NCBI GenBank assembly: GCA_002694745.1
Contig: NZMY01000053.1
Location: 1 to 64,000 of the forward strand
From: Croceicoccus sp.
GTDB lineage: Bacteria > Pseudomonadota > Alphaproteobacteria > Sphingomonadales > Sphingomonadaceae
DNA length: 64,000 nucleotides
Reading direction: 5' to 3'
The notes under the pieces were generated by a model. It had not been told where the DNA came from. It was given only the letters and a program-made list of their open reading frames with translations, and searched no databases. The position numbers and the translations under genes are program-made. Of the stretch, positions 1 through 64,000 are shown piece after piece (positions within the stretch are counted from its first letter, which is position 1; each line of letters begins with the position of its first letter).

Positions 1-2
1 GC

Positions 3-281
3 CGCGGTGTCGTAATCGGCTACAGTCTCGGCTGGCTCAAACCCTACGAGAATCTCTGGCTGGCCTATCCGCCAGCAGTAGCAAAAGAGTTTTCGCCCGA
101 ACTCGCCGAACTGGCCGGTTATGTGCAGCACCGCCCGAACCTGGGTAATTTCGAAGGGCAATGCCCGTCGGTTCTGCTGCGTGACGAGGTGCCCGAATTC
201 CCGCAGGCAACCGATAGTCTGCGCCCCGACCAGAAAGAAGCGGTTCGTGAGTTCGCCGAGACGCGCCGCAGCGGGCGATGA
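3..281 (+). CDS. Hypothetical protein, 5'-truncated by the window edge (C-terminus RGVVIGYSLGWLKPYENLWLAYPPAVAKEF...)
   Basis: Open frame from base 3 to the TGA at 279-281; overlaps the next ATG by ATGA; frame not in the supplied ORF track because it has no start in the window. Confidence 0.55.
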   Translation, partial: RGVVIGYSLGWLKPYENLWLAYPPAVAKEFSPELAELAGYVQHRPNLGNFEGQCPSVLLRDEVPEFPQATDSLRPDQKEAVREFAETRRSGR

Positions 282-883
282 GTCCCGCTCACGTCCTCGA
301 GCCTACGTACAGGCGGCTTAAAAATGCATTGCTGGAAGGGCGCTTCCGGGCCGGTGCGAAGCTCGAGGCGATGCGACTGGCTGACGATTTCGGAGTAAGC
401 ATGACGCCGGTAAGAGACAGCCTGAACCAGCTTGTCGGCGAAGGGCTGGTCGACCTCACGCCCGGCGAAGGATTTCGCGTACCGCTGCTTACCGAACAGG
501 CCTTGCGCGACATCCTGCAAGTCAACGCCCTGCTTTTGGAGCAGGCTCCCGACACCGACCGCAAATCACTGCAAATCGACGAAGGATCCAGCGACACTCA
601 GGGTGCTTATGCCGACCGATTGGCGCACGTCTTCAGAAACATCGCGGCAAACTCAGGCAATCGGTTTCGCGTACATTTGGTCGAACGCATTAGCGACAGA
701 CTCCACCCGCTACGTGAACTCGAGCCGGAGATTTGGCTTGGGGCATCGCAGGCTCTTGAGCAAATTGAGCTAACAGCTCAGCAGGGGTTCGATGGCTCAA
801 ACCGAGCGGTACGCGCATATCATCAACACATTGAGGCTCTGGTACCCGCTCTGGTCAGACGTTTGAACCAGCAGACCGCCTAG
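278..883 (+). CDS. GntR-family-like transcriptional regulator
   Basis: N-terminal winged-helix pattern YRRLKNALLEGRFRAGAKLEAMRLADDFGVSMTPVRDSLNQLVGEGLVDLTPGEGFRVP is typical of GntR; alpha-helical C-terminus. Confidence 0.75.
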   Translation: MSPAHVLEPTYRRLKNALLEGRFRAGAKLEAMRLADDFGVSMTPVRDSLNQLVGEGLVDLTPGEGFRVPLLTEQALRDILQVNALLLEQAPDTDRKSLQIDEGSSDTQGAYADRLAHVFRNIAANSGNRFRVHLVERISDRLHPLRELEPEIWLGASQALEQIELTAQQGFDGSNRAVRAYHQHIEALVPALVRRLNQQTA

Positions 884-897
884 CCCTCGCCAATGAG

Positions 898-2112
898 TTA
901 GGTCGTCTCTCTATTCTCGGTCAGAACCGTCGCGAGGTGGTCATTCCAGGCATCGAGTGCCTGGCGTTTCTCGTCCCTCCAATCGTGTCGCTGGTAGATG
1001 CCGGCGACTCCGGCGCGCGATCCGCCGACGTGGTTGAGAACGGCTTCGGTGACTTCAAACCGAACGCCAAGCCGCTGGAAGTTCGTGGCGAGGGTTCGTC
1101 GTAGATCATGAAGGCGCCAGGCTTCTAGCGGCTCTTCGCAACGCTCCTCGATCAGGCTGTCGAGCTTCACCTTCCCTTTGGCATATCCCGTAAAGCCCGC
1201 CCCGGTTGCTGTAGCGAAAACACGGCCTTTGCGCGGCCACTTCTCGCCGCGAGCCTCCCGGTCGAGTTCGGCGATTGCAAGATCGTTGAGGGGAATGGAG
1301 TTAGGTTCTCCGTTCTTGGTTCGAGATCCGGGCAGGGTCCATAATCTTTCGCTGCGACTGAGCTCCTGCCAGTGCATCCCGGAGACTTCTTCACGGCGCT
1401 GTCCGGTTACGATCAGAAGCCTGACAATTGGACCAAAGCAGCGATGACATTCCGGCGCCGCATTCCAGATATGGCGGAGTTCGCCATCCTTGAGCCAGCG
1501 CTCTCGTGGCTTGACCGGAGGCGGAGTTTCCATGCCCTCCATCGGGCTGCGATCAATATCTCCGCGACTCACGGCCCAGCGAAACAGGCGGCGCATAACG
1601 GCAAAGACATTTCGCCGGTTTGCCACCTGCTTGGGCGGCATCTGATCGAGAACCGATACGACGTCGATCTTCGTAATCGCTGGCAGCGCCTTCATTCCGA
1701 ATGTGGGCTTGAGGTAGAGGCGAATGGATCGCTCCACGAGGCGACGCCATCCCTCGCGTTTGCAGGAGCGAGTGAAGAGGTCAGCGTAATTCGAGAAGGC
1801 GAGGTCGACAGCTTCCCGGCGGCGCTGCTTTTCCGCATCAACCGGATCAATGCCCTGCGCAACAATCACCAACAATCGCTCAGCTTCCAAGCGTGCCGTA
1901 GTCGGTGTCCAAGGCGATCCATGGGATCCGATCGTGAAACGACGGGTCTTCGTTTCTCGTCCGCCCATTCGGAACTGGATTATGTAACTGATTGATCCAG
2001 CAGCTGTAATCTTGACGCCAAAGCCCTTGAGATCGGTGTCCCAAAGATAGTTTTCCTTTGGTCCAACCGGGAGCGAATCGACCGTGCGCTTGCTGATTTT
2101 TCCTGTTGCCAT
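898..2112 (-). CDS. Tyrosine-type recombinase/integrase (phage/ICE type, DUF4102-like N-terminus)
   Basis: N-term KISKRTVDSLPVGPKENYLWDTDLKGFGVKIT; catalytic context TGQRREEV, LHDLRRTLAT, LNHVGG...IYQRHD. Confidence 0.9.
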   Translation of the reverse strand: MATGKISKRTVDSLPVGPKENYLWDTDLKGFGVKITAAGSISYIIQFRMGGRETKTRRFTIGSHGSPWTPTTARLEAERLLVIVAQGIDPVDAEKQRRREAVDLAFSNYADLFTRSCKREGWRRLVERSIRLYLKPTFGMKALPAITKIDVVSVLDQMPPKQVANRRNVFAVMRRLFRWAVSRGDIDRSPMEGMETPPPVKPRERWLKDGELRHIWNAAPECHRCFGPIVRLLIVTGQRREEVSGMHWQELSRSERLWTLPGSRTKNGEPNSIPLNDLAIAELDREARGEKWPRKGRVFATATGAGFTGYAKGKVKLDSLIEERCEEPLEAWRLHDLRRTLATNFQRLGVRFEVTEAVLNHVGGSRAGVAGIYQRHDWRDEKRQALDAWNDHLATVLTENRETT

Positions 2113-2239
2113 GCGATACCTCGTGGCCTTTTTCTGGCAATCACCGGGTAATCACGCAAGCGGAAAAAGGGGCGAATTGGAGGCAATTCTGGCGTAAGTG
2201 TTTTGAGCTAAGTCGTTGTTTTTACAACATCAGCGTAGT

Positions 2240-2938
2240 CTAGCGTCGCCTGAATCGAAAGTACCACACCTCGTGCCCCAGCCTGCGGGCCTTGGCCTCA
2301 TAGCGGGTTTCGGGCCAGCCGCCGGGGCGGGTCAGGAAGTCCTGCGGCGTCTCGCATAGCCACTCGAATGCGTCCGTATGCCGCTGCATCACCATCAGCG
2401 CGTGGCGCAGATAGACGGGGTGATCGGTGCCGAAACGAAACTCGCCGCCGGGTTTCAGCTTTGCCGCGATCATTTCGACCGGGCCGTCGTTCATCATGCG
2501 CCGCTTGGCATGGCGCGCCTTGGGCCAGGGATCGGGATGCAGCAGATAGGCGAAGGACAGCGCCCGGTCCGGCACCCGCGCCAGCACCTGCAGCGCATCG
2601 CCCATGTGCAGCCGCACATTGCCCAGCGCATCGTCGCGCACATGGGTCAGCGCCTGCGCGACGCCGTTCAAAAACGGCTCGCACCCCACGAAGCCGTGGT
2701 CGGGAAGCATGTCGGCGCGATAAGCCAGATGCTCGCCCCCGCCAAAACCGATCTCGAAATGCAGCGGGCGGTCATCGCCGAACAGCGTCTGCGACGACAC
2801 CGGCCCTTCGTCCGGCACCGCGATCTGCGGCAGCAGCCGGTCGACCAGCTCCTGCTGCGACGCGCGCAGCGCCTTGCCTTTCGACCGGCCATACAGCCGG
2901 CTGAGCGTGGTGGGATCGCCTTCCTTGTGCGCAGTCAT
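2240..2938 (-). CDS. trmB: tRNA (guanine-N7-)-methyltransferase
   Basis: FEIGFGGGEHL, LLHPDPWPKARHAKRRMM, FGTDHPVY motifs; likely start MTAHKEGDP. Confidence 0.93.
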   Translation of the reverse strand: MTAHKEGDPTTLSRLYGRSKGKALRASQQELVDRLLPQIAVPDEGPVSSQTLFGDDRPLHFEIGFGGGEHLAYRADMLPDHGFVGCEPFLNGVAQALTHVRDDALGNVRLHMGDALQVLARVPDRALSFAYLLHPDPWPKARHAKRRMMNDGPVEMIAAKLKPGGEFRFGTDHPVYLRHALMVMQRHTDAFEWLCETPQDFLTRPGGWPETRYEAKARRLGHEVWYFRFRRR

Positions 2939-3021
2939 GGGCGAGGCCGTTAGCGTCCGAACGCCCCTGCGTCGAGAGCGAGCGTGCGTCGAAATCGGGT
3001 TTGCGCTATTCGCCACGGATA

Positions 3022-3278
3022 TGACGTCGCTCTACCATCCGCCGGTCAAACGCTCGGTCGAAATCGCCGGGCACAAGACCTCGATCAGCCTCGAACCGCT
3101 GTTCTGGGACATGCTGCGAGAGGCCGCCGAACGCGAAAAGGCGCCGATCAACGCGATTGTCGCGCGGATCGACGCCGAAAGAATCGCGAGCGAAACCCCT
3201 CCGGGCCTCGCCAGCGCGATCAGATTATGGCTGGCGAGCCGGAAGGCAGAACCCGCCGACTCATCACCCGATCAGTAA
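3022..3278 (+). CDS. Ribbon-helix-helix domain protein
   Basis: MTSLYHPPVKRSVEIAGHKTSISLEPLFWDMLREAAEREKAPINAIVARID matches a known alphaproteobacterial RHH family pattern; start re-assigned within ORF 2874-3278. Confidence 0.75.
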
Positions 3279-3526
3279 TTCGCCGGCGGGTCGCTTGCCG
3301 GAAAGCTCTGGTCGCTGGCCTCGTCGGTTTCGGTCCACTTGCGGCGCGGCGTGTCGCGCATCGAGGACGGACCGGCATCGCGGATCGGTGTGATTTCGTC
3401 GCTCGTGCTCTTGTCGCGCGGCGTACCGCCGGCATAGGCGGGCGACGAACCCGTCTGGTTGTTCTGGAAATAGCGGTAACCGGCATATCCGATTGCGCCC
3501 AGTGCGGCGAGTTTAAGCAAAGCCAT
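3272..3526 (-). CDS. Small membrane protein with C-terminal SFPASDPP motif
   Basis: 84 aa; MALLKLAALGAIGYAGYRYFQ TM segment; C-term DQSFPASDPPANY. Confidence 0.6.
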   Translation of the reverse strand: MALLKLAALGAIGYAGYRYFQNNQTGSSPAYAGGTPRDKSTSDEITPIRDAGPSSMRDTPRRKWTETDEASDQSFPASDPPANY

Positions 3527-3572
3527 TGAAATTCTCCTTTTGGAAGATCAACGCTCGGCGCAGGGCTTCGTT

Positions 3573-3782
3573 TCAATCGGTTCGCGATGTTTCCGCATCG
3601 GCGGGCGCAGCGGATGAACGCTCTGGCTCGTTGTCTGCACGCGGCAGCATCTCGGCGGCATCGGACAGCACCTGCCGCTCGGTGGCGTCGGCGGGACGCG
3701 GATCGTCAATCGCCTCGCCGCAGCCGGGCAGCAGCACGGCCATCAGGGCCGCCATGCCCGGCGCGGCGAGGCGCAGGCGCAT
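3573..3782 (-). CDS. Small putative lipoprotein
   Basis: Lipobox-like MAVLLPGCG. Confidence 0.45.
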   Translation of the reverse strand: MRLRLAAPGMAALMAVLLPGCGEAIDDPRPADATERQVLSDAAEMLPRADNEPERSSAAPADAETSRTD

Positions 3783-4093
3783 TATTCGCCTTCCATCGCT
3801 GCCGACAGATCGGCGGCGGCGTCGTCGGCCGCATCTGCGGCGTCCTCGGCCGTCGGGTCGACGATCGGCGGCGCAGGCTCGGCCGGAGCCATCGCCGGTT
3901 CGTCCATCACGTCGGCAGCCATCGGATCGACGGCGGCATCGTCCTCCATGCCGGGCTGCGCCATCACTTCGGCGGCGGGCATTTCGACATTGTCGGCTTC
4001 GGCAGGGGCATCGGCTTCATCGGTCGAACCGCATGCGCCAAGCAGCAGGGCGGGTGCGGCGACAAGCGCGGCACGGGCGATAATCATCTTCAT
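3782..4093 (-). CDS. Small acidic putative lipoprotein
   Basis: MKMIIARAALVAAPALLLGACGSTDEAD lipobox, Asp/Ala/Pro-rich mature part; start re-assigned. Confidence 0.55.
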   Translation of the reverse strand: MKMIIARAALVAAPALLLGACGSTDEADAPAEADNVEMPAAEVMAQPGMEDDAAVDPMAADVMDEPAMAPAEPAPPIVDPTAEDAADAADDAAADLSAAMEGE

Positions 4094-4176
4094 GTTACGG
4101 GTAACTCCCTCGTCTGGACGCCATGGGGCGCGGCGGGAATCTAGGCGCGAGAAGGCGGGCAGGCAATGATTGCCAA

Positions 4177-4198
4177 CATATAAAGCTTTCTTTATATG
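4177..4198. promoter_or_regulatory. Inverted repeat operator CATATAAAG-CTTT-CTTTATATG
   Basis: Perfect 9-bp arms, 4-nt spacer, 7 bp before the ATG of the ArsR-type regulator; near-copy upstream of metK. Confidence 0.8.
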
Positions 4199-4205
4199 CA
4201 CCGCC

Positions 4206-5252
4206 ATGACCACCGCTCCGCCTCTCGTGGAACTGCTGCGCGCGATCGACGATCCGTCGCGCCTGCGGCTGCTGCGCCTGCTCTCGCGCATGGAGCTGGC
4301 GGTGGGCGAACTGGCGGAAGTGCTGGAACAGAGCCAGCCGCGCATCTCGCGCCATATCCGCATCCTCACCGAAGCAGGCCTTGTCGAAAAGCGCAAGGAA
4401 GGCAGCTGGGTGTTTCTGAAAACGCGGATGGCGGGCAGCGATTCGCCGATGCTGGCTGCGGCGGACCGGATGCTGGCCGCGGCGGAAGGAGAGGACGAGG
4501 ATTTCGCCGCGCTGTGCGATGGCGACATGCGCCGCCTGTCCGCGATCCGCACCGCGCGCGAAACCAGCGCCGAATATTATTTCGCCCGCCACGCCGACGA
4601 ATGGGACCGGCTGCGCACCCTCCACAGCGACGACGCGCTGGTCGAGGCAAAGCTGGCTTCACTGCTCGATGTGGAAAGCGGCGACGGAGACGCGCCCTTG
4701 GGCCGGATGCTCGACATCGGCACCGGCACGGGCCGCATCGCCGAACTCTTCGCGCCCTTTGCCAGCCATGTCAGCGCCATCGACAAGAGCAACGACATGC
4801 TGCGCGTCGCCCGCGCGCGGCTGCAGGACCTGCCGCCCTCGCGGCTCAACCTGCTGCAGGGCGACTTCACCGATCTGCCGTTCGAGGACGCCAGCTTCGA
4901 CACCGTGCTGTTCCACCAGGTGCTGCATTACGCGCAACTGCCCGAACTCGCACTGGCCGAGGCGGCCCGCGTCACCCGCCCCGGCGGGCGCGTCGCCATC
5001 GTCGATTTCGCCGCCCATGCGTTCGAGGAATTGCGCGAACGCGACGCCCACGCCCGCCTCGGCTTTACCGATGCGCAGATGGACAAGCTGCTGGGCGATG
5101 CCGGTTTCGCACTAGGCGACACAGCATCCCTGAAAGGCGAGGAACTGACGGTCCGCATCTGGACCGGCACCCGCCGCAACCCAATTCCCCATATCGTCGC
5201 CCGTAAGGCCGGAACCCGGCGGGCCGACACCACAGCGCGGACAACACCATGA
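4206..5252 (+). CDS. ArsR-family regulator fused to SAM-dependent methyltransferase domain (SahR-like)
   Basis: N-term ArsR wHTH (LRAIDDPSRLRLLRLLSRMELAVGELAEVLEQSQPRISRHIRIL) + MLDIGTGTGRIAELFA Rossmann methyltransferase; heads metF-metH operon. Confidence 0.85.
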   Translation: MTTAPPLVELLRAIDDPSRLRLLRLLSRMELAVGELAEVLEQSQPRISRHIRILTEAGLVEKRKEGSWVFLKTRMAGSDSPMLAAADRMLAAAEGEDEDFAALCDGDMRRLSAIRTARETSAEYYFARHADEWDRLRTLHSDDALVEAKLASLLDVESGDGDAPLGRMLDIGTGTGRIAELFAPFASHVSAIDKSNDMLRVARARLQDLPPSRLNLLQGDFTDLPFEDASFDTVLFHQVLHYAQLPELALAEAARVTRPGGRVAIVDFAAHAFEELRERDAHARLGFTDAQMDKLLGDAGFALGDTASLKGEELTVRIWTGTRRNPIPHIVARKAGTRRADTTARTTP

Positions 5253-6187
5253 ACGATACCGTCTCGACAATCGGCAGGCCCCTCTTCGCCTCGCTTCCCG
5301 GCGACATCGACGTGTCGTTCGAATTCTTCCCGCCCAAGACCGAGAAATCGGAGCAGCATTTGTGGGAAACCGTGCTCGCGCTTGCCCCGCTGCGGCCCGA
5401 TTTCGTGTCGGTCACCTATGGCGCGGGCGGCAGCACCCGCGACCGCACGCATGACATCGTCGCGCGCATCATCCGCGAAGTCGGCCTCCCCACCGCCGCG
5501 CATCTTACCTGCGTAGAGGCGAGCAAGGACGAGATCCGCGAAGTGGCCGAAGCCTATTGGGAAGCGGGCGTGCGCCATATCGTCGCGCTGCGCGGCGATC
5601 CGCCGACGATGGGCCAGAAATTCGTGCCGCATCCCGACGGCTATGCCAGCGCCGCCGACCTTGTCGCGGGGCTTAAGGACATCGCGCCCTTCGACATCTC
5701 GGTCGCCGCCTATCCCGAAACCCACCCCGAGGCGGCGAGCGCCGAATCCGATCTCGACAACCTCAAGCGCAAGCTGGACGCGGGCGCATCGCGCGCGATC
5801 ACCCAGTTCTTCTTCGCGCCCGAGAAGTTCCTGCGCTTCCGCGACCTTGCCGCCGCGCAAGGGATCGACGCACCGATCCTGCCGGGCATCCTGCCGGTGT
5901 CCAACGTGGCCCAGACGCGCAAGTTCGCGAAGGCCTGCGGAGCCGAGATTCCCAAGTGGATGGAGGAACTGTTCGAAGGGCTCGACAACCGGCCCGAATC
6001 GCGCAAGCTGGTGGCGGCCACCATCGCCGCCGAAATGTGCCGCTCTTTGTATGCAGAGGGCGTGCGCGACTTCCATTTCTACACGCTCAACCGCGCTGAG
6101 CTTTCCTACGCGGTGTGCCATCTTCTCGGCATGCGCCCGAAGGAAAGCGCCCGGAACGCTTCCGGATTGCAGGAGACCGCAGCATGA
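5249..6187 (+). CDS. metF: Methylenetetrahydrofolate reductase
   Basis: VSFEFFPPKTEKSE, HLTCVEAS, ALRGDPP; ATGA overlap with upstream gene. Confidence 0.95.
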   Translation: MNDTVSTIGRPLFASLPGDIDVSFEFFPPKTEKSEQHLWETVLALAPLRPDFVSVTYGAGGSTRDRTHDIVARIIREVGLPTAAHLTCVEASKDEIREVAEAYWEAGVRHIVALRGDPPTMGQKFVPHPDGYASAADLVAGLKDIAPFDISVAAYPETHPEAASAESDLDNLKRKLDAGASRAITQFFFAPEKFLRFRDLAAAQGIDAPILPGILPVSNVAQTRKFAKACGAEIPKWMEELFEGLDNRPESRKLVAATIAAEMCRSLYAEGVRDFHFYTLNRAELSYAVCHLLGMRPKESARNASGLQETAA

Positions 6188-7245
6188 CGATTACCCCAAG
6201 CAAGGCGCGCGCCGCGTTCCTCGAACAGGCGTCGCAGCGCATCCTCATCACCGATGGCGCGTTCGGCACGCAGATCCAGACCAAGGGACTGGTCGAGGCC
6301 GATTACGCGGGCGATCTGGGCCTCACCAAGGACCAGAAGGGCAATAACGACATCCTCGCGCTTACGAAGCCCGAGGTGCCGGAATCGATCCACCGCGCCT
6401 ATTTCGAGGCGGGGGCCGACATCGCCGAGACCAACACGTTCAGCGCCAACAAGATCAGCCAGGCCGATTACGCGGCGGAAGACCTCGTCGCCGACATCAA
6501 CCGCGAAAGCGCGGCGCTGGCGCGGCGCGTGGCAAACGAGTTTGCCGATCGCGACGGACGTCCCCGCTTCGTGGCGGGCGCGATCGGGCCGACCAACAAG
6601 ACGCTTTCGCTCTCGCCAGACGTCAACGATCCCGGCTATCGCGAGATCGATTTCGATTATCTGACAGAGGTTTACCGCGCACAGTGCGAGGCGCTGGTCG
6701 AGGGCGGAGCCGACTTCATCCTGATCGAGACGGTGTTCGACACACTCAACGCCAAGGCGGGCATCATGGCCGTGCGCCAGATGGAACAGGCGCTGGGCCG
6801 CGAGGTGCCGATCATGCTGTCGATGACGCTGACCGATCTGTCGGGCCGCAACCTGTCGGGCCACACGGTCGAGGCGTTCTGGTACGCGGCGCGCCACGCC
6901 AACCCGCTGACCGTCGGGCTGAACTGCTCGTTCGGCGCGACGCAGCTGGCGCCGCATGTCGCGACGCTCGCCAAGATCGCCGATTGCTGCACCATGCATT
7001 ACCCCAATGCGGGCCTGCCGAACGAGCTGGGCGAATATGACGAAATGCCCGACACCACCGCGGGCTTCGTGCTCGACTGGGCGAAGCGCGGGCTGGTCAA
7101 CGTGCTGGGCGGATGCTGCGGTTCGACGCCGCAGCATATTGCGGCCATGGCCAAGGTTGTCGAGGGAATCGCCCCGCGCCAGATCCCCGAACCGACCCGC
7201 AAGACGCGGCTGGCGGGACTTGAACCCTTCATCATGGCTGCCTGA
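6184..7245 (+). CDS. metH: Methionine synthase, homocysteine-binding subunit (split MetH)
   Basis: [36 protein letters not shown] zinc-cysteine motif; ATGA overlap with metF. Confidence 0.93.
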
Positions 7246-7265
7246 GCGGCCAAACAGGAAATATC

Positions 7266-9899
<2,634 letters not shown>

Positions 9900-9943
9900 G
9901 GAATATCCGCCCGCAGCCGTTCCATGCGGGGGCGCGATCTGTC

Positions 9944-11722
<1,779 letters not shown>

Positions 11723-11816
11723 CATCGTGCGGCCCGTCCGGCGGCACCGGGACAATTGCCCATAAGGCGACAACTTGTGGCATAACGAAGTTCCCACTTG
11801 TCGCAGGAGTGAGTCG

Positions 11817-12305
11817 TTGAAGCCAAGCGCGTCAATTCAAAGGTTTTTCCTTGAACGCAGCGGCGCGGCGTCGGCCGAATACGCACTTATTCTCAGCGTC
11901 ATTGTGCTCGGCCTCGGCTATGCGACCTTCCAATTGGGCAGCAATATCGAACATGCGCTGGGGAATGCGGCGAACGGAATCCATGATCAGACGTCACCCG
12001 CGGACGGATCGGGCGGAGGCACCGGGGCGGGTCCGGGCGGCGCGTATTCGGATGGCGGCGGCACGGCGGGAGACGGCTCGGGCGGTGGTGGCGGCGGTTC
12101 AGGCGGCGGCGATTCCGGGGGCGGGGCGGCTTCGGGCGGCGGAACCGACGCGCCGGACGGATCGGATGGCGCCAATGACGGCGGGGGCAGTGACGGCGGA
12201 GGCAGCGGCGGCGGCTCCGGACCCGGCGATATCATTCCCGGCGATGACGGCGACATAACGCCCGACCCCGACCCCGAACCCGATCCCGAAGAAGGCGAGG
12301 ATTGA
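11817..12305 (+). CDS. Flp/type IVb-like pilin with Gly/Asp-rich C-terminal extension
   Basis: RSGAASAEYALILSVIVLGLGYATFQLG Flp-type N-terminus; TTG start with AGGAG at 11805-11809; long GGGSGGGDSGGG...DPDPEPDPEEGED tail. Confidence 0.65.
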   Translation: MKPSASIQRFFLERSGAASAEYALILSVIVLGLGYATFQLGSNIEHALGNAANGIHDQTSPADGSGGGTGAGPGGAYSDGGGTAGDGSGGGGGGSGGGDSGGGAASGGGTDAPDGSDGANDGGGSDGGGSGGGSGPGDIIPGDDGDITPDPDPEPDPEEGED

Positions 12306-12339
12306 GCCCCACAATCGCAGACCGTTACGCGCGGATCGT

Positions 12340-13857
12340 TTGAATTTGGCCGCCCCGCCTGCCAGCAAGGCCGGCATGCCCGGACCGCTCCGACATCTCC
12401 TCGTCATCGCGCTGTTCTTCGCGGCAGGCTGTGCGCCGCCATCATTGGCGCCACAATCCTCTCCGCATGCCGCAAGACCCTGGCTCGACGCCGCCGAGGC
12501 AAGGCCGATCGCCAACGCGCCAAATCAGACCGACCCGCAGATCCGCGGCGTGTGGCAAAGCCGGGGCTATGGCCGCATCCTCGACATCGATGACGACGGC
12601 GTGACGCAATATGAAATCGGCGCCACATGCTACGAAACGCCGCGCACGGGCGACAGTTTCAGCGAAATGGATGCGATCTCCTATCGCTATTTCCGCATGC
12701 TGCCGGGCGGGCGCAGCGCGATCTTTCAGCTGCTGCGCGGCGACACCAACGTGATGTTCGACCGGCTCGACGCGCTGCCCGAAGCGTGCCGCCAGCCACC
12801 CGCCGTCACTCCGCAAACGGTGGCCGACGCCTTCCTCGACGCGTTCGAGCGGCATTACGCCTTTTTCGGCCGCCGCCCGCCCGATCATGCGACGCGGGCC
12901 GCGCGGGTCCGCAGCCGGATCGCGCCGGACATGAGCGAGGCGCAGCTGTGGGATGCACTCGCGGCCTATATGCACGGCCTGTCCGACAGCCACACCAAGC
13001 TGATCGGCGAGGTCGCCATCCCGGGCCGTGACGCAGGCGAACGCCGCCGCATGCAGGACGGGCAGGGCACCACGCTGCCGCGCATGCGCGCGACGCAAGG
13101 GGGAGAGAGCGAATGGCTGGTCGCGCTGATCGACCAGACGCTCGCCCGCCTTGGCGACAGCGCGCATCAGGCGGGGCGCGATCGGATCGTCTGGGGGATG
13201 CTGGACGGGCGCACCGGCTATGTGCAGATCTTCCAGATGGGCGGCTTCACCGACCGCGAGGATTTCGGCAGCGACGCATGGGCGGAGGCCGAGCTGGCCG
13301 AATTCGACCGCATCATGGACGAGGCTTTCGCGGCGTTCGAAGCAGCGGGGGCGGGGGCGCGGGCGGGGGCCGTCATCCTCGACCTGTCGAACAATCGCGG
13401 CGGATGGGACCGCATCGCCAAGGCGGTCGCGAGCCGCTTCACCGACCGGCCCTATACCGGATATACGACGGTGGCGCTTGGGTCCGGCCTCGCGCCCTTC
13501 GACCATGTCATCGAACCCGCGGACGGCCTGCGCTTCACCGGACCGGTCTATCTGCTGACCAGCGACGTGACGGTCAGCGGCGGAGAGCTGGCCACGCTGG
13601 CGCTGCGCCAGAACCCGCGCGTGATCCAGCTTGGCGGGACGACCCGCGGCGCCTTCTCCACCCCGCTCGCCAAGCGCCTGCCCAACGGCTGGCTGCTCGA
13701 ACTCTCGAACGAGATCTTCGCCGCCCTCGATGGCAGTGTTTACGAGGAGACCGGGCTTGCCCCGCAGGTGCCGTTCGACGTCTATCCGGCCAACGCGCCC
13801 GTCACGGGCCACCTGGCCGCGATCGAGCGCGTATTGGCGATGAGAGAGGGTGAATAG
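12340..13857 (+). CDS. S41 family peptidase, putative lipoprotein
   Basis: LLVIALFFAAGCAPP signal/lipobox; GAVILDLSNNRGGWD; LTSDVTVSGGELATLALRQNPRV tail-specific protease pattern; start may be ATG 12376. Confidence 0.75.
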   Translation: MNLAAPPASKAGMPGPLRHLLVIALFFAAGCAPPSLAPQSSPHAARPWLDAAEARPIANAPNQTDPQIRGVWQSRGYGRILDIDDDGVTQYEIGATCYETPRTGDSFSEMDAISYRYFRMLPGGRSAIFQLLRGDTNVMFDRLDALPEACRQPPAVTPQTVADAFLDAFERHYAFFGRRPPDHATRAARVRSRIAPDMSEAQLWDALAAYMHGLSDSHTKLIGEVAIPGRDAGERRRMQDGQGTTLPRMRATQGGESEWLVALIDQTLARLGDSAHQAGRDRIVWGMLDGRTGYVQIFQMGGFTDREDFGSDAWAEAELAEFDRIMDEAFAAFEAAGAGARAGAVILDLSNNRGGWDRIAKAVASRFTDRPYTGYTTVALGSGLAPFDHVIEPADGLRFTGPVYLLTSDVTVSGGELATLALRQNPRVIQLGGTTRGAFSTPLAKRLPNGWLLELSNEIFAALDGSVYEETGLAPQVPFDVYPANAPVTGHLAAIERVLAMREGE

Positions 13858-13898
13858 AGCGGGATGCTTCGGGTGAACCGCGCGCCTGCCGGGAGGGA

Positions 13899-14429
13899 CT
13901 AGGTCTTTTCGGCCGCCTTGCGCACTTGCCCTAGCAAAGCGGCCAGCTTCTGCCCGTCGCGCTTCAGTTGCACCAGTCGTGACGCTGCTGCCGATTGTTC
14001 GATGACGATTTCCCGCTCTTCCCCCTGTCGCGCCCGGATCGACAGCGTGCGAAGAACCATCATCCAATGGCCGTTCTGTGCCACCGTCACCACGACGAGA
14101 CCGTGGCAAAGCTGCCTCCGAAAAGCCTCGTGTCGCTCGCGATACTCCGCCAGACAAGTTGAAGCGGATTTCCCCGCATCTGCAAACGGACCGTCCGGTC
14201 CGATCGCCTCCGCCAGATCTTCCAGGCGCTGGCCGATAAAATGGCGCAAGCCAATCGCGGACGGATCCGGGCTGGCTTGCGACAAGGCCAGCAATGTCTT
14301 GGTGACGGCAAGTTCAACGGCAGAAAAGTGATGCATGCACTCACCGCGCCACGCGTTGACGGCTGCATAGATCGCATCCCAGTCAACCGAGAAGGACGTG
14401 AGCGCCGAATGGTCCGGGATTGCGTTCAT
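13899..14429 (-). CDS. Hypothetical protein
   Basis: 176-aa ORF with coherent codon usage between annotated genes; no domain recognised. Confidence 0.5.
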   Translation of the reverse strand: MNAIPDHSALTSFSVDWDAIYAAVNAWRGECMHHFSAVELAVTKTLLALSQASPDPSAIGLRHFIGQRLEDLAEAIGPDGPFADAGKSASTCLAEYRERHEAFRRQLCHGLVVVTVAQNGHWMMVLRTLSIRARQGEEREIVIEQSAAASRLVQLKRDGQKLAALLGQVRKAAEKT

Positions 14430-14675
14430 CCCGCCTGCTTAATTCCTGACCGGTTTCCGAATGATTATCGAATCGCGGTGGGGCAGCGGCCCGCCAGCTT
14501 TTCCTGTCCTACACGCCATCGCCGCGCTAGCCGTTGGCGCGAAGGCTCCTTCCCATCGTCGAAATTCCCGCGGGACCCCATGGTGTCACTTTTGGCCCGC
14601 AAACCCGCCAATTCCGCGGCCCACAGAAGGGTGACAGACCCTGTAGGACGTGTCACCTTTGTCACTTTTCGCGGC

Positions 14676-15749
14676 TTACAGCAGGTGCCCGGTCCGGTCC
14701 CGCTTGGTATCCAGATAGCGCGCATTATGCGGGTTCGCCGGCAGCGCATGCGCCACCCGCTCCGCCACTTCTATCCCCAGTGCGTCCAGCGTCTCGACCT
14801 TCATCGGATTATTGGTCAGCAGCCGGATCCGCCGCACGCCCAGCAGTTCCAGCATGCGCGCCGCCACCGGAAAATCGCGCGCATCGGTCGGCAGGCCCAG
14901 CCGGTTGTTGGCGTCCACCGTGTCGAAACCCTGGTCCTGCAGGCGATAGGCGCGCAGCTTGTTGATCAGCCCGATCCCGCGCCCTTCCTGCCGCAGATAG
15001 AGCAAAACGCCCCAGCCGCCCCCGGCGGCCTCGTCCGCCATCGCGGCCAGCGCCGCGTCGAGCTGCGGCCCGCAATCGCATTTGAGGCTGCCCAGCACGT
15101 CGCCCGTCAGGCATTCGCTATGCAGGCGCACCAGCGGCACGCGTTCGCCGTTCTGCCGGCCGATGACCAGCGCGACATGCTCGCGCAGATCGTCGGGGGC
15201 GCGAAAGGCGACGATCTCGGCCTGCTCCGCCGCATGTGTGGGCAGATGGGCGCGGGCCTGAATGGTAAGGCGGGCCGGATCCTCGAACGCGGCGATGTCG
15301 CTGGCGGACAATTCCACCGCTTCGCCCGCCGGTTCGGGCGCAACGAGGAAGGCAGGCAGGATCCCCGCAATCCGCGCCAGCGCCATCGCCGCCTTGGCCG
15401 CTTCCGACGCCTCCAGCGGGTCGGCGCGAAACGGACCGGACAGCGGATTGGCCAGATCGCGCGAGGGATCGGCCAGTTCGCGCGCAGCCTGCAGGGTGAA
15501 CGGCTCCGCCGCGCGGATCAGCGCGGGCGCATCGGGGACGGCAGCGTCCTTCTGGTTGATCAGTTTCAGCGTCGCCGCCCGCGCCGCCGAGATCAGCAGC
15601 CGCCGCGCCGCCGACCCGCCCGCGTCATGCCCCGTCTCTGCAGGCAGCAGCAGCAACGCGCCATCCCCGCCCGACACGCGCACGGGCCAGCCATGGCGCA
15701 GCGCATCGACCGCCTGCGCAGTCCGGCGAGAGGGTGAGGGGGCGGTCAT
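14676..15749 (-). CDS. ribA: GTP cyclohydrolase II (RibA family with N-terminal extension)
   Basis: VRLHSECLTGDVLGSLKCDCGPQL, LRQEGRGIGLINKLRAY, LTNNPMKV. Confidence 0.92.
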   Translation of the reverse strand: MTAPSPSRRTAQAVDALRHGWPVRVSGGDGALLLLPAETGHDAGGSAARRLLISAARAATLKLINQKDAAVPDAPALIRAAEPFTLQAARELADPSRDLANPLSGPFRADPLEASEAAKAAMALARIAGILPAFLVAPEPAGEAVELSASDIAAFEDPARLTIQARAHLPTHAAEQAEIVAFRAPDDLREHVALVIGRQNGERVPLVRLHSECLTGDVLGSLKCDCGPQLDAALAAMADEAAGGGWGVLLYLRQEGRGIGLINKLRAYRLQDQGFDTVDANNRLGLPTDARDFPVAARMLELLGVRRIRLLTNNPMKVETLDALGIEVAERVAHALPANPHNARYLDTKRDRTGHLL

Positions 15750-15752
15750 CGC

Positions 15753-16547
15753 CTAGATCTCGAAGCGGGTGACCAGCGGAATATGGTCCGAAGGCCGCTC
15801 CCAGTCGCGGCATTCCAGCAGGGCGCGATGCTCGCGCGCCTGCGCCGCCAGATCGGGCGAGGCCCACATATGGTCCAGCCGCCGCCCGCGATTGGACGCC
15901 TTCCAGTCCTTGTTGCGATAGCTCCACCAGCTATAGCTTTTTTCCTCGGCCGGGACATATTCGCGGCCAAGGTCGACCCAGCCATGCGCATGGCGAAACC
16001 GGTCCAGCGCCTCCACCTCGACCGGGGTGTGGCTGACGACCTTCAGCAGCGCCTTGTGGCTCCACACGTCGTGTTCCAGCGGGGCCACGTTGAAATCGCC
16101 GACGATCAGGCTGGGGCGGTCGACGGTATCGGCCCAATGCGCCATGCGTTCGAGGAAATCGAGTTTCTGGCCGAACTTGGGGTTGATCTCGCGGTCGGGT
16201 TCGTCGCCGCCGGCCGGGATATACACATTCTCAAGCAGAAGGCCCTTGCCCGCACCGCCCAGTTCGACGCCGACATGCCGTGCCTCGCCATTGTCCTGCC
16301 AGTCGTGGCGGCTGAGTTCGGTAAGGGGCAGCTTCGAGACGGTGGCGACGCCGTGATAGCCCTTTTGCCCATGCACCGCGCGGTGGGTGTAGCCAAGGCG
16401 TTCGAAGGCGGCATGCGGAAACAGATGCTCGGCCACCTTGATCTCCTGCAGGCACAGCACATCGGGCTGCTGCTTGGCAAGAAAGCGCTCGACCTGATCG
16501 AGGCGGAGGCGGACGGAGTTGATGTTCCAGGTTGCGATCGTGACCAT
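15753..16547 (-). CDS. xthA: Exodeoxyribonuclease III
   Basis: VTIATWNINSVRLRLDQV, DVLCLQEIKV, IVGDFNVAP, RRLDHMWAS, SDHIPLV. Confidence 0.93.
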   Translation of the reverse strand: MVTIATWNINSVRLRLDQVERFLAKQQPDVLCLQEIKVAEHLFPHAAFERLGYTHRAVHGQKGYHGVATVSKLPLTELSRHDWQDNGEARHVGVELGGAGKGLLLENVYIPAGGDEPDREINPKFGQKLDFLERMAHWADTVDRPSLIVGDFNVAPLEHDVWSHKALLKVVSHTPVEVEALDRFRHAHGWVDLGREYVPAEEKSYSWWSYRNKDWKASNRGRRLDHMWASPDLAAQAREHRALLECRDWERPSDHIPLVTRFEI

Positions 16548-16647
16548 GCAGCGCGCCATAAGGCCTTCGGCGGCAAAGTCCAATCTGTCTGAAAGTGAGA
16601 AGCCGCCGCCGGAAGGCCGTTGCAGGAAACGGACGCCAGACACGCAA

Positions 16648-16680
16648 AACCCCCGACCCGGGGGCATTGGGTCGGGGGTT
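16648..16680 (-). terminator. Intrinsic terminator
   Basis: 12-bp perfect stem AACCCCCGACCC/GGGTCGGGGGTT, 9-nt loop, TTTT on the minus-strand 3' side. Confidence 0.85.
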
Positions 16681-16830
16681 GCCATTCGCGTTCGTCACGC
16701 TCGGCAAGATGCGGTTTGTTGGGGCGGGCAACAGGGGGGAAACCCGATTCCCTCGCATCTTGTTCGGATATTTCTACGCCCGAACGCCTGTCGATTAGAT
16801 GAACGGCAGGTACAGGGGAAGGGCCGTTCG
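16648..16830 (-). ncRNA. Candidate structured small RNA downstream of lolA
   Basis: Successive stems GCCGTTC/GAACGGC, GTTCGG/CCGAAC, AAGATGCG/CGCATCTT enclosing TGTTG/CAACA, then terminator; TATAGC-like -10 and CtrA-type box upstream. Confidence 0.45.
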
Positions 16831-16854
16831 TCGCTATACCCGCACAATTGACCG

Positions 16855-16869
16855 TTAATTAGCCCTTAA
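16855..16869. promoter_or_regulatory. CtrA-type box TTAA-N7-TTAA
   Basis: TTAATTAGCCCTTAA, exact canonical spacing, intergenic. Confidence 0.5.
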
Positions 16870-16881
16870 GAGCCGAATCGG

Positions 16882-17544
16882 TCAGCGTTTCTTCCTCGGA
16901 CGGACATCCTTGAAGGTGAATGTCCCGTCGCTCACCGGGATGCCGTAGCGCTGGTTGCTGAGGAAGATCTTGGTGATCTTGTTCTGCGAATCCACCGAGA
17001 CCCAGCTTTCAAGCTGCAATCCGCCCGGAGCCGAGGCGTCGCGATTGAAGATCAGCGTGATCGTGCCGTATTCGGGATGCTTGGGATCCTTGACCTGCAC
17101 GCTGACAAGATCGGGGTGGCGCACGGGCATCAGCTTGCCATAGCGCATGACGTCCTTCCCCGGATCGAGCAGCGCGCCAAGCGGGCTGTTGCTGATCGGC
17201 CAGACCTGCTTTTGCCGGACTTCATAATCCAGCATCGTCAGGCGCGAGCCATCGGATACGATCAGGACAGGGACGTCCTTTTGATATTCGAACCGGATCT
17301 TGCCGGGGCGCTTCAGCACCATCTTGCCGGTCAGTTGCTGACCGTTGCGATCGACCTGCACGAAATCGGCGCTCATCGTGCTGATCGCCCTGAGGGCGGC
17401 CACGGCGCGGCTGAGCTCATCGCTGGGCTGCGCGGATGCGGGTGTGACCGCAGCGGACATGGCAACAGGCGCCGCCAGCGAGGCAAGGGCGGCACAAGCG
17501 AGCAGGCGCCCGCTACGGATTCGAGAGAACATTGCGGAGATCAT
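16882..17544 (-). CDS. lolA: Outer-membrane lipoprotein carrier protein LolA
   Basis: ISTMSADFVQVDRNGQQLTGKMVLKRPGKIRFEY, DPGKDVMRYG; start MISAMFSRI or MFSRI. Confidence 0.9.
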   Translation of the reverse strand: MISAMFSRIRSGRLLACAALASLAAPVAMSAAVTPASAQPSDELSRAVAALRAISTMSADFVQVDRNGQQLTGKMVLKRPGKIRFEYQKDVPVLIVSDGSRLTMLDYEVRQKQVWPISNSPLGALLDPGKDVMRYGKLMPVRHPDLVSVQVKDPKHPEYGTITLIFNRDASAPGGLQLESWVSVDSQNKITKIFLSNQRYGIPVSDGTFTFKDVRPRKKR

Positions 17545-17619
17545 CCAGGCATCATGGCGTGTCGCCATTGAACCCGTGGTGAACCGGCGAGTTCCGGCGC
17601 TTTCGAAAAAAGCCCCGTA

Positions 17620-17655
17620 AAAACAAGGTCGCGGGTTTGCTGAAAGCCACCCGCG
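17620..17655 (-). terminator. Intrinsic terminator of rpmG
   Basis: CGCGGGT/ACCCGCG stem, TTGTTTTT tract on the minus strand. Confidence 0.65.
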
Positions 17656-17662
17656 CGCAGGA

Positions 17663-17830
17663 TCACTTGATCTTGGCTTCCTTGAAGTCGACATGCTTGC
17701 GCACGACGGGGTCGTACTTACGCTGGACCATCTTTTCGGTCATGTTGCGCGGGTTCTTCTTCGTGACATAGAAGAAGCCGGTGTCGGCGGTGGAGACCAG
17801 CCGGATCTTGACGGTTGCGGGCTTCGCCAT
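17663..17830 (-). CDS. rpmG: 50S ribosomal protein L33
   Basis: 55 aa [55 protein letters not shown]; below the ORF-track cutoff. Confidence 0.96.
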
Positions 17831-18035
17831 GGCGTATTCCTAAATATCCTAAAGCGGGCAGCACCTGTTGGCGTTACCGCGCGATGTTCCGGTTCAAGTC
17901 TGAGATTCGAATCTCGTGGCAGGGCCCGTCGGTGACCGCAATCGGGAATCACGCGCCAGCCCTTGCCAAAGCGTGGGGGCCTTTGCTGCAATTGGCCGGG
18001 CAAGTCAAGCCGCACGGCGCCCAGAGCTTAAACCG

Positions 18036-18362
18036 TCAGGCCGAATTCCTGCCCCGCCGTCCGATCAGCACACCGGCGACGATGCCCAGAATGGCCGCCG
18101 TGCCCGCCCCGCCGAACAGCCAGCTCTTGCGCGACTTGCGGACGCGGTTCAATTCGTTCTCGTCGAGGTAAAAGCCGCCTTCCGCGCCGCGGATGATGCC
18201 ATCGGCCCGCATGGAATCGAAACGATCGGCCTCGACCGGGTCGGTCGGCACGATATCGACGGCCTTGTCAGGCGACGTAGCTTCGAACGAGCGATAGCGC
18301 GAGGCGATCACCTCTTCCATTTCGCGCTCTCCGCGCACGATTTCCGTGACATTGCTGACCAT
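18036..18362 (-). CDS. Hypothetical protein with C-terminal TM segment
   Basis: WLFGGAGTAAILGIVAGVLIGRRGR tail anchor. Confidence 0.55.
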   Translation of the reverse strand: MVSNVTEIVRGEREMEEVIASRYRSFEATSPDKAVDIVPTDPVEADRFDSMRADGIIRGAEGGFYLDENELNRVRKSRKSWLFGGAGTAAILGIVAGVLIGRRGRNSA

Positions 18363-18465
18363 GGCTCACCTTCTCCCAAAATGGTCGCGAGAACGGAGAA
18401 GCCCGATGCTCGCCTTCCCACATCAAGCCGCTGGGAAAAGGTTGGTTCCGCCAAACCAACGAAAA

Positions 18466-18491
18466 GCGGCGCCGGAACGATCCGGCGCCGC
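18466..18491. terminator. GC-rich hairpin GCGGCGCCGGA-ACGA-TCCGGCGCCGC
   Basis: 11-bp perfect stem downstream of 18513-18758 gene. Confidence 0.65.
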
Positions 18492-18512
18492 CAAACTCGT
18501 CAAGACGAAAGC

Positions 18513-18758
18513 CTATTCCGGAGCGGCGTCCATGTCGTCGGCCTGCTCTTCCATGGCGTCGGCGCGTTCTTCGCCCTGTTCCTCGACCATGTCGGCCTGT
18601 TCTTCCATGCCGGCGTCATCCAGCGCATCCGCTTCCATTTCGGCCTGGTCCTCGACCGCTTCGGCCTGGTCTTCCATCGCGTTTTCAGCAGGGCTGTCGC
18701 AAGCAGCAAGGGCAAGGCCGACCGCTGCGGCGCTGGCGGTGGCAATAAGCTTCTTCAT
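18513..18758 (-). CDS. Small acidic repetitive putative lipoprotein
   Basis: MKKLIATASAAAVGLALAACDSP lipobox; repeated EDQAE/EEQAD units. Confidence 0.65.
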   Translation of the reverse strand: MKKLIATASAAAVGLALAACDSPAENAMEDQAEAVEDQAEMEADALDDAGMEEQADMVEEQGEERADAMEEQADDMDAAPE

Positions 18759-18813
18759 CTGGTTTCCCCTTTTGAAAAATTCCGCCTGTCAGGCGGCATC
18801 AAGCCAAAATAAA

Positions 18814-18841
18814 CGGGGTGACGAAAAGTTCCGCCACCCCG
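18814..18841 (-). terminator. Intrinsic terminator downstream of GlsB/YeaQ gene
   Basis: CGGGGTG/CACCCCG stem followed by TTTATTTT on the minus strand. Confidence 0.65.
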
Positions 18842-18874
18842 TCATTTACTCGTGTCTATCCGGTGTTCAGGCTG

Positions 18875-19129
18875 TTATCGCACGGTTCCACGGCGAAACA
18901 GGTTGACGATCGCCAGCAGGACAACGGCACCAAGGAACGAGAAGAGCAGCGCCGAGAGGCTGAAGCCGTTCATGATGGTGTTGCCGCCGACCACAAGACC
19001 GGCGATGAGAGCGCCGGCAATGCCGACCACGACATTAAGGAGGATACCCTGCTGTGCGTCGGTGCGCATGACGATGCTGGCAAGCCAGCCGATGATGCCG
19101 CCGACGATGATCATAATAATGATGCCCAT
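18875..19129 (-). CDS. GlsB/YeaQ/YmgE family stress-response membrane protein
   Basis: GIIIMIIVGGIIGWLASIVMRTDAQQGILLNVVVGIAGALIAGLVVG. Confidence 0.9.
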   Translation of the reverse strand: MGIIIMIIVGGIIGWLASIVMRTDAQQGILLNVVVGIAGALIAGLVVGGNTIMNGFSLSALLFSFLGAVVLLAIVNLFRRGTVR

Positions 19130-19194
19130 CGTAACATTTCCTTCAATTGCGTTTGTTCTGGAAACGATGGGGCCGCTTGTTTGGTTCCGCTGTT

Positions 19195-21057
19195 CTATTG
19201 TTCCTGATCGAACTGCAGCGCAGCCAGATTGGCATACAGGCCGCCGCGCGAGACGAGCTGCGAATGCGTTCCCTGCTCGGCGATGGCGCCTTGTTCCATC
19301 ACTACGATCCGGTCGGCGGCACGCACCGTGGCCAGCCGGTGCGCGATCACCAGCGTGGTGCGCCCCTTCATCAGCGTTTCAAGCGCCGATTGCACCAGTC
19401 GCTCGCTTTGCGCATCTAGCGCGCTGGTCGCCTCGTCCAGCAGCAGCAGCGGCGCATCGCGAAGCAAGGCGCGGGCGATCGCCACCCGCTGGCGCTGTCC
19501 GCCTGAAAGCCGCGCGCCGCTGTCGCCGATGAAGGTGTCGAGACCCTCGGGCAGCGCGCGCAGGAATTCTTCCGCATTGGCAGCCCGCGCGGCTTCCCAG
19601 ATAGCCTCATCGCTGGAATCCCATGCGCCATAGCGCAAGTTGTCTCGTGCGCTCGCCGCGAACAGCACGCTTTCCTGCGGCACCAGCGCGAGGCGTTGGC
19701 GCACGTCCTGCGGATCGGCGCGGGTAAGGTCGATGCCGTCGATCCGCACGCTGCCGGCCTGCGGATCGTAAAAGCGCGCGATCAGTTGGAACAAGGTCGA
19801 CTTGCCGGCGCCCGATGGGCCGACGATGGCAACCGTCTCGCCTGGCTCGACCGTCAGCGTAAAATCGTTCAGCGCCTTGTCGTCCGGCCGGGTCGGATAG
19901 CGGAAGGTCACGTTCTGGAACGCGACCGAACCGCGCGGCGGGCTGGGAAGGGCCTGCGGGCGCGCAGGAGCCGCGATGACGGGGCGGGTCGCGAGCAGCT
20001 CGCCCAGCCTCTGCGCGGCACCGGCAGCGCGCAGCAAATCGCCATAGACTTCGGCCAGCGACCCGAAGGCGCCTCCGACAAGCCCTGCCGTGATGACAAA
20101 GGCCGCGATGGTGCCGCCCGTGATCTCGCCGGCCTGCACGTCCAGCGCGCCGCGCCACATCAGCATCACAAGCGCGCCCAGCACCAGCCCCATCGCCAAC
20201 GCGGTCAGAAGGGCGCGCATCAAGATGCGCTTTTTCGCAGTATCGAACGACCGTTCGACCGCGCCGCCAAAGCGGATCGCCTCGCGCGATTCCTGGTTGA
20301 AGACCTGCACGATGCGGATGCCGCCCAGGACCTCGCTGACCATGGCGCCCAGATCGGCGATGCGGTCCTGGCTGGATCGCGATAACCCCCGCACCCGGCG
20401 GCCCATCAGCACCAGCGGAATGATGACGGCCGGGATCGCCAGCAGCAGCCATATCGTCAGTCGGGGCGCAAGAAAGAACATGTAGATCGTGCCGCCCAGC
20501 GCCGTCAGCGCATTGCGCAGCGCGACCGAAATGGTCGATCCGACCACCTGTTCGATGATCGCCGTATCCGATGTCATCCGCGACGAGATCTCGCGCGGGT
20601 TGTTTTCCTCGTAGAAAGACGGCGGAAGGGTGACGAGATTGTCATAGACCTTGAGCCGCAGGTCGGCGACGACCCGCTCCGACAGCCAGGATACGAGGTA
20701 GTACCGGAACGCGGTGCCGATCGCCAGAACGAGGACGAGGACGAGAAGATACTGGAACCAGCGTCCGATTTCACCATCGCCAAACCCGCGGTCGATCACC
20801 AGCTTGAACCCGGACGGAATGGCAAGCGTCGCGGCCGATGTCGTCAGCAAGGCCAGACCGGCGCCCGCCATGTGGCCGGGATAGCGCGTGGCCATGCCGA
20901 GCAGCGTCCAAAGCGACCCCATCGAGCGGCGCGAGCCGCTCTCTTCGCCGGCAGCGGCCTGCTCGCCCGCCATGGCGATACCCTCGGTCTCGGCCGATTC
21001 GTCCGTAGCTATTGGCGTTGCTTTTGGCGGACTCGATAGGCTGGTCTGCTCGGTCAT
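19195..21057 (-). CDS. ABC transporter, fused permease/ATPase (MsbA/lipid-exporter type)
   Basis: Walker A VGPSGAGKSTLF, LSGGQRQRVAIARALL, DEATSALDAQSE; start MTEQTSLSS re-assigned. Confidence 0.92.
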   Translation of the reverse strand: MTEQTSLSSPPKATPIATDESAETEGIAMAGEQAAAGEESGSRRSMGSLWTLLGMATRYPGHMAGAGLALLTTSAATLAIPSGFKLVIDRGFGDGEIGRWFQYLLVLVLVLAIGTAFRYYLVSWLSERVVADLRLKVYDNLVTLPPSFYEENNPREISSRMTSDTAIIEQVVGSTISVALRNALTALGGTIYMFFLAPRLTIWLLLAIPAVIIPLVLMGRRVRGLSRSSQDRIADLGAMVSEVLGGIRIVQVFNQESREAIRFGGAVERSFDTAKKRILMRALLTALAMGLVLGALVMLMWRGALDVQAGEITGGTIAAFVITAGLVGGAFGSLAEVYGDLLRAAGAAQRLGELLATRPVIAAPARPQALPSPPRGSVAFQNVTFRYPTRPDDKALNDFTLTVEPGETVAIVGPSGAGKSTLFQLIARFYDPQAGSVRIDGIDLTRADPQDVRQRLALVPQESVLFAASARDNLRYGAWDSSDEAIWEAARAANAEEFLRALPEGLDTFIGDSGARLSGGQRQRVAIARALLRDAPLLLLDEATSALDAQSERLVQSALETLMKGRTTLVIAHRLATVRAADRIVVMEQGAIAEQGTHSQLVSRGGLYANLAALQFDQEQ

Positions 21058-21314
21058 GACAGGCGCGTAGAGCAAAGCGCACGTCGATTGAAGCGGGTTA
21101 AGGTGCTGATCCCCGTGCAATCGAGCCCGAAGGACTCGCAATGCGGGATAAAGATCGAGATTGCTGCATTGCAACGTAGGGCTCTGGCGATCTATTAAGG
21201 GCCCACAAGTACCGTAACTGGCAATATGCGAAAGGCCGTTCGGCCAATCAGCTGCCAGCATTGCTGCACTGGCGTGACGCGTTTGTAGCGATGACACGGC
21301 GAGGAGATTTGAAT

Positions 21315-22559
21315 TTGCTTTATTCACTCTACGAGATTCAGCAGGCTTGGCGTTCGTCGGCGACCGCGATGGCTTCGGTGACGGTCGAATGGCTGAACAA
21401 CCCCAAGAATCCGATGGGCTCTGTGGGTTTCGGTCCAAGCCTTTCCTCTGCGCTGGAGGTATTCGCCCATGCCGCCGAACCGCGTGGCAAGCCGGCCTTC
21501 GGCATCGGTACCGTAGAGGTCGATGGGAAGACGCATGAGGTGACCGAAGACGATGTGCTGTTTCGTCCGTTCGGCAATCTCAAGCGCTTCACCCACACCG
21601 GGCTGCCGAAAGACGCGCCCAAGCTGCTGATCGTCGCGCCGATGAGCGGGCATTACGCGACCCTGCTGCGGGGCACTGTCGAACGCATGCTTCACGGCGC
21701 CGAGGTCTATATCACCGACTGGGCCGACGCGAAGATGGTGCCGTTGACGGCCGGGCGCTTCGATCTCGACGAATATATCGACTATATCGTCGAGTTCCTC
21801 GAGCATATTGGCCCCGGCGCGCATATGATGGCGGTGTGCCAGCCTTCGGTCCCGGCCTTTGCCGCCACCGCGATCATGGCCGAACAGGGCAATCCCTGCC
21901 GTCCGGCCACGCTGACCATGATGGGCGGCCCCATCGACACGCGCGAAGGCCCGACCGAAGTGAACGAGATGGCGGTGAGCCGTCCGATGCATTGGTTCAA
22001 GCAATATCTGATCCAGACCGTGCCGATGCATTATCCCGGCGGCGGGCGGCAGGTCTATCCCGGCTTTCTGCAATTGTCGGGCTTCATGTCGATGAATCTC
22101 AGCAACCACATGATGAGCCAGTACGGCATGTTCAAACATCTGGTCGCGGGCGATGGCGAAAGCGCCGATGCGACGAAGACCTTTTATGACGAATATCTGT
22201 CGGTCTGCGACATGACGGCGGAATTCTATCTTCAGACGGTGAATGCGGTGTTCAAGGAATATCTGCTGCCGCGCGGCCTGCTGACCCACCGCGGGAAGAA
22301 GGTCGACCTTGACAAGATCACCGATACAGCCATCCTGTGCGTCGAAGGCGAGCGCGACGATATTTCCGGTGTCGGCCAGACAAAGGCGGCGCTGAAGCTG
22401 ACGCCCGGCCTGTCCGACGAACTGAAGAAATATCACCTGCATCCCGGCGTCGGTCACTACGGCATCTTCAACGGATCGAAATGGCGCGCACAGATCGCGC
22501 CGATCGTCGAGACGTGGATGGCCGATCATCCCCGCGCCCGGCTGAAGGCGGTGGCCTAA
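21315..22559 (+). CDS. phaZ: Intracellular polyhydroxyalkanoate depolymerase
   Basis: LYSLYEIQQAWR N-term, MSGHYATLLRGTV, YITDWADAKMVPL, MAVCQPSVPA lipase-like box; TTG start with GAGGAG. Confidence 0.88.
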   Translation: MLYSLYEIQQAWRSSATAMASVTVEWLNNPKNPMGSVGFGPSLSSALEVFAHAAEPRGKPAFGIGTVEVDGKTHEVTEDDVLFRPFGNLKRFTHTGLPKDAPKLLIVAPMSGHYATLLRGTVERMLHGAEVYITDWADAKMVPLTAGRFDLDEYIDYIVEFLEHIGPGAHMMAVCQPSVPAFAATAIMAEQGNPCRPATLTMMGGPIDTREGPTEVNEMAVSRPMHWFKQYLIQTVPMHYPGGGRQVYPGFLQLSGFMSMNLSNHMMSQYGMFKHLVAGDGESADATKTFYDEYLSVCDMTAEFYLQTVNAVFKEYLLPRGLLTHRGKKVDLDKITDTAILCVEGERDDISGVGQTKAALKLTPGLSDELKKYHLHPGVGHYGIFNGSKWRAQIAPIVETWMADHPRARLKAVA

Positions 22560-22713
22560 CGCCGCGGGGTCAGCCCCTTGCACGCATGACCGCCGTTCAC
22601 CTTTCCTGACGCATCCTCTCCCCTCTGCCATGGGGGAGGGGGCCGCCGGGTTATGCCTGTGTTTACCCTTTCCGTTTAAGATGCCTTCGCGCGCCTTGGT
22701 GCATGCTGGAAGA

Positions 22714-23871
22714 ATGAACGGAATGAGTCGCATAATTGCAGTCGTATTGCGTGTCGGCGGAGCTGTCGGCGGGGTGTTTGCAGGTTTGCAGATGCCGCCC
22801 GATATTCTCATGGATCTGCTGGCCGACGTGGGCATCGGCGCAGAGGCGGGATTGACGCCGGTCACCGCCGGCGTCGCACTCGCCTTGCTGGGCGGGGTGT
22901 TCGGCTTTTTGTTCGGTTCCGCCATCGCGGGCATCCTTCCCGGCGAGATGACCGAACCGGTCGGCACGCGCGAGGAAGCGGCGGCCTCGGTGCCGCGCCT
23001 GCGCCGTCACCTGGCAGAGAACCAGGGCAAGGCCTCGCGCACGGGAACGCCGCTGGAGCGCCTGTCGGCGCCGCCTGCCGGGCAGCAGTTGCCCAAGCAC
23101 GACCTCAGCCATATTCCGCCCGCGCCCAAGGATGACGAGATCACCTTCGACCGCATTCCCAACACGGGATTTTATGCCGATATTGAATCGCCCGTGCGGT
23201 TCGATGAGGATGACGACGATCTTGCCCGCTTCGCGACGATGCCGGACGATGCGCCCACTGCGGAATCTCTGGATGAGGTCAGTGACGAAGAGCCTGTTTT
23301 CACGGCAGGCGACGACCATGCCGACGATCCTGAGTTTGCCGAACGCGATCATGTTGATGCCGAATTCGTTCGCGATGGCGCGGCGGCGCGCGATGAGGTC
23401 GAGCAGGCTCTGGACGCAGGTGACTGGGCGGACACAGGCGATTGGGCGCCGGCGACCGACATGCCGCCCCAGGATCGCCCCGAAGCCGGGCAGGATCCCT
23501 TTCATCCGGATTTCGAACCTGCACCGGCCCAGATCCATTCCCTGCGGCGCGATACAGGGCATGACGGCCACAGCGCCCCGCGCTTCGCACCCGGCCTGAC
23601 CGGCGGCATGGAAGCCGACTGGTTCGCCGGCGAGGCGGACGAGGAAGAGGACGCGGATGACGACGGGGCGGGCTATGGCTCGTTGATGGCAATCGGGCTG
23701 GGCAAGACGCACAAGCCGCGCGCGCAGCCTGCCACCCATCGTCCGGGGGAAGCGAATCTTTCGCCAATGCCCTTGCTCGACATCGATCGTGGCCGGGACA
23801 TCATCCCGAATGGCGCGGGCCCTCAGGATTTCCGGCTGCGAGAGGCTCTCGAGGAATTGAAGCGCGTCTGA
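22714..23871 (+). CDS. Hypothetical membrane protein with long acidic cytoplasmic region
   Basis: Two N-terminal TM segments, then Asp/Glu-rich low complexity; start uncertain. Confidence 0.6.
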   Translation: MNGMSRIIAVVLRVGGAVGGVFAGLQMPPDILMDLLADVGIGAEAGLTPVTAGVALALLGGVFGFLFGSAIAGILPGEMTEPVGTREEAAASVPRLRRHLAENQGKASRTGTPLERLSAPPAGQQLPKHDLSHIPPAPKDDEITFDRIPNTGFYADIESPVRFDEDDDDLARFATMPDDAPTAESLDEVSDEEPVFTAGDDHADDPEFAERDHVDAEFVRDGAAARDEVEQALDAGDWADTGDWAPATDMPPQDRPEAGQDPFHPDFEPAPAQIHSLRRDTGHDGHSAPRFAPGLTGGMEADWFAGEADEEEDADDDGAGYGSLMAIGLGKTHKPRAQPATHRPGEANLSPMPLLDIDRGRDIIPNGAGPQDFRLREALEELKRV

Positions 23872-24030
23872 TTGACCGCCCATAGGCCGCTGGGCTAGGC
23901 GACAAGCTGGCTCCCACGTCGGCAATGGATGCAAGATTTCTCATTGCATAGTTGCAAAGACAGCTTCCTGTCGTCATTGGGAGCGAACGCGCAATAACTG
24001 CGCCCCACTGGGGCGGGCTGATTCGCGTTT

Positions 24031-24046
24031 ACATTACGGGTAATGT
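24031..24046. promoter_or_regulatory. Inverted repeat ACATTAC-GG-GTAATGT upstream of gltB
   Basis: Perfect 7-bp arms, 27 bp before ATG. Confidence 0.45.
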
Positions 24047-24073
24047 TGCCCGGCCCCGACAGGATAGGTGAAA

Positions 24074-28726
<4,653 letters not shown>

Positions 28727-28737
28727 GGGAGGCTCAC

Positions 28738-30174
28738 ATGGGTAAGGAAACCGGCTTCCTGGAACTCGACCGCCAGGACCGCAGCTATGAGGCGCCGACG
28801 GAGCGCCTGCAGCACTACAAGGAATTCGTGGTACCGCACGACCCGCAGGCCCTTCAGGGGCAGGCGAGCCGCTGCATGAACTGCGGCATTCCCTATTGTC
28901 ACAACGGCTGTCCGGTGAACAATATCATCCCGGACTGGAACCACCTGGTCTATGAAGGGAACTGGAAGGAGGCGCTGGTCAACCTGCACTCCACCAACAA
29001 CTTCCCCGAATTCACCGGCCGCGTCTGCCCGGCGCCTTGCGAGGCGAGCTGCACGTTGAACATCGTGGACCAGCCGGTGACCATCAAGTCGATCGAATGC
29101 GCGATCGTCGACAAGGGATGGGAAGAAGGCTGGATCGTTCCGCAGCCGCCGGAAAAGAAGACCGGCAAGTCGGTGGCGGTCGTGGGATCGGGTCCCGCGG
29201 GCATGGCTTGCGCCCAGCAACTGGCGCGGGCGGGTCATTCGGTTACGCTGTTCGAGAAGAGCGACCGGATCGGCGGCCTGCTGCGCTATGGCATTCCCGA
29301 CTTCAAGATGGAGAAGCATCTCATCAATCGCCGCGCGGCGCAGATGGAGGCCGAAGGCGTCTCGATCCGCACCGGCACCGAGGTGGGCGTCGACATCTCG
29401 ATGAAGACGCTGAAGGAAAACTTCGACGCGGTGGTGCTGTCGGGCGGCGCGGAAGACGCGCGTACGCTGGACATTCCGGGCGCGGAGATGAGCGGGGTAC
29501 GCCTCGCGATGGAATTCCTGACCCAGCAGAACAAGCGCAATGCGGGCGACAGCGAAGAGCGCGCGGCCCCGCGCGGCACGCTGGTGGCGACCGACAAGCA
29601 TGTCATCGTGATCGGCGGCGGCGACACCGGTTCGGACTGCGTCGGCACGTCCAACCGGCAGGGCGCGAAGAGCGTCACGCAGATCGAGATCATGCCCAAG
29701 CCTCCCGAAAAAGAGGACAAGCTGATGACCTGGCCGAACTGGCCGCTCAAGCTGCGTACATCGTCCAGCCACGAGGAGGGCGTCGACCGCGACTGGGCGA
29801 TCCTGACCAAGCGCGTGGTGGGCGAGAACGGCAAGGTAACCGGCCTCGAATGCGTCCGCCTGGAATGGCAGGGGCGCGAGATGAAGGAAGTGCCGGGCAG
29901 CGAGTTTACGCTGAAGGCCGATCTCATCCTGCTGGCCATGGGCTTCGTCGGCGCGCGCAAGGGCGGCATGCTGGACCAGGCGGGCGTCGAATATGACGCG
30001 CGCGGCAACGTGCTGGCCGATACGCAAAGCTACGCGACCAGCGAGGACAAGGTCTGGGCGTGCGGCGACATGCGCCGTGGGCAGAGCCTTGTCGTCTGGG
30101 CCATTCGCGAAGGGCGTCAGTGCGCGCGTTCCGTGGACGAGGCCCTGATGGGCGTCAGCGAACTGCCGCGCTGA
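28738..30174 (+). CDS. gltD: Glutamate synthase small subunit
   Basis: [53 protein letters not shown]. Confidence 0.96.
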
Positions 30175-30183
30175 GGCGCGCGC

Positions 30184-30861
30184 CTACCAATCTATCGGAT
30201 CGCGGCCGCTGTCGCGCAGAAACGCGTTTGCTCGGCTGAAGGGCCGCGATCCGAAGAATCCGCGATAGGCCGACAGCGGGCTGGGATGCGGACTTTCGAT
30301 CACCAGATGGGGTGAGCCGGCACCGAGTTCGGGGATGCGGCGCGCCTTTTGCTGCGCATGGCTGCCCCACAGTATGAACACGCTGGACTGATGCCGCGCG
30401 GCCACGGCGCGGACACAGGCATCGGTAATCGCCTCCCAACCGCGCCCAGCATGCGATCCGGCCTTGCCCGCCTCGACCGTCAGAGAGGTGTTGAGCAGCA
30501 GCACGCCCTGCGTGGCCCAGCGCGTCAGGTCGCCATCTTGCCGCGCAGGCACGCCCAGATCGCTCTCAAGCTCCTTGTAGATGTTCCTCAGCGAAGGGGG
30601 CAGCCGCATCCCATCGGGCACCGAAAAGGCCAGCCCGTGTGCCTGACCCGGTCCATGATAGGGATCCTGCCCAAGGATCACCACCTTCACCTCGTCCAGC
30701 GGCGTCAGGGTGAGGGCCGCGAACCGCTCCTCGCGCGGGGGATAGACGGTTCGGCCCGCATCGTCCTGTTTGCCCAGCCACCGATCGAGTGCGCGTGCGT
30801 CGGGGCTGGCGAGTGCGGGGGCAAGTGCTTTGGCCCAGCTGGCGGGTACGTTTACATTCAT
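30184..30861 (-). CDS. ung: Uracil-DNA glycosylase
   Basis: [47 protein letters not shown]. Confidence 0.95.
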
Positions 30862-30979
30862 ACTGGCCTGTGTAGGGCCTACCGCACTCGCGCCGCCAGA
30901 CGGCGCATGTTCAATTTCCCCTGCCGAGACCCGCTCTCGCCCCTTTCCCAAATTCCCGATCGCCCCTAAGGACATAATT

Positions 30980-31600
30980 ATGACAGTCTACCTCCACGAA
31001 GAAGATCTGCCCGAGAGCGTGCTGGGACCGGGGCCGGTCGCCGTCGATACGGAGACCATGGGCCTGATCACGCCGCGTGACCGCCTGTGCCTCGTGCAAA
31101 TCAGCGATGGCCGCGGGGACGAGCATCTGGTTCGTTTTCGCCCCGACAGCCCCTATCACGCGCCAAACCTGTGTGCGGTGCTGGCCGACCCGTCGCGTGA
31201 GAAATATTATCACTTTGCCCGCTTCGATCTTGCGGCGATCCAGTTCTATCTGGGCGTGATGGCCGCGCCGGTGTTCTGCACCAAGATCGCCAGCAAGCTG
31301 ACGCGCACCTATACCGATCGCCACGGGCTCAAGAACCTCGTCAGCGAATTGCTGGGCAAGGACATTTCCAAGCAGCAGCAATCCAGCGACTGGGGCGCGC
31401 CCGAATTGAACGAGGCGCAGCGCGAATATGCCGCCAGCGATGTGCGCTATCTGCACGACATGGTCGCGATCTTCCGCGAGCGGCTGGAGCGCGAGCATCG
31501 CACCGGCCTTGCGCAGGCCTGTTTCGATTTCCTGCCCGCGCGCGCACTGCTGGACCTTGAAGGCTGGAGCGAAAAGGACATCTTCAGTCACGAGGCATGA
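30980..31600 (+). CDS. rnd: Ribonuclease D-like 3'-5' exonuclease
   Basis: [39 protein letters not shown] exonuclease motifs. Confidence 0.85.
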
Positions 31601-31626
31601 GGCCTTGAGGCGATAACGGATCAAAC

Positions 31627-32271
31627 ATGAGCGTCGAGGCCACTATTGCCCGCCACAAGCGCCGCGAACAGGCGGTGCCCGGTGGATCGCACGACCGACT
31701 GATCCACTTTCTGCTGGTGGCGCTGCCGATCTGCATCGGCGTTCTGTTGGCGCTGATGGTGCTCGCGCCGGTCGCGTCGCAGGGCGAGGTCAGCTTTCTG
31801 CTGGATCGCAACCAAGTCGAACTGACCGAGAACCGCATGACCGTCGACAATGCGATGTATCGCGGAGCCGATAATGACGGCCGCCCGTTCTCGGTACAGG
31901 CGGGCAGCGCGCTGCAGCGGACGAAGCAGCGGCAGATGGTTGAGATGAACGATCTCACCGCCCGCATACTGCTGAACGAAGGGCCCGCGGTCCTGACCGC
32001 GCAGAACGGCACCTATAATCTCGACGCGGAAAGCGTGCGCTTTCCCGGCGCGGTCAATTTCACCGCATCCGACGGCTATCGCATGATTGCGCGCAATGTC
32101 TCGGTGTTGCTTCCCGAACAGCGGATCGTGGGCGACGGGCGGGTCAATGGCCGGGTTCCTTCGGGGACCTTTTCGGCGGACCGGCTCGAAGCCGATTTGC
32201 AGGAGCGCACGGTTTCGCTTATCGGCGATGCACGGCTTCGCATGGAGCCCGGCGCGCTGACCACGCGGTGA
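31627..32271 (+). CDS. lptC: LPS export ABC transporter periplasmic protein LptC
   Basis: N-terminal TM, VELTENRMTVDNAMYRGADNDGRPFSV; adjacent lptA. Confidence 0.85.
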   Translation: MSVEATIARHKRREQAVPGGSHDRLIHFLLVALPICIGVLLALMVLAPVASQGEVSFLLDRNQVELTENRMTVDNAMYRGADNDGRPFSVQAGSALQRTKQRQMVEMNDLTARILLNEGPAVLTAQNGTYNLDAESVRFPGAVNFTASDGYRMIARNVSVLLPEQRIVGDGRVNGRVPSGTFSADRLEADLQERTVSLIGDARLRMEPGALTTR

Positions 32272-32281
32272 CGGAAAGAAC

Positions 32282-32845
32282 ATGACACCAAAGCCATCCT
32301 CCATCCGCAAGATCGCCATTCGCGCCGCCACCGGCTTTGCCCTGTCGGCCGCCGCGATCCTTGGCGCGCAGCAATTGTCCGCGCAGTCGATCGCCGGTTT
32401 CAATTCGCGCCAGCCCGTCGATTACGCGGCGGACCGGATCGAATTGCAGGACCGGGCCGACCGCGTCGTGTTGTCGGGCAATGTGGTCGTAAACCAAGGC
32501 GATCTGCGGCTGACGGCGGGGCGGACCATCGTCGATTACACCGATGCCGGAACGCTGCGCATCCAGCGCATCACCGCGACCGGCGGCGTTTCGGTCATGC
32601 GCGGGGGGGAGACGGCGCGCGGCAATGTCGGCGTCTATGACTTCAACCGCCGCACCATCACGCTGGTCGGCGACGTCGCGCTGCGGCGCGGGTCGGATAC
32701 GCTCAACGGCGGGCGGCTGGTTATCGATCTTGATACCGGCGTGTCGAGCGTGGACGGCAGCAGTGCCGGCAGTTCCTCCGCCGTCGGGGGCGCGACCAAT
32801 TCCAGGGGCCGCGTTTCGGGCAGCTTCTCGGTTCCGGAAAATTAG
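32282..32845 (+). CDS. lptA: LptA/OstA family LPS transport protein
   Basis: VDYAADRIELQDRADRVVLSGNVVVNQGDLRLTAGRTIVDY. Confidence 0.85.
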   Translation: MTPKPSSIRKIAIRAATGFALSAAAILGAQQLSAQSIAGFNSRQPVDYAADRIELQDRADRVVLSGNVVVNQGDLRLTAGRTIVDYTDAGTLRIQRITATGGVSVMRGGETARGNVGVYDFNRRTITLVGDVALRRGSDTLNGGRLVIDLDTGVSSVDGSSAGSSSAVGGATNSRGRVSGSFSVPEN

Positions 32846-33876
32846 CGGCGCGCCGCGGCAGCGCGGGCGATTTCGGTACAGCCCGCCGCGAACAGAAGCG
32901 GCGCGGCCTGGCTGTCGGCCAGCAAAGCGCGGTGCAGCGCCATCAGCCGGTCGCTGAGCCGCGCAAGCCTGGGTCCGTGCCATTGCTGCAATTGACGCGA
33001 AATCGCGGCGCGTTCCTTGAAGAAGATGCGTGGATCGTTCTCCACCGCCTTCGCGACATTCTCGCCCGGACGGATGCGCGCGGCGATCTGCGCCAGTTGC
33101 GCCACGCGCCGCTCCATCGCCAGCACCGTGCCCACGGGGTTCAGCCCATGCTGCCGGAACCGCGCCAGTTCATGGGGCAGGCGCATCACATCGCCCGAGA
33201 TGACCGCGTCGACCAGCGGCATCATGCCGTCGTCCTCGGTCTCGGCACCGATGGCGTCGATGTCCTCGGCGCTGACATTGCGGGGCGCATGGCTGTCGGC
33301 GTCGAGATACAGCGCCAGCTTCTGCACCTCGGCCGCCGCCATGCGCGTGTCGAGCGCGACCGAGGCGGCGATCCGCTGCGCCAGTTCCGCACCCATGCGC
33401 AGCCCCGCCGTATCGGCCAGCCTGCGTACCTCCGCCGTTACCGAGCGCAGGTCGGGCGGATAGAACATCACGACCAGCGAATCGTCGCGCTTTTCCAGCA
33501 GTTTCGCGCTGCGTGACTTGTCGGTCGCGCCGCTGGCGATGACGATCACCGGCCAGCCTTGCGCGACATCGGCCTCGGGCGCGTCGGTCAGGATTTTCAG
33601 CGCGTCATGCGCTTCCTCGCCCTGCGCGCGCACGATGATGTGCCGCCGGTCGCCGAACAGCGAGGTGGAGCGGGTTTCGTCGGACAAGCGAACAGGATCG
33701 CGCTTGAGCTCGCTGCCCTCGATCTCCACGCGCTCGCCGGGATCGGGCAGCAATTCGACGATACGGGCAGCGGCCCCGTGGGCGCCCGCCTCGTCCGGTC
33801 CGCAGAAGAAGAAGACCTTGACCGAACCGGCGGCGCGCGGAGCGGTCTGGGCGAACTTGCCGTTATTGATCTTCAA
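32842..33876 (-). CDS. holA: DNA polymerase III subunit delta
   Basis: HolA-like architecture KVFFFCGPDEAG...LFGDRRHIIVRAQGEEAHDAL; between lptE and lptA. Confidence 0.88.
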   Translation of the reverse strand: MKINNGKFAQTAPRAAGSVKVFFFCGPDEAGAHGAAARIVELLPDPGERVEIEGSELKRDPVRLSDETRSTSLFGDRRHIIVRAQGEEAHDALKILTDAPEADVAQGWPVIVIASGATDKSRSAKLLEKRDDSLVVMFYPPDLRSVTAEVRRLADTAGLRMGAELAQRIAASVALDTRMAAAEVQKLALYLDADSHAPRNVSAEDIDAIGAETEDDGMMPLVDAVISGDVMRLPHELARFRQHGLNPVGTVLAMERRVAQLAQIAARIRPGENVAKAVENDPRIFFKERAAISRQLQQWHGPRLARLSDRLMALHRALLADSQAAPLLFAAGCTEIARAAAARR

Positions 33877-34390
33877 CTGGGGCCTGCATCTGCTGGCGAA
33901 GGGTGGTGGATATGCGGGTGACGATGCTGTCCGCCACGTCGCGCGTCAGATTTTCCAAGGCGGTCTGCTCGGCCGCGATGGTGGCATATTCGCTGGAAAC
34001 AACGTCGATGCCCGCGTCGGCTCCGTCGGTCGCATCCAGCAGCGTCTCGCCGCTCGACAGATCGACAAGGCGATAGCGTGCGCGCAACGTTCGGCGTTCG
34101 CGGCCGATCGTATCGTCGCCCAGCAGGCCCAATCCGGTCAGCTGATCGTCGAGCACGACGTCCAGCCGATAGCGCGACCCCCCGCCGTCCGTGCCCATGC
34201 GCTGCTGCAAGGCATCGCGCATCAGCCAGCCGCTCTGCCCCGGAATGGGCGCGATCTCTACCGCCGAAAGGCCCTGCGCCACCGCGCCCGATCCGCCGCC
34301 TGCATAGACCGGCTGTAGCGCGCAGCCGCCCAGCATGGGCGCGGCGAAGCATGCGAGAAGAAGAGCCGGCAGAAGGGCGTTCCAGCGCAT
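33863..34390 (-). CDS. lptE: LPS assembly lipoprotein LptE
   Basis: LLACFAAPMLGGCALQPVYAGG lipobox; upstream of holA, downstream of leuS. Confidence 0.85.
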   Translation of the reverse strand: MRWNALLPALLLACFAAPMLGGCALQPVYAGGGSGAVAQGLSAVEIAPIPGQSGWLMRDALQQRMGTDGGGSRYRLDVVLDDQLTGLGLLGDDTIGRERRTLRARYRLVDLSSGETLLDATDGADAGIDVVSSEYATIAAEQTALENLTRDVADSIVTRISTTLRQQMQAPVEDQ

Positions 34391-36912
34391 CAGATGACCA
34401 GATTGACCAGGCGATCGGGCACCACGATCACCTTGCGGATTTCGGCGCCTTCAAGGTTGCGCTGAACTTTCTCGCTGGCGAGGGCAAGCGCCTCGAGTTC
34501 CTCTTTCGGCAGGCCCTTGGGCACGGTCAGCGTGTCGCGCAGCTTGCCCTTGACCTGCACCGCGACGGTCACCTCGTCCTCCACCAGCAGGGCGGGATCG
34601 ACCTTGGGCCATGCGGCTTCCGCCACCAGCCCGGCCTGTCCGGCGCGCGACCAAGCCTCTTCGGCCAGATGCGGCATCATCGGCGAGACCAGCTTCATCA
34701 GCGACAGGATCGCTTCGCTAAGGCTTGCGCTGGGGGCGGCCTTTTCGACCACGCCGGTCAGTTCGTAGATGCGGGCGACCGCCTTGTTGAAGGACAAAGC
34801 CTCGATATCCTCGGCCACGGCGGCGACGGTCTGATGCTGCTTGCGCGCGACTGCCTTGTCGTCGCCTGCCGCCTCGGCGTCATACTGGCCGAACAGGCGC
34901 CACAGGCGCTGCACGAAGCGGCCGCAGCCCTCGATGCCTGCTTCGCTCCACGGCAGGTCGCGTTCGGGCGGGCTGTCCGACAGCATGAACCAGCGCACCG
35001 CATCCGCGCCGTACTGGGCGATGATCTCGTCCGGGTCGACGACGTTCTTCTTCGACTTGGACATCTTGATCACGCGGCCGATCTCGACCGGCTGGCCGCC
35101 ATCAACCAGCACCGCGCTGTCGCTGGACCGGTTCACCTCTGACGGGGCATAATAGACGGTCCGGCCGTTTTCCTCGCGGCTATAGGTCTCATGCGTGACC
35201 ATGCCCTGCGTGAACAATTGCGCGAAGGGCTCCTTCACGTCGATCAGCCCGCAATGCGCCAGCGCCCGCGTCCAGAACCTTGCATAGAGCAGGTGCAGGA
35301 TCGCATGCTCGATCCCGCCGATATACTGGCCCACGGGCAGCCACTGCGCGATCTCGTCCTTGTCGAAGGGCTTGTCGCCCGGCTGGCTGGCAAAGCGCAG
35401 GAAATACCAACTGGAATCGACGAATGTGTCCAGCGTATCGGTCTCGCGCCGCGCCGCGCCGCCGCATTTCGGGCAGTCGGTGTGCTTCCACGTCGGATGG
35501 CGCTCCAGCGGATTGCCCGGCGTCTTGAAGTCCACATCTTCGGGCAGGACCACCGGAAGCCGGTCTTCGGGCACCGGCACCACGCCGCAGGTGTCACAGT
35601 GGATGAACGGGATCGGCGTGCCCCAATAACGCTGGCGCGAAACGCCCCAGTCGCGCAGGCGGTACTGCGTTTTGGGCGTGCCCCAGCCGTCCTCGGCAGC
35701 GCGTGTGATGATCGCGCGCTTGGCCTCGTCCACAGGCAGGCCGGTCAGGAAATCGGAATTGACGATCACCCCTTCGCCCGATTCCGCCTCGCCGGCGAAA
35801 GGCTTGTCCGCTTCATCGGCGTTCGGCGCGACCACGCGCGGGATCGGCAGGCCGTATTTGGTCGCGAATTCGAAGTCGCGCTGGTCGTGCCCGGGCACCG
35901 CCATGATCGCGCCGGTGCCATATTCCATCAGCACGAAATTGGCGATCCAGACAGGCAGATCCTTACCCGTGAAGGGATGCGCGACGGTCAGGCCGGTGTC
36001 GTAACCCAGCTTCTCCGCCGTCTCCAGCTCTGCTGCCGTGGTCCCGCCCGCGCGGCATTTCTCGATGAATTCCTGTGCGAGATGGTCGGTCGCGGCGACG
36101 GCCTGCGCAATCGGATGCTCGGCCGCAACGGCGACGAAGCTTGCGCCGAAGATCGTGTCGGGTCGCGTGGTATAGACCTCGATGGTCTCGTCGAAATTGC
36201 TGCCCTTGAAATGGGCCTGCAGGCCGGTCGACTTGCCGATCCAGTTTTCCTGCATCAGCCGGACCTTCTCGGGCCATTTGTCGAGGCCATCCAGCCCTTC
36301 CAGCAGCTCGTCCGCGAACTGGGTGATCTTCAGGAACCACTGCGAAAGCTTGCGCTTTTCGACCAGCGCGCCCGAACGCCAGCCGCGCCCGTCGATCACC
36401 TGCTCATTCGCCAGCACGGTCATGTCGACCGGATCCCAGTTCACCGCCGATTCCTTGCGATAGACCAGGCCCGCTTCGTACAGCTTTAGGAACAGCGCCT
36501 GTTCCTGCCCGTAATATTCCGCGTCGCAGGTCGCGAATTCGCGGCTCCAGTCCAGCGCAAAGCCCAGGCGCTGCAGCTGCGCCTTCATGTTGGCGATATT
36601 GTCGCGGGTCCAGCCGCCGGGGTGCACGCCCTTTTCCATGGCGGCGTTTTCGGCGGGCATGCCGAATGCGTCCCAGCCCATCGGGTGCAGCACTTCGTGC
36701 CCGGTCATCGCTTTGAAGCGCGCCAGCACGTCGCCCATCGTGTAATTGCGCACATGGCCGATATGGATACGGCCCGAGGGGTAGGGAAACATCTCCAGCA
36801 CATAGCTCTTGGGCTTGGTGCTCGCGCTGTCGGCGCGAAAAATCCCCGCCTCGTCCCAGGCGCGCTGCCAGCGTCCGTCGGCGCTGGACGGTTCGAAACG
36901 CTCTTCGGTCAT
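34390..36912 (-). CDS. leuS: Leucyl-tRNA synthetase
   Basis: [38 protein letters not shown]. Confidence 0.97.
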
Positions 36913-36944
36913 TGCCTGATGCCTGCCTCTGATACTTGCAAGCG

Positions 36945-37448
36945 TCAGCCCATCAACGCGTCGCGGCGCATCTCGCGGGCGCGGGTCAGGATGATGTCTT
37001 CCAGCTTCTGCACCGTCGCGGCCTGCACCGGAGCGCCGACCCACTGGCCGCCGCTCATCACCTCGCGGCTGGCGTTCACGCGCAGCGCGTCGGCGCGCAG
37101 GTCCTGATCGAGGATGGTGACGGTCACCTTCATGCGCTCGGCCGGATTGTTCGGATTGGTGTACCAGTCGGTGACAATCACCCCGCCGGTGCTGTCGGTC
37201 TGCAGCATGGGCATGAAGGACAGCGTGTCCAGGCTGGCGCGCCACAGATAGGCGTTGATGCCGATGGTGGTGACATTCGCGGCGGCGAGGTCCGTCTCGA
37301 CCCGCTTGTTGCCACCGCCACAAGCGGCGAGTGCTGCAATCATCCCGGCGGCCACGATGGCGCGGACCGATGCACGGCGCAGGTTAAGGCCGCTGGCGGC
37401 GTCCATGGAGTCGGCCATGGGGGCGGGGTGCAACGGGGTCGCGGTCAT
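36945..37448 (-). CDS. DUF3576 domain lipoprotein
   Basis: [38 protein letters not shown], located upstream of leuS. Confidence 0.85.
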
Positions 37449-37970
37449 GATGGCGAAATTCTTCCTGTTCTGCTTGCGGTCGGCCGAATGCATGTCCTTG
37501 TGGCATGCGCATCCGGCTGGGCGGGGGTTGCTCTATCACCGCGATCGCACGGCGGGCAAGCTTTCAGCACGAGCCTGTGTGACACGGGGCTGAACGAGTC
37601 GCGAGGGGAATCCATGGGAGCGCTATCACGCCCGCATGTAAGTTTCGTCGGCGCCCCGCTCGGACATGCTGTCGATTTCATGCAACAGCAACAATCAAGA
37701 GTCACATGTGGCGGCCTAAATCGCTTTGCAGGCTTTGGTTTTTCGTTTTATACACAGACCTGCACACCGCATCTTGCGTTTGGCTTGTCGAGTCGACGCA
37801 AATCTCGCAAACGACCGCGGGGTGCGGGTCTTGCGATCGCCGCGGCTGATGGCCACATCGGCATATTCGCAAGGTGGTTAACGTGCCGGTCAGGCGGTTC
37901 GTGAGAGCCGCGACTGAACTAGGTCCAAGGCGGGGCGATACCCGTCGGGATCGCAGGGAATTGGATTGAG

Positions 37971-38789
37971 GTGGACGTGACCGTGTTGGGGGCTCTTGGC
38001 AGAAAGCGCGTGGCGCATGCGGCGATGGCCGCTGCGGCAGTCTGTGCATTCGGTGCCGCTCTGCCGCCCGCCGTAGCCGCCGTTTCCGATCTTGTGGCCG
38101 CCGATGATTCGCGCCGTTCCCTCAGCATCGCCGCCGGCGGTGATCTTGGCGGTTTTACGCCTGCTTCTGCCGATCCGCGCCTGCTCGCCTCGCTGGCTTC
38201 CATTCGTGAGGGCGCGAAGGGCGATGCAGGTATGTTCCGCTTTACGCCCGCCGGGGTGAAGGAAGCCGCCAGTCGTGCGGTGACCGTTGCCGTTCGCGTC
38301 GATTCGTCGATCGCGCGGTCCAATTCGCTGCGCAAGACCGCCGCTTCGGGTGAGACGGGGCTGGGTGTCGCCGGTGTTGCGCCGGTCGCCTTCAACCTGG
38401 GCATGGCACGCGGCTATCAAAGCTTCTCGCAGTCGGCGAAGATTTCAGACGCCATCGAACCCGGTCTGGGCAAGAGTTTCCTTCCCGAAGGGGTGAAGGA
38501 AATTGATGCGCCCGATCTGTCGCGGTTTACGCCCGCCAAGAAGAAGTCGGGCGAAAGCCGCTTTGGCGGTGTCGTGGAACTGAACGAAGGCGTCGTTCCC
38601 GGCCGCGCACCGCGCACCTTTGCGGATGGTGAGCAATCGGTCGATGTCAGCGGTTCCTATCGCGTGACGGGCAATCTGCGCGTGACGGCCGGCGTTCGCT
38701 ATTCGGCAGAGCGTGAGCGACTGGGCTCCATCGCTGATGGCCAGCAGGACAACCAGTCCGTCTATGTCGGGACCCGTTTCCGCTTCTAA
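37971..38789 (+). CDS. Secreted/outer-membrane hypothetical protein with repeated FTPA motifs
   Basis: Signal peptide AAMAAAAVCAFGAALPPAVAA; three FTPA motifs; C-term VYVGTRFRF. Confidence 0.6.
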   Translation: MDVTVLGALGRKRVAHAAMAAAAVCAFGAALPPAVAAVSDLVAADDSRRSLSIAAGGDLGGFTPASADPRLLASLASIREGAKGDAGMFRFTPAGVKEAASRAVTVAVRVDSSIARSNSLRKTAASGETGLGVAGVAPVAFNLGMARGYQSFSQSAKISDAIEPGLGKSFLPEGVKEIDAPDLSRFTPAKKKSGESRFGGVVELNEGVVPGRAPRTFADGEQSVDVSGSYRVTGNLRVTAGVRYSAERERLGSIADGQQDNQSVYVGTRFRF

Positions 38790-38979
38790 AGGTGCGGGAC
38801 AATTGTCCTGACCGCCGTCTACCTGCGTCGACCTGCGGGGCTTGCGACCGCAACGTCGCCTCTTCGTCAAATTGCTGATCCATCGGGGCTTACGGCGCAA
38901 CGGAATTCCGCTTGCCGCCTTTTTGACGAGTGCCTAGGCTCGTGGTCGGAGAGGGTGCAGAACTGAAGGGGAAGCACGG

Positions 38980-39702
38980 ATGAGCAGAGTGGCAGTCGTC
39001 ACGGGCGGCACGCGCGGTATTGGCGAAGGTATCAGCCTTGCCCTGAAAGATATGGGCTATACCGTGGTCGCGAACTATGGCGGGAATGAGCAGAAGGCGC
39101 AGGAATTCACTGAGAATACCGGCATTCCCAGTTACAAATTCGACGTCGGCGATCACGATGCCGTCATGGCGGGATGCCAGCAGATTGCATCCGACGTCGG
39201 CGAAATCGACATCGTCGTGAATAATGCGGGCATCACGCGCGACGGCGTGCTCCACAGGATGAGCTGGGACGACTGGAACGAGGTGATGCGTATCAACCTC
39301 GGCGGTTGTTTTAACATGGCCAAGGCGACCTTTCCCGGCATGCGCGAGCGCAAGTGGGGCCGCATCGTCAATATCGGATCGGTCAACGGGCAGGCGGGCC
39401 AGTACGGCCAGGTGAACTATGCCGCTGCCAAGTCCGGCATTCACGGTTTCACCAAGGCGCTGGCGCAGGAAGGCGCGAAATATGGCGTTACGGTCAACGC
39501 CATCGCTCCGGGCTATATCGATACCGACATGGTGGCGGCTGTGCCCGAGCCGGTGCTTGAGAAGATCATCGCGAAGATCCCCGTCGGCCGGCTGGGCCAT
39601 GCCGACGAGATCGCGCGCGGTGTCGCATTCCTGTGCGCGGAAGAGGCCACCTTCGTGACCGGCGCGACGCTGTCGATCAACGGCGGCCAGCACATGTATT
39701 GA
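38980..39702 (+). CDS. phaB: Acetoacetyl-CoA reductase
   Basis: SDR: VVTGGTRGIGEGIS, NNAGITRD, NIGSVNGQAGQYGQVNYAAAKSG. Confidence 0.92.
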   Translation: MSRVAVVTGGTRGIGEGISLALKDMGYTVVANYGGNEQKAQEFTENTGIPSYKFDVGDHDAVMAGCQQIASDVGEIDIVVNNAGITRDGVLHRMSWDDWNEVMRINLGGCFNMAKATFPGMRERKWGRIVNIGSVNGQAGQYGQVNYAAAKSGIHGFTKALAQEGAKYGVTVNAIAPGYIDTDMVAAVPEPVLEKIIAKIPVGRLGHADEIARGVAFLCAEEATFVTGATLSINGGQHMY

Positions 39703-39729
39703 TTGCCTTTCGCCGAAAGGGCGCAAGGA

Positions 39730-39762
39730 AAAAGGGGCAGGCGTCCGGCGCCTGCCCCTTTT
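39730..39762. terminator. Bidirectional intrinsic terminator between phaB and ctrA
   Basis: AAAAGGGGCAGGCG/CGCCTGCCCCTTTT 14-bp perfect stem, 5-nt loop. Confidence 0.92.
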
Positions 39763-39787
39763 CGTTTGTCCAGCCGTTGGCGAGCGA

Positions 39788-40483
39788 TCAGGCCGCCTGC
39801 GCCTCCGCACCCGGATCGCGCAGCACATAGCCGCGGCCCCAGACCGTTTCGATGTAATTGTCGCCGCTGCAGGCCGTCGCCAGCTTCTTGCGCAGCTTGC
39901 AGATGAAGACGTCGATGATCTTGAGTTCGGGCTCGTCCATCCCATTATAAAGATGGTTGAGGAACATTTCCTTGGTCAGCGTCGTGCCCTTGCGAAGCGA
40001 GAGCAGCTCCAGCATCGCATATTCCTTGCCGGTCAGATGCACGCGAGCACCGTCGACTTCGACCGTCTTGGTGTCGAGATTGACCGAGAGCTTGCCGGTG
40101 CGGATCACCGACTGCGAGTGGCCCTTGGAACGGCGCACCACGGCGTGGATGCGGGCGACCAGTTCCTCGCGGTGGAAAGGCTTGGTCACGTAATCGTCGG
40201 CACCAAAGCCAAAACTGCGGACCTTGGAATCCATCTCGGCAATGCCCGACAGGATCAGCACCGGCGTCTGCACCTTGGCGACGCGCAGCTTCTTGAGCAC
40301 GTCATAGCCATGCATGTCGGGCAGGTTCAGGTCGAGCAGGATGATGTCGTAATCATAGAGCTTGCCGAGATCGAGGCCCTCTTCACCAAGGTCGGTCTGG
40401 TAAACGTTGAACCCCTCGGTTGTGAGCATCAGTTCGATGGCCTTTGCCGTCGTCGGCTCGTCTTCGATCAGCAGGATACGCAT
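39788..40483 (-). CDS. ctrA: Cell-cycle response regulator CtrA
   Basis: [97 protein letters not shown]-type C-term. Confidence 0.97.
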
Positions 40484-40580
40484 ATGGTTTAGCCCCCTTG
40501 AAGGTCGGCTCATCCACCCTGTCGGGAGCCAACCGTAAACGCGATGTTCAATTAACCATACGAAAGGTGACCCAGAAAGG

Positions 40581-40604
40581 TTAATAAAGCTTAAAAGGTC
40601 TTAA
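40581..40604. promoter_or_regulatory. Phased TTAA half-sites upstream of ctrA
   Basis: TTAATAAAGC TTAAAAGGTC TTAA, TTAA at 40581, 40591, 40601. Confidence 0.55.
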
Positions 40605-40716
40605 CGGAGAATTTTGAGTTATGATTGCAACAGTTTCCGGCCGCAAAACCCGTTTTTGAATCGCGCGCGGCACGATCCGAATCGGACCTGGCAATCTTTC
40701 GACGAAAGCTCGGCGT

Positions 40717-42189
40717 TCAGCCTGCGCGGGCCAGGGCCTTTTGACGCCGCCGCTGTACCGACGAACCCAGTCCCGCCGCCTCGCGATATTTGGCGACGGT
40801 GCGGCGAGCGATTTCGTAACCCTGTTTCTTCAGTTCGGTGACCAGCGCGTCGTCGGACAGGATGGCATCGGCCGGTTCGGCATCGATCAGCGTCTTGATC
40901 GCCGCCTTGACCGCCTCGGCAGAGGCCGCGCCCTGATCGATTGATGGGTCCGCTCCGCCCGAAGAGCTGACGCCTGAGGCGAAGAAGAAGCGCAATTCGA
41001 AACAGCCGCGCGGGCAGTGCAGGAACTTGTTGGCGGTGACGCGGCTGACGGTCGATTCGTGCAGCTCGGTCGCCTCGGCCACCTCGCGCCGCGTCAGCGG
41101 GACGAGGGCGGACACGCCGCGCAGGAAGAAGCCTTCCTGCCTGCGCACGATTTCACGCGCCACCGTCAGGATCGTGCGTTGCCGCTGATCCAGCGCGCGG
41201 ACGAGGCGGTTGGCATCGGCCAGCTGCTCGCCCAGCCAGCTGCTGGCTGCCTTGTCGCGGCAGGACGGGCTGACGCGGGCATGATAGGCCCTGTCGACGA
41301 CCAGCCGTGGCAGGTTTTCGCGGTTCAGCGACACCAGCCATCCCGACACGCCGCCGCCGCGAACGAGCACGTCCGGCACGACGGGCGGGGCAGGCTCCAC
41401 CCCGAACATATGGCCGGGACGCGGATCGCAGCTGCGGATATCGGCGATCATTTGCGCCAGATCCTCGTCATCGGCGCGGCACATGCGCTTGAGCTGCGCA
41501 AAATTGCCCTTCGCCAGCAGATCGAGATTGTTGAGCATCAGCGTGATGCAGGGATCCAGCCGGTCCCGCTCGGCCAGTTGCAGCGAGATGCATTCGGCCA
41601 GATCGCGCGCGCCCACGCCCGTGGGTTCCAGCGACTGCACCATGCGCAGGGCCGTTTCGGCATCGCCGCGCGATACGCCAAGATCGTTCGCCAGTTCCTC
41701 GAGCGGAACGGTCAGATAGCCCGCCTCGTCCAGCCGCCCGATAATCTGGCGGGCGATGAACATCTGCTCCGGCGTGCCATGCACGAGGTAAAGCTGTTCG
41801 TGCAGATGTTCGGACAGCGTCGGCCCGCCGCCGGACGCAAAATCGGAAAAATCGCCATCGAAGCCGCTGCCGCCCGCGCCCGATGAGGAGAAGTCGCCGA
41901 AATCGCCGGTATCTCGATCGCGGTCGAGCGATTCGGGCGCGAGATCGAGCGCACTTTCGCCGCCGGGGGCGCCCGCTTCGGCAGGCTCTTCCGATTTGGG
42001 ATCGATCTTCTTCTCGACCTCGCCTTCCTGACCCGACACGCGCAGCAGCGGATTGGCGGCCGCGGCGTCCATCAGCACGGCCTCAAGCTCTAGATTCGAC
42101 AATTGCAGCAGGCCGATCGCCTGCTTTAGCTGGGGCGTCATCACCAGCGATTGCGATTGTCTGAGGTCGAGGCGGGGTGCGAGTGTCAT
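40717..42189 (-). CDS. rpoN: RNA polymerase sigma-54 factor
   Basis: MTLAPRLDLRQSQSLVMTPQLKQAIGLLQLSNLEL; C-terminal RpoN-box equivalent ARRTVAKYREAAGL. Confidence 0.96.
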   Translation of the reverse strand: MTLAPRLDLRQSQSLVMTPQLKQAIGLLQLSNLELEAVLMDAAAANPLLRVSGQEGEVEKKIDPKSEEPAEAGAPGGESALDLAPESLDRDRDTGDFGDFSSSGAGGSGFDGDFSDFASGGGPTLSEHLHEQLYLVHGTPEQMFIARQIIGRLDEAGYLTVPLEELANDLGVSRGDAETALRMVQSLEPTGVGARDLAECISLQLAERDRLDPCITLMLNNLDLLAKGNFAQLKRMCRADDEDLAQMIADIRSCDPRPGHMFGVEPAPPVVPDVLVRGGGVSGWLVSLNRENLPRLVVDRAYHARVSPSCRDKAASSWLGEQLADANRLVRALDQRQRTILTVAREIVRRQEGFFLRGVSALVPLTRREVAEATELHESTVSRVTANKFLHCPRGCFELRFFFASGVSSSGGADPSIDQGAASAEAVKAAIKTLIDAEPADAILSDDALVTELKKQGYEIARRTVAKYREAAGLGSSVQRRRQKALARAG

Positions 42190-42228
42190 GGGGAAGGGCT
42201 GGTCATCGTCTTGCGCATTCGCATCACA

Positions 42229-43227
42229 TCACAGCGTGAAGCCTTCGCCCAGATAGAGCCGGCGCACATCCTCATTCGCGACGAGGTCCTCGGGGCTGCC
42301 CGCGAACAGCACCTGTCCGCCATAGATGATCGCCGCGCGATCGACGATTTCGAGCGTCTCGCGCACATTGTGGTCGGTGATGAGCACGCCGATGCCCCTG
42401 TCCTTCAGATCGATGACAAGGCTGCGGATATCGCTGATTGACAGCGGATCGATGCCGGCGAAGGGTTCGTCCAGCAGCATGATCGACGGCTTTGCGGCCA
42501 GCGCGCGCGCAATCTCGCACCGCCGGCGTTCGCCGCCCGGCAGCGCCATCGCGGGGCTTTCGCGCAGCCGCGTCAGCCCGAACTCGTCGAGCAGGCGCTC
42601 AAGCTCGCGCGAGCGGCTGGCGGCGTCGGGTTCCGACAGTTCGAGCACGCTGGAAATGTTCTGCTCGACCGTCATGCCGCGAAAGATCGAGGTTTCCTGC
42701 GGCAGATAACCCAGGCCCAGGATCGCGCGGCGATACATCGGCAGGTTGGTGATGTCTTCGCCGTCTAGAAGGATTCGTCCCGAATCGGGTTTGACCAGAC
42801 CCATGACCGAATAGAAGCAGGTCGTCTTGCCAGCGCCATTGGGACCCAGCAGACCCAGCACTTCACCCTTGGCCACGCTGAGCGAGATGTCCGACAGGAC
42901 GACCCGCTTGTCATAGCTTTTCGCGATCGACACCACTTCCAGCCCGCCGCTTGGCGGAATGGGAGGGGCCGCGGTTTCCGCCGGGTCCACCGAGGGGTCG
43001 AGAGTGGTCTGCGTGTCGATGATCGGGCCTCCACCTTTTTGATCCAGCCTGTCAGCGCCGCCTGACGAAGGCGCATCGAATGGGCCGACAATACCATCTT
43101 GGCGCGCCGATTGAAGCCCCGATCCCGGCCATGGTGGATCATTTGGCAGGATAATTGCATCCTCCCCCGATCGATTGGCACCCGCCCGGTCTGCCATCCA
43201 TCCCATTGCCCGCCCCATTGCCCACAC
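42229..43227 (-). CDS. lptB: LPS export ABC transporter ATP-binding protein LptB (N-terminus/start uncertain)
   Basis: LLGPNGAGKTTCFYSVMGLVKPDSGRILLDGEDITNLPMYRRAILGLGYLPQE; adjacent rpoN. Confidence 0.9.
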   Translation of the reverse strand: MWAMGRAMGWMADRAGANRSGEDAIILPNDPPWPGSGLQSARQDGIVGPFDAPSSGGADRLDQKGGGPIIDTQTTLDPSVDPAETAAPPIPPSGGLEVVSIAKSYDKRVVLSDISLSVAKGEVLGLLGPNGAGKTTCFYSVMGLVKPDSGRILLDGEDITNLPMYRRAILGLGYLPQETSIFRGMTVEQNISSVLELSEPDAASRSRELERLLDEFGLTRLRESPAMALPGGERRRCEIARALAAKPSIMLLDEPFAGIDPLSISDIRSLVIDLKDRGIGVLITDHNVRETLEIVDRAAIIYGGQVLFAGSPEDLVANEDVRRLYLGEGFTL

Positions 43228-43270
43228 GGCCGCATGTCCCTATCCGCGTTGCCATGACAGGAAAGACGAC

Positions 43271-44614
43271 ATGCTGAGCACGCAGGAAGCCGAACAACGC
43301 TGCGCCGATCTGATGGCGAAGGCGCGCGCGATGGGTGCCGATGCGGGCGATGCGGTCTATCTGGGCCGAAGCTCGCAATCGGTGGAGATGCGGCTGGGCA
43401 ATCTGGAAAGCGTGGATCGATCCGAATCGGAGCATCTGGGTCTTCGCGTCTTCGTGGGCCGCCGGAGCGCCACCGTCGGATCCAGCGCGCTCGATTCCGC
43501 GTCGCTGGACGAGCTGGCCGAGCGCGCCGTCGTCATGGCGAAAGGCGCGCCAGAAGATCCCTATGGCGGGCTTGCTCCCAAAGATATGCTGATGAAGGGG
43601 CCGCCCGCCGACCTGGACCTGATCTCCCCGGCGCCGGAGCCGGAAGCGCTGCGCAATACGGCGCTTGAGGTCGAGGACGCGGCCCGCAGCGTCGAGGGCG
43701 TGACCAATAGCGAAGGGGCGAGCGCGTCATTTGGCAGGGGCGTCGTCGCGCTGGCGACCAGTCACGGATTTTCCGGCGGCTACGAACAATCGCATCATTC
43801 GCGATCGGGCGCGGTGGTCGCGGGCAAGGGGAGCGGGATGGAGCGCGGCATGGCGTGGCGCATGGCCCATCATGTCGATGACATGCTCTCGCCCGCCGAG
43901 ATCGGGCGTCTGGCCGGCAGCCGGGCGGTGGAGCGGCTCAACCCCGGCAAGATGAAGAGCGGCCCCATGCCCGTGGTGTTCGACCGCCGGGCTGGCCGGT
44001 CGCTGATCGGTCATCTAGTGCACGCGATCTCCGGTTCTGAAATCGCGCGTGGGGCCAGCTTTCTGGCCGATGACGAGGGCAAGCGGATTTTCGCGCCCGG
44101 CATCACGATCACCGACGATCCGCTGCTGAAGCGCGGTCTGCGCTCGCACCCGTTCGACGGCGAGGGATTGCCGGTCGCCGCCAGCCGCCTTGTCGATGAC
44201 GGGGTACTGACCGGCTGGCTGCTCGATTCGGCGTCGGCGCGCAAGCTGGGGCGCAGGCCCACCGGCCATGCGGCGCGCGGCGGCGGCGGGTCTCCGGGCG
44301 TGTCGGCGTCCAACGTGACCTTGCTGCCCGGCGGCGAGACCGTTGCGGACATGATCGCCGACATTGCCGACGGGGTCTGGGTGACGGAGCTGATCGGACA
44401 GGGGTTCAGCGTGGTGACCGGCGACTACAGCCGCGGCGCATCGGGCTTTCGCATCGTCAATGGCGAGATTGCAGGCCCGGTTGCGGGAATCACCATCGCG
44501 GGTAACATGCGCGACATGTTCGCCAATATGCGGGCGGCCGACGATCTGGAAATGGTGCAGGCCTTCAACGTGCCCAGCCTCAGGATCGACGGGATGACGG
44601 TGGCGGGAGACTAG
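43271..44614 (+). CDS. TldD/PmbA family metallopeptidase
   Basis: GASASFGRGVVALATSHGFSG, VTELIGQGFSVVTGDYSRGASGF(R)IVNGEI, IAGNMRDMFANM. Confidence 0.92.
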   Translation: MLSTQEAEQRCADLMAKARAMGADAGDAVYLGRSSQSVEMRLGNLESVDRSESEHLGLRVFVGRRSATVGSSALDSASLDELAERAVVMAKGAPEDPYGGLAPKDMLMKGPPADLDLISPAPEPEALRNTALEVEDAARSVEGVTNSEGASASFGRGVVALATSHGFSGGYEQSHHSRSGAVVAGKGSGMERGMAWRMAHHVDDMLSPAEIGRLAGSRAVERLNPGKMKSGPMPVVFDRRAGRSLIGHLVHAISGSEIARGASFLADDEGKRIFAPGITITDDPLLKRGLRSHPFDGEGLPVAASRLVDDGVLTGWLLDSASARKLGRRPTGHAARGGGGSPGVSASNVTLLPGGETVADMIADIADGVWVTELIGQGFSVVTGDYSRGASGFRIVNGEIAGPVAGITIAGNMRDMFANMRAADDLEMVQAFNVPSLRIDGMTVAGD

Positions 44615-44617
44615 GCG

Positions 44618-46000
44618 ATGCGGCGCGTGATTCTATCCCTCATGGCGCCGCTGATGCTGATCCCGTCCTTGCCCGCCAGCGCGGCGGCCATACTGGGCGC
44701 CGCCGCCGAGGAACCGGCTGCCGAGGCCGAACCGGCGGTCACCGGCGCGATCGAGGCCGAGCGCGACGCGAACGAAGACCAGCGCATAGCCGAACGGATC
44801 CGCGGCATTTTTGCGGCAATCGATTCGCTGTCGCATATCGAGGTGGCAGTAGAACAGGGCGTCGTCAGCCTGAGCGGAACCGTCGCCCAGCCGGAACAGG
44901 TCGAGCAGGCTGCCGCCATCGCCGGACGCGTGGCCGGGGTGGTAACGGTCGACAACCGGATCGAGCGCGATGTCGCCGTATCAACCAATATCGCGCCTGC
45001 CGTCGACAATATCGTGGCCCAGTCGAAGGGTCTGGTGCGCATGCTGCCCCTGCTGGCAGTCGCATTGGTCGTCGCCGCGCTGGTGTTCTGGCTCGGCGCG
45101 TGGCTTTCGAACCGCAAGGCGCTATGGCGGCGGGTGTCCCCCAACGGTTTCGTCGCCGAACTGCTGTCGAGCGCGGTGCAGTTCGTGGGGGTGCTTTTCG
45201 GCATCTACCTTGCGCTCAAGATCCTTGGGGCAACCGCCTTGCTGGGCGCGCTGCTGGGCATCGGCGGCGTCATCGGCATCGCCATCGGTTTTGCCGTGCG
45301 CGACACGATCGACAACTATATCTCGTCGGTCATGCTGTCGCTGCGCCAGCCGTTCAGGGCCAACGACCATGTCGTCATCGGAGAGGACGAGGGGCGCGTG
45401 GTGCGGCTGACCAGCCGCGCGACAATATTGATGACGCTGGACGGCAATCATCTGCGCATCCCCAATTCCACCGTCTTCAAGGCGGTGATCCTGAATTATA
45501 CGCGCAATCCCCAGCGGCGCTTCGAATTCGACCTAGGCGTCGATGCCGATGACGATCCGGTCGATGCGATGGAAGTGGGCGTGAAGGCGGTCAGCGCGCT
45601 CGACTATGTGCTCGACGATCCCAAACCCGTCGCACGCATCGTCGAGGTGGGCGATTCGAACATCGTGCTGCGATTCCTCGCATGGCTCGATCAGGAGCAG
45701 ACCGACTTCTACAAGGGCCGCAGCCTTGCGATCCGGGCCGGCAAGGTGGCGCTGGAGGATGCGGGCTTTGCCTTGCCCGAACCGATCTATCGCCTGCGCA
45801 TGGATCCGCGCAGCGCCCCCGTCACGACGGCCACGTCGCAGGATGCGGACCGCGAGAAGGCTTCCATGGGAAGGGGCCAGCGCCCTGCAGACGCGGAAGC
45901 CACCGACCTGCGCCCCGAAAGCCATGTCGCGCAAATGGTGGAGCGCGAGCGCGCAGAAACGGGCGGCGACCTGCTCGATTCGGGACGGCCCATCGAGTGA
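44618..46000 (+). CDS. BON-domain mechanosensitive (MscS-type) ion channel
   Basis: BON-like IEVAVEQGVVSLSGTVAQPEQVEQAAAIAGRVAGVVTVDNRIERDV followed by MscS core GIGGVIGIAIGFAVRDTIDNYISSVMLSLRQPF. Confidence 0.9.
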   Translation: MRRVILSLMAPLMLIPSLPASAAAILGAAAEEPAAEAEPAVTGAIEAERDANEDQRIAERIRGIFAAIDSLSHIEVAVEQGVVSLSGTVAQPEQVEQAAAIAGRVAGVVTVDNRIERDVAVSTNIAPAVDNIVAQSKGLVRMLPLLAVALVVAALVFWLGAWLSNRKALWRRVSPNGFVAELLSSAVQFVGVLFGIYLALKILGATALLGALLGIGGVIGIAIGFAVRDTIDNYISSVMLSLRQPFRANDHVVIGEDEGRVVRLTSRATILMTLDGNHLRIPNSTVFKAVILNYTRNPQRRFEFDLGVDADDDPVDAMEVGVKAVSALDYVLDDPKPVARIVEVGDSNIVLRFLAWLDQEQTDFYKGRSLAIRAGKVALEDAGFALPEPIYRLRMDPRSAPVTTATSQDADREKASMGRGQRPADAEATDLRPESHVAQMVERERAETGGDLLDSGRPIE

Positions 46001-46009
46001 TACGCAAAA

Positions 46010-46037
46010 GGGCCGCCCGGATTGTTCCGGACGGCCC
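46010..46037. terminator. Intrinsic terminator between MscS gene and ppa
   Basis: GGGCCGCCCGGA-TTGT-TCCGGACGGCCC hairpin, AAAA 5' side. Confidence 0.75.
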
Positions 46038-46062
46038 CATGCGAATGGCTTTGATCTGCCGA

Positions 46063-46602
46063 TCAGGCGGACTTTGCTTCCTTGGCGCGTTCGATCGCCT
46101 CGCGGATGACACGGCGCGCTTCTTCCGCCCCGCCCCAGGTGCCGACGCGCACCCACTTCTCGCTCTCCAGATCCTTGTAGTGCGTGAAGAAATGCTCGAT
46201 CTGCTTCAGCACGATCTCGGGCAGATCGTCGAGTTCTTCCACCTTGGTGTAATAGGGGAAGGTCGAATCCACCGGCACGCAGACCAGCTTCTCGTCGCCG
46301 CCATGCTCGTCCTCGAGGTTCAGCACGGCGATGGGGCGGGCGCGCACGACACAGCCCGGAATAAAGGGGCTGCGCGCCACGACCAGCGCATCGAGCGGAT
46401 CGCCGTCGGGCGACAGCGTGTGCGGCACGAAGCCGTAATTGGCGGGATAGCGCATCGGCGTATGCAGGATGCGGTCTACGAAGAGGGCGCCCGATTCCTT
46501 GTCGAACTCGTACTTCACCGGTTCACCGCCGGTCGGAACCTCGATCACGACATTGAGGCTGTTGGGCGGATTGTCACCGGTGGGAATCATGTCGATACGC
46601 AT
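46063..46602 (-). CDS. ppa: Inorganic pyrophosphatase
   Basis: VIEVPTGGEPVKYEFDKESGALFVDRIL, GDPLDALVV. Confidence 0.96.
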   Translation of the reverse strand: MRIDMIPTGDNPPNSLNVVIEVPTGGEPVKYEFDKESGALFVDRILHTPMRYPANYGFVPHTLSPDGDPLDALVVARSPFIPGCVVRARPIAVLNLEDEHGGDEKLVCVPVDSTFPYYTKVEELDDLPEIVLKQIEHFFTHYKDLESEKWVRVGTWGGAEEARRVIREAIERAKEAKSA

Positions 46603-46809
46603 GGGTTCTGGGCCTTCGTTGTTATGATCTTGTCACCGGAACCGGCCGCGCTGCGTTGCACAAGCCGGTCCCAAGGTCGCAGGATTGCCCGCGGGCTCTA
46701 GCGCCGTGGAGGGCTCCGGCCAAGGGGGTTAACCCCGCTGCGCCATCGCCCCACCGAATTGCCGCAGCTGCGAACGCTCCATCGGGGGCGTCCGCAGCCG
46801 CGTGCGCGT

Positions 46810-48783
46810 TCAGCGCCTCGCTTCGAGGAACCGGTCGAGCAAGGTCTCGCCTTCGCCCTTCTTCACCAGCCAAGGCCAGCGCAGCCCGCCGGTGTAGTCG
46901 ATCGACACGGTGCGATAATCCTCGCCCCGCTTGACCAGCAGTTCGATCGGGGTGCCGTCTTTCGCCTTGGTGATTGCGTCCTGAATGACCTCGGCGGAAT
47001 AGGCTTTGCCGTTCACGGCCTCGATCACCTGTCCGGTGATGATGTCGTTGTCGAAGGCGATGCCGTCCCACAACACGCCGCGCACGGTGCCGTCGTCGTT
47101 CACCGACATGCCAAGCGAATAATACAGGTTCAGATAATCGTATTCTTCCTGGATGCCCGCGCGGAACGCGTTGGGCTCTTCCTTGAAGACCAGTTCGTAT
47201 CCGCCCAGTTCGATGCCGCGCGTCGGGGCGGGGGCACCCGCGGTATAGACCCGCTCGCGCAGGACGCTGGCCCAGTCATGCGGATAGACCGCGTTCAGAT
47301 CGGCCACCAGCTGGTCGAAGCTGTAGGTCCGCTCGCCATAATCGCCGTCCTGCGCCGCGAAGAAGCGGCGGGCGAAATCCTCCAGCGATTTGGCGCCATT
47401 GGTCTCGGTGCGGATCATCATGTCCGCCTCAAGCCAGATCAGTGCGCCCTCGTTGTAATATTCCTCGCTGCGCGAGAAGGTGGTGTAGGGTTTAGGCTTG
47501 CGATTGGCGGTGATCGGATCGTGGGTGGTGTCGATCAGCGCTCGCCATTCGCGGCCCGGTTCGATCGTATAGCTGCCGGCCGCGTCGGCAATCTCGGCAA
47601 GCGTCATGTCCTTGGTGTTGATGCCCGAGCGGGCGGCCAGCGGCAGGTCCCAGTACTGGGTCATGCCCTCGTACACCCACAGCAGGTCGTTGCGCATCGG
47701 CTGGCGGTAATCGGGCGTCCAGGTCAGCGCCGGGCGGCGATACTTGCCGTTCCAGCTGTGCACCAGCTCATGCGGGATGACATCGACCGAAAAGCCGTAT
47801 TTGTCGGGATACTGGCCGTCTTCCCAGCTTTTGAACGTGCCGGGGCTGAGCGTGATCTCGGTCGAGCGGTGATGCTCGAGCCCGATGCCGCCCAGCTCGT
47901 CCGACAGCGCGATCAGGAACTCGTAATGATCGAAGGGGCGCGAGCCGAACAATATATTCGCCTCGGTCATCATGGCGCTCATCGCTTCCTGCTCGCCCTC
48001 GGGCATGACGAGGTCTTCGGGATCGTGGGCGAAGGCCTCGATCGTGACGTCGTCGGCGATGGTCCAGCTCTTGTGGTGCTTGCCGGCAAAGATCGGGCTG
48101 TCGACCAGCGTCTGGTAATCGGTCTCGGCAAAGCTGACGACATTTCCCGCCTGCGTCTGCCCGTCGAGCGCGGTGGCGGTCGCCCAGCCTTCGGGCATGG
48201 TGACGCTGGGCTTCACGCGGATCTGGCGCACGTAATGGCCCGCGGGATAAAGCGTCATCTGATTGAACTGCAGGTTCATCAGATCGTCGGTCATCACCAC
48301 GCGCCCCTCGCTGCCGGTGACGGGCGAGGTATAGACGATCTCTGCCGTCACTTCGCGCGCGCCAGCGGGCAGAGCGATGTAAAAGGCATAGACCTCGACA
48401 TTGTCGCGGGTCCACGGAACCGGCTTGCCGTCGACGAAGAAGCGCAGGCCGTTCAGCGCATCGATAGTGCCGTCGGGGCCGTGATGGCCGGGCAGCCATT
48501 CGGGATAGAGCAGCGTCAGCGTCTGGGTCCCCGGAGCGACGGGGATGACCTGCTTCGTACGGAACACTCGGTGGGCAAGGTCGGTCGCGTCGACGTCGAT
48601 CTGGATCGTGCCGGGATAAGGGGTGTCGACCGCATCGGGCACGCTGGGCGCGATCGGCATCGCGGTCGGCGCCGAGCGGACGGCCTGCGCATGGGCAGGC
48701 GCGATCGAGAGCGGAAGAACGCCGAGGAGCAGGGGGGCGGAGGCGAGCAGCGCGGCACGGGCGCGAAGGGTCTTGGTCGTCAT
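46810..48783 (-). CDS. M61 family glycyl-aminopeptidase-like metallopeptidase
   Basis: VIPHELVHSWNGKYRRP (HExxH-like) and LWVYEGMTQYW, C-terminal PDZ-like. Confidence 0.9.
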   Translation of the reverse strand: MTTKTLRARAALLASAPLLLGVLPLSIAPAHAQAVRSAPTAMPIAPSVPDAVDTPYPGTIQIDVDATDLAHRVFRTKQVIPVAPGTQTLTLLYPEWLPGHHGPDGTIDALNGLRFFVDGKPVPWTRDNVEVYAFYIALPAGAREVTAEIVYTSPVTGSEGRVVMTDDLMNLQFNQMTLYPAGHYVRQIRVKPSVTMPEGWATATALDGQTQAGNVVSFAETDYQTLVDSPIFAGKHHKSWTIADDVTIEAFAHDPEDLVMPEGEQEAMSAMMTEANILFGSRPFDHYEFLIALSDELGGIGLEHHRSTEITLSPGTFKSWEDGQYPDKYGFSVDVIPHELVHSWNGKYRRPALTWTPDYRQPMRNDLLWVYEGMTQYWDLPLAARSGINTKDMTLAEIADAAGSYTIEPGREWRALIDTTHDPITANRKPKPYTTFSRSEEYYNEGALIWLEADMMIRTETNGAKSLEDFARRFFAAQDGDYGERTYSFDQLVADLNAVYPHDWASVLRERVYTAGAPAPTRGIELGGYELVFKEEPNAFRAGIQEEYDYLNLYYSLGMSVNDDGTVRGVLWDGIAFDNDIITGQVIEAVNGKAYSAEVIQDAITKAKDGTPIELLVKRGEDYRTVSIDYTGGLRWPWLVKKGEGETLLDRFLEARR

Positions 48784-48894
48784 GGCGTGCTGAATTGACG
48801 CTTCATCGTATCAAATGCAACCTTCATCGCATATCCGGGTCGCGGGCAGTTCGGCTTTTCACCGCCCCCGCTTGCCGCTAAGGGCGCAGCCATC

Positions 48895-50118
48895 ATGACC
48901 ATTGAAATACCTCAGGCCATTCGCGGCACCCAGGACATCTTCGAGGAAGCCGAAAGCTTCGCCTTCGTCGTCGCCACGTTCGAGCGGCTGAGGCGGCTGT
49001 ACCGGTTCCGCCGCGTCGAGATGCCGGTGTTCGAAAAGACGCCCGTCTTTTCGCGCTCGCTGGGCGAGACGACCGATGTCGTGTCGAAGGAGATGTATTC
49101 GTTCGAGGATCGCGGCGGCGAATCGCTGACCTTGCGGCCCGAATTCACCGCCGGGATCGCGCGCGCCTATCTGACCAATGGGTGGAAGCAGTACGCGCCG
49201 GTCCGGCTGGCGACCCACGGGCCGCTGTTTCGCTACGAACGCCCGCAAAAGGGTCGCTACCGCCAGTTCCACCAGATCGATGCCGAGATCATCGGCGCGG
49301 CGGAACCGCAGGCAGATGTCGAACTGCTGGCCTTTGCCGACCAGTTGCTAAAGGAATTGGGCATCGCCGACGGCGTGACGCTGCAGCTCAACACCTTGGG
49401 CGATGCCGACAGCCGCGATGCATGGCGCGCCGCGCTGGTCGAGTATTTCGAGGCGCACCGCGCGGATTTGTCCGAGGATTCGCAGGACCGGCTGCAGCGC
49501 AATCCGCTGCGCATCCTCGATTCCAAGGATCCGCGCGACAAGGCCTTCGTTGCCGACGCGCCCCGGATCGACGACTATCTGTCGGGCGAGGCGCAGGATT
49601 TCTTCGGCGCCGTTACCAGCGGACTGGATGCGGCGGGCGTGGCGTGGACGCGCGCGGCCTCGCTGGTGCGCGGGCTGGATTATTACCGCCACACCGCGTT
49701 CGAATTCGTGACCGACCGGCTGGGCGCACAGGGCACCGTGCTGGGCGGCGGCCGCTATGACGGTCTGATGGAAGCCTTGGGCGGTCCGCCGACCCCGGCG
49801 GTCGGCTGGGCCGCGGGTATTGAGCGGCTGGCGATGCTGGTGGGCGAGCGGGACACGGACGCCGTCGCCGACGCCATCGTGGTGGCCGAGGACGATGCCG
49901 CGATTCCCGATGCGACCGCCGCGATCGGCAGGCTGCGCCGCGCCGGCATTTCGGCGGAGATGATGGCCAGTGGCAGCCCCCGCAAGCGCTTCGACAAGGC
50001 GGTGAAGATCGGAGCCGAGGCCATCGTCGCTTTCGCCTTGCGCGAGGGCGAGGTGGCCCGCCGCATTCGGGCGGAAGGCGATGTGACCGCGCTCATCGAA
50101 CAGGCGCTGGCGGACTGA
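48895..50118 (+). CDS. hisS: Histidyl-tRNA synthetase
   Basis: [44 protein letters not shown]. Confidence 0.95.
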
Positions 50119-50125
50119 TCTGCCC

Positions 50126-51193
50126 ATGAACGTCTCCGACGAACGCCTGTCCCAGATCGCACAGCGCTTTGCCGAGCTTGAGGCGCGGCTCGCGTCCGGC
50201 ACGCTGGAGGGCGGGGCCTTCGTGACCGCCAGCCGCGATTACGCCGAGCTGGAGCCCGTCGCGCGCGAGGCGGCGGACGTGGCGGCGATGCGCGCCGAAC
50301 TCGCCGAACTGCGCGGCATGCTGTCCGACCCCGAGATGAAGGCGATGGCCGCCGACGATATCGATCGGATCGAGCGCCAACTGCCCGGTGCCGAGGCGAA
50401 GCTGGCGGTCGCGCTGCTGCCGCGCGATGCCGCCGACAGCCGTCCCGCCATGCTGGAAATTCGCGCGGGGACCGGCGGGGACGAGGCCGCCCTGTTCGCC
50501 GCCGACTTGTTCCGCATGTACGAACGTTTTGCGGCGGAACAGGGCTGGAAGGTCGAGACGATCAGCGCGAACGCCAGCGACATCGGCGGCTTCAAGGAAG
50601 TGGTCGCCAATGTCAGCGGGCAGGGGGTGTTCGCCAAGCTGAAGTTTGAAAGCGGCGTGCACCGCGTCCAGCGCGTGCCCGTCACCGAAAGCGGCGGGCG
50701 CATCCACACCAGCGCCGCCACCGTCGCCGTGCTGCCCGAACCGGACGAGGTCGATGTGCAGATCGATCCGGGCGACCTCAAGATCGACATCTACCGCGCC
50801 AGCGGCGCGGGCGGCCAGCACGTCAACACCACCGATTCGGCGGTGCGCATCACGCATCTGCCCAGCGGGCTCGTCGTCACCCAGCAGGACGAGCGCAGCC
50901 AGCACAAGAACCGCGCCAAGGCGATGCAGGTGCTGCGCGCCCGTCTGTACGAGAAGATGCGCGAGGAAGCCCACGGCGAGGAAGCCGAGGCGCGCAAGGC
51001 GATGGTCGGCAGCGGCGACCGGTCCGAACGCATCCGTACCTATAATTTTCCGCAGGGCCGCGTGACCGACCACCGCATCGGCCTCACGCTGCACAAGCTT
51101 CCCGAGGTGCTGGAAGGTCCCGGTCTGGGCGAACTGGTCGATGCGCTGATTGCCGAGGATCAGGCCAAGCGCCTCGCTGCCCAGAATGGCTGA
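50126..51193 (+). CDS. prfA: Peptide chain release factor 1
   Basis: [42 protein letters not shown] (GGQ). Confidence 0.96.
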
Positions 51194-51196
51194 TGG

Positions 51197-52060
51197 ATGA
51201 CCGTGCCTGAAACCGTGTCGTCCGCGCTTCGCGATGCGGCGCTGGCGCTCTCCGGCGTGACCCCCGCGCCCCGGCTGGAAGCGGAATGGCTGATGGCCCA
51301 CGCGCTGGGCTGTTCGCGCTCCAATCTCTTGCTGCGGCACATGGGTGACCCCGCTCCGACCGGTTTTGCGCCGCTTCTGGCGCGGCGCGCGGCGGGAGAG
51401 CCGATTGCCCACGTGACGGGCAAGACCGAGTTCTATGGGCTGCGTTTGCGGGTCACCCGCGACGTGCTGGTCCCCCGGTCGGACACCGAATTGCTGGTCG
51501 ATCTTGCGCGCCAGCATTTCGCGGACCATCCGCCGAAGCGGATCCTCGATTGCGGCACGGGGTCGGGCGCCATGCTGCTGGCGGCGTTGTCAGTCTGGCC
51601 GAATGCGCAAGGGACCGGATTGGAGCGCAGCGCCCCTGCGCTGGACATCGCGAAGACGAACGCGACTGACTTGGGCATCGGTGACCGTGCCGATATGCGG
51701 GCTGGCGACTGGACTGTGCCCGACTGGTCGGACGGGCTGGGTCAATTCGATCTCGTGCTGTCCAATCCGCCCTATGTCGCAACGCACGACCCGGACCTCG
51801 CCGCCGATGTCGCAGCCAGCGATCCGCACGAGGCATTGTTCGCAGGCGAGGACGGGCTGGCCGATTATCGTATCCTGATCCCGGCATTGCCCCGGCTGCT
51901 TGCTCCGCGCGGGCTGGCGATCTTCGAGATCGGATCCCGGCAGGCACCCGCTGTCATGGCGATGGCGCGCGAATCGGGCCTTCGGGCGACAGCGCATGAC
52001 GACCTTGCCCACCGCCCACGCGCTGTAGCGATGTGGCACGAAACCGGTGATGACCGGTAA
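51197..52060 (+). CDS. prmC: Peptide chain release factor N5-glutamine methyltransferase
   Basis: ILDCGTGSGAMLLAAL, DLVLSNPPYV (NPPY); follows prfA. Confidence 0.93.
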   Translation: MTVPETVSSALRDAALALSGVTPAPRLEAEWLMAHALGCSRSNLLLRHMGDPAPTGFAPLLARRAAGEPIAHVTGKTEFYGLRLRVTRDVLVPRSDTELLVDLARQHFADHPPKRILDCGTGSGAMLLAALSVWPNAQGTGLERSAPALDIAKTNATDLGIGDRADMRAGDWTVPDWSDGLGQFDLVLSNPPYVATHDPDLAADVAASDPHEALFAGEDGLADYRILIPALPRLLAPRGLAIFEIGSRQAPAVMAMARESGLRATAHDDLAHRPRAVAMWHETGDDR

Positions 52061-52107
52061 AAAGACTTGGCACTGGCAGGTTTTGTCGATAGTCCTGCCT
52101 GTGACGA

Positions 52108-52134
52108 GCGATCGGAGGTAGTCCCATCGCTTTT
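52108..52134 (+). terminator. Terminator/attenuator-like hairpin downstream of prmC
   Basis: GCGATcGGA-GGTAG-TCCcATCGC then TTTT. Confidence 0.5.
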
Positions 52135-52328
52135 CACTCCTCTTTATCTGTGAGCCCGCGTCCGCAAGAAGGCGGGCCCGGCAAGACGGAGAGGGCGGCT
52201 TACGCTCTTGTTGGCGTTTGCCGCTGAAAGAGGGGGCATTCCCGGTGCATTAGGCCCCGGGTTTTCCGGCTGAGTTAGCGACGCGAGCGGTGCTAACCGC
52301 AGCGCGCCGGACAGAGGAAACAACTCAA
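52135..52328 (+). ncRNA. Candidate structured mRNA leader of the DUF4167 gene
   Basis: Successive stems GCCCGC/GCGGGC, GCGGC/GCCGC, CCCGG/CCGGG, GTTAGC/GCTAAC in a long non-coding gap. Confidence 0.4.
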
Positions 52329-52973
52329 TTGAACAGCAATCGTGGCAATAATCGCCGCCGTGGCCGCAGCAATAATCGGTCGCAGGGTGGCGGACAGCAT
52401 ATGAACCGGATCGACAGCCGGGCACGCGGCAACGCGCCGCAGCTGCTCGACAAGTATAAAAAGCTTGCCGAGGAAGCTTCGCGTAACGGCGATCGTGTCC
52501 AGGCCGAATATTACCTGCAGTTCGCAGACCATTATTTCCGCGTGATCGCCGACGGGAAGACCCGTCAGGACGAGCAGCGGCAGCGGCGTGATGACAATCG
52601 AGACAGCCGCGATTCGGATGACGATTCGAACGAGGACGAGAGCGACAACCGCGGCAATGAAACCGCGAACGAGCGTGAGCCGCGCTCGCGCCGTGAAAGC
52701 TCGTGCGACGACAATCCTTTCGTTCGCGACAACCGCCAGCGCCGCTCGCGCCGTTCGCGCGACGAGGAGCAATCCTCCGATGGCGACGAGACCGAGGGTT
52801 CGGTGAAGAACAGCGGCGGTCTCGATCCGCAGGCGCTTCCCCCTGCGATCGGCGACACCGGTGCGGCAGAGGCCGCGCCCGAAAAGCCCAAGCGCACCCG
52901 CCGTCCGCGCAAGCCCAAGGCGGAGGAATCCGAGAGCGGCGACAGCGACATGCAGCAGGCCGTCAACGGCTGA
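52329..52973 (+). CDS. DUF4167 domain-containing protein
   Basis: RNGDRVQAEYYLQFADHYFRVIAD core after Asn/Arg/Gly-rich N-term; TTG start. Confidence 0.9.
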   Translation: MNSNRGNNRRRGRSNNRSQGGGQHMNRIDSRARGNAPQLLDKYKKLAEEASRNGDRVQAEYYLQFADHYFRVIADGKTRQDEQRQRRDDNRDSRDSDDDSNEDESDNRGNETANEREPRSRRESSCDDNPFVRDNRQRRSRRSRDEEQSSDGDETEGSVKNSGGLDPQALPPAIGDTGAAEAAPEKPKRTRRPRKPKAEESESGDSDMQQAVNG

Positions 52974-52994
52974 ATTTAGCGAGCGGGTCCGGCG

Positions 52995-54629
52995 ATGCAA
53001 ACGGCGAAAGCCATAGCCGTGCCCGCGCGCCTGATGCCTGTCGTCGACGCGCGATGGTTCCGGCCGGCTGCGGCATTATTGTGCGGCGTTGCGGCGGCAA
53101 CCGGTTTCGTGCCGCTGGGTTGGTGGCCTCTGTGCCTCGCCGCGCTGGCGGGCCTGACGGCCCTCGGCTTTTCGGCCACTTCGGCAGGCAGCGCGTTTCG
53201 CAGCGGATGGTTCTTCGGGGTCGGGCATTTCACGCTTGGCCTGAACTGGATTGCCACCGCCTTTACCTATCAGGCGGCCATGCCCGGTTGGCTCGGCTGG
53301 GTCGGCGTTTTCCTGCTTTCGCTTTTCCTGGCGATCTATCCCGGTCTTGCAGTCCTGGCCGCATGGGCGGTCACGCTGCACGGGCGAGCGCCAGAGGATC
53401 GATCGCCCGCCGCGTTCCTGCTTGCCTTTGCGGCCTTGTGGATCGGGTGCGAGTTCCTGCGGGCGACGATATTCACGGGCTTTGCCTGGAATCCGCTGGC
53501 AGCGGTCACGCTGGGCGGCTTTGACCGTCCGGGCCTTGCGGTCCTCTCCCAATTCCTTGGAACCTATGCGCTTTCGGGCCTTGTTGTCCTGATGGCGGGC
53601 TGCTGGTGGCTAGCCGTCAGGTGGAGTGAGCGCCGGATAGCATCCCTGCTGCTCATCGTGCTTCCCGCCTCCTTGATGCTGGCTCCATGGCCCGTGGTCG
53701 GCCAGCGGGCAGGCGACCTGCCTTTCCACCTCGTCCAGCCCGACATCCGGCAGGAAGTGCTGAACGAGCCGCAATTTTACGAGCGCAATTTCGTCAAGAC
53801 GATCCAGCTGTCCGGCATGCCGGCCGAAGAGGCCGAGACCCGGCTGGTGATCTGGCCGGAATCGGGCGTCCCCGATTTCCTGCAGCCCGGCTATCCCGAC
53901 CGTTATTACCGGCAGGCTACCTTTGCCGCCGACCCTGAAATTGCCCGCGCGCGGATCGCGAATTTGCTGGGGCCGGGCTCGCTGCTTTTGACGGGAACAA
54001 TCGACCTCGTGATCCCGCCGGGCGGGGACCGCGCGACCGGCGCCGAGAATGTGGTGACCGCGATTGCACCCGATGGCGATATCGTCGGCAGCTATGCCAA
54101 GGCGCATCTGGTGCCTTTCGGCGAATATCTCCCGCTTCGCGCATTGCTGGAACCGCTGGGTTTCACGCGGCTGGTGCCGGGCACGCTCGATTTTCGGGCC
54201 GGGCCGGGTGCGCGCACCCTCGATCTGGGGCGATGGGGCAAGGCGGGCATCCAGATCTGCTATGAAATCGTCTTTTCGGGCGAGGTCGTCGATCCCGCCA
54301 ACCGCCCCGATTACATCATGAACCCGTCGAACGATGGCTGGTTCGGCGCATGGGGCCCGCCCCAGCATCTGGCGCAGGCGCGGCTGCGCGCTATCGAGGA
54401 AGGCCTTCCCGTGCTCCGTGCCACCACCACCGGTATCAGCGCCGTGATCGACGCGGGCGGCGTGGTTCGCGCCCATGTTCCGCGCCATGTCGCGGCGTCG
54501 ATCGAAGGAAACGTGCCGCCTGCGCTGGCACCCACGCCGTTCGCGCGAATGGGCATTTGGCTCTCTCTGGCGTGGGGCGCATTGCTGTTCGCAATTGCGC
54601 TAGTTGCGTTGCGGCGGCGCGGGGGTTAA
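52995..54629 (+). CDS. lnt: Apolipoprotein N-acyltransferase
   Basis: Multi-TM plus nitrilase-like LVIWPESGVPDF, YAKAHLVPFGEYLP, QICYEIVF, NPSNDGWFGAWGPPQHLAQARLRAIE. Confidence 0.95.
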   Translation: MQTAKAIAVPARLMPVVDARWFRPAAALLCGVAAATGFVPLGWWPLCLAALAGLTALGFSATSAGSAFRSGWFFGVGHFTLGLNWIATAFTYQAAMPGWLGWVGVFLLSLFLAIYPGLAVLAAWAVTLHGRAPEDRSPAAFLLAFAALWIGCEFLRATIFTGFAWNPLAAVTLGGFDRPGLAVLSQFLGTYALSGLVVLMAGCWWLAVRWSERRIASLLLIVLPASLMLAPWPVVGQRAGDLPFHLVQPDIRQEVLNEPQFYERNFVKTIQLSGMPAEEAETRLVIWPESGVPDFLQPGYPDRYYRQATFAADPEIARARIANLLGPGSLLLTGTIDLVIPPGGDRATGAENVVTAIAPDGDIVGSYAKAHLVPFGEYLPLRALLEPLGFTRLVPGTLDFRAGPGARTLDLGRWGKAGIQICYEIVFSGEVVDPANRPDYIMNPSNDGWFGAWGPPQHLAQARLRAIEEGLPVLRATTTGISAVIDAGGVVRAHVPRHVAASIEGNVPPALAPTPFARMGIWLSLAWGALLFAIALVALRRRGG

Positions 54630-54634
54630 TGACG

Positions 54635-54655
54635 ATATAAAGAACTCTTTATACG
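54635..54655. promoter_or_regulatory. Operator ATATAAAG-AACT-CTTTATACG upstream of metK
   Basis: 7-bp perfect arms; 17 of 22 positions identical to the 4177-4198 site. Confidence 0.75.
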
Positions 54656-54695
54656 TGCATCCGGGCCGCCGGCCCCCAAGATACCGGGATACTCC

Positions 54696-55955
54696 ATGCG
54701 TCAGAATTTCCTCTTCACTTCGGAAAGCGTCTCCGAGGGTCACCCCGACAAGGTGTCGGACCAAATTTCCGATGCCATCGTCGACCTCATGCTCGCCAAG
54801 GATCCCGAGGCGCGCGTGGCGTGCGAAACCATGACGACGACCCAGCGCGTGGTGCTGTCGGGCGAAATCCGCTGCAAGCCGATGTACGACAAGGACCGCG
54901 ACGAGTGGAAGTTCAACAATTACTGGGCCCCCGGCGCGCGTGACGAGATCGAGGCGGCGGTGCGCCGCACGGTGCGCGAGATCGGCTATGAGCAGGCCGG
55001 TTTCCACTGGGAAACGCTGACCTTCGAAAATCACCTGCATGGCCAGTCGGCCGAAATCGCCCAGGGCGTCGACGCGGACGAGGCGAGCAACAAGGATGAA
55101 GGCGCGGGCGACCAGGGCATCATGTTCGGCTTTGCCTGCGACGAGACTCCCGACCTGATGCCCGCGACGCTGGATTACAGCCACAAGATTCTGCAGCGCC
55201 TTGCCGAGGACCGCAAATCGGGCGCGGCGCCGTTTCTGGAGCCCGACGCCAAGAGCCAGGTGACCCTGCGGTTCGAGGATGGCAAGCCTGCCGCCTGCAC
55301 CGCGATCGTCGTGTCGACCCAGCACAAGCCCGGCTATCACACCGGCGATAAGGAAGCCGAACTCAAGGCCTATGTGCGCCGCATCGTGGCCGATATTCTG
55401 CCGCATAATTTGCTGTCGGACGAAACGGTCTATCACATCAATCCGACAGGCGCGTTCGAGATCGGCGGACCCGATGGCGACGCCGGCCTGACTGGCCGCA
55501 AGATCATCGTCGACACCTATGGCGGCGCGGCTCCGCACGGCGGCGGCGCATTCAGCGGCAAGGATCCGACCAAGGTCGACCGCTCCGCAGCCTATATCGC
55601 GCGCTATCTTGCCAAGAATATCGTCGCGGCTGGCCTTGCACGGCGCTGCACGATCCAGCTGTCCTATGCCATCGGCGTGGCGCATCCGCTGTCGATCTAT
55701 GTCGACACGCACGGCACTTGCGCCGACGGCATCAGCGATGCGGCACTGGAAGATGCGATCCGCAGCATCGAATCGCTGGGCGGTCTGACGCCGCGCGCGA
55801 TTCGCACCCGTTTGCAGCTCAACCGCCCGATCTATCGCTCGTCGGCGGCCTATGGCCATTTCGGCCGGACCGCTGCGGACGGCATGTTCCCGTGGGAACA
55901 GACCGATCTGGTCGAAGAGCTGAAGCAGGCGCTGGCCGTTCCCGTAACCGCCTGA
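54696..55955 (+). CDS. metK: S-adenosylmethionine synthetase
   Basis: [52 protein letters not shown]. Confidence 0.97.
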
Positions 55956-56031
55956 GCGGCGCCAGCTTTTATTTTCCTACTTTTGCCGGAACGGGCAGCA
56001 GGGCGGTTTTCCAGAACAGGAGCCGTCCTTC

Positions 56032-56763
56032 ATGCCCGTTCCCGCTCAAACCGCCCCCGCCGCGCCCTACGATCCCGCCGCGCCCGATCTTACCCCGCGC
56101 ATCGTCGCCGAGCTGATCGCGCATGAGGGGATCGTCGGCGAAGCCTATCGCGATTCGGTCGGCGTCTGGACCTGGAGCGTCGGGCTGACCGACGCCTCGG
56201 GCCACAAGGTCGAACGCTACCGGGATAATCCGCAGTCCCTGTCGCATTGCATGGCGGTGTTCATCTGGGCCCTGCGCCGCAATTATCTGCCGCCCGTAAT
56301 TGCAGCGTTCGGCGACCGTCCGGTGGCCGAGCGTGAACTTGCCGCCGCACTGTCATTCCACTGGAACACGGGCGGCATAGCACGCGCGGAATGGATGCGA
56401 CTGGCGGTGGCGGGGGATCGGGAACGGGCGCGGGCGGCCATGCTCAACTGGGCCAAACCCGCCTCTCTGCTGGGCAGGCGCCGCAAGGAACAGTCGCTGT
56501 TCTTCGACGGAGTGTGGAGCAATGATGGTACGGCGCTGGTCTATGGCGTGGCGAAACCTTCCTACCGGCCCATCGGCGGACGGCGCGTCGCGATCGACTT
56601 GCTGCTGGGAGATATCCTCGCACCGGCAGCCGATACCATTGCCGACCCGGTTCGGGCTGAGCCGGAACCCGCAGAGAGCCCGGTACCGACCGACGCGCCG
56701 GGCTCAATTTGCAAGGCCGAACAGCAGACGGGTTGGCTGCGCCGGATCCTCGGCATCGGTTGA
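56032..56763 (+). CDS. Phage-type (GH24-like) lysozyme domain protein
   Basis: HEGIVGEAYRDSVGVWTWSVGLT matches E-x8-D-x5-T catalytic pattern of T4 lysozyme. Confidence 0.75.
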   Translation: MPVPAQTAPAAPYDPAAPDLTPRIVAELIAHEGIVGEAYRDSVGVWTWSVGLTDASGHKVERYRDNPQSLSHCMAVFIWALRRNYLPPVIAAFGDRPVAERELAAALSFHWNTGGIARAEWMRLAVAGDRERARAAMLNWAKPASLLGRRRKEQSLFFDGVWSNDGTALVYGVAKPSYRPIGGRRVAIDLLLGDILAPAADTIADPVRAEPEPAESPVPTDAPGSICKAEQQTGWLRRILGIG

Positions 56764-56804
56764 CGATCTTCGCGCCGCCATCCGATGCGGCTAGAGACGA
56801 CGCT

Positions 56805-58505
56805 ATGATTCGCGCGCTCTTCACATCGCTGGCGGCGCTGGCCCTTTCGGCTTGTGCCAGTATTGATCCCGGTCCGCCGCCGCTCACCGTGCGGGTGATC
56901 GGGATCAATGATTTCCACGGCAATCTCTTGCCGCACAAGCGCAAGAGCGACGCAGGACCGCTGACTCCCGATGGCCCGGCTTTCGATGCCCCCGTCGGCG
57001 GCGCGGCGGCACTGGCGACCGCGGTGCGGCAATTGCGGGCGCAGAACAGCGATTCGCTGGTCATTTCGGCGGGCGACCTGATCAGCGCGAGCCCGCTGGT
57101 GTCATCGTTGTTTCTGGATGAGCCTTCGGTCGAGGTGATGAACCGCATCGGGCTGGACTTCAACGCGGTGGGCAATCACGAATTCGACCGCGGATGGCAG
57201 GAATTGCTGCGCATGCAGAACGGCGGTTGCGACCGGTTCGGCCTGCGCGAGCCCTGCCGGATCGAGAACCCGTTCGCGGGCGCCGATTTCACCTTTCTGG
57301 CGGCCAATGTGACGCGCGCCGACGGATCGCTGATCTTGCCCGCCTATGGCATCAAGCGCTTTGGATCGGGTGAGCGCGAGATCGCCGTGGCGGTGATCGG
57401 CCTGCCGCTGCGCGACGTTCCCACGCTGGTGTCGCCAGCCGGAATCGAAGGTCTGCGGTTCGGGGACGAGGCGGAGGCGGTGAACGCGCTGGTGCCGAGA
57501 CTGCTGGACGAGGGCGTCGATGCGATCATCGTCGCCATCCATCAGGGGTTCGAACGCGACGGCTTCTACGATTCTGGAGACGATTGCGGCGGGGCGATCG
57601 GCCCGCTGAACGATATATTGCGCAGGCTCGATCCGCGCGTCGACCTTGTCATCTCGGGTCATACGCATCGCAGCTATATCTGCGAATACAGCCAGTTCGA
57701 CCCCGCGCGCGATTTCCTGGTGACCAGCGCGGGCTATGGATCGGGGATGGTGACCGATATGATTATCACCGTCGATCCCGCGAAACATGACGTGCGGGTC
57801 AAGGCGGCCGAGATGGTGCTGGTGCAGTCGGACGACCCGAATTACCGCCGCTTTGCCCCCGATCCCGAGATCGCCGCCTATGTCGCCCGTTACGAAGACG
57901 CGTCGCGGGCCGAGGCGGATCGGCCCGCCGGGCGTATCTCGGGCCCCGCACGCGAGGACGGTTGGGAGAATGCACTGGGCAACATGATCGCCGACGCACA
58001 GCTTGCCGCGACGCGTGCGAATGGCGCACGGATCGCCTTCATGAACGAGGGCGGCGTCCGCGCCGACCTTATCCCGGAAGCAGACGATGGAACGGTAAGT
58101 TTCGGTCAGATCTATGCGGTGCAGCCGTTCGGCAATGTGCTGATGACGATGGATCTGACCGGCGCGCAGATCGCCGCTGCGCTGGAACAGCAATTCACCG
58201 TGCCCGATTCGCCGGAAATCCTCTCCGTGTCGGACGGCTTTTCCTATCGGCTGAATCCCGGGGCTCCGGCAGGGCAGCGCGTGTCGGACATGCGGCTGGA
58301 TGGCCAGCCGATCGAACCGGAAACCCGCTACCGCGTCACGGTAAACAGCTTTCTGGCCAATGGCGGAGACCGGTTCAGCGTGTTTACGCAGCCCGGCGAC
58401 AAGACTGTCGGCCCCGTCGATCTCGACGCGTTCGAGGCATGGATCGATGGCGAGGGCGGCCGTGAATTGCCCGCGACCGACCGGATCACGATCGTCGGGG
58501 AGTAA
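56805..58505 (+). CDS. 5'-nucleotidase/bifunctional metallophosphatase, lipoprotein
   Basis: IGINDFHGNLLPH, GDLISASPLVS, FNAVGNHEFDRGWQEL, SGHTHRSY; lipobox ALALSACAS. Confidence 0.92.
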   Translation: MIRALFTSLAALALSACASIDPGPPPLTVRVIGINDFHGNLLPHKRKSDAGPLTPDGPAFDAPVGGAAALATAVRQLRAQNSDSLVISAGDLISASPLVSSLFLDEPSVEVMNRIGLDFNAVGNHEFDRGWQELLRMQNGGCDRFGLREPCRIENPFAGADFTFLAANVTRADGSLILPAYGIKRFGSGEREIAVAVIGLPLRDVPTLVSPAGIEGLRFGDEAEAVNALVPRLLDEGVDAIIVAIHQGFERDGFYDSGDDCGGAIGPLNDILRRLDPRVDLVISGHTHRSYICEYSQFDPARDFLVTSAGYGSGMVTDMIITVDPAKHDVRVKAAEMVLVQSDDPNYRRFAPDPEIAAYVARYEDASRAEADRPAGRISGPAREDGWENALGNMIADAQLAATRANGARIAFMNEGGVRADLIPEADDGTVSFGQIYAVQPFGNVLMTMDLTGAQIAAALEQQFTVPDSPEILSVSDGFSYRLNPGAPAGQRVSDMRLDGQPIEPETRYRVTVNSFLANGGDRFSVFTQPGDKTVGPVDLDAFEAWIDGEGGRELPATDRITIVGE

Positions 58506-58549
58506 GCGCGGGCCTTGCCTGACATCGGCAGCCGCGCCACATCGGACCG

Positions 58550-61276
58550 ATGACCGATCAATCGCAATGGGATGACGCGCTGCAACGGGCGAGAGCGCAT
58601 TCGCCCTTTCTCTCGGACCTGCTGAACCGCGAAGCCGACCTTGCCGAATTGCTGGGCAGGGGCGAAGGCGAAGCGGCCCTGCGAGAGGCACTGGCCCGCG
58701 ACGATGCGGATGTCGCGGTACGCCTGCGACGCCAGCGGCGGGGGCTGGCGCTGGTGCTGGGCATTGGCGATCTGGCGGGCGCCTTTCCGCTGACGCGCGT
58801 GATGCAGGAACTCAGCGCCTTCGCCGACCGCGCGCTCGACACCGCGATGCGCGAGGCGATCGGCCACCGCCTTCCCGACCATGACGTGTGGGGCGACGCG
58901 CCCGTCGGCATGGTGGCGCTGGCGCTGGGCAAGCAGGGCGCGGGCGAGCTCAACTATTCCTCCGACATCGATCCGATCCTGCTCTACGATCCAAAGACCT
59001 TGCTGCGGCGAGAGCGTGACGAGCCGGGCGAGGCGGCGCAGATGGCGGCGCGGCGGCTGGTGCAGACGATGGGCGCCAACACGGCCGAGGGCTATGTGCT
59101 GCGCGTCGATCTGCGATTGCGCCCCGCATCCGAAGTCAGCCCGCTGGCGATCAGCTATGACGCGGCGCTGACCCATTACGAAAGCTCTGCACTGGCGTGG
59201 GAGCGGGCCGCCTTCATCCGCGCGCGCAGTGCCTCGGGCGATGTCGCCGCGGGGCAGCGCTTCCTGAATGCGATCAAGCCCTTCGTCTGGCGCAAGTCGC
59301 TCGACTTTGGCGCGATCGACGAGATTTCGCGTCTTGTCCGGCGGATCCGCGAAAGCTGTTCGGGGCCGGTCCGCCCCGGTCCGGGCTATGACCTCAAGCG
59401 CGGACGCGGGGGCATTCGCGAAGTCGAATTCTATGCGCAGACCCATCAGCTGATCCATGGCGGACGCATACCGGCGCTGCGTGTGCGCGGCACGCGCGCG
59501 GCGCTGGATGCGCTGGCGGCGGAAGGTCTGATCGGCGCGGCGGACGCGGAGGAACTGGGCGAAAGCTATGACCGGCTGCGCGTGATCGAACACCGCCTGC
59601 AGATGGTGCGCGACCGCCAGACCCACGCCTTGCCCGATGCGGCAGAGGATATCGACAATGTGGCGCGGCTTGACGGATTGCCCGATGGCGCGGCGCTGAT
59701 CGCCGAATTGCAGGATGTCACCGCGCGGGTCGGCGAACGGTTCGACCGGCTGCTGGAAGCGCATGGCGGGCATTCGGCGGAAGGCGACGCGCCTGCCGCC
59801 TCGACTCCTGCCAATCTGGCGCAACTGGGTTTCGACGATCCGGCAAGGCTGGCCGAACGCATCGCCGGATGGAAGGACGGGCGGGTAAAGGCGCTGCGCT
59901 CCGACGCGGCGCTGGCCGCCTTTGCAGAGATCGAACCCGCATTGCTGACGGCGCTGGCCGGTGCGCCCATGCCCGAACGCGCAATCACCCGCTGGGAGCA
60001 GATGCTCGCGCGGCTGCCGTCGGCGTTCAACCTGTTCAAGCTGCTGGCGGCGCGTCCGGGTCTGCTCGATACGCTGGCGCGCGTATTGGCGCTGTCGCCG
60101 GCGCTGGCCGATGCACTGGCGCGGCGGAGCGACCTGCTCGACGCGCTGATCGACCGCACGGCGTTTGCGCTGCCCCCCTCGGTGGAGGAGCTGGCGCAGG
60201 ACTATGCCGTCGATGCGCCGGATTACGAGGCGCTGCTCGACCGCGTCCGCCGCGAGGTCAGCGAGCGCCGCTTTGCGATGGGCGTCCAGCTGATCGACCA
60301 CGCGCATGATCCGCTGGCCATCGCCGCGGGGCTTTCGCGCATCGCGGAGGCGGCGATCGACGTGCTGGCGACCGGCACGGCGGATCATTTCGCCGAGGAT
60401 CATGGGCGGATCGAGGGGAGCCGGCTGGTGGTGCTGGGTTTCGGCAGGCTGGGCGGCGGGGTGCTGACCCATGCCAGCGATCTCGATCTGGTTTACCTGT
60501 TCACCGGCGACCACGAAGCGGAATCGGATGGCCGCCGGCCCTTGGGCGCGACGCAATATTTCAACCGTCTGGCCCAGCGGGTGAGCGCGGCGCTGTCGGT
60601 GCCGACGGCGGAAGGCGCGCTGTATGAAGTGGACACGCGGCTGCGGCCATCGGGCGCGCAGGGATTGCTGGCCGTCAGCACCGACAGCTTTGCACGCTAT
60701 CAGCGCGAACAGGCATGGACGTGGGAGCATATGGCGCTGATGCGCGCACGGGTTCTGCATGGTCCGCCAGAGTCTGCCGCGCTTTTGGCAGGTTTTGTGC
60801 GCGATCTGGTCTCGGCCCCGCGCGATCCGGACGAATTGCGCAGCGCGGTGCTAAAAATGCGCGGCGAGATGGCGCGGCACAAGCCGCCTGCGGGCCCTCT
60901 GGACGTCAAGCTGCTGCGCGGCGGGCTGGTCGACCTGGAATTCCTGACCCATTTTCTGCAATTGCGCGAAGGCGGCGGCCCGGATGGGGCGTTCCTGACG
61001 CCCGATCTGCGCGCGGCGGTCGCGGCGCTGGGCCGCGCGGGGCTGGTGCCATCCGAACTGGTGGACGCGCATGATCTGCTCACGCGGCTGCTGGTATCGC
61101 TGCGGTTGGTCGCGCCCGATACCGGGGAACTGCCCGATGCGGCGCGGGCCGTGCTGGTTGCCAATGCGTTGGGCGGCGAAGGCGATTGGGAAGTGCTGCT
61201 CGCCGCGCTCGACAAGGCACGCCATGCGGTGGCAGAGGCCTGGGCCGAGATCTTTGGCGAGACTTTGGAGCTTTGA
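58550..61276 (+). CDS. glnE: Bifunctional glutamine synthetase adenylyltransferase/deadenylase
   Basis: MVALALGKQGAGELNYSSDIDPILLYD, KRGRGGIREVEFYAQTHQLIHGG, GFGRLGGGVLTHASDLDLVYLF. Confidence 0.96.
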   Translation: MTDQSQWDDALQRARAHSPFLSDLLNREADLAELLGRGEGEAALREALARDDADVAVRLRRQRRGLALVLGIGDLAGAFPLTRVMQELSAFADRALDTAMREAIGHRLPDHDVWGDAPVGMVALALGKQGAGELNYSSDIDPILLYDPKTLLRRERDEPGEAAQMAARRLVQTMGANTAEGYVLRVDLRLRPASEVSPLAISYDAALTHYESSALAWERAAFIRARSASGDVAAGQRFLNAIKPFVWRKSLDFGAIDEISRLVRRIRESCSGPVRPGPGYDLKRGRGGIREVEFYAQTHQLIHGGRIPALRVRGTRAALDALAAEGLIGAADAEELGESYDRLRVIEHRLQMVRDRQTHALPDAAEDIDNVARLDGLPDGAALIAELQDVTARVGERFDRLLEAHGGHSAEGDAPAASTPANLAQLGFDDPARLAERIAGWKDGRVKALRSDAALAAFAEIEPALLTALAGAPMPERAITRWEQMLARLPSAFNLFKLLAARPGLLDTLARVLALSPALADALARRSDLLDALIDRTAFALPPSVEELAQDYAVDAPDYEALLDRVRREVSERRFAMGVQLIDHAHDPLAIAAGLSRIAEAAIDVLATGTADHFAEDHGRIEGSRLVVLGFGRLGGGVLTHASDLDLVYLFTGDHEAESDGRRPLGATQYFNRLAQRVSAALSVPTAEGALYEVDTRLRPSGAQGLLAVSTDSFARYQREQAWTWEHMALMRARVLHGPPESAALLAGFVRDLVSAPRDPDELRSAVLKMRGEMARHKPPAGPLDVKLLRGGLVDLEFLTHFLQLREGGGPDGAFLTPDLRAAVAALGRAGLVPSELVDAHDLLTRLLVSLRLVAPDTGELPDAARAVLVANALGGEGDWEVLLAALDKARHAVAEAWAEIFGETLEL

Positions 61277-61278
61277 CG

Positions 61279-61776
61279 ATGAACGCGACCAGCACCCGTC
61301 CCGATATCGGTGATGCATTTCCCGGCCATGCGCTGGAGACGCCAGACGGCGGCAGCGTGTCGATTGCGGATTTTGCCGGGAAACCGGCCGTGCTGTTCTT
61401 CTACCCCAAGGACAATACGCCGGGCTGCACGAACGAGGCGAAGGACTTCAGCGCGCTGAAGCCCGAATTCGACAAAGCGGGAATCGCGCTGCTGGGCGTA
61501 AGCAAGGACCCGGCCAAGAGCCATGTGAAATTCATCGAGAAGCAGGAGCTGACCGTGCCCCTCGCAAGCGACACCGCGCCGGATTCGGGCAAGGACGGCC
61601 TTGCCGAGGCACTGGGCATCTGGACCGAGAAGAACATGTACGGCCGCACCTATATGGGGATGGAGCGCACCACTTTTCTGATGAAGGGCGACGGCACGAT
61701 CGCGCAGGTCTGGCGCAAGGTGAAGGTCAAGGGCCACGCCGAGGCCGTGCTGGAGGCCGCGAAGGCGCTGGACTGA
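61279..61776 (+). CDS. bcp: Thioredoxin-dependent peroxiredoxin (BCP)
   Basis: VLFFYPKDNTPGCTNEAKDFS. Confidence 0.95.
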   Translation: MNATSTRPDIGDAFPGHALETPDGGSVSIADFAGKPAVLFFYPKDNTPGCTNEAKDFSALKPEFDKAGIALLGVSKDPAKSHVKFIEKQELTVPLASDTAPDSGKDGLAEALGIWTEKNMYGRTYMGMERTTFLMKGDGTIAQVWRKVKVKGHAEAVLEAAKALD

Positions 61777-62564
61777 TGCGCAGCGTCGCGCGGGCGATCC
61801 GCGATGCGCTGCTGACCGGCGATCCGCATGGCAAGGTGATGGCAACGCGCCGGGTCGCGCGCGAATGGCGGCTGGGGCGGCTCGACTGGGCGTTCGATGT
61901 CGACATGCCTGACGAGCCGGCCCGGCCCGAACGCCCCGAATTGCTGCCCCCCAACCGCATGCCGAAACGCGGACGCGGCGGATCGGAACGCGCGCGCATC
62001 GCGTTGTGGCATTCGCTGGCGCATATCGAGTTCGTCGCGCTCGACCTCGCGCTCGACATGGCAGGGCGGTTCGGAAAGGACATGGGCCGCGACTTCGTGT
62101 CCGATTTCCTGGCGGTCGCGGCGGACGAGGCGATGCATTTCGCGCTGCTGGACCGCAAGCTGCGCAAAATGGGCAGCCATTACGGCGCGCTGCCCGCGCA
62201 TGGCGGCCTGTGGGAATCGGCGCGCGCAACCGCGCATGACGTGGCGGCGCGGCTGGCGGTGGTGCCCATGGTGCTTGAGGCGCGCGGGCTGGATATCACG
62301 CCCGTGATGCTGGAAAGAGTGCGGGCGCAAGGCGACGAAGACGGCGCCCGAATCCTGTCGCGAATCCTTGACGACGAGATCCGACATGTTCGATTCGGAA
62401 CAAGGCATTTCGGCGAGCTGTGCCGCGCTGGCGACGAAGACCCTGTGAAAAAATGGCAATTTTTGGTGGAAACGCATTTCGGCGGCAGCCTTAAGCCACC
62501 GTTCAACGACTCAGCGCGTGAGGCAGCCGGTCTACCGCGCAGCTACCGCGCTGGTATTGTCTGA
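61776..62564 (+). CDS. DUF455 family ferritin-like protein
   Basis: LAHIEFVALDLALDMAGRF, VAADEAMHFALLDRKLRKMGSHYGALPAHGGLW, DDEIRHVRFGTRHF. Confidence 0.92.
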   Translation: MRSVARAIRDALLTGDPHGKVMATRRVAREWRLGRLDWAFDVDMPDEPARPERPELLPPNRMPKRGRGGSERARIALWHSLAHIEFVALDLALDMAGRFGKDMGRDFVSDFLAVAADEAMHFALLDRKLRKMGSHYGALPAHGGLWESARATAHDVAARLAVVPMVLEARGLDITPVMLERVRAQGDEDGARILSRILDDEIRHVRFGTRHFGELCRAGDEDPVKKWQFLVETHFGGSLKPPFNDSAREAAGLPRSYRAGIV

Positions 62565-62780
62565 TTAACCTTTTTTACCCTAGCCAGTAACGCATGAGAG
62601 CGGCGGGGGGTTCCGACGATCTCAGAATTTTTGAAGCAGCCAGTCGCGCTGTTCCGGATGCGTACCCTTAGACGGGACCGGAAGAGCAGGGATGCGAAAG
62701 GCTGTGCCGGAGGGATCACCCGGCATCGTCAGCCCGGACGGACTATGGGGCGCGGTGCCGAGAAACAGAGGTTCGGCAGT

Positions 62781-63533
62781 ATGCTAGGTTTTAGTCGTTT
62801 CTTTCTTCCCGGTACCATGCGCTTTGTCGCCATGGGTACCATCGCCTCGTTCTCGGCGGCCATGAGCCCGACCGCGGCGCTGGCGCAGCCCGGGACCAAT
62901 GCAACGACCGTTGCCGCGACCGCTTCGACCGAGGTCGCTTCCAATGTTGCCGGCGCGGATATCCGCACCGCAGATACCAGCGCCGCGAAGTCCGACCCGC
63001 GCTATCGCAATCTCTTCGCCCGCTGGAAGTCGGTCGAAGTGGCGCAGGAACTGCCGCAGCGCGCCGCCGGTCGGCAGGCCGTCAATATTCCTTCGCGCAT
63101 GCCGCTGAGCACCGCGCGCTTCAGCAGCGAGTATGGCTCGCGCGTTCATCCCGTGACCGGCCGCCGCGCCAATCACAAGGGTATCGACATGGCCGCGCCC
63201 ACGGGCACGCCGATCTTCGCCACCGCCGACGGCACCGTCGACATGGCGCAATGGTTCGGCGGCTATGGCAATTTCATCAAGCTTGAGCATGGCGGCGACA
63301 TGGAAACCCGTTACGGGCACCTGTCCAAGCTGAACGTGCGCCCCGGCCAGGAAGTGAAGAAGGGCGACCTGATCGGCTTCGTCGGCAGCACCGGACGTTC
63401 GACCGGCCCGCATCTGCATTACGAAGTGCGTATCGCGGGTGAGGCAGTCGATCCGACTCCCTATCTGCATGCCGACAGCTTCGGCGAAGCCTTCGCGTCT
63501 TCCGACAGCAGCGCTGCCGGCGGGCCCGAGTAA
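62781..63533 (+). CDS. M23 family metallopeptidase
   Basis: FSSEYGSRVHPVTGRRANHKGIDMAAPTGTPIFATADG, GRSTGPHLHYEVRI. Confidence 0.93.
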   Translation: MLGFSRFFLPGTMRFVAMGTIASFSAAMSPTAALAQPGTNATTVAATASTEVASNVAGADIRTADTSAAKSDPRYRNLFARWKSVEVAQELPQRAAGRQAVNIPSRMPLSTARFSSEYGSRVHPVTGRRANHKGIDMAAPTGTPIFATADGTVDMAQWFGGYGNFIKLEHGGDMETRYGHLSKLNVRPGQEVKKGDLIGFVGSTGRSTGPHLHYEVRIAGEAVDPTPYLHADSFGEAFASSDSSAAGGPE

Positions 63534-63554
63534 GCGTCCGCATCCCGGTTTAAC

Positions 63555-63589
63555 AAAGGGCCCGGCAGATCGGTTCTGCCGGGCCCTTT
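63555..63589. terminator. Intrinsic terminator
   Basis: 15-bp perfect stem AAAGGGCCCGGCAGA-TCGGT-TCTGCCGGGCCCTTT. Confidence 0.92.
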
Positions 63590-63612
63590 CGTATGGGCTC
63601 AGTTGGTATGGT

Positions 63613-64000
63613 TCAGGCGGCTTCGCTCTTGCGCGGTCTGCTCCATCGCCGCGAAGGTGCGGCCGTGGGGCGCAATTGCCGCGCGATCACATCCCAGTCG
63701 GTCAAATCGTCCGCCGCTACGCTGCCCGTCAGTCTCATCCGGTCAAACATAGCCTGCATGCGGCTGCTCTGGTCGGCCAGTTGTGCTTCGGCGCTTCGCT
63801 GGCGTGAAACGTCGATGTTAATGCCGATATAGCCCGTGACGCGGCCGTGGTGATCATATTGCGGCGCCCCGGTCGTCGAGACCCACAGGATTTCGCCATC
63901 GGGCCTGCGCCAGCGCCATTCTGCTTCAAACGGGGCCTTCGCGGCAAGGATCTCCTTCCAGTCGGCCATGACCCGTTCGAAATCGTCTGGGTGGATGGCG
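63613..64000 (-). CDS. PAS/PAC-domain protein, truncated by the window edge
   Basis: AIHPDDFERVMADWKEILAAKAPFEAEWRWRRPDGEILWVSTTGAPQYDHHGRVTGYIGINIDVSRQRSAE; frame open to end of window. Confidence 0.85.
   Translation of the reverse strand, partial: AIHPDDFERVMADWKEILAAKAPFEAEWRWRRPDGEILWVSTTGAPQYDHHGRVTGYIGINIDVSRQRSAEAQLADQSSRMQAMFDRMRLTGSVAADDLTDWDVIARQLRPTAAPSRRWSRPRKSEAA

Follow-up and report, generated by a model that had tools for sequence, protein, structure and literature searches.

What reads the palindrome that stands in front of metK, the gene for S-adenosylmethionine (SAM) synthetase? The first-pass annotation had placed it about 40 bp before metK and had matched it at 17 of 22 positions to a second palindrome at 4177-4198, and direct reading confirmed both statements. 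Positions 54634-54655 read G-ATATAAAG-AACT-CTTTATAC-G and positions 4177-4198 read C-ATATAAAG-CTTT-CTTTATAT-G, so that 17 of the 22 aligned positions are identical and 5 differ. The metK palindrome starts 5 bp past the stop codon of lnt, and the ATG of metK, at 54696, lies 40 bp past 54655. We propose herein that this palindrome is almost certainly an operator of metK for SahR, a regulator responsive to S-adenosylhomocysteine (SAH) that would control the sahR-metF-metH operon, metK and ahcY together. The relevant features of the window (the whole 64,000-nucleotide stretch that was analyzed) are as follows.

4170-4175, + strand: probable -35 element of sahR, TTGCCA, from the geometry of the sequence and of its relatives
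4178-4197, no strand assigned: predicted SahR operator before sahR, ATATAAAG-CTTT-CTTTATAT, an exact core match that is kept before sahR in relatives
4193-4198, + strand: probable -10 element of sahR, TATATG, 17 bp after the -35 element and forming the right half of the operator
4206-5252, + strand: sahR, an ArsR-type helix-turn-helix (HTH) domain (residues 16-62; PF01022, 55.8 bits) fused to a class I SAM-methyltransferase domain (about 166-272; PF08241, 90 bits)
5249-6187, + strand: metF, methylenetetrahydrofolate reductase, overlapping sahR by 4 bp (NF006950, above cut-off)
6184-7245, + strand: metH part 1, homocysteine S-methyltransferase domain (PF02574, 298.8 bits)
7266-9899, + strand: metH part 2, pterin-binding, B12-binding and activation domains (TIGR02082, 1143 bits)
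52995-54629, + strand: lnt, apolipoprotein N-acyltransferase, directly 5' of metK (TIGR00546, 232 bits, cut-off 133)
54604-54609, + strand: probable -35 element of metK, TTGCGT, within the 3' end of lnt, from conservation
54627-54632, + strand: probable -10 element of metK, TAATGA, overlapping the lnt stop codon TAA after a 17-bp spacer
54635-54654, no strand assigned: predicted SahR operator before metK, ATATAAAG-AACT-CTTTATAC, an exact core match
54696-55955, + strand: metK, SAM synthetase (TIGR01034, 472 bits, cut-off 309; three S-AdoMet_synt Pfam domains)

In a domain search, the open reading frame (ORF) at 4206-5252 matched PF01022 at residues 16-62 and PF08241 at residues 169-265, both above their cut-offs, and the glycine-rich motif DIGTGTGR is largely kept among 30 orthologues. 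The effector domain of the Desulfovibrio SahR is reportedly methyltransferase-like as well. The genome collection yielded 33 sahR loci, all but one from Sphingomonadales or Alphaproteobacteria; the named loci, with a best SahR identity of 77% over nearly the full length, assign the window to Croceicoccus or its vicinity. The regulator gene is linked to the SAM-cycle genes metF and metH: the order sahR-metF-metH recurs in the window, where metH is split, and in related named loci, including Croceicoccus. In most named loci, again including Croceicoccus, the operator immediately precedes sahR, and metF and metH follow the regulator gene. In architecture and gene neighborhood the predicted protein agrees with the published SahR.

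According to citing papers, SahR was first described by Novichkov and colleagues. The core regulon given for alphaproteobacteria (Leyn et al. 2014, PMC4239095) comprises sahR, ahcY, metH, metH2, metF and metK, with a 20-bp palindrome as the binding motif, and SahR was present in 7/7 Sphingomonadales studied there. As summarized in PMC8877191 and PMC4239095, the Desulfovibrio SahR binds SAH and is released from DNA, and deletion of sahR in Ensifer aridi led to higher activity of the sahR promoter (PMC8877191). SAH as the presumed effector here is carried over by orthology from a deltaproteobacterium, and repression likewise from other species.

The degenerate palindrome pattern occurred at only two places in the window, each on both strands, where 0.01 was expected by shuffling, in agreement with the earlier judgment that the pairing of metF/metH with metK is unlikely to be chance. 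The accompanying remark that there is no third full copy held within the window, but not genome-wide. The core ATAAAGNNNNCTTTAT had three exact occurrences in the 4.02-Mb genome, against about 0.012 expected from base composition, and the third (C44:47134-47149) lies outside the window, 95 bp upstream of a gene that, from its translation, we take to be ahcY, coding for SAH hydrolase. All three exact cores precede SAM-cycle genes, namely the sahR-metF-metH operon, metK and ahcY; each is part of a common 20-bp palindrome, and the set of targets matches the core of the SahR regulon. The three predicted operators are a minimal SahR regulon in this genome. Two one-mismatch matches, C2:3882 and C20:17879, were rejected as sites, because the operator's outer AT/AT is not complete in them; the latter adjoins a transposase-like ORF.

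The first-pass annotation had staked its reading on conservation of the motif before metK in relatives that carry the regulator. The family sample comprised 61 genomes, and the regions upstream of metK and ahcY were scanned in 30 relatives. SahR is encoded in 55/61 genomes (in one, split over two contigs), and the other 6/61 gave weak domain matches only. A palindrome with at most two mismatches, in most cases exact, was found upstream of metK in 22/25 SahR-positive genomes, our own counted; the exceptions are G037, with three mismatches, and G012 and G059, with no site. Four of the five SahR-negative genomes (G008, G013, G023 and G058) had no site before metK or ahcY in the upstream scan, the fifth (G016) having a two-mismatch palindrome before metK. 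The association between a metK site and the presence of SahR gave a Fisher p = 0.006, with genomes that are not fully independent. The exact core did not occur in any of these five SahR-negative genomes, nor did a reversed control pattern in any of the 30 genomes. Recurring before sahR, metK and ahcY and nearly absent where SahR is lacking, the sites support the earlier attribution of the predicted operator to the regulator at 4206-5252, which the first-pass annotation had not named as SahR.

One seemingly SahR-negative genome (G022) was left out of the comparison, since it carries an exact site (C61:4-19) at a contig end; its orientation is that of a sahR promoter directed out of the contig, and sahR probably lies in an assembly gap. 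Across the class, a SahR homologue (E <= 1e-25) was found in 107/193 genomes. Many SahR-positive genomes outside the family are without the exact core, and small SahR-lacking genomes also match both the core pattern and the reversed control; such matches are probably due to chance, and the class-wide comparison was uninformative alone.

As judged from these distributions, predicted SahR control of metK is not universal in the family. G012 and G059 (L062, L070, L090 and L085) encode SahR and have an operator before sahR, with no metK or ahcY site, and apparently only the sahR operon remains of their regulon. In G016 (L077 and L106), where SahR is not detectable, degenerate palindromes precede metK (ACATAAAGACATGGTTATATGT) and ahcY; these may be either relic operators or the sites of another regulator. 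A methyltransferase match in this genome (L149) was rejected as SahR because it has no HTH. Tandem pairs of operators about 30 bp apart also occur, in L027 (G026), where both copies precede sahR, and at G246:C85:72818 and 72846.

The relation between operator and putative promoter appears to differ among the three targets. At sahR, the right half of the operator, TATAT(G/C), follows a -35-like TTGAC/TTGC at a distance of about 17 bp, and the operator thereby spans the spacer and the -10 element. The right half is intact in 26/28 genomes and the left half in only 14/28, as expected if the right half doubles as the -10 element. With TTGCCA and TATATG, transcription of sahR in the window would begin near its ATG (4206). 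At ahcY, TTGC is found at a fixed two-base offset past the operator in 17/22 genomes, mostly with GCTA 15-18 bp further, and the operator probably abuts the -35 element on its upstream side.

In the region before metK, 30/31 genomes share a TTG 17 bp upstream of the lnt stop codon. Codon -8 of lnt ends in TT in all 30 genomes with this TTG, whatever the amino acid, and all 22 valines at this position are GTT (22/22), compared with 12% of the valines at other positions of these genes (binomial 3e-21, relatedness ignored). The lnt stop codon is TAA or TAG in 31/31 genomes, TGA being the commonest stop among the other genes sampled. From the conservation of TTG and codon -8 and from the choice of stop codon, the metK promoter appears to be embedded in the 3' end of lnt (54604-54632), with the lnt stop codon forming part of the -10 element. 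This putative promoter is kept in four SahR-negative genomes that have no operator, and promoter and operator of metK thus appear separable. With the promoter so placed, SahR bound at 54635-54654 would cover the start site. We tentatively suggest, regarding it as somewhat more doubtful than probable, that metK has such an lnt-embedded promoter with the stop codon as part of its -10 element, and that the differing positions of SahR (over the spacer and -10 element at sahR, upstream of the -35 element at ahcY and over the start site at metK) possibly give three graded strengths of repression to a single SAH signal. A description of this three-target geometry was not found in the available portion of PMC4239095.

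Could the palindrome instead work at the RNA level, as a hairpin of the metK leader, that is, a small cis-regulatory RNA hiding the ribosome site? If the start proposed above is right, much of the palindrome would be transcribed at metK in most relatives, and it is often located 10-20 nt before the metK start codon in relatives. The same 20-bp motif, however, lies upstream of the predicted -35 element at ahcY and over the spacer and -10 element at sahR, and at these two genes it would fall outside the mRNA; moreover, its presence tracks sahR and no Rfam family matches it, and we hold the hairpin to be very improbable. No Rfam family reached the gathering score anywhere in the window, and none matched in 20 further loci around metK, ahcY and sahR from this genome and its relatives. 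The SAM_alpha, SAH and SAM-SAH covariance models likewise gave no leader match at the gathering threshold in the window, at the ahcY locus of this genome or at the scanned metK and ahcY loci of relatives. A riboswitch or another leader RNA was rejected as an explanation on the strength of the Rfam searches. These negatives bear out the earlier remark that no SAM riboswitch precedes metK, and together with the SahR-linked sites they fit its suggestion that protein control may replace one. Like the present system, SAM and SAH riboswitches make SAM-cycle or methionine genes respond to SAM or SAH, those for SAH preceding ahcY, but they are RNA elements, of which none was detected in the window or the scanned loci. 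Table 1 of PMC4239095 has no SAM or SAH riboswitch entry for Sphingomonadales, and SAH riboswitches are stated there not to control metK.

An equally remote prospect is that the operator belongs to another regulator, SahR being merely a co-inherited neighbor. The degenerate site that G016 keeps without a detectable SahR would suit this idea, but a site stands directly before sahR itself, clean sites vanish in SahR-negative genomes, and the published alphaproteobacterial regulon agrees in its targets and likewise has a 20-bp palindrome (PMC4239095). More improbable still is that the AT-rich palindrome arose by chance or serves lnt as a terminator hairpin. The position 5 bp after the lnt stop codon would suit a terminator, and relatives do contain unrelated exact cores without the flanking AT/AT (e.g. 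L143 and L148) that could be chance or terminator-like. Nevertheless, three copies were found in the genome against 0.01 expected, all before SAM-cycle genes; 16-20 specific bases are kept across genera, the stem is low in G+C and has no T-run, and the footprint across SahR-positive genomes refutes this explanation for practical purposes.

For the preferred reading, a SahR operator, the following scheme may be drawn. SahR (4206-5252) would sit on three operators, those of its own sahR-metF-metH operon, of metK and of ahcY, and its C-terminal methyltransferase-like domain would bind SAH. When SAH is low, SahR would repress; when SAH builds up, it would leave the DNA, and SAH hydrolase, methionine synthase with MetF, and SAM synthetase would be induced jointly. 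At metK, where the operator appears to overlap the transcription start just 3' of the promoter in the lnt end, bound SahR would presumably block initiation or promoter escape.

The system is already known, being an ordinary instance of the SahR regulon described in PMC4239095. It shares with that regulon an ArsR-family regulator inferred to respond to SAH, a 20-bp palindrome and the targets sahR, metF, metH, ahcY and metK, and there is no substantive difference, the regulon here being minimal, with three operators. SamR of Xanthomonadales is likewise a SahR-like regulator of methionine genes, but it is about 30% identical to SahR and has a 24-bp motif, a larger regulon and belongs to another order (PMC4239095). 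The small additions made here are the third site at ahcY, the footprint set against SahR-negative genomes and the probable lnt-embedded metK promoter. These data support the view that SAM synthetase in this organism is under SAH feedback through a protein repressor, not a riboswitch. They add an instance, with no new principle, of a compact three-operator regulon with a testable lnt-metK promoter arrangement, for which the SahR-negative relatives are a natural test of operator loss.

Two minor observations concern ORFs judged by eye. In a relative, G004 (L147, about 1052-1075; G004:C9:515755), a metK-type operator, AGACATAAAGAACTCTTTATATTG, stands about 20 bp before a PilZ-domain-like ORF, which is a possible extra target of SahR. 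Within the window, the ORF at 898-2112 resembles a P4-type tyrosine integrase and lies near a tRNA-methyltransferase-like ORF.
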